A stretch of 64,000 nucleotides of DNA from Sinorhizobium fredii NGR234. Its GTDB lineage: Bacteria; Pseudomonadota; Alphaproteobacteria; Rhizobiales; Rhizobiaceae. The stretch spans positions 1,054,001 to 1,118,000 of the forward strand of contig NC_012586.1 in assembly GCF_000018545.1 (NCBI RefSeq), in the 5' to 3' direction. The translations under genes and the position numbers were made by a program. Shown here one piece after another: positions 1-64,000 of the stretch; the stretch's first letter is position 1, and each line of letters begins with the position of its first letter. The notes below the pieces were generated by a model. It was not told where the DNA came from and ran no database searches. It was given only the letters and a program-made list of their open reading frames with translations.

Positions 1-390
1 TGATGAACACATAGGAGAGGCCGAGTTCGCGCTGCAATTCCTTGAGGAGGTCGATGATTGCGGCGGCGACGACGGTGTCGAGGGCCGAGGTGATCTCGTC
101 GCAGAGGATGAGCTTCGGCTCGGCGGCGAGCGCCCGGGCGAAATTGACGCGCTGCTTCTGCCCGCCCGAGAGCTCCGACGGCCGACGATGGCGCAGGTTG
201 CGCGGCAGGCGCACCATGTCGAGCAATTCGTCGATGCGGGCGCTGCCCGCCGTTCGGTCCATGCCATGGTAAAGGCGAGCGGCCGGTCGAGAATATCCTC
301 GATCGACTTCGCCGGGTTGAGCGCCGTGTCGGCATATTGGAAGACGATCTGCATCTCGCGCAGCTGGTCGCGCGAGCGCTCACGGGCACT
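1..390 (-). pseudogene. ABC transporter ATPase remnant (peptide/opine type), truncated and frameshifted
   Basis: Read on the minus strand this encodes the second half of an ABC ATPase: [14 protein letters not shown] (Q-loop region), the signature [17 protein letters not shown] and the Walker [15 protein letters not shown]. It resembles the Dpp/Opp/Gsi class that powers peptide uptake. There is no Walker A and no start codon; homology stops at about position 390, where an acetyltransferase fragment on the other strand begins. The reading frame also shifts near position 270 (ILDRPLAF in one frame, [17 protein letters not shown] in another), consistent with one lost base. The fragment continues past the left edge of the window. 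Both lesions argue for a dead gene; a sequencing error could explain only the frameshift. Confidence 0.8.
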
Positions 391-998
391 GGATGATGAA
401 CCACGTGCTTTCGCAAACAGGTTCACGGGCGATCGGCCTCAAATGCAACTCGCTCGGCGCGGCGGCTCTATGGTTCGCTCGGTTTCGTCGTCGATCGTAC
501 CGTCTATCAATGCAACGGCGAGGCCGTCGCACCGCCGGAGGGTGATCTTCCGCCGGGAACGAGATTGCACGCCTTGGCGGGGGGCGATCTCGACGAGGTC
601 ACCGCGCTCGATCTCGCTGCCTATAACGCCGGCCGCACTCATGTGCTGGCGCGCCTTCTTGATGTGTCGAAAGGCGTGGCGCTTGTCCGCGGCGACCGAA
701 TGGTAGCCTATTCACTATGCCGGCGCTTTGGGCGCGGCCAGCTGGTCGGTCCGGTCGTGGCGGCAAACGATGCTGACGCGATTGCGGTGACGAGGCTGCA
801 TGTCGCCGACCATGCGGGATCGTTCCTCCGCCTCGACACGCGCCAGAAAAGCGGCGCATTCGCTGAGTTCCTCGCGCAGTCGGTCTTCTCGTCTACGACA
901 CGGTGACCAGCATGTCGCTCAGGCGACCTTGGCTGGTTGAGAAAACGAGCAGCGAAAAGCCTATTATTTATGGCCTGGCCACCCAGGCGCTGGGATAG
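391..998 (+). pseudogene. Two-domain GNAT acetyltransferase remnant
   Basis: Pieces of one acetyltransferase are spread over three frames. Around 394-433 MMNHVLSQTGSRAIGL matches the end of an acetyl-CoA binding domain; after an extra base the frame continues with NATRSARRLYGSLGF and DRTVYQCNGEAV, then a second domain with RRFGRGQLVGPVVAAN, typical of the C-terminal domain of YitI-like two-domain GNAT proteins. A further shift near 880 is needed to reach GLLVYDTVTSMSLRRPWL and the stop at 996-998. The N-terminal half is missing. Two frameshifts plus truncation make this a pseudogene. The original substrate cannot be told. Confidence 0.75.
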
Positions 999-1097
999 GG
1001 ATCGACCACACATGTGGTGCAGCCCAAGAAACGGGTTGAATTCGCAGCCTCGCCGCACGATTTTCATGGAAACCATGAAACGCGGGAGGCTGTGGCG

Positions 1098-1661
1098 ATG
1101 GGCCAGACAGCGCACCACTATCTGATCTTCGAAACGGCGGCCGGCTTCTGCGGCATCGCCTGGAGCGCGCGCGGGATCACCCGCTTCCAACTGCCGACCA
1201 GAAGCCCCGAGGCGACCGAGCGCCTTCTCCTGCGGCGCGTCCCCGGCGCCGAACCGCATCCTGCGCCGCCGGCGGTCGCGGAAGCTGTCGCCGAGGTAAG
1301 GCGCTATTTCGAGGGCCAGGAGGCGGATTTTTCCGGTTTCGAACTCGACCTCGAAGAACAGGACGCTTTCTTCAGGGAAATCTACGCGGCGGCGCGAAAG
1401 ATCCCCTGGGGGCACACGACGACCTATGGCACCTTGGCAAAGGAACTGGGTGCCGGGCCGGAGACGGCGCGGGACGTCGGCCAGGCCATGGCGAAGAATC
1501 CGGTGGCGTTGATTATCCCATGCCACCGCGTGCTGGCGGCCGGTGGCAAGGTCGGCGGTTTTTCCGCACCCGGCGGCGCCTCGACGAAGCTGCGCATGCT
1601 CGAGCTGGAAGGCGTTCACGTCGGGCCGCCGGCGCCGGCGCAACAATCCCTGGGATTTTGA
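1098..1661 (+). CDS. ogt: Methylated-DNA--protein-cysteine S-methyltransferase
   Basis: A 187-residue O6-alkylguanine-DNA alkyltransferase that repairs O6-methylguanine by moving the alkyl group to its own cysteine. The active-site motif IPCHRV is present, with the acceptor at Cys142, preceded by the DNA-binding helix region (TTTYGTLAKELG). Length is normal for Ogt/AGT without an Ada domain. The frame is open upstream to 1014, but the ATG at 1098 follows GGGAGG and begins with the usual MGQTAHHYLIFETAAG N-domain, so that start was chosen. It is followed 40 bases later by a cyclase gene and may be read together with it. Reaction certain from the motif; alkyl preference not known. Confidence 0.92.
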   Translation: MGQTAHHYLIFETAAGFCGIAWSARGITRFQLPTRSPEATERLLLRRVPGAEPHPAPPAVAEAVAEVRRYFEGQEADFSGFELDLEEQDAFFREIYAAARKIPWGHTTTYGTLAKELGAGPETARDVGQAMAKNPVALIIPCHRVLAAGGKVGGFSAPGGASTKLRMLELEGVHVGPPAPAQQSLGF

Positions 1662-1701
1662 AACATGGCCGTCATGAAATCCCGGCCGGAGGGAGGGTGC
1701 A

Positions 1702-2928
1702 ATGCAGACCTTATCTGAGGCGCGGTTGGCTCCTCCTCACGACAGCGGGCTCTGGCCTGGCGAACGGCGGGAAATTCTCGCGTGGCTCGTCAACGAGACG
1801 CGAGAAGAACGCTTTATCGACAACATCTTCGTGGAGCTGTGCCGGAGATTGTCGGAGGCCGGTGTGCCCGTTGCCCGCGCGACCCTCCATTTCAGAATTC
1901 ATCACCCGCAATGGATCGGCGCGCGGATTCTCTGGCGGAAGGGACTGTCGGAGGCGGAAATCGACACCTACGAATATGGCGTCGAAGACAGTGACCGGTA
2001 TCTGAACAGCCCCTTGCACGAATTCAACAATGGGGCGGACGAGGTGCGCCGGCATATTGACGACCCGACGGCCGACGGTCCGAATTACCCGCTTTATGAC
2101 GAACTGCGGGCCGAGGGTCTTACCGATTACATGATCTGGCCGCTCCATCATACGCTGGGCAAGCGTCACGCCATCACCTTCGCCAGCGACCGGCCGGGCG
2201 GCTTCGATGCAAACGATCTCGCCTTCCTGTCGGACATTCTGCCGGCGCTGGCGCTTGTCAGCGAGATCCGCCTGAAGAACCGCATGGCTCGCACGCTCCT
2301 CGAGACCTATGTCGGGCCACATGCGAGCGAACAGATCCTGGCAGGCGCGACGACCCGCGGCAGCGGTGTAACCGTGGGTGCGGCGATCCTGATCTGCGAT
2401 CTGCGGGACTTCACGCGGTTGTCGGACCTCTGGCCGCGCGATGACGTCATCGAACTTCTGAACGACTATTTCGACGCGATGTCCGAGCCGATCGAGCGGC
2501 ACGGCGGCGAGATCCTGAAATTTATGGGCGACGGGCTGCTGGCGATCTTCCCACTTACCGACCCTTGTGCCTGCAGCCAACTTCTCGCTGCCATCGACGA
2601 AGCCCAGGCCGCCCTTGCCGGACTCAACGAGGCGAACCTCAAAAAGGGCCACGATCGGCTCGGCTACGGCATCGGCGTCCATGTCGGCGACGTCATGTAC
2701 GGCAATATCGGCTCGCGCAAGCGCCTCGATTTCACCGTCATCGGTCCGGCCGTCAACGTCGCCTCGCGCCTCGAAAGCCTGACCAAGGAGCTCAAGCGCC
2801 CGGTTCTCCTGTCGAGGGCCTTCGTCGAGAGGGCAGGATGCGCGGGGCAGCTGGAAAATCTCGGCTCCTACGCCTTGCGGGGACTGGACGAACCGATCGA
2901 CGTGTTTGCCTTTTCGGGTACGAAGTAG
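1702..2928 (+). CDS. Class III adenylate cyclase with N-terminal sensor-like region
   Basis: 408 residues. The C-terminal half is a class III nucleotide cyclase catalytic domain making cAMP from ATP: metal-binding Asp233 (ICDLRDFTRL) and Asp277 (KFMGDGLL), transition-state Asn352/Arg356 (VNVASRLE). The purine-choosing pair is Lys273 and Asp343, the combination seen in adenylate rather than guanylate cyclases. Residues 1-190 have no transmembrane segment and form a soluble domain that I cannot name with certainty; rhizobia carry many cyclases with this kind of N-terminus. The GTG/ATG choice is clear: ATG at 1702 with GGAGGG upstream. A soluble signalling enzyme; its input is unknown. Confidence 0.88.
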   Translation: MQTLSEARLAPPHDSGLWPGERREILAWLVNETREERFIDNIFVELCRRLSEAGVPVARATLHFRIHHPQWIGARILWRKGLSEAEIDTYEYGVEDSDRYLNSPLHEFNNGADEVRRHIDDPTADGPNYPLYDELRAEGLTDYMIWPLHHTLGKRHAITFASDRPGGFDANDLAFLSDILPALALVSEIRLKNRMARTLLETYVGPHASEQILAGATTRGSGVTVGAAILICDLRDFTRLSDLWPRDDVIELLNDYFDAMSEPIERHGGEILKFMGDGLLAIFPLTDPCACSQLLAAIDEAQAALAGLNEANLKKGHDRLGYGIGVHVGDVMYGNIGSRKRLDFTVIGPAVNVASRLESLTKELKRPVLLSRAFVERAGCAGQLENLGSYALRGLDEPIDVFAFSGTK

Positions 2929-3009
2929 GTCGGGAGCGGCATATTTGAAGTGACTTGCGTTCCCCGCGGCTTGAGCGTCAACTGATCTCTCTTAGGCAGG
3001 AGGTGAGCC

Positions 3010-3336
3010 ATGACCATGTATCTCACGCGCTTCAGCTACACACCGGAGACATGGGCGCGCATGATCCAAAACCCCGAGGATCGCCGGGACGCGGCCACGA
3101 CCTATATCGAGGCAGTGGGCGGTAAGCTTCACGGCTTCTGGTACGCGTTTGGCGAGCATGACGGTTGGACGCTTTGGGAGGCGCCTGACAGCGTCTCGAT
3201 GGCCGCTGTCGCGATAGCGATCGGTGCGGGAGGCGCGCTGAGCTCTCTTGAGACCACCGTACTTCTCAGCGTCGAGGATACGATTGATGCCTTGGCAAAG
3301 GCAAAACAGGTACGGTACCGCCCACCGGCAGCGTAG
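3010..3336 (+). CDS. GYD domain protein
   Basis: A 108-residue single-domain protein of the GYD family, small ferredoxin-like-fold proteins of unknown function. It starts MTMYLTRFSYTPETWARMI and has the family feature of a conserved Gly-Lys-Leu followed by Trp/Tyr residues (GGKLHGFWYAFGEHDGW). Start supported by AGGAGGTGAGCC directly before the ATG. It stands alone between the cyclase and a BA14K-type gene. No catalytic residues can be assigned. Confidence 0.8.
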   Translation: MTMYLTRFSYTPETWARMIQNPEDRRDAATTYIEAVGGKLHGFWYAFGEHDGWTLWEAPDSVSMAAVAIAIGAGGALSSLETTVLLSVEDTIDALAKAKQVRYRPPAA

Positions 3337-3554
3337 CTGCCGCCACTGTTTCGGTTTGCGCGAGTGGGACGCACTTCTTTGAAGCTGCGGGATGCCATTT
3401 GCGGCCGGCGCCAAGCTCCTGCAGGCCCACGAAATTCGCGGGTTTGTCCGTCGTCGCGGGCCGGACGGCCGGCGCGGACAAAGTCGGGCACCTCGACCGG
3501 AAGCGCGCCGGCGCGCTTGGCCCTTCAAAATTCAAGGGATTTTCATGCCCCGGC

Positions 3555-3580
3555 GGAACCTGAGACGGAGCCGTCGCATT
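3555..3580 (+). promoter_or_regulatory. Candidate general-stress (EcfG/RpoE2) promoter of the BA14K gene
   Basis: GGAAC at 3555-3559 followed after 19 bases by TT (CATT at 3577-3580), about 30 bases before the GTG start at 3610. It fits GGAAC-N18/19-TT, the form reported for S. meliloti RpoE2, with one mismatch in the CGTT block. Confidence 0.5.
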
Positions 3581-3609
3581 CTTCGTACGGACAAACGAAG
3601 GAGGATCAA

Positions 3610-4347
3610 GTGAGAGGCTTGTTGGCTGGACTTTGCGGGTTCGCACTGTCCCTCGCGCTCTTCCTGAGTGGGGCGGCTGTCGCAACTTTCATCCTCAACG
3701 GGAACCCGGCACGCGAGCCGCGGCTCGACATGAACCAGTCGGAAATATGGGCCGAGCAGCCGCGCGCCGTGAACACGGCGGCCCAGCAATATGAGCGGCT
3801 CCCCGCCCGCGCGGCGCCAGCCGATGTCTCTGGCAGCGAACCTGTGGTGACCGCAAAAGACATCGAGTCCTCGGAAGACCCTGCTTCGAAATCCGAACTG
3901 ACGACAACGAGCAACGGAAGCGAGAACGAACTCCTATCGGAACCTTTGGACATGGCGCCCACCGGCTCAATTCAAACGGCGACCAGCGAGGAGCAGCCGG
4001 CGTTGGAGACCCGGCCGACGGCGCACGTCGATTGGTGCGCGAACCGCTATCGCTCCTACCGTGCCAGCGACAACAGCTATAGATCCTTTAGTGGCGGCCG
4101 CCGGACCTGCATCTCTCCCTACATGAATGCGGCCGGAACACCGTCGGAAGATGTTCTGCCGCCACCCGCCCCTGCGGAAAACCTCGACGCTTCTTCAACG
4201 GAAATGGACTTCTCGGCCGATGCGAGTGGCGTTGGGAACCTGTCGCTTGAACATGTTGATTATTGCTTCAGTCGATATCGCTCCTATCGCCCCGAAGATA
4301 ACACTTACCAGCCTTTTGATGGCGGGCCGCGCCGTCAGTGCCGGTAA
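3610..4347 (+). CDS. BA14K-like secreted or membrane-anchored protein with two repeats
   Basis: 245 residues. The GTG start at 3610 follows AAGGAGGATCA and opens with a hydrophobic segment (GLLAGLCGFALSLALFLSGA), a signal peptide or anchor. A long Ser/Glu/Pro-rich linker follows, then two copies of a cysteine-bounded module: VDWCANRYRSYRASDNSYRS and VDYCFSRYRSYRPEDNTYQP, each followed by a Gly-rich turn and a second Cys. This is the signature of the BA14K family first seen in Brucella, reported to be lectin-like and immunoreactive. Two modules in tandem are more than the usual one. The frame is open to 3364 but that stretch has no ribosome site. Likely periplasmic; function unknown. Confidence 0.75.
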   Translation: MRGLLAGLCGFALSLALFLSGAAVATFILNGNPAREPRLDMNQSEIWAEQPRAVNTAAQQYERLPARAAPADVSGSEPVVTAKDIESSEDPASKSELTTTSNGSENELLSEPLDMAPTGSIQTATSEEQPALETRPTAHVDWCANRYRSYRASDNSYRSFSGGRRTCISPYMNAAGTPSEDVLPPPAPAENLDASSTEMDFSADASGVGNLSLEHVDYCFSRYRSYRPEDNTYQPFDGGPRRQCR

Positions 4348-4502
4348 GCCGGGACGTCGCGGGATGAACGTGCCCTTTTCGGCGCGCCCCGGATCTGCGA
4401 CCTTCCGCTTTTCTTCCGGCACCTTGCAAAACAACTTTACATCCACCGCGTCCTTTGATTTGTCAGGCACAGTCTTTCGTCTCGACCGCTTGGAGGAACA
4501 GA

Positions 4503-5342
4503 ATGAAGTTGTTGCGTTACGGACCCGAAGGGGCAGAACAGCCGGGCGTTTTGGACGGTGCCGGTAGAATTCGCGATCTCTCGGCGGTGATCGCCGATCT
4601 CGCCGGTCCGGCGATTGCCGATCTCGGCTGGGCGCGCGGTCTCGACGTCGAGAGCCTTCCTGTGGTCGAAGGCACGCCCCGGCTCGGCGCCTGCGTCGGC
4701 GGCAGCGGCAAGTTCATCTGCATCGGCCTCAACTACGCGGACCATGCGGCGGAGTCCGGTCTCGACGTGCCGCCGGAGCCCGTCGTTTTCATGAAGGCGA
4801 CTTCGGCGATCGTCGGGCCGAACGACAATGTCATCATTCCGCGCGGGTCGGTCGCAACGGATTGGGAAGTGGAGCTCGGCGTGGTGATCGGCAAGAAAGC
4901 CAAATACGTATCGCAAGCCGAAGCGCTGGAGCACGTCGCCGGCTATTGCGTCATCAATGACGTCTCGGAGCGTGACTTCCAGACGAAGCGCTCCGGTCAG
5001 TGGACCAAGGGCAAGTCCTGCGACTCCTTCGGCCCGACCGGTCCCTGGCTCGTCACCCGCGACGAGATTGCCGATCCGCAGAAACTCGGCATGTGGCTGA
5101 AGGTCAATGGCGAAACCAAGCAGGACGGTTCGACCGGAACGATGGTCTACGGCGTCGCCTATCTGGTCAGCTATCTTTCGCAGTTCATGACGCTCCATCC
5201 GGGCGACATCATCTCGACCGGTACGCCCCCCGGCGTCGGCATGGGCTTCAAGCCGCCGCAGTACCTGAAAGCCGGCGACGTCATCGAACTCGGCATCGAC
5301 GGACTGGGCTCGCAGAAGCAGACGGTCGTCGCGGACGACTGA
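4503..5342 (+). CDS. Fumarylacetoacetate hydrolase (FAH) family protein
   Basis: 279 residues, the size of small FAH-superfamily enzymes that hydrolyse or decarboxylate 2-oxo acids (ureidoglycolate lyase, acylpyruvase, HHDD isomerase types). The core motifs are clear: CIGLNYADHAAE, the metal ligand region DWEVELGVVIG, the GYCVINDVSERD segment, KSCDSFGPTGPW and DIISTGTPPGVGMG. Metal-binding Glu/Glu/Asp are therefore present. The ATG at 4503 is preceded by GGAGGAACAGA. The gene stands alone ahead of a strong hairpin and converges on a DMT transporter, so the pathway cannot be read from context; the exact substrate is open. Confidence 0.85.
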   Translation: MKLLRYGPEGAEQPGVLDGAGRIRDLSAVIADLAGPAIADLGWARGLDVESLPVVEGTPRLGACVGGSGKFICIGLNYADHAAESGLDVPPEPVVFMKATSAIVGPNDNVIIPRGSVATDWEVELGVVIGKKAKYVSQAEALEHVAGYCVINDVSERDFQTKRSGQWTKGKSCDSFGPTGPWLVTRDEIADPQKLGMWLKVNGETKQDGSTGTMVYGVAYLVSYLSQFMTLHPGDIISTGTPPGVGMGFKPPQYLKAGDVIELGIDGLGSQKQTVVADD

Positions 5343-5352
5343 ACCCGTTGAT

Positions 5353-5378
5353 GGCGCCCCTTCAAGTGAGGGGGCGCC
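5353..5378. terminator. Bidirectional hairpin terminator
   Basis: Perfect 8-bp stem GGCGCCCC/GGGGCGCC with a 10-base loop, lying between the convergent FAH and DMT-transporter genes; TTCTC follows on the plus strand. A shared rho-independent-like terminator. Confidence 0.7.
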
Positions 5379-5385
5379 TTCTCGC

Positions 5386-6294
5386 CTAAGCCGTCAGCCG
5401 TCCCTGCCGCTTGAGCTGCTGTTCGCGGAAAAAGATGAAGAGGCCGGAGGCGACGATGAGGCCGGCGCCGAGCACCATCGACAGGCGTGGCGTGTCGCCG
5501 AAGATCAGCCAGCCGAAGATGATCGCCCAGAAGAGCAGCGTGTATTGAAGCGGCGCCACCGTCGCGGCATCGGCAAGTTTCAGCGCCCGGTTGACGAGAA
5601 CATGGGCGATCATGGCGACGACGCCGAGAAGGCAAAGGAGCGCCGTGTCGAGAGGCTTCGGCGGCGTCCAGTCAAACGGTGCCCAGAGGAGCCCGACAAG
5701 GGCCGCCCCGACGAGCTGCCAGAAGGCAAGCGTCGTATCCGGAGTGCCGCGTAGCGAACGCCCGGACACCATCATGATGGCAAAGCACATGCTGCCGAGG
5801 ATCGAGATCAGCGCCGGCAGCGTGAAGGCCTCGGACGAAGGTTCGAGCGCGATGAGGACGCCGACGAAACCGATGGCGATCGCCGTCCAGCGCCGCCAGC
5901 CGACATGTTCCTTCAACAGCAGCGGAGAAGCGGCGGCGACATAGATCGGAGCGGCCAGCCAATAGGTCATGACGTCGGCAAGCGGCAGGTAGACGACGGC
6001 GAAATAGAAGGCGAAAACCTCTGCCGTCGAAGCGGCGACGCGGGCAAGCTGGAGCCCGGGCCGTTCCAGGGCGAGGAGCTTCTTCGGGCCGTTGAGCCAG
6101 AGAAAGGGCACAAGCAGGATCGCCGCGGCGAGGCTGCGGATCAGCACAACCTGGCCGACCGAGTAGGTGGCGACCAGCCATTTGCCCATGACGTCGTTGA
6201 GCGAAAACATCAGCATGCCGAGAAGCATGACCAGCACGCCGGTGCGGGCGGCGTTTGATGCTGCGGATGTAGCGGGTGCGATCTCGACGGCCAT
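5386..6294 (-). CDS. DMT superfamily (EamA) transporter
   Basis: 302 residues with about ten hydrophobic segments arranged as two EamA repeats, the layout of drug/metabolite exporters in the inner membrane. The first repeat begins GVLVMLLGMLMFSLNDVMGKW, the second ISILGSMCFAIMMVSGRSL. An upstream in-frame start exists at 6342, but the ATG at 6294 has AAGGA seven bases ahead and gives the shorter soluble N-terminus usual for the family. Substrate not predictable from sequence. Convergent with the FAH gene; nothing in its surroundings indicates a ligand. Confidence 0.82.
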   Translation of the reverse strand: MAVEIAPATSAASNAARTGVLVMLLGMLMFSLNDVMGKWLVATYSVGQVVLIRSLAAAILLVPFLWLNGPKKLLALERPGLQLARVAASTAEVFAFYFAVVYLPLADVMTYWLAAPIYVAAASPLLLKEHVGWRRWTAIAIGFVGVLIALEPSSEAFTLPALISILGSMCFAIMMVSGRSLRGTPDTTLAFWQLVGAALVGLLWAPFDWTPPKPLDTALLCLLGVVAMIAHVLVNRALKLADAATVAPLQYTLLFWAIIFGWLIFGDTPRLSMVLGAGLIVASGLFIFFREQQLKRQGRLTA

Positions 6295-6425
6295 GGCGGA
6301 GTCCTTGTGGAGCGCAGCCATTGGCATATTCCGGCGCGGCAATCCATGCTTCGTTCTTGATCAACTCATCAGCGTTGCGAATGAGGCGTCGATCTGGCGG
6401 TTCGGGTGATTGTGCCGGGTCTGTG

Positions 6426-7880
6426 CTAACCGGCCAAGCGCATGTCGGTCGCGGTCAGATCGCCGTAGAGCTCCGCATACCTGGCCGCGCTGCGGTGCCA
6501 GGAGCTGTCCGTTTTCATCCCCTGCCGCTGCAGCCCCTCCCAGATTCGCCGATGCCGGTAGAGCTTCAGGGCGCGGCGCAGAGCCAGCCGCAATCCGCCC
6601 GCGTCGACCGGTGAGAATTGTATTCCGGTGGCGGCCTGCGCCTGCAGGGCGGCGACATTGGCGTCGATAATCGTTTCGGAGAGACCGCCCGTCCGCGCCA
6701 CGATCGGCACGCAGCCGTATCTGAGCGCATAGAGCTGCGTCAACCCGCAGGGCTCGAAGCGGGAGGGCACGAGCATGGCGTCTGCTCCGGCATGGATTTT
6801 ATGAGCTACCCGCTCTTCATAGCCGAGCCTCACGGCAATGTGCCGTGGGAAGCGCCGGGCGGCGTCGAGGAAAGCGTATTCGATTTCCGCATCGCCGTTT
6901 CCGTGCAGGATCAGCCGGCCGTCCATGGTGACGATCTCGTCGACGACGGCCGCCAGAAGATCCATGCCCTTCTGCCAGGTCAGCCTGTTGATGCTGGCGA
7001 AAACCGGACCGGGCGTCTGCGGCAACCCGAAAAGATCGAGCAGGGCCTGCCGATTCGGCAGTCGCCGGAGAGGTGTTTTCGCCGAGTAGCGATGCTCGAT
7101 ATAGGGATCCGCCGAGGGATCCCAGACGTCGACGTCTATCCCGTTGACAATGCCCAACACGTCGTCGTGACGCGCATTCATCACCCCCTCGAGACCCATC
7201 CCGAAGGTCGGCGACATGGTCTCGCGCGCATAGGTAGGGCTGACCACGGTGATCGCATCCGCAGCCTGCAGGCCGCCCTTGAGGTATCCAAGATCGCCAT
7301 AATATTCGAGGCCCTCGATGGAATAGGCCTCATCCGGCAAGCCGAGTTCCGAGAAGAGGTGGGCCGGGAACTGTCCCTGGAAAGCCATGTTGTGGACGGT
7401 CAGGACGCGCGGGACCTCCACCTCCGATTTGTATTTGACATAGACGAGGCTCAAGGCCGCGTGCCAGTCGTGGGCGTGAATGATGTCCGGTCGCCAGTGC
7501 TGGACGAGACCGCCGGCGATTTGCGAGGCGACGAAGCAAAAGGCGGCGAAGCGCTTCCAGTTGTCCGGATAGTCCACCCCGTGCTCATCGGTGTAGGGGC
7601 CGCCCGACCTGTAGAAGAACCCCGGCGCATCAAGCACGAAAAGCTCGAGCCCCGCGGCGCGTCCGGCAAGGAGCGTGGCGGTTTCGCCGAAGAGACTGTC
7701 ATAGCGCGCAACGGGTGTGGCGTCGTCCAGCGATTCGATGACGGACCGATAGCCCGGCACTAGAGTGCGCATACGAATGCCATGCGATTTCAATGCCTTG
7801 GGAAGCGAGCCCGCAACATCGGCTAGCCCGCCGGTCTTCACCAAGGGGAAAATCTCAGCCGTAACGGAGAGAACGTTCAT
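6426..7880 (-). CDS. glgA: Glycogen synthase (ADP-glucose type)
   Basis: 484 residues, normal for bacterial GlgA (GT5). It transfers glucose from ADP-glucose onto alpha-1,4-glucan. The N-terminal ADP-glucose loop KTGGLADV is at residues 15-22 and the C-terminal domain has SRFEPCGLTQLYALRYG, including the catalytic Glu of the ExxxxxGLxxxxA motif. The frame opens at 7967, but MNVLSVTAEIFPLVKTGG at 7880 is the standard start. No glgC or glgB adjoins it; treZ and glgX lie 9-11 kb away. A stress-type promoter precedes it (7948-7973), matching those before treZ and glgX. Confidence 0.93.
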   Translation of the reverse strand: MNVLSVTAEIFPLVKTGGLADVAGSLPKALKSHGIRMRTLVPGYRSVIESLDDATPVARYDSLFGETATLLAGRAAGLELFVLDAPGFFYRSGGPYTDEHGVDYPDNWKRFAAFCFVASQIAGGLVQHWRPDIIHAHDWHAALSLVYVKYKSEVEVPRVLTVHNMAFQGQFPAHLFSELGLPDEAYSIEGLEYYGDLGYLKGGLQAADAITVVSPTYARETMSPTFGMGLEGVMNARHDDVLGIVNGIDVDVWDPSADPYIEHRYSAKTPLRRLPNRQALLDLFGLPQTPGPVFASINRLTWQKGMDLLAAVVDEIVTMDGRLILHGNGDAEIEYAFLDAARRFPRHIAVRLGYEERVAHKIHAGADAMLVPSRFEPCGLTQLYALRYGCVPIVARTGGLSETIIDANVAALQAQAATGIQFSPVDAGGLRLALRRALKLYRHRRIWEGLQRQGMKTDSSWHRSAARYAELYGDLTATDMRLAG

Positions 7881-7947
7881 CGATTGTTTTCCGGAAATTT
7901 TATGTTGGCCGCTGCCAGCCAATCGCCGCCCCACTTTGCACTCCTTC

Positions 7948-7973
7948 AACACAAACCGCGTGCGCAAAGTTCC
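7948..7973 (-). promoter_or_regulatory. Candidate general-stress promoter of glgA
   Basis: On the minus strand GGAAC (7973-7969), 17 bases, TGTT (7951-7948), ending 68 bases before the glgA start. One mismatch to the EcfG form GGAAC-N16/17-CGTT. Confidence 0.45.
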
Positions 7974-8123
7974 GTCCCGGAAGCGAAATTTTTATGACGG
8001 CCGCCGCGGGAAGATTTTTCACCGGCCCAATGTCGCCAACGACCTCAACACCGGTCCGCTTTGAGAGTACAATCCAAGCCGGTCGCGCGCTCGTTCCATG
8101 TGCCAACATGAAGGAGACAGGTG

Positions 8124-8585
8124 ATGACTTTCAGCCTGATGAGCCCAGCCTTCGCCGAAGGCCAGCCGATCCCCAAGAAATATACGCGCTTCGGCGAGAA
8201 CATTTTCCCGCCGCTGAAATGGACGGGTACACCCGACGGAACGCAGAGCTTCGCATTGATCGTCGAAGATCCGGACGCCGTACGGGGCGTGTTTCGGCAC
8301 TGTGCGATCGTCAACATTCCCGGCAGCTGGACGGAGCTTGCTGAAGCCGTCGATACCGGGCCGGAACATGCCATCAAGTTCATCAGGAATGACTTCGGCA
8401 ACGCCCGCTATGACGGGCCGCAACCGCCGGCGGGAACGGGCGTTCATCATTATCACTTCAAGCTCGCCGCGCTGAACATCCGCAACATCTCGCTGCCTGA
8501 CGATATCGGCGCAGTGCATGCCTTTGCCGAGGCCGGCAAGCACCGGATCGCAGAAGCCACGCTCATCGGTACCTATCGCGGTTGA
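8124..8585 (+). CDS. YbhB/YbcL (PEBP, Raf-kinase-inhibitor-like) protein
   Basis: 153 residues of the phosphatidylethanolamine-binding protein family. The ligand pocket motifs are present: the VEDPDAVRG stretch (family form DPDAP) and [10 protein letters not shown], followed by [10 protein letters not shown]. The ATG at 8124 sits 7 bases after AAGGAG; a GTG directly in front is less likely. No signal peptide, so cytoplasmic. Bacterial members have no settled function. It lies just ahead of the catalase gene on the same strand with a 112-base gap that contains its own promoter for catalase. Confidence 0.85.
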
Positions 8586-8636
8586 CGCGTCGCAACGCCG
8601 TCGGACCATCCAAGCTTCGAAAATTCGGCGTCGGGG

Positions 8637-8661
8637 GGAACCAACTTCGGCGGCCAAGGTT
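8637..8661 (+). promoter_or_regulatory. Candidate general-stress promoter of the catalase gene
   Basis: GGAAC at 8637-8641, 16 bases, GGTT at 8658-8661; TT falls 18 bases after GGAAC. The catalase ATG is 37 bases further on. In S. meliloti a large catalase (KatC) is known to depend on RpoE2. Confidence 0.6.
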
Positions 8662-8697
8662 TCGTGCCCGTTCCTTCCTCGCTCAAGGAGTGCTGCA

Positions 8698-10815
8698 ATG
8701 GCCAAGAAACCCTCTGCGCCGAACACTGCGAAGCCAGCCACCATTCATGACCAGAAAGCGACCCGCGGAAACGGCGGGGAACTTCACCAGACTGCCGAAG
8801 GGGATACTCCGGTCTTGACGACGGCCCAGGGCGGACCGGTGGCCGACGACCAGAACAGCCTGCGGGCCGGCGAGCGCGGCCCGACATTGATCGAGGACTT
8901 CCACTTTCGCGAAAAGATCTTTCATTTCGACCACGAGCGCATTCCGGAGCGCGTGGTACATGCACGCGGCTACGGCGCCCATGGTTTTTTCGAGACCTAC
9001 GAGTCGCTCGCCGCCTATACGCGGGCGGACCTGTTCCAGCGGGCAGGCGAACAGACGCCGGCTTTCGTGCGCTTCTCGACGGTGGCCGGCAGCAAGGGGT
9101 CCTTCGACCTTGCGCGCGACGTGCGCGGTTTCGCGGTCAAGATATACACCAAGGAGGGCAATTGGGACCTCGTCGGCAACAACATCCCGGTTTTCTTCAT
9201 TCAGGACGCCATCAAGTTTCCGGACGTCATTCATTCGGTGAAACCTGAGCCCGATCGGGAGTTTCCCCAAGCCCAATCGGCGCACGACAATTTCTGGGAT
9301 TTCATCAGCCTGACGCCTGAGAGCATGCACATGGTGATGTGGGTCATGTCCGACCGGGCGATCCCCCGTTCGTTCCGCTTCATGGAGGGCTTCGGCGTTC
9401 ACACCTTCCGCTTCGTCAATGCCAAGGATGAGTCCACTTTCGTCAAGTTCCACTGGAAGCCGAAGCTCGGGCTCCAGTCCGTCGCCTGGAACGAGGCCGT
9501 GAAGATCAACGGTGCGGATCCCGACTTCCACCGCCGCGATCTCTGGCAGGCCATCCAGTCCGGCAATTTCCCGGAGTGGGAGCTGCATGTCCAGCTCTTC
9601 GACCAGGACTTCGCCGACAGCTTCGACTTCGATATTCTCGATCCGACCAAGATCATTCCGGAGGAGATCCTGCCGACGAAAGCGGTGGGGCGGCTGGTAC
9701 TCGATCGCATGCCGGACAATTTCTTCGCCGAGACCGAACAGGTCGCGTTCATGACGCAGAACGTGCCGCCGGGTATCGATTTCAGCGACGATCCTCTGCT
9801 GCAGGGACGCAACTTCTCCTATCTGGACACGCAGCTGAAGCGGCTCGGTAGCCCGAATTTCACGCATCTGCCGATCAACGCGCCCAAATGCCCCTTCCAG
9901 CACTTCCAGCAGGATGGCCATATGGCGATGCGCAATCCGGTCGGGCGGGTAAACTACCAGCCGAATTCCTGGGGCGAGGGGCCGCGCGAGTCGCCTATGA
10001 AAGGCTTTCGCCATTTCGCGTCGCAAGAGCAGGGGCCGAAGCTGCGCATTCGAGCGGAGAGCTTCGCGGATCATTACAGTCAAGCCCGCCAGTTCTTCAT
10101 CAGCCAGACTCCGCCAGAGCAGCGCCATATCGCCGATGCCCTGACCTTCGAATTGAGCAAGGTTGAGATGCCGGTGATCCGCGAACGCATGGTCGCCCAT
10201 CTGCTGAATATAGACGAGACACTTGGCAAGAAGGTTGGTCATGCCCTCGGCTTGCAGACGATGCCAAAGCCTGCCGAGGCCGCCGTCGCGACCCGACAAG
10301 ACCTCGACCCGTCGCCGGCGCTGAGCATCATTCAGCGGGGCCCGAAGCGCTTCGAAGGTCGCAAGCTCGGAATTCTGGCGACGGACGGTGCCGATGCCGC
10401 GCTGCTCGATGCCTTGACTGCTGCAGTGACGGAGCAAAAGGCAGCCTTCGAGCTGATCGCCCCGAAAGTCGGCGGCTTCACCGCTTCGGACGGCAGGTGG
10501 GTTGCAGCCCACCAGATGCTCGACGGCGGGCCCTCCGTACTCTACGACGCGGTGGTGCTTCTGCCTTCAGCAGACGGCGTCAACGATCTGATCGACGTCG
10601 CGACCGCCCGTGACTTCGTGGCCGACGCCTTCGCCCACTGCAAATTCATCGGCTACTGCGCAGCCGCGCTGCCTCTCATGCAGAGAGCGGGCATTGCCGA
10701 GTCTCTCGACGAGGGAACGATCGAACTCACAGAGGCCGCGAGTATCGCCTCCTTCGTCAAGGAACTGGGCAAGTTGCGTGTCTGGGCCAGAGAGCCGGCG
10801 GTGAAGCTGAAATAG
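8698..10815 (+). CDS. katE: Large-subunit (clade 2) catalase, HPII/KatC type
   Basis: 705 residues, the long catalase form. It breaks hydrogen peroxide into water and oxygen using heme. The distal histidine is His88 ([13 protein letters not shown]), [15 protein letters not shown] follows, and the proximal heme-ligand tyrosine lies in [14 protein letters not shown]. Residues from about 560 on form the extra flavodoxin/GATase-like C-terminal domain typical of clade 2 ([11 protein letters not shown]). The upstream in-frame extension to 8518 overlaps the previous gene and was not used; the ATG at 8698 follows CAAGGAGTGCTGCA. The symbol follows E. coli; the S. meliloti counterpart is usually called katC. 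The ligase gene starts 24 bases after the stop. Confidence 0.93.
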
Positions 10816-10839
10816 TCCGGGCCGCCAAGGGAGTGGAGG

Positions 10840-11934
10840 ATGCCGTCACCCGCGCATCGAAAGCCGATCAAGGACGCTGGATCGTCTCGCCTGACCGGAA
10901 AGCCGAAGGTGGCGAACGATGCGGAATCTGGCGGCGGCTTCGCGCTGCCCGTCAGCACGGCGCCGATGGAAGCACGCTCCGCCGCGGAGCTTCCAAGCGA
11001 CGGGGCATGGCAGTATGAGCCGAAATGGGACGGCTTCCGCTGCCTTGCCTTCAAATCCGGCGAGGAGGTCGATCTCCGGGCCAAATCCGGCAAGCCTCTC
11101 GGTCGGTTCTTCCCGGAGGTTCTCTCGCTGCTGCGCAACCTGGACGCCGTCCAGTTCGTCGTCGACGGCGAACTGGTGATCGAAGTCGAAGGGCGACTTT
11201 CCTTCGACGCCCTGCAGATGCGCCTGCATCCGGCGGCAAGCCGCGTTCAGAAACTCTCGCAGCAAACGCCTGCACGCCTCGTCCTGTTCGACATATTGGT
11301 CGACGCGAAGGGTGCCGTCCTGACCGACAAGCCTCTTGCCGTCCGGAGAGCGGCACTCGAAGCCTTTGCCTCCGAGAACGCCATCCAGGATAAACTCGAG
11401 CTTTCGCCTTTCACGCTCGATCGCAAGGAGGCGGAGCAATGGCTCGCCTCGTGGGAAGCAGGCGCCACCGATGGGGTCGTCGCCAAGCGGCGCGACGGCC
11501 GCTACGAGTGCGGTGAGCGGGCGATGGTGAAGGTCAAACGCCTGAAGACGGCCGATTGTGTTGTCGGCGGCTTCCGTTACGAGAGCGACAGCGACAAGGT
11601 CGGTTCCCTCCTGCTCGGCCTCTACGACATGGACGGCACTCTCGACCACGTCGGTTTTACTGCGACGATTTCCGACAAGGAACGTCCCGCATTGACGCGT
11701 CGGCTCGAGGCTTTGCGGGAGCCGCCCGGCTTCACCGGTAAGGCGCCTGGCGGCCCGAGCCGCTGGAGCACGGAGCGCAGCGGCGAATGGCAACCGGTCC
11801 GTCCTGAGTTGGTCGTCGAGGTGAGATTCGACCACGTCAGCAGCCGTCGCTTTCGCCATGGCACGAAACTGATGCGCTGGCGTCCCGACAAGGATCCGCG
11901 CCAATGCACCTATGAGCAGATCGAGCCGCGGTGA
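10840..11934 (+). CDS. ATP-dependent DNA ligase (LigD-ligase/LigC-like, stand-alone)
   Basis: 364 residues: nucleotidyltransferase plus OB-fold, without the primase or nuclease domains of full LigD. The adenylated lysine is Lys62 in EPKWDGFR; motif III VVDGELVIE, motif IV DGVVAKRRDG and motif V MVKVKRLKTADCV follow. The OB domain carries VVEVRFDHVSSRRFRHGTKL. It seals nicks in duplex DNA; stand-alone LigD-type ligases serve end joining or repair in stationary or stressed cells. It begins 24 bases after the catalase stop, so read-through from the catalase stress promoter is likely. No ku gene is in the window. Confidence 0.88.
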   Translation: MPSPAHRKPIKDAGSSRLTGKPKVANDAESGGGFALPVSTAPMEARSAAELPSDGAWQYEPKWDGFRCLAFKSGEEVDLRAKSGKPLGRFFPEVLSLLRNLDAVQFVVDGELVIEVEGRLSFDALQMRLHPAASRVQKLSQQTPARLVLFDILVDAKGAVLTDKPLAVRRAALEAFASENAIQDKLELSPFTLDRKEAEQWLASWEAGATDGVVAKRRDGRYECGERAMVKVKRLKTADCVVGGFRYESDSDKVGSLLLGLYDMDGTLDHVGFTATISDKERPALTRRLEALREPPGFTGKAPGGPSRWSTERSGEWQPVRPELVVEVRFDHVSSRRFRHGTKLMRWRPDKDPRQCTYEQIEPR

Positions 11935-11937
11935 AGG

Positions 11938-12569
11938 CTAAAACTTGCGGCTGACGAACGGCGAGTCTTTCAGCCCGAACCGCCAGGGCTGTTCGACGGC
12001 CTTGGAAATCCCGACGCGGAAGCCGGAAGAGAGCAGCGGCCGCCTGACCGGCCTAGCCGAAACGGCTCTCCATTGAGAGGCAGGCCATCCTCCTCCTTGC
12101 CGATCGCCAGGGCCTGGCCGACCCGTCCGGGACCCGAACAGAGCAACCTCTCCGGCGAGACGCCCCGCCTCTCCCGCATCGTCTCCAGCCCCCATCGCGG
12201 CTCGAGAGCGCGGATCAGCACGGCGCTGCCGGGCAGGCAGACGAAATTCAGGCACCAGTGCAGGCCGTAGGACAAATAGACATAGGCATGCGCCGGCGGA
12301 CCGAACATCGAGCGATTGCGCGTGGTGGCACCCGCGAAACTGTGGGAGGCCGCATCGTCCGGCAGATAGGCTTCGGTTTCGACGATAAGGCCACCGACGC
12401 CGGAAACGGCGAATTCGGCGCCGATCAGGTCCGCGGCGACGGCGACGGCGTCGCGTGCAAAGAAGCTGTCATCCCACTGCAATCGATAGAACTCCTCGGT
12501 CGTCCTGCTGTATGTAGACGCATCCCTCACGCTCGCCAATGTCGCGTCCCGGTCCCGTCCCGTAGCCAT
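11938..12569 (-). pseudogene. DNA-3-methyladenine glycosylase (AAG/MPG), frameshifted near the 3' end
   Basis: The main frame runs from an ATG at 12569 and encodes an AAG-family glycosylase that removes alkylated purines: [31 protein letters not shown] (catalytic Glu in VETEAY) and [16 protein letters not shown] are intact. Near 12035-12045 the frame leaves the family pattern and stops at 11970, while another frame carries the true family ending [20 protein letters not shown]...SRKF to 11938. A one-base lesion therefore separates the last 27 or so residues, which include the core strand with PWRFG. Either the enzyme is damaged or the assembly has an error. Divergent from the DUF763 gene; next to the ligase. 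Confidence 0.75.
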
Positions 12570-12639
12570 TGAGAACTTTCCGCGAACATCCGAAGCATGT
12601 AGGGTGGTATCGAGGACGGAATACGAAGGACCGAAGACG

Positions 12640-13926
12640 ATGGCGCAACGAGCAGGCAATGCGGATCTACCGCTGCATGGCGGGCGGGTTCCGAAATGGC
12701 TCTGCGACCGGATGACGCGACTTGGCACGCTGATCACCGAAGCGATCGTCCACCATTACGGGCGCGACGAATTCCTGAGCCGGCTCGCCCATCCGTTCTG
12801 GTTCCAGTCCTTCGGTGCGGTCATGGGTATGGACTGGCATTCCTCGGGTATCACCACCAGCGTCATCGGCGCCCTGAAGCGCGGTCTCACGCCGCTTTCG
12901 AGCGAGCTTGGCATTCACGTCTGCGGTGGCCGTGGCCAGCACTCCCGCAAGACGCCGGGCGAACTTGTGTCAATCGGCGACCGGATCGGTTTCGACGGCG
13001 CGAGGCTTGCGGAAGCGAGCCGCCTCGTCGCCAAGGTCGACAGCGCCGCCGTTCAGGATGGCTTCGACCTCTATCTTCACGGCTTCATCGTCACCGATGA
13101 TGCGAAGTGGGTCGTCGTCCAACAGGGCATGAACGGCGACCGGCGGCAGGCGCGGCGCTACCACTGGCTTTCCGAGGGGCTGCAAAGCTTCGTCGACTCG
13201 CCGCATGCGGCGATCGAAGGAAGGGGGCAGGGCCAGATCATCAATCTAGCGGACCGGCGCGCGGCCCGTTCGCGGGCAGGCCAGCTCGATCTTCTGAACG
13301 CGTTGGGTCCCGATGGGCTCGTGCGCGAGGTGGCGGCGATCGAGTCTCGCGGTGTTGCGCCGACCGGCCCGGCTCAGCCGCTGCTCCCGCATCTTGTCAT
13401 GCCGACCCATCACGATGTGCGCGAAAGCGACGTCAACATGCGACGCCTGCACGGCAATCTTGCCGCCGCCGCCGATCGGGGGCCGAAGGATTTCGAGGAA
13501 CTGCTTCTCGTGCCGGGTGTTGGGGCGCGCACCGTCAAGGCGCTTGCCATGGTCGCAGAGGTCGTTCACGGCACTCCGTGCCGCTTTTCCGATCCGGCGC
13601 GCTTTTCGCTGGCCCACGGCGGCAAGGACCGCCACCCCTTTCCGGTGCCGCTCAGGGTCTATGACGAGACGATCAATGTGATGAAATCGGCGGTGCAAAA
13701 GGGGCGGCTCGGGCGAGAGGAGGAACTGGCCGCCTTGAGGCGGCTCGATGAACAATCGCGCCGGATGGAGCGCTACGTCACCGGCCCGGACCTCAAGGAA
13801 ATCGTCGCAGGGGAGTTCAGGGATTCGCCCGGCTTTGGCGGGCGCAGCGTGTTCGGCTGGGAGCGAGAGCAAGGCGAGGGCGAGGATGGCGCCGGGGCCG
13901 TTGCCCGAGGCCGCAGCCGATCCTGA
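12640..13926 (+). CDS. DUF763 protein with helix-hairpin-helix
   Basis: 428 residues matching the DUF763 pattern from end to end: [14 protein letters not shown], then [40 protein letters not shown] and [14 protein letters not shown]. Near residue 291 there is a helix-hairpin-helix-like turn, [18 protein letters not shown], as in non-specific DNA-binding repair proteins. No transmembrane or signal segments. Start at 12640 (GAAGGACCGAAGACG ahead) removes 12 unconserved residues. The family has no firmly assigned function that I know of; it is common in archaea and scattered in bacteria. Neighbours are a DNA ligase, an alkyladenine glycosylase and, 2.4 kb on, UdgX, so a role in DNA repair is an inference from context. 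Confidence 0.82.
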
Positions 13927-13934
13927 TTCCAGCG

Positions 13935-13959
13935 GGAACAATCCTTTTGCCGGTTGATT
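13935..13959 (+). promoter_or_regulatory. Candidate general-stress promoter of the 87-residue protein gene
   Basis: GGAAC at 13935-13939 (in GGAACAA), 16 bases, GATT at 13956-13959; TT lies 18 bases after GGAAC. The GTG start is 56 bases downstream. Confidence 0.5.
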
Positions 13960-14014
13960 AGGGTTAGTGGGCGCCCGGTGAAGACGGCGCTTTTCCAAGC
14001 TGAAGGAGGTTCCG

Positions 14015-14278
14015 GTGAGCGCTTCCAAGACCACGACCGACCACGACACGATCCGCAAATGGGCTGAAGGCCGCGACGGCCACCCGGCGCGCGTCAAGGG
14101 CGCATCCGACGGCGGCCTGCTGCGAATCGACTTCGGCAAGCCGGAGCAAAGGCTTGAGGAAATCTCCTGGGAGGAGTTCTTCAAGATCTTCGACGAGAAC
14201 AAGCTGACCTTCCTCTACCAGGATCGGCTTGAGGGAGGGAAGGTCAGCCGCTTCTTCAAATTCATCGATCGCGAGTGA
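14015..14278 (+). CDS. Small conserved acidic protein, function unknown
   Basis: 87 residues from a GTG with AAGGAGGTTCC five bases ahead. The sequence (DHDTIRKWAEGRDGHPARVK, then GLLRIDFGKPE, EEISWEEFFKIFDE and LTFLYQD) belongs to a small soluble family I recall from rhizobia and other stress-tolerant bacteria, sometimes mislabelled as a glucan branching enzyme fragment. It has no glucan-enzyme motif. The pattern of a basic N-terminal helix and an Asp/Glu-rich C-terminal half can be seen, but no active site. It has its own stress-type promoter. Confidence 0.7.
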   Translation: MSASKTTTDHDTIRKWAEGRDGHPARVKGASDGGLLRIDFGKPEQRLEEISWEEFFKIFDENKLTFLYQDRLEGGKVSRFFKFIDRE

Positions 14279-14493
14279 ATTCCGTCCTCAGGAATGATGC
14301 CTGTCTTCAGAAAGCCGGTCGCTGAGAAGGAGATTGAGGAGCGGCGCCGGCCACCGCCCGCGGCACGGCCGCGGCTGGCGAAAGACTGGCTGCCTCGCAA
14401 AGCTGACGAGTGGGAGGACCTCGTCCACCCGAATTCGCTCTCTGGCGCGGGTCTGGATGCTTGTCTTCTAATGCCAGTTCGGCGGGAATGGGT

Positions 14494-14820
14494 CTAGATC
14501 GCAGCCAGCTTTTCGATCTCCTCCAACTGCGTCCTCAGCTTCTGAATTTTCTCCCGCTTCTCGGCGACCACCTCCTTTGCCGTCTCGATCCGGTCGGCGC
14601 CGGGCAATGTGCCGATGGCGGTATGCGCCTCGGTCGCGATCGCATCGATCTCGGCCTCGAGCTCGGCAATGCGTTCTCGCATGTCGGTGATCTGTTGCCG
14701 GACCGTCGCCCGCGACGGTGCCGCGTGACGTTTCCACGCATCAATTGGCTCGTCGATACCCGGCGGATCGAGCGGGCGTGCAACAGTCGATGCTGAACGG
14801 GCTTTTCCGTGCTTGTTCAT
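14494..14820 (-). CDS. Small coiled-coil protein, function unknown
   Basis: 108 residues from an ATG at 14820, with GGGAGGCGAGCC in front. Residues 1-45 are basic and Pro-rich; residues 50-105 are a continuous heptad-rich coiled coil (RQQITDMRERIAELEAEIDA, and KEVVAEKREKIQKLRTQLEE). No known domain. The frame is open to 14949, but that part lacks a ribosome site and overlaps the promoter. A stress-type promoter lies 25 bases upstream and supports the start. Probably a soluble oligomeric protein. Confidence 0.62.
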   Translation of the reverse strand: MNKHGKARSASTVARPLDPPGIDEPIDAWKRHAAPSRATVRQQITDMRERIAELEAEIDAIATEAHTAIGTLPGADRIETAKEVVAEKREKIQKLRTQLEEIEKLAAI

Positions 14821-14844
14821 GGCTCGCCTCCCGTAAGCGCTGTT

Positions 14845-14869
14845 AACTCCGGCCGGCTCCCGTTGTTCC
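14845..14869 (-). promoter_or_regulatory. Candidate general-stress promoter of the coiled-coil gene
   Basis: Minus strand: GGAAC (14869-14865), 16 bases, AGTT (14848-14845), 25 bases before the ATG at 14820. One mismatch to GGAAC-N16-CGTT. Confidence 0.5.
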
Positions 14870-14932
14870 CCAGGTGTGATGCCGGACGGCGAGCAATGCG
14901 GATTCGTGCGCGCCCTCTTTTTACGGCGCGCG

Positions 14933-14957
14933 GGAACTTCCTCCCGCAAAGGCCGTT
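14933..14957 (+). promoter_or_regulatory. General-stress (EcfG/RpoE2) promoter, perfect match
   Basis: GGAAC at 14933-14937, exactly 16 bases, CGTT at 14954-14957: a full match to the EcfG consensus. The first gene of the 14986-16262 group starts 29 bases later. Confidence 0.7.
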
Positions 14958-14985
14958 TTTAACAATCATGTCCGGGAGGGAACCG

Positions 14986-15201
14986 ATGCATGCAGAGGAA
15001 TGCCTTGAGCTTCATTTCGATCTGAAGAGCGGCAGAGCGCTGCTCTCCTGTGGCGACAAGGATTATGTGTTGCCTGATTTTTACCCCACGAAGGAAACGG
15101 CAAGGATCGCCGCCCAGCAATTCGCTTGGGAAAAGCTCGGCTGGAAGGACCGGGCGCGCGAATTTCGGCAGGCTTCCGAATTGCCGGTCTGGCTGCGCTA
15201 A
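14986..15201 (+). CDS. Small hypothetical protein
   Basis: 71 residues (MHAEECLELHFDLKSG...ASELPVWLR). The ATG at 14986 has GGGAGGGAACC ahead; an ATG at 14968 is also in frame but has no ribosome site. A soluble, mixed alpha/beta-looking sequence without recognised motifs. First gene behind a perfect EcfG-type promoter and 17 bases ahead of the DUF3175 gene, so probably the head of a stress operon with DUF3175 and a glutathione transferase. Confidence 0.6.
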   Translation: MHAEECLELHFDLKSGRALLSCGDKDYVLPDFYPTKETARIAAQQFAWEKLGWKDRAREFRQASELPVWLR

Positions 15202-15218
15202 GCGGCCTGTTAGGCTCG

Positions 15219-15518
15219 ATGGGCAAGCGTAGCAAAAAGACGACGAAATGGTCGCAACAGGTGACGGCGCATAGCAACGCGCTGGACATCGAGACCGGTG
15301 TATTTTCCTCGGACGATCCGCAGGAGATTGCGCATTCGCTGAAACGGTCGGCTGAAGCGAGCGCCCGGCGCAAATCGGGCGCTTTCCGGTCCGCCATGTC
15401 CATGCTGACCTTCTATATCAACCGGGGCGGATCGGGGTTGGGCGACGAACAGCGGCGCGTCCTGGAAAAGGCGAAGGACGAACTCCGAAAGGATTTTGGG
15501 CGGGAGCCCAAACGCTGA
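15219..15518 (+). CDS. DUF3175 family protein
   Basis: 99 residues with the family signature across its length: KWSQQVTAHSNALDIETGVF, DDPQEIAHSLKRSAEAS and SAMSMLTFYINRGG. Highly charged and soluble. The chosen ATG is followed by a Lys-rich start (MGKRSKKTTKW). Function unknown. It overlaps nothing and is 17 bases from the gene before and 21 from the glutathione transferase after it; shared transcription from the stress promoter at 14933 is likely. Confidence 0.75.
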   Translation: MGKRSKKTTKWSQQVTAHSNALDIETGVFSSDDPQEIAHSLKRSAEASARRKSGAFRSAMSMLTFYINRGGSGLGDEQRRVLEKAKDELRKDFGREPKR

Positions 15519-15539
15519 ACCGCAAGCGAGGGGGTCTCC

Positions 15540-16262
15540 ATGGTATTCAAACTCTATTATTGGGACGGAATCCCCGGCCGCGGCGAATTCGTTCGCCTCG
15601 CCCTGGAGGAGGCTGGCGCCGACTATGTCGATGTGGCGCGCCAGCCGGGCGGAACAGGGGCAATGCTGACGCTGATGAAGGATGCCCGAGACGCTGCCGC
15701 TCCCTTCGCCCCGCCCTTTCTGGTCGATGGCGAGCGGCTCATCTCGCACGTTGCCAATATCCTTTTCTACCTCGGCCCGAGGCTGGGGCTGGCGCCGGAG
15801 GACGAGGGACTACGCTATGTCGCCAACGGCCTGCAACTGACGATCACCGACTGCGTTGCAGAGGTGCACGACACGCACCACCCGATCGGCGTGTCGCTCT
15901 ACTACGAAGAGCAGAAGCCCGAAGCGTCGAAGCGCGCCGCGAACTTCCTGTCGGAGCGGCTGCCAAAGTATCTCGGCTATTTCGAGCGGGTTCTGACGCA
16001 AAACCCCAAGGGGCCGGCGCATAGTGTCGGCGGGCAAATGAGCTATGTCGATCTTTCGCTGTTTCAAGTCGTCGAGGGGCTGCGCTACGCGTTCCCGCAC
16101 GCGATGCGTTCAAATGAAGAGCAAGTGCCGGCGCTGGTCGCGCTGCATGACGCGGTGGCGGCGCGGCCACGGATTCTGAGCTACCTAGGCTCTGACCGGC
16201 GATTGCCCTTCAACGAATCCTGCATCTTCCGCCGCTATCCGGAACTCGACCTTCCGTCCTGA
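15540..16262 (+). CDS. Glutathione S-transferase family protein
   Basis: 240 residues with an N-terminal thioredoxin-like domain (LYYWDGIPGRGEFVRLALEEAGA, the family glutathione-site layout) and an all-alpha C-terminal domain with SYVDLSLFQVVEGLRYAFP. The tyrosines YYW near residue 6-7 are in the position of the catalytic Tyr of sigma/alpha-type enzymes. It would conjugate glutathione to electrophiles or reduce peroxides; substrate unknown. GGGGG upstream of the ATG serves as ribosome site. Last gene of the likely stress operon starting at 14986; the UdgX gene converges on it with a 4-base gap. Confidence 0.82.
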   Translation: MVFKLYYWDGIPGRGEFVRLALEEAGADYVDVARQPGGTGAMLTLMKDARDAAAPFAPPFLVDGERLISHVANILFYLGPRLGLAPEDEGLRYVANGLQLTITDCVAEVHDTHHPIGVSLYYEEQKPEASKRAANFLSERLPKYLGYFERVLTQNPKGPAHSVGGQMSYVDLSLFQVVEGLRYAFPHAMRSNEEQVPALVALHDAVAARPRILSYLGSDRRLPFNESCIFRRYPELDLPS

Positions 16263-16266
16263 GCCG

Positions 16267-16908
16267 TCAGTCAACATGCGGCGCGATCTTGGCGAGATCC
16301 CTGACGAAGCGGCCGCGTTCCGCCGCGGCGTCTTCTTTGTCCTGGATCCGCAAAAGGTAGGATGGATGGATCGTGATGAGAACCGAGTAACCGGCGGGGG
16401 TGGGGATCAGGTCGCCGCGGTTCTTCATCACCCTGGCTCTGCGCCCCAGCAGCGACGAAAGCGCCGTTGCGCCGAGCGCGACGACGACTTTCGGGTGAAG
16501 CTTGTCGAGCTCGGCGCCGAGCCACCAGGAGCAGCGCTGGACCTCGCCCGCATTCGGCCGCGAATGCAGGCGGCGCTTGCCGCGCTGCTCGAACTTGAAA
16601 TGCTTGACGGCGTTGGTCAGATAACAGCTTGATCGATCGATGCCTGCCTCATGCAGGCACTCGTCGAGGATCCGCCCGGCCGGCCCGACGAACGGCCGCC
16701 CTGCCAGATCCTCGCGGTCGCCGGGCTGCTCGCCGACCAGGACGACGCGGGCTTTGCCCGGTCCCTCGCCGAACACCAATTGCGTTGCATTCTTGTAGAG
16801 ATCACAGCGTTCGCAGCCTTCGGCCTGCTTGCGCAGCGCCGCAATGGAGGGGGCCTCGGCGTGCTCGCCCGAGAGGGCCGGACCCATTTTGACCGATTCA
16901 GTCGACAT
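16267..16908 (-). CDS. udgX: UdgX-type uracil-DNA glycosylase (covalent uracil-DNA binder)
   Basis: 213 residues of the UDG superfamily. The uracil pocket motif GEQPGDREDLAGRPFVGPAG begins at residue 59 and the second motif is HPSYLLR near 181. Between them lies KRRLHSRP (His115), the loop that marks UdgX: in the mycobacterial enzyme the equivalent His (KRRIH) becomes covalently linked to the abasic DNA after uracil removal. The more usual Ile is Leu here. Iron-sulfur ligands are probably Cys32, Cys35, Cys95 and Cys126. The ATG at 16908 was chosen because a stress-type promoter ends 38 bases before it. Convergent with the GST gene. Separates from family-4 UDG by the KRRLH loop. Confidence 0.85.
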   Translation of the reverse strand: MSTESVKMGPALSGEHAEAPSIAALRKQAEGCERCDLYKNATQLVFGEGPGKARVVLVGEQPGDREDLAGRPFVGPAGRILDECLHEAGIDRSSCYLTNAVKHFKFEQRGKRRLHSRPNAGEVQRCSWWLGAELDKLHPKVVVALGATALSSLLGRRARVMKNRGDLIPTPAGYSVLITIHPSYLLRIQDKEDAAAERGRFVRDLAKIAPHVD

Positions 16909-16945
16909 GTGTTTCAAGGCCGAGCATATCCATCTGCAATGGACT

Positions 16946-16970
16946 AACCGACAGGCCGGGACCATGTTCC
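16946..16970 (-). promoter_or_regulatory. Candidate general-stress promoter of udgX
   Basis: Minus strand: GGAAC (16970-16966), 16 bases, GGTT (16949-16946). The ATG at 16908 is 38 bases on. One mismatch in the CGTT block. Confidence 0.5.
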
Positions 16971-16984
16971 GCTCACTGGGCTAG

Positions 16985-18763
16985 TTAGTTAGGCCGTACC
17001 GCAGCAACGATGCCTGGCCCGGGCAGTTCAGACGCCTCGAAGTTCTCTCCGCCGAATATAGGCTCGCCATGGATCGGCGGAACGGTTGATTTGCCTGTGG
17101 TAAGATTGGCACGCAGCTCGAGCACCGGGCCGCCGAAGGACCAGTCGATGGCGACAATGCCGTCCGGCGCGGGAGGGATTTCGTAGCTCGGAAGATTGCA
17201 TTGCCTGAGCAGGGGGGCGATGTGCCGCTGCCGGATACCGGCGAGTTGCCGCATGAAGGCGAGATGTGCCCTGCCGGCCCCGCTCTCGGCGCGTTCCCAG
17301 CGAAGCTTCGAAGCGGCAAAGGTTTGAGGAGCAAGCGGATCGGGAAGATCGTCGGCCGTCTTGCCGGACGGCATGCCGCCGAAATTCTCGGCTTCGCCCT
17401 GCCGCCCCCGGCGAACGGCCTCGCCGAGCTCGCCCGCATAGTCGGCGAAGAACAGGAACGGTTGGCTTTCGCCATATTCCTCGCCCATGAAGAGGAGCGG
17501 AATCTGCGGCGAGAGCATCAGCATCGCCGTCATCACGCGCAACTGGTTGCTCTTTGCAAGAGAGACAAGGCGCTCGCCGAAGGCGCGATTGCCGATCTGA
17601 TCGTGGTTTTGAAGGAAGCTCACCCGCGCCTGCGGCGGCACCGGCCCTTTGGGCCGATCGGGGGTTGGTTCTTTGGGCATTTCGACCGAGGAGAATCCCT
17701 CGGTCATGGCCTCGCGCGTCGCCTGCCACGGCCGCTCGGAAAAAGGCCGATAGAAGCCCCTCGCTTCGCCTGTTGCGACGACATGGAGGCCGTGGTGGAA
17801 ATCGTCGTTCCAGCCGGCGGTAAAGAGCGGGATCGACCCGTCATCGTTGCGGTGCACGAGATTGCGCCGGCGGTCGGCGTCCTCGACGACCAAATGAATG
17901 TTGCGACCGACGAAGATTTCCCTCGCCTCGCGTGCCAGCGCGGCAAGAAAGTGCGGCTCGCTGGTATCCCGTATCTGATCCGTCGCATCGAGGCGCAGAC
18001 CATCGAAGCGAAAGTCATGCAGCCAATAGAGCGCATTCTCAATGAAGAAGCGCCGCACCGCGGCTTCCTCGAAGGCGATGGAGGCCCCCCATGGCGTCGG
18101 TCGATCGCTGTTGAAGAAGCGGCTGGCATAGCGGGGCAGGCTGTTGCATTCGGGTCCGAAGTGATTGTAGACGACGTCGAGCAGGACCATCATGTCGAGG
18201 CCGTGCGCCGCGTCGATCAGAGCCCTGAGCTCGTCGGGCGTCCCATAGGCATGGTGCGGCGCATAGGGCAGAACGCCGTCATAGCCCCAGCCGCGCTCGC
18301 CTTGAAATTCGGCAACGGGCATGATCTCGATGGCGGTGATACCCGCCTCGGCGAGAAGCGGCAGCCGTTCGGCCGCCGCTCGAAACGTGCCCTCGGGCGT
18401 GAAGCAGCCGATATGCAGCTCCGAGATGATCGCTTCCTCCCACGGCAGGCCGCGCCACGAGGCGGATTTCCACCCATAGGCGGAATGGTCGACGAGCATC
18501 GAGGGGCCTGAAGCTCCGTCCGGTTGTGCGCAGGAAGCGGGATCCGCAACGCGGGTCGCGTCGGCAAGTTCGAACCAGTAGCGGTCTCCGGCGCGCGCCT
18601 CGGCGGACACTTCGAACCAGCCGTCTTCAACCGCACGCATCGAATGCGAAACGCCTTCAAGAACAAGGCGCACCGCCCGCTCGTCGGGCGCCCACAAGCG
18701 AAAATATGCGACATCACCGGAGGTGAGGTTGGCACCCCAGGTTCTCGCGAGACGGTCGGCCAT
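16985..18763 (-). CDS. treZ: Malto-oligosyltrehalose trehalohydrolase
   Basis: 592 residues, GH13. It releases trehalose from the trehalosyl end of maltodextrins made by TreY. An N-terminal CBM48-like domain (AYFRLWAPDERAVRLVLEG) is followed by the barrel: VVYNHFGP, the nucleophile Asp in DGLRLDATDQIRD, the acid Glu in LVVEDADRRR, and SFLQNHDQIGNRAFGERL. The start at 18763 has AAGGAAAACG ahead. No treY (GH13 glucosylmutase) is in the window. Divergent from glgX, and both carry stress-type promoters in the 166-base gap, pointing to joint conversion of glycogen to trehalose under stress. Confidence 0.92.
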   Translation of the reverse strand: MADRLARTWGANLTSGDVAYFRLWAPDERAVRLVLEGVSHSMRAVEDGWFEVSAEARAGDRYWFELADATRVADPASCAQPDGASGPSMLVDHSAYGWKSASWRGLPWEEAIISELHIGCFTPEGTFRAAAERLPLLAEAGITAIEIMPVAEFQGERGWGYDGVLPYAPHHAYGTPDELRALIDAAHGLDMMVLLDVVYNHFGPECNSLPRYASRFFNSDRPTPWGASIAFEEAAVRRFFIENALYWLHDFRFDGLRLDATDQIRDTSEPHFLAALAREAREIFVGRNIHLVVEDADRRRNLVHRNDDGSIPLFTAGWNDDFHHGLHVVATGEARGFYRPFSERPWQATREAMTEGFSSVEMPKEPTPDRPKGPVPPQARVSFLQNHDQIGNRAFGERLVSLAKSNQLRVMTAMLMLSPQIPLLFMGEEYGESQPFLFFADYAGELGEAVRRGRQGEAENFGGMPSGKTADDLPDPLAPQTFAASKLRWERAESGAGRAHLAFMRQLAGIRQRHIAPLLRQCNLPSYEIPPAPDGIVAIDWSFGGPVLELRANLTTGKSTVPPIHGEPIFGGENFEASELPGPGIVAAVRPN

Positions 18764-18803
18764 TCGTTTTCCTTGCTGATTGCGAAATCGGGCAAGAGAC
18801 GAG

Positions 18804-18828
18804 AACTGCCGGAATTGCCGAAAGTTCC
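18804..18828 (-). promoter_or_regulatory. Candidate general-stress promoter of treZ
   Basis: Minus strand: GGAAC (18828-18824), 16 bases, AGTT (18807-18804), 41 bases before the treZ ATG. One mismatch to the EcfG consensus. Confidence 0.5.
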
Positions 18829-18859
18829 GCCGCAATCGTCCCGTGCCGATGGTTTGGCA

Positions 18860-18885
18860 GGAACAAAGTCACCGCCATCAGCGTT
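18860..18885 (+). promoter_or_regulatory. General-stress promoter of glgX, perfect match
   Basis: GGAAC at 18860-18864, 17 bases, CGTT at 18882-18885. The glgX ATG is 45 bases on. Back to back with the treZ site 31 bases away. Confidence 0.65.
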
Positions 18886-18929
18886 GCCCCCTCACTTCCA
18901 GGACGCTGCAGGGGGGCACGACGACACGA

Positions 18930-21020
18930 ATGAATGTGGCTTTCTCCGAACTCGATTTCCTGAAGCCGGAGCTTGGCGCCGAGTATACCGGCCAAGGTAC
19001 CCATTTCGCGGTCTTCTCCGCACATGCCGAAAAGATCGAGCTTTGTCTCTTTTCCGAGGACGGCAGCAGGGAAGCGGCCCGCCTGCCGCTGCCGAAGCGT
19101 GAAGGCGACATCTGGTCCGGTTATATCGAAGGGCTGGGCCCGGGCACACTCTACGGTTATCGCGCCTACGGGCCCTATGACCCGAACAACGGGCATCGTT
19201 TTAACCCGAACAAGCTGCTCCTCGATCCCTATGCCAAGCAGGTGGCCGGGGAATTCGTCTGGGACGACGCGCTGTTCGGCTACACGATCGGTAGCCCGGA
19301 AGGCGATCTTTCGTTCGACGAGCGCGACAGCGCCCCGATCATGGTGAAGGGCGTCGTTCAGGATCCGAACTTCGACTGGGACGGCGAAGAGGCGATCCGC
19401 CGTCCCTGGACCGAGACGATCATCTACGAGACTCATATTCGCGGCATGACCATGACGCATCCGGCCGTGCCGAACGAATTGCGCGGCACCTTCCTCGGCA
19501 TGGCAAGCGACCCGATCATCGATCATCTGGTGAAGCTCGGCGTCTCCGCTGTCGAACTTCTGCCGGTGCAATATTTCCTCGACGATCGGTATCTCACCGA
19601 ACGCAACCTCAGGAACTATTGGGGCTACCAGCCGCTCGGCTACTTCGCACCGCATGCGCGCTACATGAAGGGTACCCGGATTACCGAGTTCAAGACGATG
19701 GTGAAGCGCTTCCATGCCGCTGGCATCGAGGTTCTCATGGACGTCGTCTACAACCATACCGCCGAAGGTTCGGAGTACGGCCCGACGCTCAGTTTCCGGG
19801 GTCTGGACAATCTCAGCTATTACCGGCAATCGCCGGAACAGCCCCGGCATACTTATGACATGACCGGCACCGGAAATACGCTGAACGTTGCGCATCCGAT
19901 GGTGCTGCGCATGGTTCTCGACAGCCTCCGCTACTGGGTCGGCGTCATGCACATCGACGGTTTCCGCTTCGATCTGGCAAGTGCCCTCGGGCGCGAATAC
20001 ATGGAGTTTGACCGCGAGGGCGGCTTCTTCGACGCGATCAGGCAGGATCCGATTCTGGCCGGCGTCAAGCTCATTGCCGAACCCTGGGACATCGGCGAGG
20101 GCGGCTACCAGCTCGGCGGCTTTCCGCCGCCCTTCCGCGAGTGGAACGATCGCTTCCGCGACGATGTCCGCCGCTTCTGGAAGGGAGACGGCGGCGTTGT
20201 GCCGGTGCTGGCCGAACGGCTCGCCGGCTCACCGGTCCAGTTCAATCATTCGGGCCGCGCCGCCACTACCTCCGTCAACCTGTTGAGCGCGCATGACGGC
20301 TTCACGCTGATGGATGCCGTTTCCTACGCGGAGAAGCACAACGAGGCCAATGGCGAGGACAACCGCGACGGCCATTCGGACAACCACTCCGACAATATGG
20401 GCGCCGAGGGGCCGACCGATGACCACAGGATCGATGAGGCGCGCCGACGGCGCCGCTTTGCTATGCTTGCCACCCTGATGGTGAGCCAGGGCGTTCCGAT
20501 GGTCCTCGGCGGCGACGAGCTCGGCAACAGCCAGGGCGGAAACAACAACGCCTACTGCCAGGACAACGAGATCGGCTGGATCGATTGGAGCCGGCTGGAC
20601 GACACCTTCCTCGCCTTCTGCCGGAAGATCATCGCTTTCCGCCGGGAGCATCCGGTGCTGCGCCAGGAGAATTTTCTGGAAGGCGCCACCGACGAGCATG
20701 GACGCATCGAGGTCGCCTGGTACAAGCCCGACGGCAGCCGCATGGACGAGGCCGCATGGGGCGACGGCGAATTGCGCATCCTCGGCGTCTATCTCTGCCA
20801 CCTCTCGCCGGCCGAGGCACCGGCGGAGGAGATGTTCCTCGTCTTCAATGCGGGCGGCGACTGCGACGTTGCGCTGCCCTCCGTGCACGGCTCGGAAATC
20901 TGGCAATGGGCGCTGAATACGGCCGAGGACGATGCCTTCGTCGCGCAGCGTGCCAGGGAGCGGGAAACGATCCGGGCGCAGAGCGTCGCCGCTTTCGTCC
21001 CTCACGACAGCGGCGGGTAA
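18930..21020 (+). CDS. glgX: Glycogen debranching enzyme
   Basis: 696 residues, GH13 isoamylase/GlgX type. It hydrolyses alpha-1,6 branches of glycogen or phosphorylase limit dextrin. An N-terminal CBM48 (GTHFAVFSAHAEKIELCLF) leads into the barrel: VLMDVVYNHTAEG, nucleophile Asp in IDGFRFDLASALGRE, acid Glu in IAEPWDIGEGGYQ, and SAHDGFTLMDAVSY. LGGDELGNSQGGNNNAYCQD is characteristic of GlgX. The frame is open to 18780, but the ATG at 18930 starts the conserved region just after the promoter. Works with glgA (synthesis) and treZ (trehalose release) in this window. Confidence 0.93.
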   Translation: MNVAFSELDFLKPELGAEYTGQGTHFAVFSAHAEKIELCLFSEDGSREAARLPLPKREGDIWSGYIEGLGPGTLYGYRAYGPYDPNNGHRFNPNKLLLDPYAKQVAGEFVWDDALFGYTIGSPEGDLSFDERDSAPIMVKGVVQDPNFDWDGEEAIRRPWTETIIYETHIRGMTMTHPAVPNELRGTFLGMASDPIIDHLVKLGVSAVELLPVQYFLDDRYLTERNLRNYWGYQPLGYFAPHARYMKGTRITEFKTMVKRFHAAGIEVLMDVVYNHTAEGSEYGPTLSFRGLDNLSYYRQSPEQPRHTYDMTGTGNTLNVAHPMVLRMVLDSLRYWVGVMHIDGFRFDLASALGREYMEFDREGGFFDAIRQDPILAGVKLIAEPWDIGEGGYQLGGFPPPFREWNDRFRDDVRRFWKGDGGVVPVLAERLAGSPVQFNHSGRAATTSVNLLSAHDGFTLMDAVSYAEKHNEANGEDNRDGHSDNHSDNMGAEGPTDDHRIDEARRRRRFAMLATLMVSQGVPMVLGGDELGNSQGGNNNAYCQDNEIGWIDWSRLDDTFLAFCRKIIAFRREHPVLRQENFLEGATDEHGRIEVAWYKPDGSRMDEAAWGDGELRILGVYLCHLSPAEAPAEEMFLVFNAGGDCDVALPSVHGSEIWQWALNTAEDDAFVAQRARERETIRAQSVAAFVPHDSGG

Positions 21021-21054
21021 GAGTCAGCACCGGCCCCGCTTTGCACGCCCGGTC

Positions 21055-21079
21055 GGAACATTCGAGAGCGAGCGGGATT
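21055..21079 (+). promoter_or_regulatory. Candidate general-stress promoter of the Pro-rich small gene
   Basis: GGAAC at 21055-21059 (GGAACA), 16 bases, GATT at 21076-21079, 53 bases before the ATG at 21132. Confidence 0.45.
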
Positions 21080-21131
21080 GTCCGAAGGAGGCATGGGATC
21101 ATCCCATGTTTTCCGAGGAATGGAGGCAGCA

Positions 21132-21299
21132 ATGCAAGATCCGCGTCAGCCGGAACCAATCCCGCCACAACCGCCGCCCTGGGATCCGGAACCGCCGATC
21201 GGCGAGCCTGAACCCGATCGCCTGCCGGACGAGGCTCCGACACCGAATCCCGACGAGAATCCGGAGCCGCCCCAGTATGGCGGCAGCCCAGACGGCTGA
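21132..21299 (+). CDS. Small proline-rich protein
   Basis: 55 residues, about one third proline with many Glu/Asp (MQDPRQPEPIPPQPPPWDPE). GGAGGCAGCA precedes the ATG at 21132. No fold is expected for most of it; no recognised family. Support comes from the ribosome site, a stress-type promoter and the position between glgX and the DUF2934 gene. Confidence 0.5.
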   Translation: MQDPRQPEPIPPQPPPWDPEPPIGEPEPDRLPDEAPTPNPDENPEPPQYGGSPDG

Positions 21300-21322
21300 A
21301 GTCAGAATAGCATTTGACTCAT

Positions 21323-21347
21323 GGAACAAATGGGCGGGCCTGCCGTT
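21323..21347 (+). promoter_or_regulatory. General-stress promoter of the DUF2934 gene, perfect match
   Basis: GGAAC at 21323-21327 (GGAACAA), exactly 16 bases, CGTT at 21344-21347; the ATG at 21389 is 42 bases on. Confidence 0.7.
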
Positions 21348-21388
21348 TGAATTTTGCCGAAAGGCTTTCCAACAGCGAGGTAAGGGAC

Positions 21389-21634
21389 ATGGAAAACCAC
21401 AGGGAAGAACTCATCAGGCGCAGGGCCTACGCGATCTGGGAGCAGGAAGGCCGTCCGGACGGCCAGGAGCTGCGCCACTGGGAACAGGCTGCGCGGGAAA
21501 TGCAGGGACAGGGTGCATCGAGTCCCGACGGAGGCGAGAACCTCGAAACCGAGGGAGCGACCAATGCCGTGTCGACCCCGAAGCCACCCGCGCCCCGCGG
21601 AAGATCTGCCAGGAACGGAGCGCGAGCGCACTGA
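21389..21634 (+). CDS. DUF2934 protein
   Basis: 81 residues. The DUF2934 module lies at residues 5-35 (IRRRAYAIWEQEGRPDGQ, then RHWEQA); the rest is a disordered Ser/Pro/Ala tail ending in basic residues. GGTAAGGG serves as ribosome site. Soluble; function unknown, common in stress-regulated loci of rhizobia. A perfect EcfG-type promoter precedes it. The CBS gene follows after 88 bases. Confidence 0.75.
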   Translation: MENHREELIRRRAYAIWEQEGRPDGQELRHWEQAAREMQGQGASSPDGGENLETEGATNAVSTPKPPAPRGRSARNGARAH

Positions 21635-21722
21635 GATCCCGGCTTCCTACATACCTGCTTCGGGATAGCCGTGAACGGCGCGGCCGCAGCAGGCAACGCC
21701 TTCCAAGAAAAGGAGCAGGACA

Positions 21723-22160
21723 ATGCATGTATCGGAGATCATGACCAGAGACGTTCATCTGGTTACCCCCAACGACACCATCCGAGATGTGGCGCGGCAG
21801 ATGGCGGAAAACGACATCGGCTTCTTGCCGGTCGAGGATCATGACCGGTTGGTCGGCATGGTTACGGACCGCGACATCGTCGTCCGTGGCGTGGCGGACG
21901 GGCTCGATCCGCAGGCGAAAGTGCGAGACGTGATGACGACTGACGTCAAATACTGCTTCGAGGATGAGGACGTGGACGACGTGGCGCGCAACATGGGCGA
22001 TATCCAGGTGCGTCGCCTGCCCGTCGTCAATCGCGACAAGCGCCTCGTCGGCATCGTGTCGCTGGCGGATGCCGCTCGCGAACAGCCCGCGGCAGCGGGC
22101 ACCGGCCTGAAGGGTGTGACAATGCCCGGCGGCGAGCACAATCAGGCCGGGAGGCACTAA
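21723..22160 (+). CDS. Two-CBS-domain protein
   Basis: 145 residues made of a CBS pair: VSEIMTRDVHLVTPNDTIRD with GMVTDRDIVVRG, and VRDVMTTDVKYCFEDEDVDD with VGIVSLADAAR. Such stand-alone CBS pairs bind adenine nucleotides and act as energy or redox sensors in the cytoplasm. AAAAGGAGCAGGACA gives a strong ribosome site. Partner unknown. Followed by a 25-base hairpin that may end or weaken the transcript. Confidence 0.85.
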   Translation: MHVSEIMTRDVHLVTPNDTIRDVARQMAENDIGFLPVEDHDRLVGMVTDRDIVVRGVADGLDPQAKVRDVMTTDVKYCFEDEDVDDVARNMGDIQVRRLPVVNRDKRLVGIVSLADAAREQPAAAGTGLKGVTMPGGEHNQAGRH

Positions 22161-22173
22161 CACTCTCTTGGAG

Positions 22174-22198
22174 ATCGGCGCCCTTAGGGGGCGCCGAT
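22174..22198 (+). terminator. Intergenic hairpin after the CBS gene
   Basis: Perfect 10-bp stem ATCGGCGCCC/GGGCGCCGAT with a 5-base loop between the CBS gene and the next start; no T-run follows, so it may be an attenuating or RNA-stabilising hairpin rather than a full terminator. Confidence 0.5.
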
Positions 22199-22209
22199 GG
22201 GGAGGCAGC

Positions 22210-22689
22210 ATGCCGCAGAAGCAGAATAATGGAGAACCCAGGACGGCTGGCCCCGCCGAGCGGCGCCCGCATCGGACCTCATCGGCAGATGTGTCCTGGC
22301 CGGCACGTCGCGTTGGCCCGCAGTCGCCAAGGACGGGAGCGAGCCGACCGGTCGGTCCAGAGGACGCCTCCGGCGAGAACCATATAGCTGACGCTTCCGA
22401 TGTCGGCGGCGGCGGGCAGGACTTGCGTGCCGGAATGTCGGTTGATCCGCCACAGCCGTCGCCACGGGACTTAAGCGGCGGCCCGAGTCCGTTGACGCCG
22501 GAGCCCGGCGACAGAAAGGTGGCCGAGGAAACTTCAATCCAGGAACATCACGACAGCAACGAAGGCACCGGAGGGGATGCCTGGAACAATCTGCTCGGCA
22601 ATACCACGAATGCCGGGATGCTTCGCCTGCTCTTTGCGATCGGCCTTTTCATTCTGGTGGCGGGAACCTTTTTCTGGCTGGTCGCGTGA
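22210..22689 (+). CDS. Hypothetical protein with a C-terminal membrane anchor
   Basis: 159 residues. GGGAGGCAGC precedes the ATG at 22210. Residues 1-130 are low-complexity, rich in Pro, Gly, Ser and Arg; a single transmembrane helix closes the protein (LRLLFAIGLFILVAGTFFWL). The layout suggests a tail-anchored inner-membrane protein with a cytoplasmic disordered domain. No family recognised. The DUF6766 membrane gene follows 42 bases later on the same strand. Confidence 0.55.
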   Translation: MPQKQNNGEPRTAGPAERRPHRTSSADVSWPARRVGPQSPRTGASRPVGPEDASGENHIADASDVGGGGQDLRAGMSVDPPQPSPRDLSGGPSPLTPEPGDRKVAEETSIQEHHDSNEGTGGDAWNNLLGNTTNAGMLRLLFAIGLFILVAGTFFWLVA

Positions 22690-22731
22690 TGGATGGCAGG
22701 ACGTATCGAAGCGTAAGGGCGGAGGAAATGA

Positions 22732-23394
22732 ATGACGTTTTTCCGTGACAATGGCCTGAGCATCACACTGACCATCTTCACCGCGGCGACCATCGCAGGC
22801 ATGATCTTCGCCGGGGCCAATGCCTTCAACCAAGAGGCGATCATGCACGGTGAGCCGACTGTCACCGTCGCCAGTTATCTCGCCACCGGCCACTTTCTTT
22901 CTGCTCTTTTCGAGAACTGGGAAAGCGAGTTCCTGCAGATGGCGGCTTATGTCTGCCTCACGGCGTTTCTCTACCAGCGCGGTTCGGCAGAATCCAAGGA
23001 TCCGGATGTTTCCTCCACCGATGTGGACGAGGATCCCCGCATGAAGAAGACCGATCCGAAGGCCCCTTGGGCCGTGCGGCAAGGGCAGATGATCAGGACG
23101 CTCTATTCCTATTCGCTGGGCATCGTTCTTGCCGGACTGTTCGTGCTCAGCTTTGTCTTCCATTTGCGCGCCAGTGCCGCGGCCGGAAACATCGAGGCGA
23201 TGCGCCATGGCGAGCCGCCTATCGATCTATGGACGCGGCTGGCGGATGCCGAGTTCTGGTTCGAGTGTTTTCAGAACTGGCAATCGGAGTTCCTGTCCAC
23301 CTTGCTGCTGGTGCTGCTTTCCATTTTCCTGCGTTTCCGAGGGTCGCCGGAGTCGAAGCCTGTTGCAGCGCCATACGGTGCGACCGGAAAATAG
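22732..23394 (+). CDS. DUF6766 family membrane protein
   Basis: 220 residues with about four membrane segments, two in each half. The protein is an internal duplication: FFRDNGLSITLTIFTAATIA...ENWESEFLQMAAYVCLTAFLY and, later, YSLGIVLAGLFVLSFVFH...QNWQSEFLSTLLLVLLSIFL. The NW(E/Q)SEFL motif occurs in both halves. This is the pattern of the DUF6766 family. GGAGGAAATGA lies before the ATG. Function unknown; its neighbours are stress-type genes. Confidence 0.75.
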   Translation: MTFFRDNGLSITLTIFTAATIAGMIFAGANAFNQEAIMHGEPTVTVASYLATGHFLSALFENWESEFLQMAAYVCLTAFLYQRGSAESKDPDVSSTDVDEDPRMKKTDPKAPWAVRQGQMIRTLYSYSLGIVLAGLFVLSFVFHLRASAAAGNIEAMRHGEPPIDLWTRLADAEFWFECFQNWQSEFLSTLLLVLLSIFLRFRGSPESKPVAAPYGATGK

Positions 23395-23459
23395 CCGGCC
23401 GCTTCGGCGCTCCGACGTAGTGCCGGAACGCCGAAAAGCATTGCGGTGCGGCGCGCGCC

Positions 23460-23903
23460 TCACTGCTGTGCTGGGGCCTGCTGCGGAGGTGCGGTGCTCT
23501 GAAGCTTTTCCTCGACCTTCTTGGCCAGCGCCGGATCGTTCTGTGCGGTCGTCAAAATGGTCGTGTATTCCTCGACCGATATGTTTGGCGAAGCCTCCAC
23601 GGCCTTGACCATCTGCTGGCTGGCTTCCGTCTGCAGCTTCTCCTTTGCCGCTGCATCCTGTGTCGCGCCGATCTTGGCGGAATATTCCTGCCGGACCTTG
23701 TCGACCTGGAGGTAGGCGATGGCGAATGCCTCGATCTTCTCTTCGCTGATCGGGGCACTCTTGGCGCCCGGCTGAGCCGGTGCCTGCTGCGTCGGCTGTG
23801 TTTCCTGTGCCTGTGCGAGTTCCAGCGCCGATGCCGGGCTGAAAGCCATCAAGCTGAAGACTGCAGCGGTCAGCGATGCAGCGGGGGTGTAACGAGTGAT
23901 CAT
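23460..23903 (-). CDS. DUF4168 secreted protein
   Basis: 147 residues. Signal peptide at the N-terminus (ASLTAAVFSLMAFSPASALE), then a Gln/Pro-rich linker and a helical DUF4168 domain (EEKIEAFAIAYLQVDKVRQE...ISVEEYTTILTTAQNDPALA). The ATG at 23903 is preferred over the one two codons earlier, because AGAGGA then has six bases spacing. Exported to the periplasm; function unknown. Family members are common in cyanobacteria and alphaproteobacteria. Confidence 0.75.
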   Translation of the reverse strand: MITRYTPAASLTAAVFSLMAFSPASALELAQAQETQPTQQAPAQPGAKSAPISEEKIEAFAIAYLQVDKVRQEYSAKIGATQDAAAKEKLQTEASQQMVKAVEASPNISVEEYTTILTTAQNDPALAKKVEEKLQSTAPPQQAPAQQ

Positions 23904-24141
23904 ATTCATTCCTCTTGGACGTGCCCTCTTGGACGTGCATGACGTGATCGGCAGCAATACCGCCTCGTTCAACCGCTCCGTGTCGAATGCGACGGAGCGG
24001 CGACCGACCATGTCGCCCTCAGAAGTGCTCGGTTGGGCGATGTCGGGGCAATTTGCTGACCATTGCGCGGCAGCTTTGTGGCCCCGAAGCTCTCCCGGCG
24101 TGGAATCGAAATACATCTAGTGGTAGCGGGCGCGGCTGGCC

Positions 24142-24951
24142 TCAGGCCGTGCGCTTGCTTGCGCGGATTGCGTAGCGGTGCTGGTTGCGCCGCGCGAGCC
24201 CCTTGAAGAAGTTCCAGTTCTTCGCTTGCATCCGGTGGATTTCGCCGAGATCGGTGTCGACGACAATATCCGTGAAGCCGGCGGCCTCAAGAAGCTCGAC
24301 AACGGCCTCGGCGCGTGCCCCGTTGGCGAAATGGACGCGGGAGAGGATGTTGCGATGGGTTTCCATCATCTCGCGCGAGTGCATGGGTGCGTCCGGCTTG
24401 AAAATCCCTGCGCTCTGTCCCCAGGCGCTGAATTTCGAGAACAGCCGTTCCAGCGCACCGGTATTGACGAAATCGCCGTCGACGATCAGAAGCGTGCCGC
24501 CGGGCTTCAAGACGCGCAGCCACTCGGCAAAGGCTGCGGCCGGATCGACCAGCGTCCAGACCAGATGCCTGTTGACGATGACGTCGTAGCGGTCGTCCGG
24601 CTCCATGGTGCTTTCCGCATCGCCGATGCGGAAGGATATGGCGCGTTTGCGGCTCTTTGCCTTCTGCCGCGCCCGCTCGAGCATCGGTTCGGCCCAGTCG
24701 AGGCCGGTGACCTTGAAGCCGAGGTCGTCGAGCAGGTGCGAGATGACGCCCGTGCCGCTCGCGAGGTCGAGTGCGGCGCGTCCGTCGCCGCGGCCAAGAT
24801 GGCGCAGGAAAAGCCGGTGCCAGGCGGATCGCTCTTCTTCGGAGAAGATCTCGTGACCCGGAGAAAGATCGAAGGTGGCGGCACGCTCCGACCAATAAGC
24901 CTTGATTTCATCGCGAAGATCGTAGTTTTGCCCCGCCGCCACGTTACTCAT
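24142..24951 (-). CDS. Class I SAM-dependent methyltransferase
   Basis: 269 residues. Motif I ALDLASGTGVISHLLDDLG binds S-adenosylmethionine, the acidic end of the next strand is VTGLDWAEPML, and LRVLKPGGTLLIVDGD is the post-motif II segment. The N-terminal lead (YDLRDEIKAYWSERAATFDL) matches Ubie/small-molecule methyltransferases. It is divergent from the iron-type ABC transporter at 25054 and shares its 102-base control region, so it probably modifies a chelator or its metal-free product; this is inference. Substrate unknown. Confidence 0.82.
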   Translation of the reverse strand: MSNVAAGQNYDLRDEIKAYWSERAATFDLSPGHEIFSEEERSAWHRLFLRHLGRGDGRAALDLASGTGVISHLLDDLGFKVTGLDWAEPMLERARQKAKSRKRAISFRIGDAESTMEPDDRYDVIVNRHLVWTLVDPAAAFAEWLRVLKPGGTLLIVDGDFVNTGALERLFSKFSAWGQSAGIFKPDAPMHSREMMETHRNILSRVHFANGARAEAVVELLEAAGFTDIVVDTDLGEIHRMQAKNWNFFKGLARRNQHRYAIRASKRTA

Positions 24952-24996
24952 TTCTGCCGAGTCCTTCTGTTTGGAAGGGTTCTAAAAGATATATGT

Positions 24997-25011
24997 TGAC
25001 TGGTAAAGTCA
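24997..25011. promoter_or_regulatory. Candidate RirA iron-responsive operator (IRO box)
   Basis: TGACTGGTAAAGTCA: TGA-N9-TCA, and also a perfect 5-bp inverted repeat TGACT/AGTCA with a 5-base spacer, in an AT-rich patch flanked by TTCTAA and TTAGAA. It sits between the divergent methyltransferase and ABC binding-protein genes. TGA-N9-TCA is the published form of the rhizobial RirA box, which represses iron-uptake genes when iron is plentiful. Confidence 0.65.
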
Positions 25012-25053
25012 TGAAATATTAGAAGGCAGCGTTTTCCAACGGAGCAGGGATCG

Positions 25054-26187
25054 ATGAAGGTTTTCAACAGGGTGGCCGCGGCCGCCGCGGGCCTTTGCGT
25101 GCTTTTTTCGAGCGCCGCACTCGCCGACACGATCAAGGTGAAGGACATCACCGGCCGCGAGGTCGAGGTCAATGTGCCGGTCCAGCATGTTATCCTCGGC
25201 GAAGGACGGCAGATCTATTTCGTCGGCGCGCTCGACAAGGCCGAGCCCTTCAAGCGCGTCGTCGGGTGGCGCGACGACCTGGCGAAGGCCGACCCGGAGA
25301 CCTATGCTGCCTATCTCGCCAAGTACCCTGACATTGCCAAGCTGCCGGCCTTCGGTGGCGTGAAGGACGGCACCTTCGACATCGAACAGGCGGTGGCGCT
25401 GAAGCCCGACGTCATGCTGATGAACGTCGATGCGAAGACCGCGACGGAAGAGGCGGGCTATATCGAGAAGCTCGAGAAGGTCGGCATTCCGCTCGTCTAT
25501 GTCGATTTCCGCGAAAAGCCGATGGAAAACACCGAACCGAGCATGCGCCTGATCGGCAAGCTGTTCGGCGAGGAAGAAAAGGCCGAGGAGTTCATCAAGT
25601 TCCGCGCCGACAGCATCGCCAAGGTGACGGACGTGCTGGCCAAGGCCAATCCGAAGAAACCGCTCGTCTTCGTCGAGCGCGCCGGCGGCTATTCCGATGA
25701 TTGCTGCATGTCCTTCGGCGACGAGAATTTCGGCAAGATGGTCGAGTTCGCCGGCGGTATCAACATGGCGAAAGACATCATCCCCGGCACCTTCGGCACC
25801 GTCAATCCGGAACAGATCATCGCTTCGAACCCGGACCAGATCATCATCACCGGCGGCAACTGGGAAGGCTACGTGCCGGGCGGCAACTGGGTCGGCGTCG
25901 GTTATGGCGCCGATGAGAAGGAGGCGTTCCGCAAGCTCGAGAACCTGACGAAGCGCCCGGCCTTCACCGATGTGAAGGCGGTCAAGGAAGGCAATGTCCA
26001 CGCGATCTGGCACCAGTTCTACAACAACCCCTACCAGTTCGTCGCCATCCAGCAGATCGCCAAGTGGCTGCATCCGGACCTCTTCAAGGACCTCGACCCG
26101 GGGGCGACGTTCAAGGAATTGCACGAGCGTTTCCTGCCGCTTCCCTACAAGAGCGGCTACTTCGTGTCGCTGAATGTCGGCGAGTAA
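25054..26187 (+). CDS. ABC transporter periplasmic binding protein 1 (iron/metallophore type)
   Basis: 377 residues of the BtuF/FhuD-like class III binding-protein fold. Signal peptide with cleavage after ALA at residues 22-24; the mature protein starts with DTIKVKDITGREVEV, the usual first strand. A conserved double cysteine, Cys217-Cys218 (YSDDCCMSFG), occurs in the ligand domain and at the same place in the next protein. Start: GGAGCAGGGATCG before the ATG. First gene of a four-gene importer operon (two binding proteins, FecCD permease, ATPase). Iron control is suggested by the box at 24997. Ligand unknown: a ferric chelate, heme or cobalt compound are all possible. Confidence 0.85.
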   Translation: MKVFNRVAAAAAGLCVLFSSAALADTIKVKDITGREVEVNVPVQHVILGEGRQIYFVGALDKAEPFKRVVGWRDDLAKADPETYAAYLAKYPDIAKLPAFGGVKDGTFDIEQAVALKPDVMLMNVDAKTATEEAGYIEKLEKVGIPLVYVDFREKPMENTEPSMRLIGKLFGEEEKAEEFIKFRADSIAKVTDVLAKANPKKPLVFVERAGGYSDDCCMSFGDENFGKMVEFAGGINMAKDIIPGTFGTVNPEQIIASNPDQIIITGGNWEGYVPGGNWVGVGYGADEKEAFRKLENLTKRPAFTDVKAVKEGNVHAIWHQFYNNPYQFVAIQQIAKWLHPDLFKDLDPGATFKELHERFLPLPYKSGYFVSLNVGE

Positions 26188-26239
26188 AAGTCCGGATCGG
26201 AGAGCGAAAGCCCTCCGAACGCGTTTAGCGAGGGTTGTC

Positions 26240-27376
26240 ATGCGGATGCTGAAGGATGTGGTCCTGGCAGTTGTCGCCGCGGTCATTGCCGCGGCGCCGG
26301 CCGTTGCGTCGGAAATCACCGATGTTACCGGCCGCAAAGTCGAGATCGAGCTGCCGGCCAAGCGAATCCTGCTCGGCGAGGCGCGCCAGATCCATGTTGC
26401 AGCGGCGCTCAAGGGCGAGCACGTCTTCGACACGATCGTCGGCTGGCGTGACGATCTGATCATGAAGGATCCGGATTCCTACGACGGCTATCGCGAGCGC
26501 TTTCCGGCGATCGAGAAGCTGCCGCGCTTCGGCTATATCCCCAGCGGCGACTTCAGCCTTGAGGCGGCGATCGCGTTGAAGCCGGACGTGCTGACGCTGA
26601 ACCTCGAAGCGCGAGATGCCGTCGAGGAGTCGGGCTTTATCGAGAAGGCGGCTGCGGCCGGCATCGCCGTCGTCTATCTCGACTTCCGCGTCGATCCGGC
26701 CAAGAACAGCGAGAGATCCGTCGAGATCCTCGGCCAGATTTTCGGGGCGGATGCGCGGGCAAAGGAATTCATTGCCTGGCGTCGCGATCAGATCGCCGTC
26801 GTCACCGATCGCCTCGCCAAAGCCGGCGCGATTGCGCGACCAAAGGTGTTTATCGAGCGCTCGCCGGGCATCACCGGCGAGACCGCCTGCTGCCGGACTT
26901 TCGGGCCGGCGAATTTCGGCGAGATGGTGGAGAAGGCCGGCGGCCACAATATCGGCGCCGACGTGATCACCGCGACTTTCGGCGACCTCAATCCCGAGCA
27001 GCTCGTCGTCGCCAATCCGGACCATGTGATCGTCACCGGCAGCAACTGGTCGGCCGAGTCCGACGTCAACCAGTTCGTCGCGGTCGGCCGTGGCGCCGAT
27101 CCGGCCGCCGCGCGGGAGCGGCTGAAGGGGCTGATGCAGAGGCCGGCCTTTGCGATGCTCGACGCGGTCAAGGCGGGCAGGGTGCATGCCGTCTGGCACC
27201 AGTTCTACGGCGCACCCTATGAATTCGTGCCGATCCAGCAATTCGCCAAATGGTTCCATCCGGAGCTTTTCGCCGATATCGATCCGGACCGGACCTTCCG
27301 CGAGTTCCACGAGAAGTTCCTGCCGATCGCCTACCGGCCCGGCTATTTCGTCTCGCTTTCTGACGGGGGTGAATGA
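26240..27376 (+). CDS. ABC transporter periplasmic binding protein 2 (tandem paralogue)
   Basis: 378 residues, clearly a paralogue of the protein encoded just before it: same length, same opening of the mature part (EITDVTGRKVEIELPAKRIL), same Cys217-Cys218 pair (GETACCRTFGPANFGEM) and the same ending RPGYFVSL. The ATG at 26240 begins a good signal peptide (MLKDVVLAVVAAVIAAAPAVA); the longer frame from 26174 would bury it. It overlaps the permease gene by 4 bases (ATGA). Two binding proteins for one transporter suggest two related ligands. Confidence 0.82.
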   Translation: MRMLKDVVLAVVAAVIAAAPAVASEITDVTGRKVEIELPAKRILLGEARQIHVAAALKGEHVFDTIVGWRDDLIMKDPDSYDGYRERFPAIEKLPRFGYIPSGDFSLEAAIALKPDVLTLNLEARDAVEESGFIEKAAAAGIAVVYLDFRVDPAKNSERSVEILGQIFGADARAKEFIAWRRDQIAVVTDRLAKAGAIARPKVFIERSPGITGETACCRTFGPANFGEMVEKAGGHNIGADVITATFGDLNPEQLVVANPDHVIVTGSNWSAESDVNQFVAVGRGADPAAARERLKGLMQRPAFAMLDAVKAGRVHAVWHQFYGAPYEFVPIQQFAKWFHPELFADIDPDRTFREFHEKFLPIAYRPGYFVSLSDGGE

Positions 27377-28443
27377 TGGTAGCCATCGCCGATGAAATCT
27401 CCCGTGTCGAAGGGGGCGGTCGTTACCGCGCCCTCGTTGCGCGCCGGCTGCTGATGCTTTTGGCCCTTATCGCCGCTCTGTTTGTCTCGGTTGCGATCGA
27501 CATGGCTCTCGGCCCGGCCAACTATCCGCTTGCGGACGTCCTGACGGCACTGTTCAGCTCCGAGACGGTGAGCGACCAGCTGCGCGTGGTGATCTGGGAC
27601 ATCCGCATGCCGATCGCGCTGATGGCGGTGACGGTCGGCGCTTCGCTGTCGGTCGCCGGCGCGCAGATGCAGACGATCCTCGCCAATCCGCTGGCGAGCC
27701 CGTTCACGCTCGGGATTTCGGCGGCGGCCGGCTTCGGCGCCGCTCTCGGTCTCGTCGCCGGCGTCGCGGTCTTTCCCGTCGCCGTTCAGTACATGGTACC
27801 GCTCAACGCCTTCCTGATGGCGATGCTGGCGGCGCTCTTCATCCATTTTGCTTCCACCATGCGCGGCGTCACGGTCGAGACGATCGTGCTGCTCGGCATC
27901 GCCCTTGTCTTCACCTTCAACGCGGCGCTCGCGCTGCTCGAATATCTTGCCTCGGAACAGGCGCTCGCGGCCGTCGTGTTCTGGACGATGGGCAGCCTCA
28001 CCAAGGCAACCTGGCCGAAGGTCTGGATCACCGCGGCCGTGCTGGTTTTTGCCGTGCCGCTCTTTGCCCGTCATGCCTGGGCGCTGACGGCACTGCGGCT
28101 CGGCGACGACAAGGCGGCGAGCTTCGGCATCAATGTCCGGCGGCTCAGACTCGAGACGATGCTGACGGTCAGCCTGCTGGCGGCGATCCCGGTCTCCTTC
28201 GTCGGTACGGTCGGCTTCGTGGGTCTCGTCGGCCCGCACATCGCCCGCATGCTGGTCGGCGAAGACCAGCGTTTCTTCCTGCCGGCTTCGGTGCTCTGCG
28301 GCGCGCTTCTGCTTTCGACGACGTCGGTCGTCAGCAAGATGATCATTCCGGGCGCGGTGCTGCCGATCGGCATCATCACCGCACTCGTCGGCGTTCCCTT
28401 CTTCTTCGTCTTGATCTTCACCAACAGGAGGCGGGCATGGTAG
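27373..28443 (+). CDS. FecCD-type ABC transporter permease
   Basis: 356 residues with about nine to ten membrane segments, of the BtuC/FhuB/FecCD class that moves ferric siderophores, heme or B12 across the inner membrane. Family landmarks: PLADVLTALF, WDIRMPIALMAVTVGASLSVAG (usual RLPR position), LGISAAAGFGAALGLVAG, and VGTVGFVGLVGPHIARMLVG, the ATPase-contact loop. Start overlaps the previous stop, end overlaps the ATPase start, so the operon is translationally coupled. Confidence 0.9.
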   Translation: MMVAIADEISRVEGGGRYRALVARRLLMLLALIAALFVSVAIDMALGPANYPLADVLTALFSSETVSDQLRVVIWDIRMPIALMAVTVGASLSVAGAQMQTILANPLASPFTLGISAAAGFGAALGLVAGVAVFPVAVQYMVPLNAFLMAMLAALFIHFASTMRGVTVETIVLLGIALVFTFNAALALLEYLASEQALAAVVFWTMGSLTKATWPKVWITAAVLVFAVPLFARHAWALTALRLGDDKAASFGINVRRLRLETMLTVSLLAAIPVSFVGTVGFVGLVGPHIARMLVGEDQRFFLPASVLCGALLLSTTSVVSKMIIPGAVLPIGIITALVGVPFFFVLIFTNRRRAW

Positions 28444-29198
28444 CGCTGCAGCTCGACAAGGTCGGCGCCACCTACGGGCGGCGAACGGTGCTGACGGGCA
28501 TTACAACGGGAGAGCTCCGAGGCGGGCGCCTGACCGCCGTCATCGGCCCGAACGCGGCGGGCAAGTCGACGCTCTTCAAGCGCATCGCCGGTCTCGCAGC
28601 TGGCCCGGGTCTCGTCCATCTCACCGATACGGAAAAAGGTCCGCAGACGATCTGCTACATGCCGCAGGACACCGGCGCCAACGCGGTGCTGACGGTCTAC
28701 GAATCCGTCCTCCTCTCGGCCAAGCAAGGTTCCGGCTGGAAGGTGAAGGACGACGAGCTTGCCGAAATCGACCGGGTGCTGGCGGCCTTGAGGATCGACG
28801 ACCTGGCGTTTCGCGGCCTCGGTGAATTGTCCGGCGGCCAGCGGCAGCTCGTATCGATCGCCCAGGCGCTGGTGCGCAAGCCCGAGGTTCTGTTGATGGA
28901 CGAACCGACATCGGCGCTCGACCTGTTTCGCCAGATCGAAGTGCTCGGCTTCATGAAGCGCTTGTCGGCCCAGTCCGGCATGGCGGTGCTCATTGCGCTG
29001 CACGACTTGAACCACGCGCTTCGCTATTGCGACGACACGATCGTCATCAGTGGCGGCTCGGTGGCGGCAAGCGGCCCGACGGAGACGGTGATCACCGCCG
29101 ACATGCTGAAATCCGTCTATCGGGTCGAAGCCCGCGTCGAGGCCTGTTCGCTCGGCCGGCCGGTGATCATCGTCGACGATTCCATTCCAGTTCGGTGA
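28437..29198 (+). CDS. ABC transporter ATPase (FecE/BtuD type)
   Basis: 253 residues. Walker A GPNAAGKSTLFKRIAG, signature LSGGQRQLVSIAQAL, Walker B VLLMDEPTSALD, and the switch His in LIALHDLNHALRYCDD. The pattern is that of iron-chelate importers. It overlaps the permease by 7 bases and closes the operon. The next gene converges from the other side 37 bases away. Confidence 0.9.
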   Translation: MVALQLDKVGATYGRRTVLTGITTGELRGGRLTAVIGPNAAGKSTLFKRIAGLAAGPGLVHLTDTEKGPQTICYMPQDTGANAVLTVYESVLLSAKQGSGWKVKDDELAEIDRVLAALRIDDLAFRGLGELSGGQRQLVSIAQALVRKPEVLLMDEPTSALDLFRQIEVLGFMKRLSAQSGMAVLIALHDLNHALRYCDDTIVISGGSVAASGPTETVITADMLKSVYRVEARVEACSLGRPVIIVDDSIPVR

Positions 29199-29234
29199 TC
29201 TGGCGGCACGACTTTCGCGCTTCAAGGAAACGCG

Positions 29235-30281
29235 TCAGTTGACGCGAGTCCCCTGCACGGAAAACAGGTGCAGTTTCGCGAGATCCGGGGCGACATGCAC
29301 CGGTTGGCCGGGTTCAAGATCGACGCGGTCCCGCAAGACGAGGTTGGCATCCGCCGGTCCGAGCTTCACGAGCACATGCGTTTCGGAGCCGGTCGGCTCG
29401 ACGACGACCACGGTCGCCGGCACGCCGCTCTGGGTGATGGCGAGATGTTCCGGGCGGATGCCGTAGGTCGCGGCCGGCGCCCCCTGATAGCCGCCCGGCA
29501 TCGGCAGAAAGACGCCGTCACGCGTGACGAATCCCCCGTCGGCGATCGAACCTTCGAACAGGTTCATTGCCGGCGAACCGATGAAGGTCGCGACGAAGGT
29601 GTTTGCCGGCCGGTCGTAGAGCTCGAGCGGCTTGCCGATCTGCTCGACATTGCCGCCGCGCATGACGACGATCCGGTCCGCCATGGTCATCGCCTCGATC
29701 TGGTCGTGGGTGACATAGACGGTCGTCGTCTTCAGGCGCTGATGCAGGTCCTTGATCTCGGCCCGCATGGTGACGCGCAGCTTGGCGTCGAGGTTCGACA
29801 GCGGCTCGTCGAACAGAAAGACCTGCGGGTGGCGAACGATCGCCCGCCCCATGGCGACGCGCTGCCGCTGGCCGCCGGAAAGCTGCTTCGGCAGGCGGTC
29901 GAGCAGCGGCCCGAGCGCCAGGATGTCGGCCGCCTCGCGCACGCGCTTTTCGATCGCCGCCTTGCCTTCGCCCTTGAGTTTCAGTGCGAAGCCCATGTTC
30001 TCGGCAACCGTCATATGCGGATAGAGCGCGTAGCTCTGGAACACCATGGCAATGTCCCGTTCCTTCGGCGCGACGTCGTTGACGAGACGGCCGCCGATGC
30101 GGATCTCGCCACCGCTGATGTCCTCAAGCCCGGCGAGCATGCGCAACAGGGTTGACTTGCCGCAGCCGGACGGCCCGACGAGCGTGACGAACTCGCCGTC
30201 CTCGATGTCCATGGAGACGCCGTGGATCACCGGGACGGCGCCATACTGCTTGCGGACCTGTTCGATCGTGACGGATGCCAT
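29235..30281 (-). CDS. Sugar ABC transporter ATPase (MsmK/UgpC/MalK type)
   Basis: 348 residues: a CUT1 carbohydrate ATPase with Walker A GPSGCGKSTLLRMLAG, signature LSGGQRQRVAMGRAI, Walker B VFLFDEPLSNLD, and a C-terminal TOBE/OB regulatory domain (GIRPEHLAI). The ATG at 30281 starts MASVTIEQVRKQYG after GGGAGGAATGC; the longer frame to 30428 was not used. Last gene of the fructoside operon, 22 bases after the GH32 gene. It powers the two permeases at 32029 and 32915. Confidence 0.9.
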   Translation of the reverse strand: MASVTIEQVRKQYGAVPVIHGVSMDIEDGEFVTLVGPSGCGKSTLLRMLAGLEDISGGEIRIGGRLVNDVAPKERDIAMVFQSYALYPHMTVAENMGFALKLKGEGKAAIEKRVREAADILALGPLLDRLPKQLSGGQRQRVAMGRAIVRHPQVFLFDEPLSNLDAKLRVTMRAEIKDLHQRLKTTTVYVTHDQIEAMTMADRIVVMRGGNVEQIGKPLELYDRPANTFVATFIGSPAMNLFEGSIADGGFVTRDGVFLPMPGGYQGAPAATYGIRPEHLAITQSGVPATVVVVEPTGSETHVLVKLGPADANLVLRDRVDLEPGQPVHVAPDLAKLHLFSVQGTRVN

Positions 30282-30303
30282 GCATTCCTCCCTTTCTCGT
30301 CGT

Positions 30304-32025
30304 TCAGAGCTTGAGCTGCCAGATTTTGGCGCTCGCAATGTTGCCTGCCGGCGCGTTGAGGCGCGCCGAGCGAACGCCCTCGAAGCCGGGCAGTCGCTTT
30401 GTCCCCGTCCAGCGGCCGTTGTCGGCAAAGACCTCGATCGAGCCCTTGTCCAGGAATACGCGGAGCGTCGAGGGGCGTGCGCCGGCAGCGATGTAGCGGG
30501 GCAGCCATTTGCCGTCCGGCACGTCGTAGAGGATGCTCAACCCTTCCGGGTCGAGACGGAGGCCGAGTTCGACGTCCGGGTGGTCGAATTCGAGATCGAA
30601 GGTCGCGCCGGCTGCCGCAAGATCGATGATGATCTCGACGGCGCCGTTGCCGAGCTCGACCTTTTCGCCAGTCGTGAGCCGGCTCTCGTCGAGAAGCTGC
30701 TGGCGCAGGCTTTCGGTGGCCTCGACCGGCGGCGTCAGCAGCGCGCCCTCCTTGAAAAGGACGCGGCGCGGCAGCGTCATGGCCGTCGGAAAGTCGATCT
30801 TCTTGGAGATTTCCGTCCAGTTGGCAAGCCAGGCGATGCCGACCGGCTCGGACTGGTCGACGAAGGCCTGGAAGGCGTAGGCATCGGTCCCGAAATCGAG
30901 TTCCTGTTCGAATTCCTTGACGAAGCCCCGGCCATCGAAGCGACCGACTGTCGCGATGGTGATATTGCGGCGGCCGGTCGTCGGGTCGCGGCTGGTCAGG
31001 AGACCGAAGATCAGCGCCCAGCGGGTCTGCGGGTCATCCACCGACCCGTCGAGCGGCACGATGCAGGGGCATTCGGCGGCCGTCATGCCGAAACGGTTCT
31101 CGCGGTGCAGGATGCCGACGAAGCTCCAGCCGCCTGCGGCATCCGGATCGGCCGTCTCGTAGAGCAGGATGACGCCGCCGGCGTGATCGCGGCTGCCGAG
31201 AAGCATCTTCCAGCGTCCGTCCGGGCCCTTCAGTACATAGGGATCGCGAAAATCCATCGTCAGGTCGAGGCCGGCCGGGCGCTCGGGAAGAATGATCTCG
31301 GCAGGGCCGGCGGTGATCTGGTCGCGGGTCACAGCTGTCAACTGGATCTGCTCGTCCGGCAGGCGATCCTTGACCTGCTCGGTGAAGAAGATGCGGATGC
31401 CCGGTTCCTCTCCGGCAAGCGGTATGGCCGAACCGGAAAAGGCCCCGCCGCGGCCGTCGTCGCGCGCCGAAAGCTCCGCCGAAGGGAACAGGAAGACCGG
31501 CAGGTGTCTCCAGTGCAGATAGTCGTCGGAGACCGCGTGGCCCCAATGCATGGTGTTCCAGCGCAGGCTGTGCGGATAGTGCTGGTAGAAGAGGTGGACC
31601 TTGTCGGCAAAGCGGCCGAAGCCGTTCGGATCGTTCATCCAGCCGAAGGGCGGACGGAAATGATAGCTGCCGGGGACGGCTGGCGCGGCATTCTCTTCGC
31701 CGCCATGGAGCACCTGAATGCCCTTTTCCAGCACCTCGTCATTCGAGAAGGCATAAACAACCGAGACGGCCGTCGTCGCGGCATCGTAGGCGAGGGCCGT
31801 TTCTCCGCCGGCCTCGAGCACCAGGGTCTGGAGCTCGAATTCCTCCGAATTGTCGGCGGTGAGCCGGCCGATTTCGCGCCCTGCCTGGCTGGCACGCAGC
31901 TCGGCCGGCGTCCCCGCCCGCGCCGCCTTCAGCCAGGCATGGATTGTCGCGCCGGCGGGAAGAGCGGCGCTCAGCGTCCTGTCGCTGCTGCCGAGAAGCG
32001 AGGAGGGGTTTGCATGGCTTGTCAT
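30304..32025 (-). CDS. Glycoside hydrolase family 32 (beta-fructosidase)
   Basis: 573 residues. GH32 hallmarks are present: the nucleophile Asp132 in WMNDPNGF, the transition-state Asp in DFRDPYVLKG and the acid/base Glu in AAECPCIV. A C-terminal beta-sandwich follows (ENRLRVFLDKGSIEVFADNG-like region). The first 120 residues are an extra N-terminal domain not found in minimal invertases. No signal peptide, so the enzyme acts in the cytoplasm on imported sucrose or short fructans, after the linked ABC transporter takes them in. Four bases separate it from the permease gene upstream. Confidence 0.9.
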   Translation of the reverse strand: MTSHANPSSLLGSSDRTLSAALPAGATIHAWLKAARAGTPAELRASQAGREIGRLTADNSEEFELQTLVLEAGGETALAYDAATTAVSVVYAFSNDEVLEKGIQVLHGGEENAAPAVPGSYHFRPPFGWMNDPNGFGRFADKVHLFYQHYPHSLRWNTMHWGHAVSDDYLHWRHLPVFLFPSAELSARDDGRGGAFSGSAIPLAGEEPGIRIFFTEQVKDRLPDEQIQLTAVTRDQITAGPAEIILPERPAGLDLTMDFRDPYVLKGPDGRWKMLLGSRDHAGGVILLYETADPDAAGGWSFVGILHRENRFGMTAAECPCIVPLDGSVDDPQTRWALIFGLLTSRDPTTGRRNITIATVGRFDGRGFVKEFEQELDFGTDAYAFQAFVDQSEPVGIAWLANWTEISKKIDFPTAMTLPRRVLFKEGALLTPPVEATESLRQQLLDESRLTTGEKVELGNGAVEIIIDLAAAGATFDLEFDHPDVELGLRLDPEGLSILYDVPDGKWLPRYIAAGARPSTLRVFLDKGSIEVFADNGRWTGTKRLPGFEGVRSARLNAPAGNIASAKIWQLKL

Positions 32026-32028
32026 TGA

Positions 32029-32922
32029 TCAACCTTTCACGGCGGAGCCAACGAAGGAACTTACGAACCAGCGTTGGAAGGCGAGGTAGAGGGCGAGGAT
32101 CGGGAGCATCATCAGCACCGAGGCCGCCATGGCGCGATCCCAATAGATGCTGTCCTGACCGAAGAAGGTGGCGATGGCGACGGCGATCGGCCGCGCGTAG
32201 TCGGTCTGCGTCACCAGGATCGGCCAGAGATACTGGTTCCAGGCCTCGATCCCCATGAGGATCGACACCGTGGCGAGCGCTGGCAGGCTGAGCGGGAGGA
32301 AGATCGAGCGGTAGATGCGGAACACCGAGGCGCCGTCCATCTCGGCCGCTTCGAAGAGCTCCTTCGGGAGCTGTGCGAAGAACTGGTAGAACAGGAAGAT
32401 GTAGAGCGGGCTGGCGACCCAGGGGATGATCTGTACGGCGAATGTGTCGGTCATGCCGGCGCGCGATACCATGATGACGAGCGGCATGATGATGCTCTCC
32501 TGCGGGATGACGTAGAGTGCGATCACCAGCGACAGGATCAAGGCGCGGCCGCGCAGCGATCCCCAGGCGAGCACGAAGCCGGCCATGGAATTGACGATGA
32601 GGCCGGCGCCGACGGTCGCGGCCAGGATGATCAGCGAATTCAGGAGATAGCGGCCATAGGCGAGTTCGCCCGAAAGATTGCCGACCTCCGCGAAGTTCGA
32701 GAGCGTCGGGTTCGACACCCAGAAGGCGCGAAAGCTGCCCATGTCGGCGAGGATCTGGAAGCGATCGTCCTTCAGACTGGCGACGAGCAGCATGAAGAGC
32801 GGTGAGATGATGACGAGGGCGATGACGAGGATGCAGGCGGTCTGCACGAGGCGCAGCGAACCGATCGCGGAGCGCTCACGCTTCACTTCCATCTGTGTTG
32901 CGGAAAGGACGAGATCAGACAT
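32029..32922 (-). CDS. Carbohydrate ABC transporter permease (MalG type)
   Basis: 297 residues with six membrane helices and the ATPase-docking EAA loop FEAAEMDGASVFRIYRSIFL. The long periplasmic stretch between helix 1 and 2 (KDDRFQILADMGSFRAFW) fits MalG/LacG relatives. It overlaps the MalF-type gene by 8 bases, hence coupled translation. Forms the membrane pore of the fructoside importer with the 32915 product. Confidence 0.9.
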   Translation of the reverse strand: MSDLVLSATQMEVKRERSAIGSLRLVQTACILVIALVIISPLFMLLVASLKDDRFQILADMGSFRAFWVSNPTLSNFAEVGNLSGELAYGRYLLNSLIILAATVGAGLIVNSMAGFVLAWGSLRGRALILSLVIALYVIPQESIIMPLVIMVSRAGMTDTFAVQIIPWVASPLYIFLFYQFFAQLPKELFEAAEMDGASVFRIYRSIFLPLSLPALATVSILMGIEAWNQYLWPILVTQTDYARPIAVAIATFFGQDSIYWDRAMAASVLMMLPILALYLAFQRWFVSSFVGSAVKG

Positions 32923-33853
32923 CGAAACGCCTCAGAAGCTGGCGCTGCAGGAGCGCGATGACGAGAACGATGAGGAACAGAATGACCGAGACGGCCGAGG
33001 CGAGCCCGAGCTTCTGCTCTTCGAAGCCGGTGCGCACCATGTAGTGCACCACGGTTTCGGTACTGCTTTTCGGTCCGCCCTGGGTGAGGACTGCGACCTG
33101 GGTATAGAGTTTGAAGGCCTGGATCGTCGTGATGACCAGCACGAAGACGTGCGTCGGCCGCAAGCCCGGCATAGTCACATGCCAGAAGCGCTGGAAGGCA
33201 TTGGCGCCGTCGATCCGGGCCGCATCGTAGAGCTCGTCCGGAATGCCCTGCAGGCCGGCAAGGTAGACGATCATCTGGAAGCCGTAGGCCTGCCAGGCGG
33301 ATAGGAGCACGATCGAGAACATCGCCCAGTTGGGGTCACCGAGCCAGTCGATCGGCTGGATGCGGCCGGCGGAAAGGAAGCCGAGTATCTGATTGAGCGG
33401 CCCGGTCGGATATTGGAAGAGGGTTCCCCAGATAACGCAGACGACGACCATCGAGGTGATGGCGGGAAGGAAGAACATCCCCCGGAAGACATTGCGGAAC
33501 GGCAGCTTCTGGTGAAGCAGCAGCGCGGTCGCGAAGGCGAGACCGCATTGCACGGGGATGACCCAGAAGGTGAAGCGCGAGACATTCCAGAGCGAGGTCC
33601 AGAAGAGGTCGTCCTTCAAGATGCGCAGGAAGTTGGTGAGGCCGATGAAGCGGACCGGCGTTGGGCGCGGCACCAGCGGCTGGTTGGTCATCGCCGTCCA
33701 GAAGGACAGAAGAAAGGGTACGACCAGGAAAATCGTCAGTAGCACCACCGCCGGCGCCAGCATGCCGATCTCCTGGAACAGGCGGCCCCTGTCCCTGCGC
33801 CGGGCGGGGCGCGCCACCGCCGTTGCCGGCAGCGCCGGTTGCTGCAAGGTCAT
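32915..33853 (-). CDS. Carbohydrate ABC transporter permease (MalF type)
   Basis: 312 residues with six membrane helices. The EAA loop is ELYDAARIDGANAFQRFWHV. A basic N-terminal tail (RPARRRDRGR) precedes the first helix. The ATG at 33853 has GGAGGAGGAGATC ahead; the earlier in-frame start at 33904 lies within a hairpin and has no ribosome site. Partner of the 32029 permease. Confidence 0.9.
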   Translation of the reverse strand: MTLQQPALPATAVARPARRRDRGRLFQEIGMLAPAVVLLTIFLVVPFLLSFWTAMTNQPLVPRPTPVRFIGLTNFLRILKDDLFWTSLWNVSRFTFWVIPVQCGLAFATALLLHQKLPFRNVFRGMFFLPAITSMVVVCVIWGTLFQYPTGPLNQILGFLSAGRIQPIDWLGDPNWAMFSIVLLSAWQAYGFQMIVYLAGLQGIPDELYDAARIDGANAFQRFWHVTMPGLRPTHVFVLVITTIQAFKLYTQVAVLTQGGPKSSTETVVHYMVRTGFEEQKLGLASAVSVILFLIVLVIALLQRQLLRRFDV

Positions 33854-33898
33854 GATCTCCTCCTCCATCAACTGCGTAAATTGGTCGCCGCAACCAGT

Positions 33899-33928
33899 GG
33901 GCAACCGCGCGATAGGGCGCGGTCGCCC
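33899..33928 (-). terminator. Hairpin after the fructoside binding-protein gene
   Basis: 12-bp arms GGGCAACCGCGC and GCGCGGTCGCCC (one mismatch, possible G-U pair), 6-base loop, between the binding-protein stop and the permease gene. No T-run. In ABC operons such a hairpin usually raises binding-protein over permease yield. Confidence 0.6.
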
Positions 33929-33952
33929 GCTAGATCACATCCCGCTCTAGCG

Positions 33953-35248
33953 TTACTGCTGTTCGTCGAAGGGCGGGTAGCCGTCGTTTTCCTCGATGTC
34001 CTCGTCGATCTTCTCGGCCGCGGCGGTCAGCGCCGCCTTGACATCGCCGCCGTTGAAGATCTCGTCGACCGCGCCCATGAAGGCCGAGGTGATCGCCGGA
34101 TAGGCCGGATGCGGCGGCCGGGCAATCGCGGTCTTCGAAGCTTGCTCGAAGGCGACGGCCATCGGACCGCCGGCACTGTACAGCGGCGAATCCGCAGCGA
34201 AGCTCTTCAGCCCGGGATAGGCGGAATCCTCTCGCGCATAATCGCGATACTGCTTGTCCTTCAGCATGAAGCTTACGAACTTTCCGGCAATGTCCGGATG
34301 TTCCGAGGCGGTCGTGATGCCCCAGATCCAGGTGCCGTTCGGGCTTGCGCCCTTCGGTCCGAATTTCGGCAGCGGCATCACCACGATGTCATCCTTCATC
34401 GTGGCGGCGGCTTCCGCATAGATCCAGTGGCCGCCGAAGGCGAGGGCGGCCGGATGCCCCTCGGCAAAGAACTGGTTGGTGCCGGAGGATTGCGGCACGA
34501 CCCAACCGTTCTTCACCCAAGTCTGCATCATCGTCAGCGCCTCGACGCAAGGGTCGCTGTCGAGCGTCCCGACGGATTTCCAGGTCTTGCGGTCGATCAG
34601 GTCGCAGCCCGCCGATTGCAGGATCGGGCCGTAGGCGTAGGTGATCCATTCGGTCTTGATGCCATAGCCGCGGAAGGTGTCGATCGGCCACTTGACGCCT
34701 TCGAGCTTCGAGAGCTTCCCGAGGTAGCCTTCGAATTCCTCCCGCGTCCAGGCGTCGTCCACGCCCTTCGGAATGCGGGCGCCGATCGCTTCCAGATATT
34801 TCCTGTTGCCGTAGAGGACGACGGAGGAATCGGTGAGGCCGACGGCGTAGAGGTCCTTGTCGATCGGATAGGTGCCTTGGGCGATGTTGGACTCCGTCAT
34901 GTCGTCGAGGATGTCCTTGTCGATCAGAGGCTTGATCGGCTGCAGGTAGCCCGACCAGACATAGTTCGCGAGGAACGGCGCATCGAGTTCCATGACGTCC
35001 GGCAACTGCTTGGACATGACGGCGGCGCTGAACTTTTCGTTATAGGCGTCGTGCGGTGCATAGATCAGTTCGACATCGACGTCAGGATTGGCCGCCTCGA
35101 AACGCTTGGCGACGTCGCCATAGGTCGTGACCCAGCCAGGGTCGCCCTGATGCATCACCTGGATGACCGTCCTCGCCTCGGCATGGGCCATGACGACGCC
35201 CAAGGCCGCGGACGCTACGAGTGCTTGAAGTAAACGTTTACCCATCAT
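33953..35248 (-). CDS. Sugar ABC transporter binding protein
   Basis: 431 residues of the CUT1 extracellular solute-binding family (cluster B). A signal peptide is visible (KRLLQALVASAALGVVMAHAEA), then TVIQVMHQGDPGWVTTYGDVAKRFEAANPDVD, the normal mature N-domain in shape. GAGGAGG lies nine bases before the second of three close ATGs, which was taken as the start. The gene carries a palindromic LacI-type operator inside codons 3-6. Likely ligand sucrose or fructo-oligosaccharide, judged from the GH32 partner. First structural gene of the operon. Confidence 0.87.
   Translation of the reverse strand: MMGKRLLQALVASAALGVVMAHAEARTVIQVMHQGDPGWVTTYGDVAKRFEAANPDVDVELIYAPHDAYNEKFSAAVMSKQLPDVMELDAPFLANYVWSGYLQPIKPLIDKDILDDMTESNIAQGTYPIDKDLYAVGLTDSSVVLYGNRKYLEAIGARIPKGVDDAWTREEFEGYLGKLSKLEGVKWPIDTFRGYGIKTEWITYAYGPILQSAGCDLIDRKTWKSVGTLDSDPCVEALTMMQTWVKNGWVVPQSSGTNQFFAEGHPAALAFGGHWIYAEAAATMKDDIVVMPLPKFGPKGASPNGTWIWGITTASEHPDIAGKFVSFMLKDKQYRDYAREDSAYPGLKSFAADSPLYSAGGPMAVAFEQASKTAIARPPHPAYPAITSAFMGAVDEIFNGGDVKAALTAAAEKIDEDIEENDGYPPFDEQQ
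35230..35241. promoter_or_regulatory. LacI-family operator inside the 5' end of the binding-protein gene
   Basis: GTAAACGTTTAC, a perfect 12-bp palindrome with a central CG, matching the LacI/GalR core AANCGNTT. A related copy (10 of 12 bases) lies at 36308-36319 before the linked lacI-type gene. Confidence 0.65.
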
Positions 35249-35288
35249 TGTCATACTCCTCCTCAACGGGTTTGCGCAGCTGTTGAAT

Positions 35289-36293
35289 TCAGACGGAAGA
35301 CCGTTCCACCAATTGGAACGGCAACTTTCGCACCTCCCCGGGCACCGCATCGCTCGAAAGCAGAATGTCGGCCGCCATCCGGCCCATGGCGCGATGCGGC
35401 AGGGCCATGGTTGTCAAAGGCGGATCGAGGCGCGAGGCGATATCGAGCTGGTTGTCGAAACTCGCGACCGCGACATCGTCCGGGATCTGCGCGCCGATCC
35501 GGCGCAGCGCCCCATAGACCTCCATCGCGACACGGTCGTTGCCGCACAGGATCGCATCGGGGCGGCTGGGTCCGCTCATCAGTTCCGTGACATGCGAAAG
35601 GACAAGGCTCGGCGCCCTGTCGCTGTAGATCGCCCGGCGCACTGCCGGCAGGACTCTTTCTCCGGATCCATTGAGCCCGGCCTCGCTCATCGCCTGGCGA
35701 AAACCGGCAGCGCGCAGCTCGCCGGCAAGCAGGCCGGGCAGGTTGATGAAAGCGATGCTGCGACGCCCGGCGTCGATCAGGTAGCTGGTAATCTCGTGTG
35801 CGGCGCCGATTTCGTCGGGCACCAGCGAAGTGACGCGTTCATTCGCCTCGCGACAATTGATCATCACGCCGACGGTGCCGGCAAATTCCTCGGGCAGCGA
35901 GACGGTCTTGTGATACATCGCCGCATAGGCGATCGCCCGCGGGCGGAAGCGGCGGACTTCCTCGACCACCGAGGCAACGTCACGGCGGCCGGACAGCGTC
36001 ATCGCGAAGACGGCCATATCCGAGGCCCGGGCGGCGCCGTCGAGGCCGCGGATGATCTCGGTCGCGAAGGGCGAGGTTATCAACTCGTCGGCGACGACGC
36101 CGATCAGCGGCATCCAGCCCTGTCGCATGCTGCGCGCGGCGAGGTTGGTGACATAGCCGAGCTCCTCGGCAATTTCCTTGATCCGCTGCCGCGTCTCGTC
36201 CGACATGCGCGCCGAACCGCCGTGCAACGCCCCGGACACGGTCTTGACCGAAACGCCGGCGCGTTCGGCTATGTCGCTCAGCGAAATGGTCAC
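35289..36293 (-). CDS. LacI-family transcriptional regulator of the fructoside operon
   Basis: 334 residues. N-terminal HTH and hinge helix (SLSDIAERAGVSVKTVSGAL...ARSMRQG), then a periplasmic-binding-protein-like effector domain (GVVADELITSPFATEIIRGL, ILCGNDRVAMEVYGALRRIG, VASFDNQLDIASRLDPPLTT). It lies directly before the binding-protein gene on the same strand with a 40-base gap, so probably represses this operon and itself, released by a fructoside or its hydrolysis product. Two matching operators support this. Confidence 0.9.
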   Translation of the reverse strand: MTISLSDIAERAGVSVKTVSGALHGGSARMSDETRQRIKEIAEELGYVTNLAARSMRQGWMPLIGVVADELITSPFATEIIRGLDGAARASDMAVFAMTLSGRRDVASVVEEVRRFRPRAIAYAAMYHKTVSLPEEFAGTVGVMINCREANERVTSLVPDEIGAAHEITSYLIDAGRRSIAFINLPGLLAGELRAAGFRQAMSEAGLNGSGERVLPAVRRAIYSDRAPSLVLSHVTELMSGPSRPDAILCGNDRVAMEVYGALRRIGAQIPDDVAVASFDNQLDIASRLDPPLTTMALPHRAMGRMAADILLSSDAVPGEVRKLPFQLVERSSV

Positions 36294-36648
36294 GAGAGGT
36301 CCCTTGGGTTAACGATTACTCATCATTACCATTGCCACGTGACGGCTGTCAATCCGCGCCAGGCATACGATGTTGGCTTCCACGTGCCGACGCTGTCAAA
36401 TGCGCCGCGGGGGCCGCATACAGGTCGCTCGATCGAGGCTTGTCCGAATTGCGGAATGCCTCCCCGAGCAAATGCAGATGCAACTTCTGCGGCAGAGTAC
36501 CGGGGCTATATCTCTTACGCTTTTCCCCATTCTAACCTATATTAGGAGGCGTGAATTTCGACGAAAGGTAGAGAGCGGACAGAAAGAGCCCTGCGTGGAT
36601 CCATCTTCCCGCTTCGCCCGGTAGCGAAACCAGAGGCTTTGACGGAGA
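36294..36648. other. Intergenic region between lacI-type and NfeD-type genes (355 bases)
   Basis: Besides the operator at 36308-36319, no gene can be supported. Around 36440-36490 scattered CxxC patterns appear in three different frames (CPNCG, CNFCG), which might be an eroded zinc-ribbon gene but is too weak to call. TATATTAGGAGGCG at 36538 looks like an AT-rich promoter end plus a ribosome site, but is followed only by a six-codon frame. Confidence 0.4.
36308..36319. promoter_or_regulatory. Second LacI-family operator, before the regulator gene
   Basis: GTTAACGATTAC, identical at 10 of 12 positions to the perfect palindrome at 35230-35241, 15 bases ahead of the regulator's start codon. Confidence 0.5.
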
Positions 36649-38016
36649 ATGTCCCGAATCCTCACGCTGGTGCTGTTCCTGCTGTCGGCTTTCGCGTTGC
36701 CAATTTCGTCTGTGTCCGCGGCCGAGCGGGTTGCCTTGGTCCTGCATGTCAACGGTGCGATCAGCCCAGCGACGGCGGAGTATGTGATCCGGGGACTGCA
36801 GCGGGCCGAGGATCGCGGCGTCGCGCTGGTGGTGCTGCAGATGGATACCCCCGGCGGTCTCGACACGTCGATGCGCGACATCATCCGCGCCATCCTCGAT
36901 TCCTCCGTGCCGGTGGCCAGTTTCGTCGCGCCGAGCGGGGCGAGGGCGGCGAGCGCCGGGACGTACATCCTTTACGCCAGCCATGTGGCGGCAATGGCGC
37001 CGGGGACCAATCTGGGCGCCGCGACACCGATCGCCATCGGGGGAGGGCTGTTCGGCGGTGACGATGAAAGTGAAAAGGAGAAGCCCGCCGACCAAGGAAA
37101 GCCCGACGTTCCCAAGCCGCCGTCGAGTGCCGGCGAGGCAAAGCTGATCAACGATGCGGTGGCCTATATCCGCGGCCTTGCCGAGTTGCGCAATCGCAAT
37201 GCCGATTGGGCCGAGAAGGCGGTGCGCGAGGCCGCAAGCCTTTCTTCGCCGGCGGCGGTACGAGAGAAGGTTGTCGACTTCACCGCCGTCTCAATCGAGG
37301 ACCTCCTCAAGCAGGCTCATGGCCGCACGGTTCGCATCGGTCAGACCGACAGCCGGCTCGATACGACGGGACTTGCCGCTGAAGACCTCCTGCCCGACTG
37401 GCGCACGCGGCTCCTCTCGGTGATCACCGATCCGAATGTCGCGCTGCTGCTGATGGTCGTCGGCATTTATGGGTTGATCTTCGAGTTCCTGACGCCCGGC
37501 ACCGTCGTGCCGGGTACGATCGGCGGCATCTGCCTGCTGCTCGGTCTCTATGCGCTGGCGGTCCTGCCGGTAAGTTATGCCGGCATCGGTCTGATCATTC
37601 TCGGCGTGGCGCTGCTGGTGGGAGAGGCGCACGCGCCGTCCTTCGGCGTCCTCGGGCTCGGCGGCGGCGTTGCGATCGTGCTCGGTGCGGCCATCCTGTT
37701 CGATACCGACGTGCCCGGGCTGCAGGTGTCCTGGCCGGTTCTCGCCGGCGTGGCGATCGCAAGCTTCGCCTTCAGCCTCATTGTCGCCCGCCTCGCCTTC
37801 GTGTCCCGCCGGCACAAGGTCGCCACGGGCGCCGAGCAGATGATCGGTATTCTCGGCAAGGTTGATACCTGGACAGGGGCCGGAGGTTACGTCATCGCGC
37901 ACGGGGAGCGCTGGAGAGCGGTGAGCGGCGAGCCGCTCGGCCCCGGCGAGGACGTGATGGTGATCGGTCGGGACGGCTTGACGCTCGAGGTCGAGCGCCG
38001 GGCAAAACGAAGCTAG
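36649..38016 (+). CDS. NfeD-family membrane serine protease (ClpP-class, long form)
   Basis: 455 residues. Signal peptide, then a ClpP/SppA-like protease domain: [20 protein letters not shown] and the serine in [17 protein letters not shown]; the general-base Lys is probably in [13 protein letters not shown]. After a Pro/Lys-rich loop come four to five membrane helices and a C-terminal NfeD OB-fold ([19 protein letters not shown]). Long NfeD proteins pair with stomatins; here the slipin gene starts 14 bases after the stop, the classic arrangement. They are thought to cleave stomatin's hydrophobic tail in membrane quality control. Confidence 0.9.
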
Positions 38017-38030
38017 AAGTGGAGGAGTTG

Positions 38031-38804
38031 ATGCCCTTTGTTGGAAGTCTCGTTCCGCTCGCCGCGGCACTGTTTTTCCTGCTGATCGTCATCGCCTATG
38101 CGATCCGGATCCTTCGGGAATACGAGCGCGGCGTCATCTTCACCCTCGGCCGCTTCACCGGCGTCAAGGGACCGGGTCTCATCCTGCTTCTTCCCTATGT
38201 GCAACAGATGGTGCGCGTCGATCTCAGGACGCGCGTCCTCGATGTGCCGAGCCAGGACGTCATCTCGCATGACAACGTCTCGGTCCGCGTCAGCGCGGTC
38301 ATTTATTTCCGGGTGATCGATGCGGAGAAATCGACGATACAGGTCGAGGACTTCATGGCGGCGACGAGCCAGCTTGCCCAGACGACGCTGCGATCGGTGC
38401 TCGGCAAGCATGACCTCGACGAGATGCTGGCGGAACGCGACAGGTTGAACGACGACATCCAGAAGATCCTCGACGTGCAGACCGATGCCTGGGGCATCAA
38501 GGTCGCGACCGTCGAGATCAAGCATGTCGACATCAATGAATCGATGATCCGGGCGATCGCCCGCCAGGCGGAAGCCGAACGCGAGCGGCGCGCCAAGGTG
38601 ATCAACGCCGAGGGCGAGCAACAGGCAGCCGCAAAACTGCTCGAGGCGGCGCAAATCCTCGCCCGCCAGCCGCAAGCCATGCAGCTGCGCTACCTGAGCA
38701 CGCTCAACGTCATCGCCGGCGAGAAGAACTCGACGATCATCTTTCCCTTCCCGATGGAGATCGCCGAAATGCTCGCGGCCAAGACCGGACGCTCTTCGGA
38801 ATGA
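38031..38804 (+). CDS. Slipin (stomatin/prohibitin family)
   Basis: 257 residues. One N-terminal membrane hairpin ([17 protein letters not shown]) followed by the SPFH domain: [39 protein letters not shown], and the coiled-coil helix [19 protein letters not shown]. Ends with a hydrophobic stretch [12 protein letters not shown], the type cut by NfeD proteases. GTGGAGGAGTTG precedes the ATG at 38031. Operon with the NfeD protease. Confidence 0.92.
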
Positions 38805-38843
38805 CAGCAGCGAGGCGCGACCGGCGGCAGGACCGCCGCGGCG

Positions 38844-39233
38844 TCACATGACCATCTGCCGCGCCAGTTTCTCGGTCAGTTCCTCCTGTTCTTCGCTGAC
38901 GCGCTTTGCCGCCTGGGTGGCAAGCTGTGCGCCCATCTGCGTGAACCGCTCCGCCTCGTCGGAATAGTCCTGGAAGGCGTTGCGCCAGAAGCTGCAATAG
39001 AGATCGAAGCCGTCGCGCGCATAGTCAGACGCGAGCAGGTCCTCCCAGAGTTGCAGGTGCTGCTCGCTCCGGCTCTGCATGAAGGTGAGCGCCTCGATCT
39101 GGCCGCGCAAGGCCGTTTGCAGCATGTCCGCCTGGAAGCGCGCCGCCGACAGCATCAGCGATCGACCTTCAGGCCCCACGGGCCATCGAGGCCACGTTGC
39201 GGGTGCAAGTGTGTCGGATATTTTCTTCGACAT
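38844..39233 (-). CDS. Small phasin-like helical protein
   Basis: 129 residues. AAAAGGAGGTTCTGCG gives a strong ribosome site before the ATG at 39233. After a Pro-rich start the sequence is entirely helical and amphipathic (MLQTALRGQIEALTFMQSRS, FTQMGAQLATQAAKRVSEEQ), with the aromatic spacing of phasins, proteins that coat polyhydroxybutyrate granules. I cannot assign it firmly to the phasin family; a generic helical stress protein is the alternative. It shares its upstream region with the PNPOx gene and the FixK box. Confidence 0.6.
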   Translation of the reverse strand: MSKKISDTLAPATWPRWPVGPEGRSLMLSAARFQADMLQTALRGQIEALTFMQSRSEQHLQLWEDLLASDYARDGFDLYCSFWRNAFQDYSDEAERFTQMGAQLATQAAKRVSEEQEELTEKLARQMVM

Positions 39234-39393
39234 CGCAGAACCTCCTTTTCTGCAGCATCTCGCTGTATCATCGCAAACCGAAATCATGCGTGACGACTGA
39301 TCGCGTCGTTCGGAAAATGGTGGGCGCCCTCTACGCGGGCGGATTGGCGGTGCCTTTTGAGTGCCAAGCTAAGGTGGCCAGTCCGTGCGATCA

Positions 39394-39407
39394 TTGATCC
39401 GTATCAA
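39394..39407. promoter_or_regulatory. FixK/FNR box (anaerobox)
   Basis: TTGATCCGTATCAA: a perfect TTGAT-N4-ATCAA palindrome, 119 bases before the PNPOx start and 161 before the divergent phasin-like gene. FixK (with FixLJ) uses this sequence in rhizobia to activate genes in low oxygen. Confidence 0.7.
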
Positions 39408-39525
39408 TCGCAATCGCAACGACCTTCGCCGCAGCACACCTCAGGTCTTGACCTCGGTCAAGGCCAGTCCGGCACTCGGGCGCCAGACTAGAGCATTTAG
39501 ATCGCTTGATGAAGGGACTTACATC

Positions 39526-39984
39526 ATGTTCATCAGGGAAATGACCGAAGAGGAGTGCATCGCCGTCGTCAAGTCCGGGCGGCTCGCCCGGCTCGCGTGC
39601 TCGAAGGACGACCGGCCCTACGTCGTTCCGATCCACTACGCCTATGCCGGACGGTGCCTCTATAGCTTCTCGATGCCGGGCCGGAAGATCGAGTGGATGC
39701 GGGCCAATCCGCGTGTCTGCGTGCAGCTCGATGCGTTTTCAAGCGCGCAACAGTGGAAGAGCGTGCTCCTCTACGGGCAGTATCAGGAGCTTCCGGAGAC
39801 GGCGCAATGGCATAACGAGCGCCTGCACGCCTGGTCTCTTCTTCAGGAACATGTCAACTGGTGGGAGCCTGGTGGTTTGAAGCCGGGACTCCAGCAGACG
39901 CTCGGCGCGTCGCCGCACGTGTTTTACTGCATCGGCGTCGACGAGATGACGGGGCGTGCCGCCGTGGCGGAAGATAGGGGCTGA
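39526..39984 (+). CDS. Pyridoxamine 5'-phosphate oxidase-family (split-barrel flavin-binding) protein
   Basis: 152 residues of the FMN-binding split-barrel fold. The pattern GRLARLACSKDDRPYVVPIHYAY and FSMPGRKIEWMRANPRVCVQ is typical of the small nitroimidazole-resistance-like/PNPOx branch; it lacks the C-terminal domain of true PdxH. It probably binds FMN, heme or F420-like cofactors and acts in redox chemistry, but no reaction can be named. AAGGGACTTACATC precedes the ATG at 39526; the longer frame from 39385 was rejected because it runs over the control region. A FixK box lies upstream. The ADH gene converges 19 bases after its stop. Confidence 0.8.
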   Translation: MFIREMTEEECIAVVKSGRLARLACSKDDRPYVVPIHYAYAGRCLYSFSMPGRKIEWMRANPRVCVQLDAFSSAQQWKSVLLYGQYQELPETAQWHNERLHAWSLLQEHVNWWEPGGLKPGLQQTLGASPHVFYCIGVDEMTGRAAVAEDRG

Positions 39985-40003
39985 ACCACCGTGCGTCGCT
40001 CGC

Positions 40004-41029
40004 TTACGGCACGAGCACCGCGGCGCCCTTCAAGCGGCCGGCGCGCAGGTCATCGAGGGCGGCATTTGCCTTGTCGAGCGGATAGACGGTGGTTCGGGTT
40101 TGCACGCCCGCCCCGGCGGCGATCGCGAGGAACTCGCGGGCGTCCTGGCGCGTCAGGTTAGCAACTGACAGGAGCTCGCGCTCGCCCCAGAGCGCCGCAT
40201 AGGGCATGGCAGGAAGGTCGGTCATATGAATGCCGCCGCAGACGACACGCCCGCCCTTGCACACCGCCTTCAGTGCAATCGGCACGAGGTCTCCAACCGG
40301 GGCGAAGATGATCGCCGCATCCAGGTGCTCCGGCGGCGCTTCGTCCGAAGCACCCGCCCAGGCCGCGCCGAGATCGAGGGCGAAGCGCTGTGCCGCCGTG
40401 TCCGCGGACCGCGTGAAGGCGTAGACCGTCCTCCCCTGCCACAGGCAGACCTGGGTGATGATGTGCGCGGCGGCGCCGAACCCGTAAATGCCGATCTTCA
40501 GGCCGTCGCCGGCCCGCTTCAGCGATCGCCAGCCTATAAGGCCGGCGCAAAGCAGTGGCGCGAGCGACGCGGGGTCGCCGGCAGCGTCGAGATCGAAGGC
40601 ATAGTCGGCATCCGCAACCACATGGGTGGCAAAGCCGCCGTCGCGGGTATAGCCCGTGAACAATGGACTGTCGCAGAGGTTTTCCCTGTCTGAGCGGCAA
40701 TAGAAGCATGTCCGACAGGTATGGCCGAGCCACGGGACGCCAACACGGCGACCAATCCTTGTCGGGTCAACCGCGGCGCCGACCGCCTCGACGACGCCGA
40801 CGATCTCGTGGCCGGGAACGAGCGGCAGCTTCGGCCGTGGCAAATCTCCATCGACCACGTGCAGGTCCGTGCGGCATACGGCGCAGGCCTCGACCTTCAG
40901 CCGCACCTGGCCGGGGAGCGGTTCCGGCAGAGGCCGCTCGACCGCCACCAGCGGTTTGCCGATTTCCTCGAGAACCATCGCCCGCATGGATGTTGGCCTG
41001 GTTGAAATGATCTGCTGTGCCACGGACAT
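40004..41029 (-). CDS. Zinc-dependent alcohol dehydrogenase
   Basis: 341 residues, medium-chain dehydrogenase/reductase. Catalytic zinc site: Cys in CAVCRTDLHVVDGD and GHEIVGVVEAVG; structural zinc cysteines in CRTCFYCRSDRENLC. The cofactor fold is IGIYGFGAAAHIITQVCLWQG. The FATHVVADADYAF segment and low similarity to glutathione-type enzymes place it with the YahK/AdhP-like group of alcohol dehydrogenases. NAD(H) or NADP(H) oxidation of alcohols or aldehyde reduction. Convergent with the PNPOx gene and divergent from a Nudix gene. Confidence 0.9.
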   Translation of the reverse strand: MSVAQQIISTRPTSMRAMVLEEIGKPLVAVERPLPEPLPGQVRLKVEACAVCRTDLHVVDGDLPRPKLPLVPGHEIVGVVEAVGAAVDPTRIGRRVGVPWLGHTCRTCFYCRSDRENLCDSPLFTGYTRDGGFATHVVADADYAFDLDAAGDPASLAPLLCAGLIGWRSLKRAGDGLKIGIYGFGAAAHIITQVCLWQGRTVYAFTRSADTAAQRFALDLGAAWAGASDEAPPEHLDAAIIFAPVGDLVPIALKAVCKGGRVVCGGIHMTDLPAMPYAALWGERELLSVANLTRQDAREFLAIAAGAGVQTRTTVYPLDKANAALDDLRAGRLKGAAVLVP

Positions 41030-41116
41030 TCATCCGAAGCCGGTCGCTTCGATGATATCCTGCCCTGCCCGCCGAGGTCGAGACTGCCGTCGGCGTTATC
41101 TATCGGAGGATCGGAC

Positions 41117-41581
41117 ATGGCGAAGAAAAGCGCGGGTATCCTGCTCTACAAATACGAAGCCGGTGCGCTTCTCGTCCTGCTCGTTCATCCCGGCGGCCCC
41201 TTCTGGAGCAACAGGGACCTCGGGGCCTGGTCGATCCCGAAAGGCGAATACGAGGCCGGCGAGGAGCCGGAAGCGGCGGCGCGCCGCGAGTTTTTCGAGG
41301 AGACCGGTATTGCGGTAACGGGACCGTTGGAACCGCTTGGCGAGGAGCGCCTGAAAAGCGGCAAGCTGGTCGCCGCCTTTGCGGGCGAAAGCGAGTTCGA
41401 CATCGCCAGCATTCGCAGCAACCTGTTCGAGATGGAGTGGCCCCCCAAGAGCGGGCGCATGCAATCCTTCCCGGAGGTGGATCGCGCCGAATGGTTCACG
41501 CTCGACGATGCGCGGGAAAAGATAAACGCCGCTCAAAAAGCGTTCATCGATCGCCTCGAGGCCCGGTGCAACGGACCATAA
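41117..41581 (+). CDS. Nudix hydrolase
   Basis: 154 residues. Nudix box GEYEAGEEPEAAARREFFEE followed by TGI is complete (GX5EX7REUXEEXGU). The N-terminus (SAGILLYKYEAGALLVLLVHPGGPFW) and the tail with FPEVDRAEWFTLDDAREKIN match the small NTP pyrophosphohydrolase group including MutT-like and diadenosine-polyphosphate enzymes. GGAGGATCGG precedes the ATG. Substrate not assigned. Its stop lies 9 bases from that of cysG. Confidence 0.87.
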   Translation: MAKKSAGILLYKYEAGALLVLLVHPGGPFWSNRDLGAWSIPKGEYEAGEEPEAAARREFFEETGIAVTGPLEPLGEERLKSGKLVAAFAGESEFDIASIRSNLFEMEWPPKSGRMQSFPEVDRAEWFTLDDAREKINAAQKAFIDRLEARCNGP

Positions 41582-41590
41582 GAAGGCAAC

Positions 41591-42760
41591 CTAATGGCCC
41601 GCGACTCGAAGACGTTGCTCGTGGGCCTGCTCGACCATGCCCGCGTCGATGATCGTCTTGGCATCGTCGTTCTCCCACGCGCCGCGGCGACGATCGGCGA
41701 CGCCCGGTACGATCTCCACGGGAATGCCGAGTTTGCCAAGCCATGCAGCTTCTTGTTGGCTGTCGGCATTGGTCACCGGATCGCCCGCCTGAAGGCGCAC
41801 GACGCGCTTTCCGGCTCTCGCGAGAACGTTTACCGACGCGCTTCCATCTTGAATGCCCGCGTCCCGGCTCGGTTGGCTGACCAGGATGCGCTTGGCCTCG
41901 CGCCGCGCCAGTTCCAGCACGTCGTTTGAAATCCGCTCATCGTAGAGGATGACGTCGGCCGCCTGGAGCGCCCGGACCGACTTGAGGGTCAAGAGTTCCG
42001 CATCGCCCGGGCCTGCGCCGACGATGGTGACGCGGCCGACGGGGGGGCGGGGCGTCGCCAGACGATCCATCTCCACCATCAGCCGCGCCTCAACACCCTC
42101 CTCCGGTGTATCGATAAATGCCCGGTCGACGAAACGCTCCCAGAAGGCGCGGCGCTGGACGCCCGGTTGCAGTCGTCCATTCACCCGCTCGCGGATCGCC
42201 TGGGCGATCCCAGCCCAGCGCTTGATCGCCGGCGGCAGCAGGGTCTCGATCCGCCGCCGGATCGCCTGCGCCAGGATGGGTGCCGCCCCGTCGGTCGAGA
42301 TTGCCACGACAACGGGCGAGCGATTGACGATCGATCCGAACTGGAACTGGCAGAACTGCGGCTTGTCGATGACGTTGACGGGCACGCCAGCCAAGCGCGC
42401 CGCCTTGAAGAAGGCCTCGGCCCCTCGATCATCGTCACAGTCGGCGATCGCCAGCGCCGCATCGCCGAAGATGCCGTCATGCCAGGATTCGTCATGATGC
42501 ACGAAGGAGCCGTCTTCATCGGCGGCGCCGCGGGCGATGAGGTCGAGAAAACCGTCGCCGAGGTCCGCATGCGATGCGTAAATGTGCACTTCGGCGCCGC
42601 AGGCCGCCAGAAGTTCGGCTTTCCAGGCGGCGCCGTCGCTGCCGCCGGCAACGACGGCCCGCTTGCCTTTCAACGACCAGAAAAGCGGCAGCGTCGCGAG
42701 CGCCGCGACGCGCTGCGGCTTCGAGGCTCGATCATTCGGCAGCGGCGGCAAGGCATGCAT
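41591..42760 (-). CDS. cysG: CysG-type siroheme synthase with shortened methyltransferase domain
   Basis: 389 residues; typical CysG has about 460. Residues 20-120 form the precorrin-2 dehydrogenase/ferrochelatase Rossmann part (LKGKRAVVAGGSDGAAWKAE), then the dimer domain and the start of the uroporphyrinogen methyltransferase (VGRVTIVGAGPGDAELLTLK, DVILYDERISNDVL). After VRLQAGDP the usual FGRxxEE continuation is replaced by VTNADSQQEAAWLG and the protein ends about 30 residues past EIVPGV, lacking roughly the last 100 residues of the domain. It overlaps nasA by 29 bases. Makes siroheme for NirB, or at least its last two steps. Confidence 0.82.
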   Translation of the reverse strand: MHALPPLPNDRASKPQRVAALATLPLFWSLKGKRAVVAGGSDGAAWKAELLAACGAEVHIYASHADLGDGFLDLIARGAADEDGSFVHHDESWHDGIFGDAALAIADCDDDRGAEAFFKAARLAGVPVNVIDKPQFCQFQFGSIVNRSPVVVAISTDGAAPILAQAIRRRIETLLPPAIKRWAGIAQAIRERVNGRLQPGVQRRAFWERFVDRAFIDTPEEGVEARLMVEMDRLATPRPPVGRVTIVGAGPGDAELLTLKSVRALQAADVILYDERISNDVLELARREAKRILVSQPSRDAGIQDGSASVNVLARAGKRVVRLQAGDPVTNADSQQEAAWLGKLGIPVEIVPGVADRRRGAWENDDAKTIIDAGMVEQAHEQRLRVAGH

Positions 42761-45389
42761 GGATGATCCCCCTGATTTCGGAGCGGCAGGAGCCGCAATT
42801 GGTGCCGGCGCTGGTCTTTTGACCGACCGCCTCGACGCTGTGACAGCCTTCACGGATGGCGGCGGTGATCTGGTTGACACCGACGCTGAAGCAGGAACAG
42901 ACGGTCGCCCCCGGGTCGGGCTTGTCGGCACCGGGGCGGCCGGCGGCAACCGCGAAGCGCTTGCTGAGATTGGCGTGCGAAGCACTAAGCTGCGAAACCG
43001 CCCAGTTCCGCGCCACGGCGACCGGCCGGGGCGACAGGAACAGCGCGGCGAGCAACCTTTCGCCGTCGAAGAAGGCGAGGCGGAATTCGCCGGAGGTCCG
43101 GTCCGTATAGCCGATCGGGTCGATTTCGGCGGGAATTGAAAAGGCCTTCCGGCACCAGTCGATCCAATCGCCGTCCACATCGGTCTGGGCAAGCTCCATC
43201 CGCCATCCGCCCTCGGCCTTGGCAACCGCCCAATAGGCGGCGTCGAGCCCCTCGGGCTTCGTTGCCGAAACGGCGAAGCCGTATGTCTTGGCCGAGAAGC
43301 GTTTGGCCCGGACTGCGACGTTCTTCGACGCCGGCTGGCCGGAGAAGGGGTCGGTCAGAGGCGCGACGAGAGCGTCGATGCGCGCCTTCGAGGCGAATTG
43401 ATCATTCCAGTGCATCGGCACGAAGAGATTGCCTTCGGCCTGGCGATCGGTGACCAGAGCCCGCACGATCGCCGCGCCAAGCGGGCTCTCGATCGTCACG
43501 AGATCGGCATCGGATACGCCGATGGTCTGCGCATCGCGCGGGTGGATTTCGACGAAGGGCTCGGCCAGATGACTGGAAAGCCGCGCGCTCTTGCCGGAGC
43601 GGGTCATCGTGTGCCAGTGGTCTCGAACCCGGCCGGTATTGAGGGTATAGGGGAAGGCCGCATCGACACGGCGCGGCTGCGGCGCCTGAACGGCGATGAA
43701 GCGGGCGCGGCCATCCGCATGGTAGAACCCGCCTTCCGCGAAGAAGCGTCTCTCCTGCGGTGCCTTGTCCTTTGGCTGCGGCCATTGGAAAGGGGCGAGA
43801 GCGTCATAGGCCGCCGTTTCGATCACCGCATGGGCGCTGATATCGAAATCGCGGCGGCCGTCGTTTTCGAAGCCGGAAAGAGCGGCGTGCTCGGCAAAGA
43901 TCTCGGACTGCGACGAATGGCGGAAGGCCTCCTGAAATCCCATCCGCCGCGCGACCTCGGCGAGTTGCCACCAGTCGGCGCGCGCTTCGCCGGGCGCCGC
44001 GAGAAAGGCACGCTGGCGCGAGATGCGCCGCTCCGAATTGGTCACGGTGCCGTCCTTTTCGCCCCAGCCGAGCGACGGCAGGGCTACATGGGCGTGCCGG
44101 GCGGTATCGGTCTGTCGCTGCATCTCGGAGACGACGACGAAGGGGCAGGCCTTGATCGCCGCTTCGACGGCGTCGGCGTCGGGCATCGAGACGACCGGGT
44201 TGGTCGCCATGATCCACAGCGCCTTGATGCGGCCGTCGGCAACGGCGCGGAACATATCCACCGCCTTGAGGCCCGGCTTCGAGGCGACTGCGGGAGCCCC
44301 CCAGAAGCGCCGCACCAGATCGCGGTCGACCGACTTCTCGATATCGAGGTGGGCGGCAAGCATATTGGCAAGCCCGCCGACTTCGCGCCCGCCCATCGCA
44401 TTGGGCTGGCCCGTCAGCGAGAAGGGGCCCATGCCCGGGCGGCCGATGCGGCCGGCCGCAAGGTGACAGTTGAGGATGGCGTTGACCTTGTCGGTGCCGG
44501 CGGACGATTGGTTGACGCCCTGGCTGTAGCAGGTCACGACCTTTTCTGTCGCTTCGAACAGACGAAAGAATTCGCGCAGCTGTTTTTGCGCGAGGCCCGT
44601 CGCGTCCGACAGGGCAGGGAGATCGAGACCCGAAGCGGCCTGAAGGGCCTCGGCGAAGCCGTTGGTATTGGCCGAAACATAGTCCCAGCCGATGGCGCCG
44701 CTCTCGGCAAGATGAACGAGGAGCCCGTTGAAAAGCGCCACGTCGCCGTCCGGCGCGATCGCCAGATGCATGTCGGCGATGTCGGCCGTCATGGTCCGCC
44801 GGGGATCGATGACGACGACCTGCATCTCCGGGCGGTTTGCCTTCGCCGCCGCCAGGCGCTGGTAGAGCACCGGATGGCACCAGGCCATGTTGGAGCCGGT
44901 CAGGATGACGAGATCGGCGAGTTCCAGATCCTCATAGCTGCCCGGCACCGTATCCGAGCCGAAGGCGCGCCGATGGCCGGCGACAGAAGACGACATGCAG
45001 AGGCGCGAATTGGTATCGATATTGGCGGAGCCGATGAAGCCCTTCATCAGCTTGTTGGCGAGGTAGTAGTCCTCGGTCAGCAATTGCCCCGACACGTAAA
45101 GGGCCACCGAATCCGGTCCGTGCTCGGCGATGCTTTGCGAAAATTTTTCGGCTACGAGGTCAAGTGCTTCGTCCCAACCTGCGCGGCGGCCGCCGATTTC
45201 CGGATGGAGGAGACGGCCGTCGAGATCGAGGGTTTCGGCGAGCGCCGCGCCCTTCGAGCAGAGCCGGCCGAAATTGGCCGGATGCTCGGGATCGCCCTTG
45301 ACGCTGACGGCACCGTCATCACTCACGCGGGCGATGACGCCGCAGCCGACGCCGCAATAGGGACAGGTGGTCTTGACCTCGTGCGCCAT
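42732..45389 (-). CDS. nasA: Assimilatory nitrate reductase, large catalytic subunit
   Basis: 885 residues. It reduces nitrate to nitrite in the cytoplasm. N-terminal [4Fe-4S] site TCPYCGVGCGV...GRLCSKG; bis-MGD molybdenum domains with SRLCMSSSVAG as the Mo-ligand region; a C-terminal BFD-like [2Fe-2S] domain (GATVCSCFSVGVNQITAAI, TNCGSCRSE) typical of NasA of proteobacteria. No Tat signal, as expected for the assimilatory enzyme. Also called narB. Two bases after nirD; the cysG start lies inside its 3' end. Electron donor probably the NirB-type NADH module or a flavoprotein not found here. Confidence 0.93.
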   Translation of the reverse strand: MAHEVKTTCPYCGVGCGVIARVSDDGAVSVKGDPEHPANFGRLCSKGAALAETLDLDGRLLHPEIGGRRAGWDEALDLVAEKFSQSIAEHGPDSVALYVSGQLLTEDYYLANKLMKGFIGSANIDTNSRLCMSSSVAGHRRAFGSDTVPGSYEDLELADLVILTGSNMAWCHPVLYQRLAAAKANRPEMQVVVIDPRRTMTADIADMHLAIAPDGDVALFNGLLVHLAESGAIGWDYVSANTNGFAEALQAASGLDLPALSDATGLAQKQLREFFRLFEATEKVVTCYSQGVNQSSAGTDKVNAILNCHLAAGRIGRPGMGPFSLTGQPNAMGGREVGGLANMLAAHLDIEKSVDRDLVRRFWGAPAVASKPGLKAVDMFRAVADGRIKALWIMATNPVVSMPDADAVEAAIKACPFVVVSEMQRQTDTARHAHVALPSLGWGEKDGTVTNSERRISRQRAFLAAPGEARADWWQLAEVARRMGFQEAFRHSSQSEIFAEHAALSGFENDGRRDFDISAHAVIETAAYDALAPFQWPQPKDKAPQERRFFAEGGFYHADGRARFIAVQAPQPRRVDAAFPYTLNTGRVRDHWHTMTRSGKSARLSSHLAEPFVEIHPRDAQTIGVSDADLVTIESPLGAAIVRALVTDRQAEGNLFVPMHWNDQFASKARIDALVAPLTDPFSGQPASKNVAVRAKRFSAKTYGFAVSATKPEGLDAAYWAVAKAEGGWRMELAQTDVDGDWIDWCRKAFSIPAEIDPIGYTDRTSGEFRLAFFDGERLLAALFLSPRPVAVARNWAVSQLSASHANLSKRFAVAAGRPGADKPDPGATVCSCFSVGVNQITAAIREGCHSVEAVGQKTSAGTNCGSCRSEIRGIIHACLAAAAE

Positions 45390-45391
45390 GT

Positions 45392-45724
45392 CTACTCCGC
45401 GGCGGCCAGCGTCAGGTTCTCAAGCGCGATGGAGAGGGCGCCGTTGTCGTTCTTCACCGGGATGGTGCGTACCGCGCCTTCGTCGGCACCCAGCGCCTTG
45501 CCGGTTTCGAGCGAGATCACCCAGTTGTGCAGCGGGCAGGTGACGGCATTGCCATGGACAATGCCCTGGCTGAGCGGCCCGCCCTTGTGCGGGCAGTGAT
45601 CCTCGATCGCGAAGACCTCGTTCTCGGCGGTGCGGAAGACGGCGATCTTGCCGATCGGCGTCTTGACGCAACGGGCACCGCGCAGCGGAATGTCGCTGAT
45701 CTCGCCAATAGCAATCCAGTTCAT
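45392..45724 (-). CDS. nirD: Nitrite reductase small subunit
   Basis: 110 residues, a Rieske-fold subunit of NADH-dependent nitrite reductase. CPHKGGPLSQG and CPLHNWVISLETG have the Cys-His pairs of a Rieske [2Fe-2S] site (CPH, CPLH), so the cluster is likely present. GAGGTGATGACA precedes the ATG chosen at 45724. It is 10 bases after nirB and feeds the complex with it. Confidence 0.92.
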   Translation of the reverse strand: MNWIAIGEISDIPLRGARCVKTPIGKIAVFRTAENEVFAIEDHCPHKGGPLSQGIVHGNAVTCPLHNWVISLETGKALGADEGAVRTIPVKNDNGALSIALENLTLAAAE

Positions 45725-45734
45725 TGTCATCACC

Positions 45735-48197
45735 TCATTCCGCTGCCTGGTTGAAGCCGACCGTCGCCATCGGCCGGAACTCATGCTTGTCCTTGCCGGA
45801 GACGCGCTCCGACCAGGGATCGACCTGGGCGAACTTCTGGCTGAAGACGAAACGGTCGTAAAAGGCCTTGCGCTTCTCGGCATCGTCCATGATCTGCCGG
45901 CGGATCTCGTCGAGGCCGATGCGCTTCGCCCACTTGTAGATGCGCTCCAGGTAGCGGGCCTGTTCACGATACATCTGCGTCAGCGCGACGATATGCTCGA
46001 GCGCCTCGTCCTCGGTCTTGACCAGCCCCAGAACCTCGGTGCCCTTGATATCGAGACCGGCGGCGCCGGCGAAGTGGATCTCGAAGCCGGAGTCGACGCA
46101 GATCACGCCGATGTCCTTGCAGGTCGCTTCGGCGCAGTTGCGCGGGCAGCCGGAGACGGCCATCTTCAACTTGGCCGGCGTCCACGAGCCCCACATGAAC
46201 TTCTCGATGCGGATGCCGAGGCCGGTCGAATCCTGGGTGCCGAAGCGACACCAGTCGGAGCCGACGCAGGTCTTTACGGTCCTGAGGCCCTTGGCATAGG
46301 CCTGGCCGGAGACGAAGCCGGCCTTGCCGAGATCGGACCAGACCGCCGGCAGGTCCTCCTTCTCGATGCCGAGCAGGTCGATGCGCTGGCCGCCGGTGAC
46401 CTTGACCAGCGGAACGTTAAACTTGTCGACGACATCGGCGATGGCGCGCAGTTCCTGCGAATTGGTGACGCCGCCCCACATGCGCGGCACCACCGAATAG
46501 GTGCCGTCCTTCTGGATGTTGGCGTGGACGCGCTCGTTGATGAAGCGCGACTGGTAGTCGTCGGCATATTCGTCCGGCCAGTCGCAGACGAGATAGTAGT
46601 TGAGGGCGGGGCGACATTTGGCGCAGCCGCAGGAGGTCTTCCACTCGAGTTCCTGCATGACGGCGGGAATCGTCTTCAGCCCCTTCGCCTTGATCAGCCG
46701 GCGCACGTCGTCATGGCCGAGTTCGGTGCAGTTGCACATCCGCTGGACGGCGGCGGGGTTGTAGCCTTCGCCGAGGGTAACCGACATCAGCTGCTCGACG
46801 AGACCCGTGCAGGAGCCGCAGGAGGCCGACGCCTTGGTGTGGGCGCGCACCTCGTCGAGCGAGGTCAAACCCTTGGACGTGATCGTCGAGACGATCTTGC
46901 CCTTGCACACGCCGTTGCAGCCGCAGATTTCCGCATCATCCGGCAAGGCTGCAACGGCCGCCGTAGGGTCCAGCGGGGCTCCTCCCTGATAGGCCTGGCC
47001 GAAGATCAGGGTGTCGCGCATTTCGGAGATGTCGGTGCCGCGCTTCAACAGGTCGTTGAACCAGGCGCCGTCCGTGGTCTCGCCGTAGAGCACCGTACCG
47101 ACGATGCGGTTTTCCTTGAGCACCAGCCGCTTGTAGACGCCGGCGGTGGCGTCGCGCAGCACGATCTCCTCGCGGTCGTCTCCGTCGGCGAAGTCGCCGA
47201 CCGAATAGAGGTTGATGCCGGTCACCTTCAGCTTGGTCGGGGTGTCCGAGTGGACGAAGGCCGCCTTGCGCTCTCCGGCAAGGTGAGAGGCGGCAACCCG
47301 GGCCATCTCGTAGAGCGGCGCCACGAGGCCATAGACCATTCCGCCGACTTCGGCGCACTCGCCGAGCGCCATGATGTCTCCGTCGGAGGTCTGCATGCCG
47401 GTGTCGACGACGATGCCGCGGTTGACGGCAAGCCCGGCATCCTTGGCCAGGCCGGCATTCGGCCTGATGCCGACGGCCATGACGACGAGTGTCGCCGGAA
47501 TGATCCGGCCGTCGTCGAGTTCGATGCCCTCGACCTTTTCCTCGCCGACGATGCGTTTGGTATTCGCCTTTGTAATGACCTTGATGCCGCGTTCTTCGAC
47601 CGCTTTCTGAAGCAGGTAGCCGGCGGCCGGGTCGAGCTGGCGCTCCATCAGGGTCGGCATGACGTGCAGGACCGTGACGTCCATGCCGCGCTGGGCGAGA
47701 CCGGCGGCCGCTTCCAGGCCAAGCAGGCCGCCACCGATGACGACCGCCTTTTCGCGCGACTGGGCGGCGAGCAGCATCGCCTGCACGTCATCGAGGTCGC
47801 GATAGGTGATGACGCCGCGCAGGTCCTTGCCGGGCACGGGGATGATGAAGGGCACCGAGCCGGTGGCGATCACCAGCTTGTCGTAGCTTTCCGTAACGCC
47901 ATGGTCGGACGTGACCGTCTTGGCGTTGCGGTCGATCGCGACGATCTTGTGACCCTTGTAGAGGGTGATGCCGTGCTTGATGTACCAGCCGTCGCCATGG
48001 ATGATGATCTCTTCATAGTCTTTTTCGCCGGACAGCACCGGCGAGAGCATGATGCGGTCATAATTGACGCGCGGCTCGGCGTTGAAGATCGTCACTTGAT
48101 AGCGCCCGGGCGCCTTCTCGAAGAGCTCTTCGAGCATGCGGCCCGGCGCCATGCCGTTGCCGACGATGACGAGTTTTTCAGGGGTGCGTTCAGCCAT
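45735..48197 (-). CDS. nirB: Nitrite reductase [NAD(P)H] large subunit
   Basis: 820 residues. Reduces nitrite to ammonium with six electrons. N-terminal FAD/NAD module (KLVIVGNGMAPGRMLEEL, VVIGGGLLGLEAAAGLAQRG), BFD-type [2Fe-2S] domain (CGCNGVCKGKI, SCGSCTGLVEQL), then the sirohaem/[4Fe-4S] domains with TCVGSDWCRFGTQDS and SGCPRNCAEATCKD, the four cluster cysteines. Full length. Seven bases after the 53-codon remnant; followed by nirD, nasA and cysG as one transcript. Confidence 0.95.
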   Translation of the reverse strand: MAERTPEKLVIVGNGMAPGRMLEELFEKAPGRYQVTIFNAEPRVNYDRIMLSPVLSGEKDYEEIIIHGDGWYIKHGITLYKGHKIVAIDRNAKTVTSDHGVTESYDKLVIATGSVPFIIPVPGKDLRGVITYRDLDDVQAMLLAAQSREKAVVIGGGLLGLEAAAGLAQRGMDVTVLHVMPTLMERQLDPAAGYLLQKAVEERGIKVITKANTKRIVGEEKVEGIELDDGRIIPATLVVMAVGIRPNAGLAKDAGLAVNRGIVVDTGMQTSDGDIMALGECAEVGGMVYGLVAPLYEMARVAASHLAGERKAAFVHSDTPTKLKVTGINLYSVGDFADGDDREEIVLRDATAGVYKRLVLKENRIVGTVLYGETTDGAWFNDLLKRGTDISEMRDTLIFGQAYQGGAPLDPTAAVAALPDDAEICGCNGVCKGKIVSTITSKGLTSLDEVRAHTKASASCGSCTGLVEQLMSVTLGEGYNPAAVQRMCNCTELGHDDVRRLIKAKGLKTIPAVMQELEWKTSCGCAKCRPALNYYLVCDWPDEYADDYQSRFINERVHANIQKDGTYSVVPRMWGGVTNSQELRAIADVVDKFNVPLVKVTGGQRIDLLGIEKEDLPAVWSDLGKAGFVSGQAYAKGLRTVKTCVGSDWCRFGTQDSTGLGIRIEKFMWGSWTPAKLKMAVSGCPRNCAEATCKDIGVICVDSGFEIHFAGAAGLDIKGTEVLGLVKTEDEALEHIVALTQMYREQARYLERIYKWAKRIGLDEIRRQIMDDAEKRKAFYDRFVFSQKFAQVDPWSERVSGKDKHEFRPMATVGFNQAAE

Positions 48198-48204
48198 TGG
48201 GTAA

Positions 48205-48366
48205 TCACTCCGCAGCTTCGACGAAGCGCACGGCTTCGCGACAGTTCAGGTAGGTCCGGCCGGAGGCGAGCTCGATCGGCCGGCGCTCAGGCGCGAACAC
48301 CCCATCGAGGGCATCGCCAATTCGTGCAAACGGTCCGTTGGCCATCATCACGATGCGGTCGGTCAT
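48205..48366 (-). CDS. 53-codon remnant resembling the C-terminus of a nitrate ABC ATPase (NrtC/NrtD)
   Basis: MTDRIVMMANGPFARIGDAL, then VFAPERRPIELASGRTYLN: this matches the last 50 residues of NrtC/NrtD-type nitrate transporter ATPases, where the (L)TDRIVMMxNGP segment follows the H-loop. The whole catalytic part (Walker A, signature, Walker B) is missing, and the sequence ahead of the Met is unrelated. GAGGAAGGTGCGC before the ATG would still let it be translated, 7 bases before nirB. Best read as a scar of a deleted nitrate importer between the leader and nirB; a functional leader peptide is a weaker alternative. Confidence 0.65.
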   Translation of the reverse strand: MTDRIVMMANGPFARIGDALDGVFAPERRPIELASGRTYLNCREAVRFVEAAE

Positions 48367-48491
48367 GCGCACCTTCCTCAAATCCGTTGACCGGTCGAAA
48401 CCGGCATAAAAAAAACGCCGCTCGGACTTTCGCGCTCCGGGACCGGGAGGGTCTCCTGGAGGCAATGACCTTGCGACGTCGGTGTCTTTGG

Positions 48492-48510
48492 CAGGCGCCA
48501 TCGGCGCCTG
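48492..48510 (-). promoter_or_regulatory. Second leader hairpin
   Basis: Perfect 8-bp stem CAGGCGCC/GGCGCCTG with a GAT (minus strand) triloop, six bases after the first hairpin. Too tight a loop to be a standard second ANTAR hairpin. Confidence 0.55.
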
Positions 48511-48516
48511 AGCTCG

Positions 48517-48538
48517 TTTCAATCGCCTTTGATTGAAA
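48517..48538 (-). promoter_or_regulatory. Putative ANTAR-target hairpin
   Basis: Perfect 8-bp stem TTTCAATC/GATTGAAA enclosing the hexaloop AAAGGC, with A at loop position 1 and G at position 4, the residues that define ANTAR-protein target hairpins. It begins at the predicted RNA 5' end. Its likely binder is NasT (50063-50653). Confidence 0.6.
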
Positions 48539-48550
48539 CAGTTCTAGAAA

Positions 48551-48566
48551 AGCAAGCGCCGTGCCA
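48551..48566 (-). promoter_or_regulatory. Sigma-54 promoter of the nitrate assimilation operon
   Basis: Minus strand TGGCACGGCGCTTGCT: an exact match to the RpoN consensus TGGCACG-N4-TTGCW. GC at the -12 position places the RNA start near 48540. NtrC would be the expected activator, giving nitrogen control; NasT adds nitrate control. Confidence 0.8.
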
Positions 48567-48711
48567 ATTTGGCAGATGCCTTCGATGTCATTGATATTGT
48601 TGAAGAAGTGCAATGCTTGTCAGGTGCACAAAAAGACGCCATTCAGGCCGGATGGTCAATAATTGTGCGGTGCGGTATCGGGAATGCTGCTTAAAAAAGC
48701 AGCGCCTTCGC

Positions 48712-50016
48712 TCAGATGTCGTCGAGCGAAGCGTCGGGAAGGCTGGTCGCCTTTACAGGAAAGGCCTCGATGTAATCCCGGATCAGTTTCGGGTCGAAGA
48801 TGTGTCCGTCCATGAAGCGATCATCGGGCATTGCGCCTTCGACAGCAAAGTCGTCCATCGCCGGCGGGGCCAGTCTCCCGAGAGCCCGGCGGTAAAGTGC
48901 CGGCCGGTAGGCGGAAAGGCTTGCCTCGGTCCCCTCGGTGGACAACGCCGTCTGTCCCCAGCGGACCATCTGGCTGTAGATCCACAGCGCCTGGCTCGGC
49001 CGGGGAAAATTGGCGAAGCCCGCGTGGAAGACGAAATAGTCGTCGATGACACGCTGGTTGCCTTCTGGATCGATGGTGAATTCGCCGGCCAGCACCCGGC
49101 GGATGATGTCGACGGGGGCGCCGACGTAGCGTTGTTCGGCAAGAGCCTCCGCGAGTGCTGCGCGGTTCTCAGCCGCGTCGCACCAGCGGGCAGCGGCGTC
49201 CAGCGCAACGATCAGGCGTGAAACGGTCTCCGGATTGGCATCGGCCCATTCCGGTCGCATGCCGAGGACCTTTTCCGGCGCGGAGGGCCAGATGTCCTGC
49301 TTGGTCGCGACGATGCGACCGACGCCACGCTCCGAGGCGACCATGTTCCACGGGGCGCCGACGCAAAAGCCGTCGATGGCGCTGGCTGCGAGCGCATCGG
49401 ATGTCATCGGCGGCGGCACGACGACGAGCTTGACGTCGCGGTCCGGGTCGATGCCTCCGGCCGCCAGCCAATAGCGGAACTCGTAATTGTGCGAGGAAAA
49501 CGGGTAGGTGACGCCAAGCGTCAGCGGCGGCCGGCCGGCGGCCCGGTTGCGCCGGATCACGGCTGCCAGGGCCTGCGCGTTCGAAAGGGCGGTTGCGCCG
49601 GCGTCGAGGTCGCCCGCCATCTGCATGTCGGCATAGAGCCGCGACGACAGGGTGATCGCATTGCCGCCGCGTCCGAGCGAAAAGGGCGCGATTGTCGGCG
49701 ATGGGTTGGAGCCGAGGCCGAGCATCGCGGCGACCGGCATCGGCGAGAGCATGTGTGCCACGTCGAACTGGCGAAAGGCGAGACGGTCGCGGACGTTTGC
49801 CCAGGAGACCTCCTTCACCAGATCGAGGGTGATACCTTCCTTCTGCGCGAAGCCGAATTCGGCGGCGGCGATCAGCACGGCCGCATCGACGAGCGGAATA
49901 AAGCCGGCCCGCACGGTACGTGATCCTTCGTGTCCTGCGATTGCCGGGGCCGGCAGGCCATCGCCGGCGGCAAGTTTGCTCGCCTTGGACTGGTCGATAT
50001 GCGTCAATGCGTTCAC
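48712..50016 (-). CDS. nasS: NasS nitrate/nitrite sensor (NrtA-like, cytoplasmic)
   Basis: 434 residues of the NrtA/CmpA nitrate-binding fold (VRAGFIPLVDAAVLIAAAEF, RDRLAFRQFDVAHMLSPMPV, VTYPFSSHNYEFRYWLAAGG). There is no signal peptide or lipobox, only a hydrophilic start, so it is the soluble sensor NasS rather than the transporter's binding protein. NasS holds NasT inactive until nitrate or nitrite binds. GTG start after GGGGGAGATCGGA. Second gene of the nasTS pair, 46 bases after nasT, directly before the leader it controls. Confidence 0.88.
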   Translation of the reverse strand: MNALTHIDQSKASKLAAGDGLPAPAIAGHEGSRTVRAGFIPLVDAAVLIAAAEFGFAQKEGITLDLVKEVSWANVRDRLAFRQFDVAHMLSPMPVAAMLGLGSNPSPTIAPFSLGRGGNAITLSSRLYADMQMAGDLDAGATALSNAQALAAVIRRNRAAGRPPLTLGVTYPFSSHNYEFRYWLAAGGIDPDRDVKLVVVPPPMTSDALAASAIDGFCVGAPWNMVASERGVGRIVATKQDIWPSAPEKVLGMRPEWADANPETVSRLIVALDAAARWCDAAENRAALAEALAEQRYVGAPVDIIRRVLAGEFTIDPEGNQRVIDDYFVFHAGFANFPRPSQALWIYSQMVRWGQTALSTEGTEASLSAYRPALYRRALGRLAPPAMDDFAVEGAMPDDRFMDGHIFDPKLIRDYIEAFPVKATSLPDASLDDI

Positions 50017-50062
50017 TCCGATCTCCCCCGGCGCGCTGCCCGGTGCGGCTGGTGTCCGTCGT

Positions 50063-50653
50063 TCATCGGATCAGCAATCCGGCGGCGGTGACCACGCTTT
50101 GCGCGATTTCCGAGATCTTCTTTTTCTCGTTCATTGCGGTTTGGCGAAGCAGCGTGAAGGCCTCCTCCTCGGAAAGCCCTCGCATTTTCATGAGGATGCC
50201 TTTGGCGCGCTCGACGAGCTTGCGTTCCTCGAGGGCCGATTTTGCGTCGGCAAGTTCCCGTTGAAGCCGGCTGAAGGCATTGAAACGGCTGACGGCCATG
50301 TCGAGGATAGGCTTGACGCGTTCCTTTCTGAGCCCGTCGATCACGTAAGCAGAGACGCCGGCCTCGACTGCCGCCTCGATCGAGGCGGTGTCGGAGCGGT
50401 CGACGAACATGGCAATCGGCCGGCCGACGGTGCGCGTCAGCTGGAAGAGGTGCTCCATCATGTCCCGGTTGGGGTTTTCGATGTCGATGACGATCACGTC
50501 GGGCTGCAGCGTCTCGATGGTGCGTGCAACCCCGTGAACTTCGTGGATGACCGTGACATTGCCGTGGCCTGCTTCGCGCAGGCCCTCCTCGATGATCGAG
50601 GCGCGAATGGCGTTCTCGTCAATGACTAGAATGGTCAGGTCTCGCTGGGACAT
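50063..50653 (-). CDS. nasT: NasT, ANTAR-domain antiterminator
   Basis: 196 residues. A receiver-like domain (LTILVIDENAIRASIIEEGL, DVIVIDIENPNRDMMEH) is followed by a C-terminal ANTAR RNA-binding domain at about 135-190 (ERKLVERAKGILMKMRGLSE, EEAFTLLRQTAM). NasT binds hairpins in the leader of nitrate assimilation mRNAs and lets polymerase pass the terminator; NasS inhibits it without nitrate. The receiver pocket has Asp/Glu residues but phosphorylation is not needed in the known systems. Its target hairpin is proposed at 48517-48538. Confidence 0.92.
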   Translation of the reverse strand: MSQRDLTILVIDENAIRASIIEEGLREAGHGNVTVIHEVHGVARTIETLQPDVIVIDIENPNRDMMEHLFQLTRTVGRPIAMFVDRSDTASIEAAVEAGVSAYVIDGLRKERVKPILDMAVSRFNAFSRLQRELADAKSALEERKLVERAKGILMKMRGLSEEEAFTLLRQTAMNEKKKISEIAQSVVTAAGLLIR

Positions 50654-51061
50654 GCTCCATCATGATGCAGTGCAGCAAGTTTCGCAACATATTTCTGCCT
50701 AAATAATTTGCGACTATCATAAATGATTAAAAATAAGGCGACATGCCTCGGTGATGCCTCTCACTGCGTAAAAAATAGGCCCGAATTTCGATCTGAGAGG
50801 GTGGGCGCGCGCGAATACAATCACCGCGGCTCCCGTCGCTTCTTCCCATCCGGCGGTTGGTTAGGCAGGTCTCGGACGGTGATTCGAAGAACGAGCGCAA
50901 CGGTCCCATCTTCCCCACACTCGGTGATTTGCGTAGATTAGCCAGAGCTAAATCTATGCGGGCTCATTTGTCTGCAGGGAGGTGTTCGCCGAGCCTTGGT
51001 CGGCTGCCCGTGTCGGGCCTGCGATGGTGTTGGTACCCTTGAACGGCTAGCGGAGGAGTGG
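50654..51061. other. Intergenic region between nasT and a small membrane-protein gene (408 bases)
   Basis: The first 100 bases next to nasT are AT-rich (an ordinary promoter for nasTS is likely), the rest is mixed. No open frame with coding character, no clear hairpin and no known operator was found. Confidence 0.5.
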
Positions 51062-51409
51062 ATGGTACGCGTTCTAGATCGCGCTGCTTTCGAGGAAATC
51101 GCAACGGGACTTGCATTGGTGGTTGTGCCCGCTTTTGTGGGGCAGGTGTTGCTTGGCGAGGCACTGACGGGCGTTGCTGTCCCGACGGCGCGGATAGCAG
51201 GTATCGCCCTGATCGCACTGGGCGTCGCCTGCTGGAAGAACTCCGGTCTGCTCGGCATGCTGGTCTACAGCGCAGCAGTCATGTTCTATCTAGGTTATGT
51301 CGGACTGGTGGAGAGCTTCGCTGGCGTCCTTCTGTGGCCGGCGGTTGGGCTTCATGCGGTGCTGTCGGCCTTGCTCTGGCGCAGTCATGCGAAAACCAAC
51401 CCCTCCTAG
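51062..51409 (+). CDS. Small four-helix membrane protein
   Basis: 115 residues with four hydrophobic helices: ALVVVPAFVGQVLLG, IAGIALIALGVACW, LLGMLVYSAAVMFYLGYVGL and LLWPAVGLHAVLSALLW. Start at 51062 after GCGGAGGAGTGG. No family recognised; cysteine and histidine content is too low to suggest a metal or heme role. Stands alone, flanked by a 408-base gap and a repeat element. Confidence 0.65.
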   Translation: MVRVLDRAAFEEIATGLALVVVPAFVGQVLLGEALTGVAVPTARIAGIALIALGVACWKNSGLLGMLVYSAAVMFYLGYVGLVESFAGVLLWPAVGLHAVLSALLWRSHAKTNPS

Positions 51410-51412
51410 CTC

Positions 51413-51435
51413 GCAAGGCGCGCGGCGCTGTAGTG
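51413..51435 (-). repeat. Partial copy of a rhizobial intergenic repeat
   Basis: On the minus strand CACTACAGCGCCGCGCGCCT..., the left end of the element seen at 55361-55406 and 61343-61446. Only this arm is present. Confidence 0.5.
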
Positions 51436-51453
51436 CCGGATTTTCCCGTGGTG

Positions 51454-52683
51454 TCATTTTGGCCAGTTCTCGAGGGCCTGAACGAAGTGGGTGAGCCACA
51501 TATTCGTCTGGTGACCGTCGAGCGCCCGGTGATCGATGGTCAACGACACATAGGCCATCGGCCGGATCTGGATCGTGTCGACCCCGTCGACCTCGCGCAC
51601 CACGACCCGTTTCTCCAGTTTCCCGACGCCGAGGATCGCCGATTGCGGCTGGTTGATGATGATCGGTGCCGCGAACAGCGATCCGGAGACGCCGTGATTG
51701 GAAATGGTGAAGGTCCCGCCCCTGACCTCGGCGGGGCCGAGCGCGTTTGACCGTGCCCGCGCCGTCATGTCCTGCAGCTTCGCCGCAATGGCGGCGAGGG
51801 AAAGGTGCTGGGCCTGATGGATCACCGGCACGATCAAGCCTTTGTCGCCAAGGGCGATCCCGACGCCGATATTGATGTCGTCGAACACTTCGAGCGCATC
51901 GTCGTGCCAGCGGCTGTTGACGTTGGGCACCGCGCGCATCGCCGCGACGCAGGCGGAAACGATATAGGCCGTATAGGAGAGGGGGCTGCCCTCGGCCGCG
52001 GGCTTCGCCTTATGGGCGTCACGGTGGCGCATGATCGCTGAGAAATCGGCCTCAAAGACGGCAGTCACGTGCGGCGCGGTCGTCACCGACTGCAGCATGT
52101 GGGTGGCGATCGCCGTCCGCATGCCGCTATGCGCGATCTTCCGCGAGCGGAGTGCAGCGCCCGCATCGGCGGGTTCCATCGGCCGAGATGACGGCGGAGG
52201 CTCGGTGGGCTTCGGCTCGGGGGCAGGTGCGGCGCGTCCCGGCGCCTCCGCGAAGGCCCTGTCCATGTCGGCGCGGGTGACGCGGCCGTCCCGGCCGGTG
52301 CCGGCAATCGTCGTCGGATCGATGCCGTATTCCTCGGCCGCGCGGCGCACGGCAGGAGAGAAATGCGGTGGCGGCGAAGAGCCGGTGGACGTCTTCAAGG
52401 CATCCATCTGCGCCGGCATGTCAGGCTGCTCGTGGCCGGGAGGTTCGCTGCCGATGCGGCCGAGGATGGCGCCGGGGAGGGCATCGTCGCCGTTCTCCAT
52501 GAGGATTTCGGACAGGAAGCCGTCGGCGGGCGCGGGGACTTCCTGGGTCACCTTGTCGGTTTCGAGCTCGACCAGGGGGTCGCCGGATTTCACGCTTTCA
52601 CCGATTTTCTTGAGCCAGTTGCGGACGATGGCCTTCGTCCCCTCCTGCTCGACGGGGGCGTTGATGTCGATGAGATCGCCCAT
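51454..52683 (-). CDS. bkdB: Dihydrolipoamide acyltransferase (E2) of a 2-oxoacid dehydrogenase complex
   Basis: 409 residues. Lipoyl domain at 1-80 with the lipoylated Lys in VELETDKVTQEV; peripheral-subunit binding domain at about 110-150 (SPAVRRAAEEYGIDPTTIAG); acyltransferase core with SNHGVSGSLFAAPIIINQPQ and the catalytic HRALDG. It carries acyl groups from E1 to CoA. Two bases after the E1 gene. No E3 (lipoamide dehydrogenase) follows. Branched-chain type is preferred over pyruvate or acetoin by similarity only. Confidence 0.88.
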   Translation of the reverse strand: MGDLIDINAPVEQEGTKAIVRNWLKKIGESVKSGDPLVELETDKVTQEVPAPADGFLSEILMENGDDALPGAILGRIGSEPPGHEQPDMPAQMDALKTSTGSSPPPHFSPAVRRAAEEYGIDPTTIAGTGRDGRVTRADMDRAFAEAPGRAAPAPEPKPTEPPPSSRPMEPADAGAALRSRKIAHSGMRTAIATHMLQSVTTAPHVTAVFEADFSAIMRHRDAHKAKPAAEGSPLSYTAYIVSACVAAMRAVPNVNSRWHDDALEVFDDINIGVGIALGDKGLIVPVIHQAQHLSLAAIAAKLQDMTARARSNALGPAEVRGGTFTISNHGVSGSLFAAPIIINQPQSAILGVGKLEKRVVVREVDGVDTIQIRPMAYVSLTIDHRALDGHQTNMWLTHFVQALENWPK

Positions 52684-52685
52684 CC

Positions 52686-54764
52686 TCAATACTCCAGCAG
52701 ATCGGTGATTTTTCGGCGAATCCGCTCCGTCGAGGGGACCGCCCAGTCGAGCAGGGCAGGATTGTGGGGACTTGGAATATCGGGCATGGTCAGCCGCGAA
52801 ACCGGGGCGTCGAGATCGATGAAGGCTTCGTCGGCGACGGCTGCGGCGATTTCCGCGCCAAAGCCCGCGGTGCCGAGGTCCTCGTGGACGATCAAGCAGC
52901 GGCGGGTGCGGCGGACCGAGGAAAGCACCGCGTTGCGGTCCCACGGCATCAATGTCCTGAGGTCGATGACGTCGGCGGAAATCCCCTCGGCGGCCTCTTC
53001 GCAGCGGTGCACCATGGCGCCCCAGGTGACGATGCTGATGTCGCTGCCCTGGCGCGTGAACTTCGCCTTGCCGAAGGGCAGCGCGAAGTGGTCGCCGGGA
53101 TAGGGGCGCCGCGCCCAGGCATGATCCAGCATGGCGCGATGCTCGAAGAAGATCACCGGATCGTTGCCGCGCAGCGAGGTGCGCAGCAGCCCGACGGCGT
53201 CCTCGGCGTTCGACGGAACGGCGACCTTCCAGCCGGGCTGATGGACGAAGGCGACTTCGTTCGTCTGGCTGTGCCACGGGTCGCCGCATTTGAAGAACCC
53301 GCCCGGCATGCGCACAACGATCGGCGCGGCGAAGCGGTTGTTGGTCCGCCACCGGACGGTCCCGCAATCGTTGATCTGTTCGCTCGCCGGCTCGGCATAT
53401 TTGCGGAACTGGATCTCAGGCACAGGCACGAGCCCGGCCAGCGCCATGCCGACGGCACGGCCGACGATGCCCTCCTCCGACAGCGAGGTATCGAACACAC
53501 GGGTCGTGCCGTATTTTTCCTGCAGCCCGAGGGTAACGGCATGGACGCCGCCCTTCGGGCCGATATCCTCGCCGAACAGGACAACCCTTTCGTTGATCGA
53601 CATTTCGTGGTCGAGGGTTCGCCGGATCGCTGTCACCATATTGATCCGCTGGCCGTCGCCTTGCGGCGTCTCGGTTGTCTCCGGCGGTCGGTAACCGGCA
53701 CGGTACTGGCCGCCCATCACCTGCATCTCGCCCTCGAAGAAGACATTGCTGGTAACCGTTTCCGGATCGGCGACCGGTCGGGACTCGGCCTCGATGCGGG
53801 CCTGTTCGGCGGCCGCCTTGGCAGCGCCGGCGACCGCTTCCCATTCCTCCTCGCGCAAGACGGCAGGCACCAGATAATCCTTGAGCCGCGGCAGAGGATC
53901 GCGCGCCCACTCGCTTCTGACGAGTTCTTCGCTCTTGTAGGTCTGGGTATCCTGGAAGCTGTGTCCTTCGAGGCGTGGCACTTTCAGCCGCAGCAGAACC
54001 GGCATCCGCTCGTCCCGCACCAGGTCGACGGCGCCCTTCGTCAACCGGGCCGCCTCCTCCGGATCTGAGCCGTCGCCATCGAGGATGGCCAGGTTCTTCC
54101 AGGCCGCAAGATTGGCGGCGATGTTGCCGTCGGGCGTCTGAAGGGTGGAGGGAACCGAGATGCCGAAGCCGTTGTCTTCGATATAGAAGAGCATCGGCAG
54201 CCCTTGTGTCGTGGCGACCGTCAGCGCGGACCAGAAGCCGTTGGAGGCGACCGAACCATCGCCACCGAGGACGACTGCGATGTCCCGGTCATAGTTCTCG
54301 TTCTTAAGCTGCTCGCTGAAATAGGTGATCGCCTGCGCCCATCCGGCCGTCGGCGTGTACTGGGATCCGACGCCGCCGCACATCGGCAGCGCAGAGGCGC
54401 CGTTCGGGTTGGGATAGTTGAAGACGACGCCGATATCGCGGCCATCGGAATAGCCTCCGGCCCGCGCCATGGCGGAGCCGAGCGCATCGGCCGGATCGAC
54501 GCCGAGCGACAGAAGCAGCGGTCGTGAGCGATAATAGCCGCAGGCCGCGTCATGCCGTCCCGTGAGGTTCAGTCCCAGGAGGATCTGCGCCATGTCATGG
54601 CCCCGCGCCGAGAACTGATAGAGAACCTTCTTCTCCGGGACGAGGCGCTTTTCCTCCATCTCGTCGAGCTCGCGGGACAGCAGCATGAGGTGCAGGACCC
54701 GCTTCCAGTCGATGCTCTCGTCCGGTGCGTTCCGCCGGTCCGGTTTGAGCGCAGCCTGTCCCAT
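52686..54764 (-). CDS. 2-oxoacid dehydrogenase E1 component, alpha-beta fusion
   Basis: 692 residues: the alpha and beta subunits of a thiamine-diphosphate E1 joined in one chain. Alpha half has the TPP motif VVLGGDGSVASNGFWSALTV...LFYIEDNGFGISVP; beta half starts near 370 with NMVTAIRRTLDHEMSINERV and has FGEDIGPKGGVHAVTLGLQ. Decarboxylates a 2-oxo acid and loads E2. Substrate likely a branched-chain 2-oxo acid. ATG at 54764 (GGGAGGACATTCGAAG) was taken rather than 54791. Divergent from an Lrp regulator, a typical partner of such operons. Confidence 0.87.
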   Translation of the reverse strand: MGQAALKPDRRNAPDESIDWKRVLHLMLLSRELDEMEEKRLVPEKKVLYQFSARGHDMAQILLGLNLTGRHDAACGYYRSRPLLLSLGVDPADALGSAMARAGGYSDGRDIGVVFNYPNPNGASALPMCGGVGSQYTPTAGWAQAITYFSEQLKNENYDRDIAVVLGGDGSVASNGFWSALTVATTQGLPMLFYIEDNGFGISVPSTLQTPDGNIAANLAAWKNLAILDGDGSDPEEAARLTKGAVDLVRDERMPVLLRLKVPRLEGHSFQDTQTYKSEELVRSEWARDPLPRLKDYLVPAVLREEEWEAVAGAAKAAAEQARIEAESRPVADPETVTSNVFFEGEMQVMGGQYRAGYRPPETTETPQGDGQRINMVTAIRRTLDHEMSINERVVLFGEDIGPKGGVHAVTLGLQEKYGTTRVFDTSLSEEGIVGRAVGMALAGLVPVPEIQFRKYAEPASEQINDCGTVRWRTNNRFAAPIVVRMPGGFFKCGDPWHSQTNEVAFVHQPGWKVAVPSNAEDAVGLLRTSLRGNDPVIFFEHRAMLDHAWARRPYPGDHFALPFGKAKFTRQGSDISIVTWGAMVHRCEEAAEGISADVIDLRTLMPWDRNAVLSSVRRTRRCLIVHEDLGTAGFGAEIAAAVADEAFIDLDAPVSRLTMPDIPSPHNPALLDWAVPSTERIRRKITDLLEY

Positions 54765-54778
54765 CTTCGAATGTCCTC

Positions 54779-54795
54779 CCAAATTCCTCATTTGG
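54779..54795. promoter_or_regulatory. Inverted repeat next to the E1 start, possible Lrp site
   Basis: CCAAAT-TCCTC-ATTTGG, a perfect 6-bp inverted repeat overlapping the E1 leader, in the region shared with the divergent Lrp gene. Only the palindrome is certain. Confidence 0.35.
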
Positions 54796-54884
54796 AAGAA
54801 TAGCTCGCCTCAGGCGCAATTCGGTTTCAATCTTGCAGGATTTTCGGTACCAATTGATGACCGTGTTTCATTTTCGAAAGTATT

Positions 54885-55355
54885 ATGATGAATACTCTCA
54901 ATCTCGATCTAGTCGACCGAAAGATCCTGAGAGTCCTTCAGGAACAGGCCGACATCAGCCATGCGGCGCTCGCCGAGGCGGTCGGTGCCTCGCCGGCCTC
55001 CTGCTGGCGGCGTATCAAGGCGCTCGATACGGCCGGCGTGCTTGGAAAGGCCGTTCGGCTCGTCAATCCCGAGATGGTCGGCCGCGGGCTGAATGTGTTC
55101 TGCCATGTGCGGATGAAATCGCACGACCCGGTGGCGCGCCGCAGCTTCGAGCGCTTTGTGGAGAGCCACGAAGAAGTGCTGGAATGCTATTCGATGTCGG
55201 GCGAGTGGGACTATCTCTTACGTGTCGTCGTGGCGGACGTTGCGGATTACGAACGATTGCTGATGCACGGCATCCTGACGCATGATGCGGTTGCGAATTC
55301 GTCATCGCATTTCGCCCTGAAGAGCGTGAAATACTCGACCGCGGTTCCGGTGTGA
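54885..55355 (+). CDS. Lrp/AsnC-family regulator (BkdR-like)
   Basis: 156 residues. HTH at 10-60 (LVDRKILRVLQEQADISHAA, SPASCWRRIKALDTAGVL), then the RAM ligand-binding/oligomer domain (CYSMSGEWDYLLRVVVADVA). Divergent from the fused E1 gene with a 120-base gap, so probably the activator of the 2-oxoacid dehydrogenase genes in response to a branched-chain amino acid. Two ATGs are next to each other at 54885 and 54888. Confidence 0.87.
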   Translation: MMNTLNLDLVDRKILRVLQEQADISHAALAEAVGASPASCWRRIKALDTAGVLGKAVRLVNPEMVGRGLNVFCHVRMKSHDPVARRSFERFVESHEEVLECYSMSGEWDYLLRVVVADVADYERLLMHGILTHDAVANSSSHFALKSVKYSTAVPV

Positions 55356-55360
55356 TGCCC

Positions 55361-55406
55361 TGCTGCAGCGACCTTTGCGCGCCTGGTAAGGCACGCGGCG
55401 CTGTGG
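55361..55406 (-). repeat. Rhizobial intergenic repeat element, short form
   Basis: Minus strand: CCACAGCGCCGCG, an inner CCTT...AGG hairpin, GCGCAAAGGTCGCTG. Matches the first half of the element at 61343-61446. Lies in the gap between the convergent Lrp and PaaX genes and may serve as terminator. Confidence 0.6.
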
Positions 55407-55438
55407 GGCGCCGCACATATTTTGCAGACGCACCAGGC

Positions 55439-56335
55439 CTAAGCCTGTGTTTCGAGCAGTGATAGACGCTTCTCAATCTCCTCGGTCATGGCACGGAGCG
55501 GGCCGGACGCACTGATGAAGTTGCGACCGATGTGGTCGTCGGCGGAGGGCGACAGGAGAAGGTAAAGCGCTGCGAAGAGACGGCGTGCCTCCAGGCCGGG
55601 CCAATCCGGAGGCAAGGCGGCGGCGGGCAAGCGGGGATCACGCAAGAGGACGGTGCGGAAGCGATGGATCAGAAGGAGCCGCATCGTCAGTGCTGTGGCC
55701 GGCGCCACCGGGTGCTTCTCTGCAAGAGCTGCAACCGGCCGGAACTGGTCGAGAAACAGGCGATAGGCGGCGGCGTGCGGCGCGAGGTTCCAGTACGCCT
55801 GGACGAAAGCCGCGAGTGCCTTCGGATCGTCCGAATGAGCACGCAGGGTCAGCGCGTCGGCCAATCCTGCCACCTGCCTTGCCGGACCGATTGCCAGGCG
55901 CGGGTCCAGCCGCGCGTAGCCGGCCCGTTCGAGCGCCTGCATTCTTTCCTCGACTTCAGCGCCGGTCAGATGGACGAGTTGCCAGCTTTCCTCTTCGGCG
56001 CTGCCGAAAATGATTCGTGCCGCGGCAGCGAACTCGCTGCCGGCTGCTGTTGAAAGGCGATAGTAGCTGCGCCGTCCTTCTCTTTCCCCGACTAGTTGCC
56101 CGGCGGCGACCAGGCGCGAGACGGCCGTCCGCACCAGCGTCTCGCTGATGCTGACCGCGGCGCAGGTCTCGATCAGATTGCCGATCCACACAACGCCGCC
56201 GCGCGGCTCCACGACGTCTCCATAGATCGTCACGATGAACGCGGCGGCCTTCAACGGCGTCTGGACGAGAATGTCATCGACGAGATCCGCGATCCGATCG
56301 TCTGCCCCTTCGCCCGTTGCCATGACGCGATTCAT
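55439..56335 (-). CDS. PaaX-family transcriptional regulator
   Basis: 298 residues. PaaX N-terminal winged helix (AAAFIVTIYGDVVEPRGGVV, ISETLVRTAVSRLVAAGQLV), a central domain with SYYRLST and a C-terminal domain with RFRTVLLRDPRLPAAALPPDWPG in pieces. PaaX proteins repress phenylacetate-type catabolism upon binding a CoA ester. No paa catabolic genes are in the window. The TfuA gene lies 111 bases upstream on the same strand. Confidence 0.85.
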   Translation of the reverse strand: MNRVMATGEGADDRIADLVDDILVQTPLKAAAFIVTIYGDVVEPRGGVVWIGNLIETCAAVSISETLVRTAVSRLVAAGQLVGEREGRRSYYRLSTAAGSEFAAAARIIFGSAEEESWQLVHLTGAEVEERMQALERAGYARLDPRLAIGPARQVAGLADALTLRAHSDDPKALAAFVQAYWNLAPHAAAYRLFLDQFRPVAALAEKHPVAPATALTMRLLLIHRFRTVLLRDPRLPAAALPPDWPGLEARRLFAALYLLLSPSADDHIGRNFISASGPLRAMTEEIEKRLSLLETQA

Positions 56336-56446
56336 CTCCTCCTCGTCCGCCGCCGCTCATCACATTTCACGGGCAGCGGCAGAACACAATGACGGTTGGC
56401 GCTTGGCTATCGCAGGCAGCGCTCGGTCAGCCATATTGTACGGCAT

Positions 56447-57175
56447 TCAAGCATCCGACTTTTCATCGGTGAGCGGCAGCTGGCTCAGCATCGTCGCCCA
56501 GAGACTGGTCGTGTTGAAGGTCCAGTCCTGCGGCGGAGCGTGTCTTTCCGCCGGCATCCGTCGCAGCGCTTCAAAAAGCTCGAGCGCATCGATGCGCTTC
56601 TGGTCGACATATTCGGCGCGCAGCATCGCAGCATCGATGTGCGCTGAAAGCCCGGCATGGCCAAGAATCGCGTTCCAGGTGCGTTCCTTGTAGAAAAGGT
56701 CTGCCGCCACGTCAGCGATCTCGGCCGCATCCGTGGCGGTCAAGCGGTTCTGTTCGGTGAGGTGGCGAAGCGTGGCGCGCAGATTGACGAGGGGCACGGT
56801 CAGCGCCGTATAGCCGAGCTCCTCCGGCGCGTGCAGCAGCGCCACGTCCGAATCGTCCGCCGTCTCGTCGGCCATGTACTGGCGGAAAATTTCGCCGATC
56901 CCGACCATGCCGAAGGCGGCGCATTCGGCCGCCCGTAGTGCCCCCATGCTGGCGGCACCGAGGACCGTCACGCCCAGCGAGAGTGCGAAGAGTATTTCCT
57001 TGTGCCAAACCGGGGCGACGTACTCGAAATTGCCATCGATCAGACCGATGACCGTGGCCCCGTCATAGACGGCGCGGAGGATATCGCCTTGTGTGGCGGG
57101 CGGCCGGACCGCCAGTGCATCGCCAACCAGCGTCGCCGCATCAGGGACGGTCGGACCGACGAAGACGATTTTCAT
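56447..57175 (-). CDS. TfuA-like protein without a YcaO partner
   Basis: 242 residues matching the TfuA family of trifolitoxin synthesis: KIVFVGPTVPDAATLVG at the N-terminus and the family core HKEILFALSLGVTVLGAASM followed by GALRAAE. TfuA proteins normally work with a YcaO enzyme to install thioamides in peptides. No YcaO or precursor peptide gene was found in the neighbouring kilobases. The start at 57175 has GCGGAGTCCGC; the earlier start at 57211 lacks one. Neighbours are PaaX and an XRE regulator. Confidence 0.8.
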   Translation of the reverse strand: MKIVFVGPTVPDAATLVGDALAVRPPATQGDILRAVYDGATVIGLIDGNFEYVAPVWHKEILFALSLGVTVLGAASMGALRAAECAAFGMVGIGEIFRQYMADETADDSDVALLHAPEELGYTALTVPLVNLRATLRHLTEQNRLTATDAAEIADVAADLFYKERTWNAILGHAGLSAHIDAAMLRAEYVDQKRIDALELFEALRRMPAERHAPPQDWTFNTTSLWATMLSQLPLTDEKSDA

Positions 57176-57249
57176 GCGGACTCCGCAAGGCGAACTTGCA
57201 TGCAGCGTCAATGCGCGCCCGGTTGCTGCGAAAAGGAACGGCTGGCGGC

Positions 57250-57702
57250 TCAGCCGTGCAAGATTTCCTCATGGCGGGCTGCGGACGCCACGGCGGCCTG
57301 TTCTATTTCGCCCGAATGCGCCATGGCGGCGACGAGAGCGATGATCTTCTTCCGCAACACCGGATCGACGATCTTCAGGAAGGCCCTGTTGAGGGCGATC
57401 CCCTCTTTCGAGGCGACGAAGGAGGAGATTTCGTGCGACTCGTGTACATCGGCCGCGGTCTCGCGCGACTGGGCCTTTTCGTCCTGCTGGAAGAAAAAGC
57501 TCGGATGAACGCCGAGGATATCGGCGATCGCCTGCAACCGGCTCGCGCCGATGCGGTTCGTGCCCTTCTCGTATTTCTGCACTTGCTGGAACGTGATGCC
57601 GAGGCCGTCGGCCAGTTTCTCCTGGCTCATTCCAACCATCAGTCTGCGCATTCGAACACGCGAACCGACGAAGGTATCGATCGGATTGGGATTCTTCTTC
57701 AT
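57250..57702 (-). CDS. XRE-family HTH regulator (PraR-like)
   Basis: 150 residues. HTH at 10-70 (VGSRVRMRRLMVGMSQEKLA, QQVQKYEKGTNRIGASRLQA) followed by a helical C-terminus. This matches the rhizobial regulator group that includes PraR and PhrR, which act in stationary-phase and biofilm control. GAGGAGAATCGCAG before the ATG. Stands alone between TfuA and LysE genes. Target genes unknown. Confidence 0.85.
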   Translation of the reverse strand: MKKNPNPIDTFVGSRVRMRRLMVGMSQEKLADGLGITFQQVQKYEKGTNRIGASRLQAIADILGVHPSFFFQQDEKAQSRETAADVHESHEISSFVASKEGIALNRAFLKIVDPVLRKKIIALVAAMAHSGEIEQAAVASAARHEEILHG

Positions 57703-57856
57703 CTGCGATTCTCCTCGCGACCTTTCGCCTCAGTTATATATAAGTTTGCTCGAATAGGCGAGCGGATGCAATCACTGCGCGCTAAATTCTCTGGTTGAAA
57801 TGGCGCTTTTGCGGCAGGGTTAGGCGGCAGCGTCAGCAAGCTGACAAATGAGGCAA

Positions 57857-58483
57857 CTACGCGGCCAGACCGGCAGCCGCCGAAGCAAGGGCGGCAAGGC
57901 CGAAAGCGATCAGAAGCAGGCCGGAAAGCCGCGACGTCCAGGCGGCAAAACCGTCAGGCAGCCTGGTCTTCGCGAGCGTGACGCCGCCGCTCAGGAGAAA
58001 CCACCAGCCGAGCGACCCGAGGAAGACGCCGGCCACGACGATCGCCGCGCTCGCCCCATCGCCGACGGCCGCAAGGCCGAGGCCCGCGAAGATCGCGGCG
58101 AACGTCAGGATGGTCGCAGGGTTCGCCATCGTCAGCAGGAAGGTCGCAGTCGTCGTGTGCAGCAGGTCGCGCGCGCCGATCTCGGCCGGCGCCGCGACCG
58201 GCCGGGGCCTCAATCCGCGCCAGCCGAGCCAAAGCATGAAGACACCGCCGACGAGACCGAGCGGAACCGAGAGCGTCGCGAGAAATGTCGCAAACGCCGC
58301 AAAGCCGGCCGCCGCCATCATCGCGTAAGTTGCGTCGGCAAGCGCCGTCCCGAGACCGCCTGCGACGCCGGCCCAGAAACCGCGTTCCAGCGTGCGGCTG
58401 ATGCAAAGCGTGCCGATCGGACCGAGCGGCGCGGCGATGGCAAGCCCGAGGAGCAGTCCTTTTGCGAAGAGCAACGCGGTCAT
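57857..58483 (-). CDS. LysE-family amino acid exporter
   Basis: 208 residues with six hydrophobic segments. N-terminal motif LLFAKGLLLGLAIAAPLGPIGTLCISRTL contains the family G-x-x-x-G-P-(I/V) signature. It exports amino acids or homoserine lactones. Its ATG overlaps the stop of the Lrp regulator gene (ATGA), which marks the pair as a regulator-transporter unit of the kind ArgP/LysE or AsnC/LysE. Confidence 0.87.
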   Translation of the reverse strand: MTALLFAKGLLLGLAIAAPLGPIGTLCISRTLERGFWAGVAGGLGTALADATYAMMAAAGFAAFATFLATLSVPLGLVGGVFMLWLGWRGLRPRPVAAPAEIGARDLLHTTTATFLLTMANPATILTFAAIFAGLGLAAVGDGASAAIVVAGVFLGSLGWWFLLSGGVTLAKTRLPDGFAAWTSRLSGLLLIAFGLAALASAAAGLAA

Positions 58484-58953
58484 CCTCTGTCTCGCTTTCC
58501 TGCGTCCGGCGCGGGCAAGGTGACGGAGCGCTCCGCGGCGGTGGAAAGCGCGATGACGGTCTCGCTCCGGGCGAGATAGCGGCGTGCCTTCAGTTCCGAC
58601 AGAAAGGGCTCGATGTCGCCGAGCGTCGGCATCCGCACCTTGGCGCAGTAAGACCAGGCGCCGGTCACGTGGTGGCACTCGGCAACCGCCGGGTGGGAGG
58701 CGATGAAGCTGCGGAACTCGCTTTCGTCGGCATCGTTGGCCAATGCTATCCAGACGAAGGCAAGCACGTCGAAGCCGAGGATCCGGTGATCGACGTCGAG
58801 CGTGAAGCGGCGAATGACGCCGCTCGTCACCAGGCGGCGGAGGCGTTCGTTGACCGCCGAGGGCGAGAGGTCCACTGCGGCGCCGATATCGGTCAGCGAC
58901 GCGCGCGCATCGCCGGAAAGAATACCAATGATTTTTCTGTCTGTAGCGTCCAT
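58480..58953 (-). CDS. Lrp/AsnC-family regulator of the exporter
   Basis: 157 residues. HTH (TDRKIIGILSGDARASLTDIG, SPSAVNERLRRLVTSGVIRR) plus RAM domain (CHHVTGAWSYCAKVRMPTLG). Shares its end with lysE by four bases. Probable activator of the exporter in response to its amino-acid substrate. The ATG at 58953 was preferred to 58968 because a palindrome (58964-58986) lies just upstream. Confidence 0.85.
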   Translation of the reverse strand: MDATDRKIIGILSGDARASLTDIGAAVDLSPSAVNERLRRLVTSGVIRRFTLDVDHRILGFDVLAFVWIALANDADESEFRSFIASHPAVAECHHVTGAWSYCAKVRMPTLGDIEPFLSELKARRYLARSETVIALSTAAERSVTLPAPDAGKRDRG

Positions 58954-58963
58954 AACAGAAAAA

Positions 58964-58986
58964 TACATTGTTAAGACGCTAATGTA
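58964..58986. promoter_or_regulatory. Inverted repeat before the Lrp-LysE pair
   Basis: TACATT, 11 bases, AATGTA. Perfect 6-bp inverted repeat in AT-rich DNA, 10 bases before the start codon; candidate Lrp autoregulatory site. Confidence 0.4.
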
Positions 58987-58996
58987 CAGTGGAAAT

Positions 58997-60073
58997 TTAT
59001 TGGCTACCTCGCGGTAAGTCGATGTCTTTCAAAGCATCGAGCGGCCCGGTGAGTGCCGTCCTCGGTGGCACCAGTTCCGGCTGGACCAGATGTATCCGCG
59101 CCAGTGCGCGAGGCTGCTCGATCACCTCGAAAGCCTTGGCGATCATTCCCTCGACATCCTGCCGGATCATGATGACGGGGAAGGGGAGAAAGGAGGCGAA
59201 AGGATCGTAGTCGTAGCAGCCGACGACGAGATCGGTGAAATTGTCGTGCGGATGCTCGGCCATGAAGCGCAGCAGGCCCTCGAAGTTGATCGACGAATTG
59301 ACGAAGAGGCCGCGGGGCAGCTTGCCGTGCCGGGCGTAGAAGGCCTCGAAGGCCTTTCGGGCGTTGTTCGCCGCATAACCGGTCGGCTGGATGCATTCGT
59401 CGGGATCATCGCCGAGAAGGTCTTTTTTCACGGCCCGGAAGCCGCGGATGCGCTCGTGGCTCGCATGGTCGTTGCGGCCGCCGAACAGATAGAGATCGGT
59501 CGGCGCGAGCGCGCGGTCGGCGGGAAAGTGGCGGATAATGGCCTCGGTCAGCAGCCGGCCGCCCTCGAAATTGTCGCTGATGACGGAGGGCACCTTGGTG
59601 CCGGGCAGGTCGATATTGATGTGCTTCAGCCCGGCCGCTTCGCAGACCTCGTGAACCCCGTCCGGATCCGTCGCGCCGCAGATGAACAACTCGTCGATCG
59701 AATAGGAGATCAGCGTTTCGGCCGTCTTGCGCTCCTCCTGCGGGTCGCGACTGGCGCTGACGACGATCGGGCATTGGCCTTTGCTGCGCACATGCGCCTC
59801 GAAGGTCTGGGCGAGCGAGGAGAAGTAGCGATTGTCGTGTACCGGCAGGAGCAGCCCGACCAGCCCGGAGCGCGAGCTGCGCAAGCCGCGAGCCTGGCGG
59901 TTCGCCGTATATTGGTGGGTCTCGGCGAGGTTGCGGATCAACTCGGCGGTGCTTTCCTTGATGCGCCGCTTGCGCCAGGTGCCGTTCAGCACGGCGCTGA
60001 CCGTCGAGGGCGAGCTGCCGGAGAGCACCGAGAGATCGTAGATCGTCGCCTTTTTCTTGCCGCTGTTCGCCAT
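58997..60073 (-). CDS. LacI-family regulator of the sugar ABC transporter
   Basis: 358 residues. HTH and hinge (ATIYDLSVLSGSSPSTVSAV, RRIKESTAELIRNLAE, ARGLRSSRSG), then the PBP-like core (LVGLLLPVHDNRYFSSLAQT, VVSASRDPQEERKTAETLIS, DLVVGCYDYDPFASFLPFP). Divergent from the sugar-binding-protein gene at 60314, with two palindromic operators in the 240-base gap. GAGGGGGCTCGG precedes the ATG at 60073. Confidence 0.9.
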   Translation of the reverse strand: MANSGKKKATIYDLSVLSGSSPSTVSAVLNGTWRKRRIKESTAELIRNLAETHQYTANRQARGLRSSRSGLVGLLLPVHDNRYFSSLAQTFEAHVRSKGQCPIVVSASRDPQEERKTAETLISYSIDELFICGATDPDGVHEVCEAAGLKHINIDLPGTKVPSVISDNFEGGRLLTEAIIRHFPADRALAPTDLYLFGGRNDHASHERIRGFRAVKKDLLGDDPDECIQPTGYAANNARKAFEAFYARHGKLPRGLFVNSSINFEGLLRFMAEHPHDNFTDLVVGCYDYDPFASFLPFPVIMIRQDVEGMIAKAFEVIEQPRALARIHLVQPELVPPRTALTGPLDALKDIDLPRGSQ

Positions 60074-60139
60074 CCGAGCCCCCTCGAATCTCTTAGAGCC
60101 GTTTTGCGCTTGACGAAAGATTAAGTCTGCAGGATAGTC

Positions 60140-60161
60140 TTTGCACCATCGATTGTGCAAA
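60140..60161. promoter_or_regulatory. Near-perfect 22-bp LacI-family operator
   Basis: Arms TTTGCAC and GTGCAAA around CATCGATT: 10 of 11 base pairs are symmetric about a central CG. It sits between the divergent lacI-type and binding-protein genes. Confidence 0.7.
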
Positions 60162-60164
60162 TAA

Positions 60165-60181
60165 GAAATATCGATTGTGCA
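60165..60181. promoter_or_regulatory. Second operator half-site, two helical turns away
   Basis: ATCGATTGTGCA repeats the right half of the 60140-60161 palindrome; the left arm is degenerate. Centre to centre distance is 22 bp, so both face the same side of the helix. Confidence 0.55.
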
Positions 60182-60281
60182 GCTCTTTGGGCCGTCTGAG
60201 GAGGCGGCGGTCAGCGGCGGGAAACGCGCTTCTCGTCATGGAGGATTGAAACTGGAGGCCGGCGCGCCAGCGCCCGGGAGA

Positions 60282-60298
60282 GTTCCCGTTGCGGGAAC
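60282..60298 (+). other. Leader hairpin of the sugar-binding-protein gene
   Basis: GTTCCCG-TTG-CGGGAAC: 7-bp stem, 3-base loop, eight bases before the ribosome site GGAGGAGA. It may stabilise the mRNA. Confidence 0.45.
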
Positions 60299-60313
60299 CT
60301 GTGGAGGAGAGAC

Positions 60314-61306
60314 ATGATCAAGACATTTCTTGCTGCCGCTCTGGCGGCTTCGCTTTCGCTCGCCGGTGCCTTTTCCGTCGCGGCGCAGGATGCGCCGAAG
60401 GTCGGCGTGGTCGTCAAGATCGGCGGCATTCCGTGGTTCAACGCCATGGAAGTCGGCATCAAGGAGCGCGGCCAGAAGCTCGGCCTGGACGCCTTCATGG
60501 TCGGCCCGACGAGCGCCGACCCGGCATTGCAGGTCCGCGCCATCGAGGATCTGATCGCACAGGGCGTGAAGGTCATCGGCGTGGTGCCGAACGACGCCAA
60601 GGTGCTGGAGCCGGTGCTGACCAAGGCCAAGGAAAAGGGCATCATCGTCATCACCCATGAATCGCCGAGCCAGAAGGGCGCCGACTGGGACTTCGAGCTT
60701 GCGTCATCCCAGGGTTTCGGCGAGGCGCACGGCAAGTTGCTGGCCGAGAAGATGGGCGGCAAGGGCGAATATGCCGTCTTCGTCGGTTCGCTGACCGTGC
60801 CGCTGCACAATGCCTGGGCCGATGCGGCGATCGCCTACATCAAGAAGAACTATCCGGAAATGACCTTGGTCGGCGAACGTTACGGTGTTGCCGAGGACGT
60901 CGACAAGAGCCGCTCGACCGCCCTCGACCTGATCTCCGCCCATCCGAACCTGAAAGGCTTCCTGGCCTTCGGCAGCCAGGGCCCGATCGGCGCCGGCCGC
61001 GCCATCGAAGAGCGCCGCAAGGTGGGCGAGATCTTCGTTCTCGGACCCTTCTCGCCGGGACAGGGCCAGAAGCTCGTGAAATCCGACGCGATCTCCGGCG
61101 GCTTCATGTGGAATCCGAAGCAGGCCGGCGAAGTCTTCGTGACGATGGCCGATAAGCTCCTCAAGGGCGAGGAGGTCAAGGACGGCGAGGAGATCGAGGG
61201 TCTCGGCGTGATCCATCCGGACTTCCAGAACCGCAACATCATCGTCGACCAGCTCGTGCCGATCAACAAGGACACGGTGGCCGATCTGGCCGCGATGGGT
61301 CTTTAG
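60314..61306 (+). CDS. Sugar ABC transporter binding protein (LsrB/RhaS-like)
   Basis: 330 residues, type I periplasmic-binding-protein fold. Signal peptide (FLAAALAASLSLAGAFSVAAQ), then KVGVVVKIGGIPWFNAMEVG, the first-strand pattern of CUT2 proteins. Downstream come ATPase and permease of the CUT2 type. The ligand is not predictable; LsrB/RhaS-like proteins bind autoinducer-2, rhamnose or related sugars. Ribosome site TGGAGGAGAG. Followed by a strong hairpin, typical of abundant binding proteins. Confidence 0.87.
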   Translation: MIKTFLAAALAASLSLAGAFSVAAQDAPKVGVVVKIGGIPWFNAMEVGIKERGQKLGLDAFMVGPTSADPALQVRAIEDLIAQGVKVIGVVPNDAKVLEPVLTKAKEKGIIVITHESPSQKGADWDFELASSQGFGEAHGKLLAEKMGGKGEYAVFVGSLTVPLHNAWADAAIAYIKKNYPEMTLVGERYGVAEDVDKSRSTALDLISAHPNLKGFLAFGSQGPIGAGRAIEERRKVGEIFVLGPFSPGQGQKLVKSDAISGGFMWNPKQAGEVFVTMADKLLKGEEVKDGEEIEGLGVIHPDFQNRNIIVDQLVPINKDTVADLAAMGL

Positions 61307-61314
61307 TCCGCACA

Positions 61315-61342
61315 GGCGGGATGCCGCGCCGTGCATCCCGCC
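61315..61342 (+). terminator. Hairpin after the binding-protein gene
   Basis: Perfect 9-bp stem GGCGGGATG/CATCCCGCC, 10-base loop, directly after the stop; no T-run. Likely partial terminator or RNA end-stabiliser ahead of the ATPase gene. Confidence 0.6.
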
Positions 61343-61446
61343 CTACAGCGCCGCGCCGTCTTGTGAGACGCGCAAAGGTCGCCGTAGCACTTTGAATTGC
61401 CGCATGCCTTTGTCCTTAAATCAGGTCGATTTGAGGAGACATGCCG
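61343..61446 (+). repeat. Rhizobial intergenic repeat element, full form
   Basis: Two nested hairpins: CTACAGCG...CGCCGTAG around an inner GTCT...AGAC hairpin with GCGCAAAGG, then GCATGCCTTTGTCCTTAAATC pairing with GATTTGAGGAGACATGC. I recall this structure as a frequent interspersed element of Rhizobium/Sinorhizobium/Agrobacterium intergenic DNA. Here it sits between the binding-protein and ATPase genes of one operon. Confidence 0.65.
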
Positions 61447-61525
61447 AAGGGTTCTCCCGGCTGCTGGGCCGGCTCCGGCCGGCCTGGCAAGTCCCATGAA
61501 ACGAAGTTCGACAGGCGCAGGGTTC

Positions 61526-63040
61526 ATGCATCAGGCAACGAGCGCGACGGTCGGTGAAAAACCGCTTTTGTCCCTTCGCGACATCAACATGACATTCGGT
61601 GGCGTCAAGGCGCTGAAGAATGTGAGCTTCGAGGTGCGTCCCGGCGAGGTGCATTGTCTGGCAGGCGAGAACGGCTGCGGCAAGAGCACGCTGATCAAGG
61701 TGATCACCGGCGTTTATCGTCCGGCCGACGGTGCGGTCATCGAATATGACGGCGAGACCTATTCGCACATGTCGCCGGTCACTGCCCAGGACCGCGGCAT
61801 CCAGGTGATCTGGCAGGATCTGGCGCTTTTCCCGGAAATGAGCGTAGCCGAGAACATCGCCTTCCACGAGGTCCTCGGTCGTCGGCCGCGCCTCGTCGAC
61901 TACAATCGCATGCGGCGGATCGCCATCGACGCGCTCGCCCGCCTCGGCGTCACGCTCGACGTCGACCTGCCGCTCAAGGAATATGCGATCGCCCAGCGCC
62001 AGATCGTGGCGATCGCCCGGGCCCTCATCGGCGAGGCGAAGCTCGTTTTCATGGACGAGCCGACCGCATCGCTGACCCAGTCGGAGACCGATCATCTTCT
62101 CGAGATCGTCCGCAATCTTTCAGCCTCCGGCGTCGCCGTCGTGTTCGTCAGCCACCGGTTGGCCGAGGTGCTGGAGATTTCGAGCCGCATCACGGTGCTG
62201 CGCGATGGCGCACTGGTCGGGGTTTATCCGGCCGCCGGCATGACGCAGTCGCGCATCACCGAACTGATGACCGGCAAGACTTTCGACCAGCATGTTCGCG
62301 CCCGTCCGAGGGACGATCAGCCGGTCGTGCTCGAGGTCCGCGACCTGAGCCGGCCGGGCCAGTTCGAGGATATTTCGCTGACAGTCCGCCGCGGCGAAAC
62401 GGTCGGTATCACCGGCCTGCTCGGCGCCGGGCGAACCGAACTGGCGCTTGCTCTGTTCGGCATGCTGAAGCCTGCCGCGGGGGCGATCAGCATCGAGGGC
62501 AAGGAGGTCCGCTTCGCCTCGAATCGCGACGCGATCAAGGCCGGAGTCGCCTATCTGTCGGAGGACCGGCTGTCGCTCGGGCTCATCCAGCCGCAGGCAA
62601 TCGCCGACAATCTGGTGATCGCCTCGCTCCGCAAGATCCTTTCCGGGGGGCTGCTTTCGGAGGATCGCAAGCACAGCCTCGTGTCCCGCTGGATCGCCGA
62701 TCTCGGCGTCAGGATCGGCCGCCAGGCCGATGCGATATCGACACTGTCCGGCGGCAACCAGCAGCGGGTGGCGATCGCCAAATGGCTCGCCACCGATCCG
62801 AAGCTCCTGATACTCGACTGCCCGACCGTCGGCGTCGATGTCGGCGCCCGCGCCGGGATCTTCGACATCGTCGCGAAACTCGCCGAGAGCGGCTTGGCGA
62901 TCATCCTCATCTCCGACGAGGTGCCGGAGGTCTATTTCAACGCCGACCGGGTCCTGCACATGGCGCAGGGACGCATTGTCGGCAGCTATGACCCGCGGCA
63001 GGCGCGGCTCGAAGACATCGAGGCGGCCGTCTATGCGTAG
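61526..63040 (+). CDS. Sugar ABC transporter ATPase (CUT2, double ATPase domain)
   Basis: 504 residues: two ABC modules in one chain as in RbsA/XylG. First module has Walker A GENGCGKSTLIKVITG, Walker B KLVFMDEPTASLT and signature-like KEYAIAQRQIVAIARAL; the second has the degenerate Walker A (TGLLGAGRTELALALFG), signature LSGGNQQRVAIAKWL and the degenerate Walker B LILDCPTVGVDVGA. The frame is open to 61397 through a repeat; the ATG at 61526 gives the normal N-terminus. Permease start overlaps its stop. Confidence 0.9.
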   Translation: MHQATSATVGEKPLLSLRDINMTFGGVKALKNVSFEVRPGEVHCLAGENGCGKSTLIKVITGVYRPADGAVIEYDGETYSHMSPVTAQDRGIQVIWQDLALFPEMSVAENIAFHEVLGRRPRLVDYNRMRRIAIDALARLGVTLDVDLPLKEYAIAQRQIVAIARALIGEAKLVFMDEPTASLTQSETDHLLEIVRNLSASGVAVVFVSHRLAEVLEISSRITVLRDGALVGVYPAAGMTQSRITELMTGKTFDQHVRARPRDDQPVVLEVRDLSRPGQFEDISLTVRRGETVGITGLLGAGRTELALALFGMLKPAAGAISIEGKEVRFASNRDAIKAGVAYLSEDRLSLGLIQPQAIADNLVIASLRKILSGGLLSEDRKHSLVSRWIADLGVRIGRQADAISTLSGGNQQRVAIAKWLATDPKLLILDCPTVGVDVGARAGIFDIVAKLAESGLAIILISDEVPEVYFNADRVLHMAQGRIVGSYDPRQARLEDIEAAVYA

Positions 63041-64000
63041 CCTGATCCGCACTCATGCGACCGAGTTCTCGCTGCTGGCGGTGATCGTCGTCATCAGCAC
63101 CGTGCTTTCCTTCGCAACGGCGAACTTCTTCTCGCTCGGCAACGCCTTCGACCTCCTGAACATCAGCGCCGTCAACATCATCTTCGCCGTCGGCCTGCTG
63201 GTGGTGCTGATCGCCGGCGGCATCGATATCTCATTCGCCGTCGCGGCTTCCGTCGTCCAGTATTGCGCCGCGATCGTGCTCGGTTGGATCGGCGGAGGCG
63301 GCTGGATCTCCGGACTGCTGATCGCCGGTTCGCTGGGCGTCCTGCTCGGCTGCGTCAACGCCTTTCTGATCCACCGCTTCCGGATCATCTCGATCGTCGC
63401 GACGATCTCGACCTTCAACATCTATTTCGGGCTGCTGATGTTTTTCACCAGGGGCGTATCGATCTACGACCTGCCCGATTGGCTGACCGATCGCGTCATC
63501 CTGTTCGAGCGCGAAATGCCGGACGGCACCTGGATCGAGATCACGCTGCCGGTTCTGGTCATGGCCGTCTGCGTCGTCGCCACCTGGCTGCTGATCACCC
63601 GTACCACGATCGGCCGCCAGCTTTACGCCTTCGGCGACAATCCGGAAGGGGCGCGCCGCTTCGGCATCAATATCGGTGCCATGCAGTTCATTGCCTTCGG
63701 CTGGCTCGGCCTGATGGCCGGAATCGGCGGGCTTATCCAGGCGCACTACGCCCAGGAGGTGGTGCCGAACGCGCTTTACGGCCGCGAACTCGACGTGCTG
63801 GCGGCGGTCGTGCTCGGCGGCGCCCGCCTCGGTGGCGGCAAGGGCTCGGTGCTCGGCTGCGTCCTCGGCGTGCTGTTGATCTCGATCACCCAGAACGGCC
63901 TCAATCTGATGGGTGTTTCGCCCTTCGCCTTCAAGATGATCGTCGGCGCCATCATCCTCATCGCCATCACGATTTCCAACACCCGGATCGAGCGCCTGCT
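63033..64000 (+). CDS. Sugar ABC transporter permease (CUT2), partial
   Basis: At least 322 residues, cut by the right edge. About nine membrane segments (FSLLAVIVVISTVLSFATAN, IIFAVGLLVVLIAGGIDISF) of the RbsC/BPD_transp_2 family, with the family loop GDNPEGARRFGINI and VLGGARLGGGKGSVLGCVLG. It starts 8 bases inside the ATPase gene, so translation is coupled. Forms the pore for the sugar imported by this operon. Confidence 0.88.
   Translation, partial: MRSLIRTHATEFSLLAVIVVISTVLSFATANFFSLGNAFDLLNISAVNIIFAVGLLVVLIAGGIDISFAVAASVVQYCAAIVLGWIGGGGWISGLLIAGSLGVLLGCVNAFLIHRFRIISIVATISTFNIYFGLLMFFTRGVSIYDLPDWLTDRVILFEREMPDGTWIEITLPVLVMAVCVVATWLLITRTTIGRQLYAFGDNPEGARRFGINIGAMQFIAFGWLGLMAGIGGLIQAHYAQEVVPNALYGRELDVLAAVVLGGARLGGGKGSVLGCVLGVLLISITQNGLNLMGVSPFAFKMIVGAIILIAITISNTRIERL

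Follow-up and report, generated by a model that had tools for sequence, protein, structure and literature searches.

The leader that precedes nirBD-nasA-cysG in the window (the whole 64-kb stretch of DNA that was analysed) is with high probability an RpoN-initiated, NasT-controlled transcription attenuator, in which a second A1/G4 hexaloop hairpin (P2), embedded in the 5' arm of the terminator, would provide the second NasT contact. The leader very probably works as an on/off switch for a nitrate-responsive NasT. The first-pass annotation had recognized the RpoN site, the AAAGGC hairpin, a second hairpin, the U8 run, nasT-nasS upstream and nirBD-nasA-cysG downstream, all of which are confirmed here, and its overall reading, an RpoN promoter followed by a leader for NasS-NasT antitermination, is supported by sequence comparison. 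ANTAR antitermination leaders with two hexaloops are already known; the leader here differs by a spacer hairpin between P1 and P2. According to a 2019 paper, the regulatory mechanism of nitrate assimilation in Sinorhizobium is not known yet (PMC6616083); the leader would provide a concrete and testable one.

The nasTS-nirB locus and its promoter

The features, all on the minus strand, are the following:

50063..50653 (-): nasT, receiver-like domain and ANTAR RNA-binding domain (Pfam ANTAR, E 3.5e-21)
48712..50016 (-): nasS, NMT1/NrtA-like, putative nitrate/nitrite sensor (Pfam NMT1_2, E 3.7e-77)
48655..48668 (-): weak candidate upstream activator (NtrC-like) element, GCACAATTATTGAC
48552..48566 (-): RpoN (sigma-54) -24/-12 promoter, TGGCACGGCGCTTGC, exact match to TGGCACN5TTGC
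48516..48539 (-): P1, nine perfect pairs (GTTTCAATC/GATTGAAAC) and the hexaloop AAAGGC (A1, G4)
48492..48510 (-): spacer hairpin, CAGGCGCC-GAT-GGCGCCTG, 8-bp stem with a GAU triloop, not a hexaloop
48475..48486 (-): P2, GAC[ACCGAC]GUC, second A1/G4 hexaloop (A1 at 48483, G4 at 48480), inside the terminator 5' arm
48408..48480 (-): intrinsic terminator, GACGUCGC (48480-48473) pairing with GCGGCGUU (48421-48414), then U8, with an inner hairpin between the arms
48205..48372 (-): deletion scar in which the start region of nrtA (GTG CGC ATG ACC) is fused in frame to the C-terminal tail of NrtC; 53 codons, counted from ATG 48366
45735..48197 (-): nirB (TIGR02374, E 1.7e-272), first intact gene of the putatively controlled operon
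45392..45733 (-): nirD (TIGR02378, E 1.9e-30); the listed ORF extends further upstream
42732..45389 (-): nasA/narB-like molybdopterin assimilatory nitrate reductase, so named for its domains and position
41591..42700 (-): cysG siroheme synthase (Pfam/NCBIfam), methyltransferase domain truncated

Pfam and NCBIfam searches support these gene assignments, nasT and nasS lying upstream of the leader and nirBD-nasA-cysG downstream; in the NCBIfam search the nasA/narB-like gene reached no equivalog cut-off. NasT is the single ANTAR match of a profile search in the genome, and the nasS match starts 18-116 nt after nasT in 80/80 relatives, so that the two qualify as a NasS-NasT sensor pair. The EutV structure (6wsh) aligns with NasT over 5-188 and, assuming a 2-residue chain offset, the RNA-contact residues of EutV, R142, K149, E160 and Y164 (PMC8934654), map in this alignment to R144, K151, E162 and F166 of NasT.

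TGGCACN5TTGC has one exact match in the 64 kb, the RpoN site of the leader; with one mismatch allowed, the count in the 64 kb is at chance level. The form TGGCAYN5TTGC was found in 81/81 leaders (80 relatives and the window), and the RNA start (+1) is predicted at about 48540. An NtrC palindrome was sought upstream of the RpoN site, and nothing was found there beyond a GCACAA-type element, a weak lead. In 69/84 leaders GCACAA is present in the 200 nt that precede the RpoN site; its identity as an NtrC site is a guess from general motif knowledge. Control of initiation by nitrogen status, as proposed in the first-pass annotation, agrees with the joint induction of the S. meliloti orthologues under nitrogen limitation, since nrtABC (SMa0581-0583-0585), SMb21114 and SMb20984-20985 share a nitrogen-limitation cluster (PMC3596328).

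Hairpins and terminator of the leader across relatives

The comparison comprised 81 Rhizobiaceae leaders (80 fetched relatives and the window), 64 canonical and 17 non-canonical, the latter without a GAC-N6-GUC P2/terminator. The P1 A1/G4 hexaloop stands at the same place in 81/81 leaders, its loop 35 or 36 nt downstream of the first base of TGGCAC; the P1 scan pattern demanded A1 and G4 and matched at the same offset in all of them. The first-pass annotation had tied its proposal to conservation of the leader, and in 80/80 relatives both the RpoN site and the A1/G4 hexaloop of P1 recur, far above chance. The P2 scan pattern made no demand for A1 or G4, and 64/64 canonical leaders (window included) have A at loop position 1 and G at position 4, positions 2 and 3 being variable (AUCGAC in 30 leaders, ACCGAC in 10, AUAGAC in 9, ACAGAC in 7, ACUGAC in 5 and AUUGAC in 3). 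The three pairs of P2 never vary among the 64 leaders and thus lack covariation support there; the P2 3' arm is constrained by the terminator as well. The terminator consists of an 8-bp stem followed by a U8 run at 48415-48408. The minimum-energy structure given by RNAfold is the terminated state without P2, as expected when no protein is present, and the leader folds better than 200/200 dinucleotide shuffles (z -3.76).

The pairs of P1 and of the spacer hairpin covary, the covariation score of P1, spacer and P2 together being 0.314 versus 0.180 for shuffled and at most 0.090 for slid alignments. In the spacer hairpin, both sides change at 5/7 aligned pairs and 89.5% of the cells are paired (64 leaders); in a few leaders (e.g. 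L003, L046, L063, L072, L078) the script picked a different small hairpin as the best one at this place. The loops of P1 and P2 lie 41 nt apart in the window and 39-43 nt apart across the leaders, and the spacer hairpin bridges this distance. The leader does not have the short P1-P2 linker reported for eutP, which is not a formal family criterion; we term it a variant because of the 39-43 nt between its loops, bridged by a covarying hairpin.

A strict architecture test, which demanded P1 and a P2 overlapping a U-run terminator, was passed by 77/81 Rhizobiaceae leaders and failed by 4/81, versus passes in 0/1620 shuffles; 63/64 canonical leaders passed, each via the GAC-N6-GUC P2 itself, and 14/17 non-canonical ones via another P2. 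Among distant alphaproteobacterial nasT loci 19/40 passed and 21/40 failed (shuffles 0/800), and distant loci carry an equivalent P2 with other sequences, e.g. GGC[AACGCU]GCC. The three-hairpin model R1 yielded nothing better than E 0.0028 against the 40 distant loci and thus does not transfer far; in some distant relatives (L133, L134, L146, L147) the middle hairpin has kept an A1/G4 hexaloop. Within the family, NasT is encoded by 61/63 genomes with an R1 match versus 90/234 others (Fisher 5e-19, kinship uncorrected).

The first-pass annotation had suggested that the triloop hairpin might stand in for the second ANTAR hairpin; on that account NasT touches P1 alone and the terminator is melted otherwise. 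The minimal ANTAR binding site was indeed redefined as a single hexaloop by Walshe et al. 2022 (PMC8934654), and the spacer hairpin is conserved. However, the A1/G4 P2 in the terminator arm of all 64 canonical leaders, the equivalent P2 of 19/40 distant loci with other sequences and the closely similar P2/terminator of the matches to the Rfam family RF03032 (see below) make a one-hairpin target very unlikely, and the role given to the triloop hairpin would fall instead to P2 inside the terminator 5' arm.

Proposed switching and its signal

We infer the following course of events for a NasT-controlled attenuator. The RpoN polymerase, probably NtrC-activated under nitrogen scarcity, would initiate near 48540, so that P1 would form at the extreme 5' end. 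When NasT is not free, GACGUCGC would pair with GCGGCGUU, which together with the U8 run would terminate transcription about 133 nt in. Nitrate or nitrite on NasS would release NasT, as reported for Paracoccus, and the released protein would contact the P1 hexaloop first and the P2 hexaloop, GAC[ACCGAC]GUC, second; since P2 shares bases with the terminator 5' arm, the terminator would be blocked and nirBD-nasA-cysG transcribed. The spacer hairpin may hold P1 and P2 close despite the 41 nt between the loops and, because it sits between both contact sites, the leader may offer a naturally occurring test case for the hand-over from P1 to P2 proposed for ANTAR antitermination.

In P. denitrificans, mutation of the HI hairpin severely cuts PnasA-lacZ activity, and growth on nitrate is lost when HI is mutated in the chromosome (PMC5424462). 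Nitrate presumably sets elongation, as the first-pass annotation held; published S. meliloti data show no more than slight nitrate induction, nirB/narB expression being up ~1000-fold without ammonium and nitrate adding little (PMC6616083). In P. denitrificans, nas transcripts are similar on nitrate or glutamate (PMC5424462). These two observations suggest that nitrate-dependent attenuation may be weak. Most NasT-dependent genes of B. diazoefficiens are reported to be without a NasT hairpin (PMC6759348).

It is conceivable, albeit rather unlikely in our estimate, that nitrogen status alone controls the Sinorhizobium operon, through RpoN/NtrC and a higher NasT:NasS ratio under starvation that antiterminates with or without nitrate; the RNA switch would then read starvation, not nitrate. 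The ~1000-fold derepression with its slight nitrate effect suits this proposal, as does the increase of SMb21115 (NasT homologue) by 65-fold and of SMb21114 (NasS homologue) by 12-fold, partly unpublished in that source (PMC6616083), yet NasS is conserved, as are the hexaloops and the terminator, and the Paracoccus NasG protein is present only with nitrate (PMC5424462). The proposal disputes the signal and not the anatomy, and is compatible with the attenuator described above.

Related leaders, the second copy and the deletion scar

In E. faecalis eutP/EutV and K. oxytoca nasF/NasR, as here, two A1/G4 hexaloops are present, the second in the terminator (PMC3369931, PMC8934654); the Rhizobiaceae leaders differ by the extra covarying hairpin that parts P1 and P2. 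An altered linker length lowers induction in eutP (PMC3369931). Paracoccus denitrificans and Bradyrhizobium diazoefficiens have the same NasS-NasT proteins, NasT acting on nasA and nosR leaders (PMC5424462, PMC6759348). In P. denitrificans the leader is described with a binding hairpin, HI, and an attenuation hairpin, HII (PMC5424462), whereas the Rhizobiaceae leaders have P1, spacer and P2/terminator; Sinorhizobium moreover has a split target operon. A search of an open-access collection of papers listed no description of a Sinorhizobium NasT leader, of a three-hairpin ANTAR target or of narK RNA (Rfam RF03032).

RF03032 shares the anatomy of an RpoN promoter, GGCAGCC[AACGGC]GGCUGCC and CGAC[AAAGAC]GUCGC (consensus); it is compact and without a spacer hairpin, and P1 alone is paired in the Rfam model line. 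Its architecture was recovered at 16/30 loci with the original thresholds and at 18/30 with relaxed ones (0/300 mononucleotide shuffles each); at the loci passing the relaxed test the P1 and P2 loops lie 15-26 nt apart in 17/18 and 33 nt apart in one. Rfam gave 0 matches in the whole window at the gathering threshold, and narK RNA surfaced only at an E-value setting, the window scoring 27.0 bits, below the gathering score of 43.2; it shares the anatomy and falls outside the family as defined. An ANTAR protein is encoded in 21/21 genomes with an RF03032 match and in 155/398 overall. The attenuator described above also suggests a likely function for narK RNA. Tentatively, and with somewhat less than even confidence, we propose one widespread Pseudomonadota family of nitrate switches (RpoN promoter, P1 and terminator-embedded P2) that would include narK RNA, the Rhizobiaceae having evolved a three-hairpin form whose middle hairpin may have its own function (third NasT contact, pause element or rigid spacer for the P1-to-P2 hand-over); copies of the element would move together with transporter genes and give rise to split regulons (in S. 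meliloti, three loci on two replicons).

Two strong R1 matches were found in the 6.9-Mb genome, the window leader (3.7e-14) and a leader (9.5e-12) ~420 kb away, in front of an intact set of the nitrate-uptake genes nrtABC; this second copy has an A-U to G-C change in the terminator pairing. A third match, C3:3656378 (E 0.0018), falls within a coding frame identified by eye as P-type ATPase-like and was discarded as a chance hit; the remaining six in this genome have E 0.48 or more. In S. meliloti, nasTS, leader-nirB and leader-nrtABC occupy three places on two replicons, and leader copies would explain how a single NasT could co-regulate genes across both.

The operon of the window is a remnant of nrtABC-nirBD-nasA-cysG from which nrtABC was deleted, its first and last codons being left between leader and nirB. 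The scar ORF matches TIGR01184 over 182-225/230 (E 3.8e-5), the NrtC tail. The window and three close relatives share its open frame, which follows a Shine-Dalgarno-like GAGGAAGG, as would be expected of a small protein or leader peptide with a role in control; such a function is nevertheless scarcely credible, given a dN/dS of 0.77-1.19 over the 53 codons versus 0.04-0.05 for nirB, a frame shortened or otherwise broken in S. medicae, S. meliloti, S. americanum and E. aridi, a position past the terminator and the homology to the NrtC tail. The ORF is probably not a functional protein and probably evolves without protein constraint. This scar, like the hexaloop inside the terminator, had been overlooked in the first-pass annotation.

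Promoter, first hairpin and conservation of the leader

Read along the minus strand, the region holds nasT, nasS, the RpoN site, the leader, a short ORF and nirB-nirD-nasA-cysG, in that order. The motif scan and the gene and domain matches bear out the first-pass annotation of an exact RpoN promoter ahead of the leader, with nasT and nasS upstream.

Features of the nasTS-nirB region (window positions)
50653-50063, minus: nasT (gene calls and domain searches)
50016-48712, minus: nasS (gene calls and domain searches)
48566-48552, minus: RpoN site TGGCACGGCGCTTGC (exact motif match)
48486-48475, minus: P2, GAC[ACCGAC]GUC, second A1/G4 hexaloop, in the terminator
48372-48205, minus: short ORF between leader and nirB

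No other site in the window matches TGGCACN5TTGC exactly, and NasT is the single ANTAR match found in the genome (6,891,900 bases in 3 contigs, the window lying inside the 2,430,033-base contig). Directly 3' of nasS, GCTGCTTTTTTAAGCAGC (48684-48702) is a possible nasTS terminator. In cysG (41591-42700, minus) the uroporphyrinogen-III methyltransferase domain ends about halfway (profile 1-117 of 212) and a different tail follows; this truncation is probably not a sequencing slip, since the tblastn matches in S. fredii USDA 205 and S. glycinis span the entire query (1110 nt), odd end included.

The leader was compared with those at the best 80 of at least 532 nasT loci of relatives (named genomes), giving a set of 81. 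In all 80 relatives a nasS match follows nasT after 18-116 nt, and the RpoN site comes 149-916 nt past the end of that match. The expectation that the leader is conserved in related rhizobia thus held: RpoN site and first hairpin (P1), with A and G at hexaloop positions 1 and 4 (A1/G4), occur in 81/81 leaders. The P1 loop is AACGGC in 51, AAUGGC in 18, AAAGGC in 8, AACGAC in 2, and AACGAA and AAGGGC in one each. It starts 35 or 36 nt from the start of TGGCAC in every leader, a fixed distance which, given sigma-54 geometry, probably places the RNA 5' end at the foot of P1.

The second hexaloop and the terminator

In known ANTAR targets, as described in the accessible text of PMC8934654 and PMC3369931, the second hexaloop sits within the terminator. 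The same holds here, and the earlier suggestion of a possible one-hairpin variant is not supported: positions 4-6 of the P2 loop, its 3' arm and the two bases after it make up GACGUCGC, whose pairing partner GCGGCGUU leads into U8. GAC-N6-GUCGC is found in 64/81 leaders, the window included (canonical leaders). Their P2 loops all read A-[C/U]-[C/A/U]-G-A-C, with A1 and G4 constant and positions 2-3 free, while the search pattern imposed neither A1 nor G4. The 5' arm GAC and loop A1 lie outside the terminator and are nevertheless invariant, which argues for P2.

Between P1 and P2 sits the hairpin that the first-pass annotation had called the second. It exists and covaries, but it is not the second ANTAR hexaloop, P2 being further downstream. 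Among the 64 aligned leaders both-sided changes affect 5/7 of its pairs (89.5% of cells paired) and 6/9 pairs of P1 (93.7%); the covariation score for the combined structure is 0.314 vs 0.180 shuffled and at most 0.090 with partners slid. P2 and the terminator, nearly invariant, are neutral in this test. In the script's best choice for each leader, the middle loop measures 3-9 nt (a 6-nt CAGAUC loop in 5 leaders), and in the leader set none is an A1/G4 hexaloop. The P1-to-P2 loop distance is 39-43 nt, and we infer a spacer role for the middle hairpin.

A strict architecture test demanded an A1/G4 hexaloop with at least 4 pairs and, 8-60 nt on, a second one with at least 3, whose loop/3' arm pairs over at least 8 bases with a segment leading into a run of at least 5 U. 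It was passed by 77/81 leaders (all but L005, L048, L055 and L061) vs 0/1620 dinucleotide shuffles; 63 are canonical and pass via the GAC-N6-GUC P2 itself, and 14 of the 17 non-canonical leaders pass via another P2.

Forty distant alphaproteobacterial nasT loci were drawn from 57 listed places with E <1e-30 in a class search, own genome excluded (201/385 genomes had any match, many being weak receiver matches). Nineteen passed, vs 0/800 shuffles, and 21/40 carry a looser RpoN-like pattern downstream of nasS or nasT. Their P2 is often GGC[AACGCU]GCC or GGC[AAAGCU]GCC, inside AACGCUGCC...GGCAGCGUUUUU; these sequences differ along with their terminator arms, so that P2 and terminator change jointly across families. 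The P1-P2 distance is usually between 12 and 28 nt or between 35 and 51 nt, with single cases of 58 and 60. For the 12 loci with at least 35 nt, the best middle hairpin outperforms its mononucleotide shuffles (at most 26/500) in 7; in the other 5 it does not. This hairpin carries an A1/G4 hexaloop of its own in L133, L134, L146 and L147, which thus have three in series; L133 and L147 are among these 5. Four further nasT-linked loci (L114, L115, L148, L149) have hexaloops and no terminator by the strict test, possibly a different control mode.

The Rfam narK RNA (RF03032), which we take to be an orphan RNA candidate, scores 27 bits against the window (E 0.002), short of its cut-off. Its consensus likewise has the RpoN promoter, an AACGGC hairpin as P1 and ...CGAC[AAAGAC]GUCGC, equivalent to P2, although the model leaves the latter unpaired. 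Of 398 Pseudomonadota genomes it matches 21, of which 16 exceed the gathering score; all 21 belong to the 155 genomes that encode an ANTAR protein (hypergeometric 1e-9, ignoring kinship, with 16/21 from one family). In 15 genomes the match nearest an ANTAR gene begins downstream of the ANTAR domain, by 28-2154 nt; in 4 it is upstream, at about 1.9 kb; in G989 and G1003 the listed coordinates are at least 7 kb away, and in several genomes the strongest match differs from the nearest. The strict test was passed by 16/30 RF03032 loci vs 0/300 shuffles. Our search of open-access literature found no paper naming this RNA.

Predicted control by NasT

We propose, from sequence and by analogy, that NasT would bind and switch at the leader. 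RpoN initiation with ANTAR attenuation is already known in kind from Klebsiella nasF/NasR (PMC5424462, in part). In the accessible text of the sources, the P. denitrificans HI mutation (PMC5424462) and the B. diazoefficiens NasT-nosR leader (PMC6759348) support leader control by analogy. The full phospho-receiver residue set is seemingly absent from NasT (structure alignment, by eye), consistent with control by NasS sequestration rather than phosphorylation. The three S. meliloti loci (nasTS, nirB and nrtABC) are co-induced under nitrogen limitation (PMC3596328, in part), which fits common RpoN promoters. The parts available describe slight nitrate induction in S. meliloti (PMC6616083) and transcript levels alike with nitrate or glutamate in P. 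denitrificans (PMC5424462), together a poor fit to a strong nitrate switch; a possible reason is an excess of NasT over NasS under starvation.

The second leader, nrtABC and the transporter swap

A covariance model of P1-spacer-P2 (R1) has two strong matches in the genome, the present leader (E 3.7e-14) and C2:1524249-1524317 (E 9.5e-12), about 420 kb apart on the same contig. The latter, with an RpoN site of its own, stands roughly 100 nt ahead of nrtA, which nrtB and nrtC follow (TIGR01183 and TIGR01184, both above cut-off; the name NrtA rests on position and on annotation of S. meliloti orthologues). In this second leader the P2 loop is ACCGGC, and at the partner position in the terminator 3' arm C replaces U, which, judged by the pairing, is a compensatory change, A-U to G-C. 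A third match (E 0.0018), inside a P-type ATPase-like gene, was set aside as a chance match.

R1 matches 63/297 family genomes; NasT (E <=1e-40) is encoded by 61 of these 63 vs 90/234 without a match, the other two scoring 29.7 bits, near the cut-off. S. meliloti 1021 and 2011 have three separate places: nasTS (pSymB, ~755 kb), leader-nirB (pSymB, ~1215 kb; 65.6 bits) and leader-nrtABC (pSymA; 71.5 bits). On the fetched S. meliloti nasTS stretch R1 found no match above 12.6 bits.

The short ORF before nirB (53 codons) aligns with the nitrate ABC transporter ATPase family TIGR01184 (positions 182-225 of 230, E 3.8e-5) and with the intact NrtC tail; the bases 5' of it, ...GTGCGCATGACC, are those at the second copy's nrtA start (ATGCGCATGACC). 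Judged from these alignments it is an nrtA start joined in frame to an nrtC end. The junction recurs in S. glycinis, S. fredii USDA 205 and Ensifer sp. BR816. More of nrtA is left in E. aridi and S. americanum, and in S. medicae and S. meliloti the tail is shorter and broken. For the tail, three pairwise comparisons give dN/dS 0.77-1.19 (14-20 nonsynonymous changes); for nirB the same comparisons give 0.04-0.05. Among the 80 best relatives, 55 have an NrtC-tail match more than 2.5 kb past the RpoN site, 47 with the match no more than 60 nt from nirB, and the order nrtA, nrtB, nrtC, nirB was confirmed in one such genome. Such distant tails adjoining nirB point to a probable ancestral operon leader-nrtABC-nirBD-nasA-cysG, from which nrtABC was probably lost at the window locus, with a leader-nrtABC copy kept elsewhere.

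In 17/81 leaders the former P2/terminator is absent and a second compact dual hexaloop is found instead, for example GGCGUCC[AACGGC]GGGCGCC and, in the terminator, CAGC[AAAGCC]GCUG.

Non-canonical leaders (17)
L014, L036, L038, L040, L044, L045, L048, L052, L055, L056, L060, L061, L062, L069, L071, L073, L079

No NrtC-tail match was found in any of the 17. An MFS-like ORF precedes nirB in all four inspected (L014, L038, L044, L048); that of L044 has the NarK family as best NCBIfam match (E 5e-65, below the model cut-off). A similar ORF follows the canonical leader in L067 and L057, and two genomes of the non-canonical type have nrtABC elsewhere, with a canonical leader (L202-L205). The 17 leaders, in Rhizobium species (read as R. 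etli-like), are chimeric: old P1 and spacer, then the second dual hexaloop and terminator, then the MFS (NarK-like) gene. L048 (12050-12179) also weakly matches Rfam RF00625 (Pseudomonas sRNA P11; E 0.02), whose consensus contains a promoter-like TGGCAC...TGC stretch too; RF00625 may be another NasT/ANTAR-type leader.
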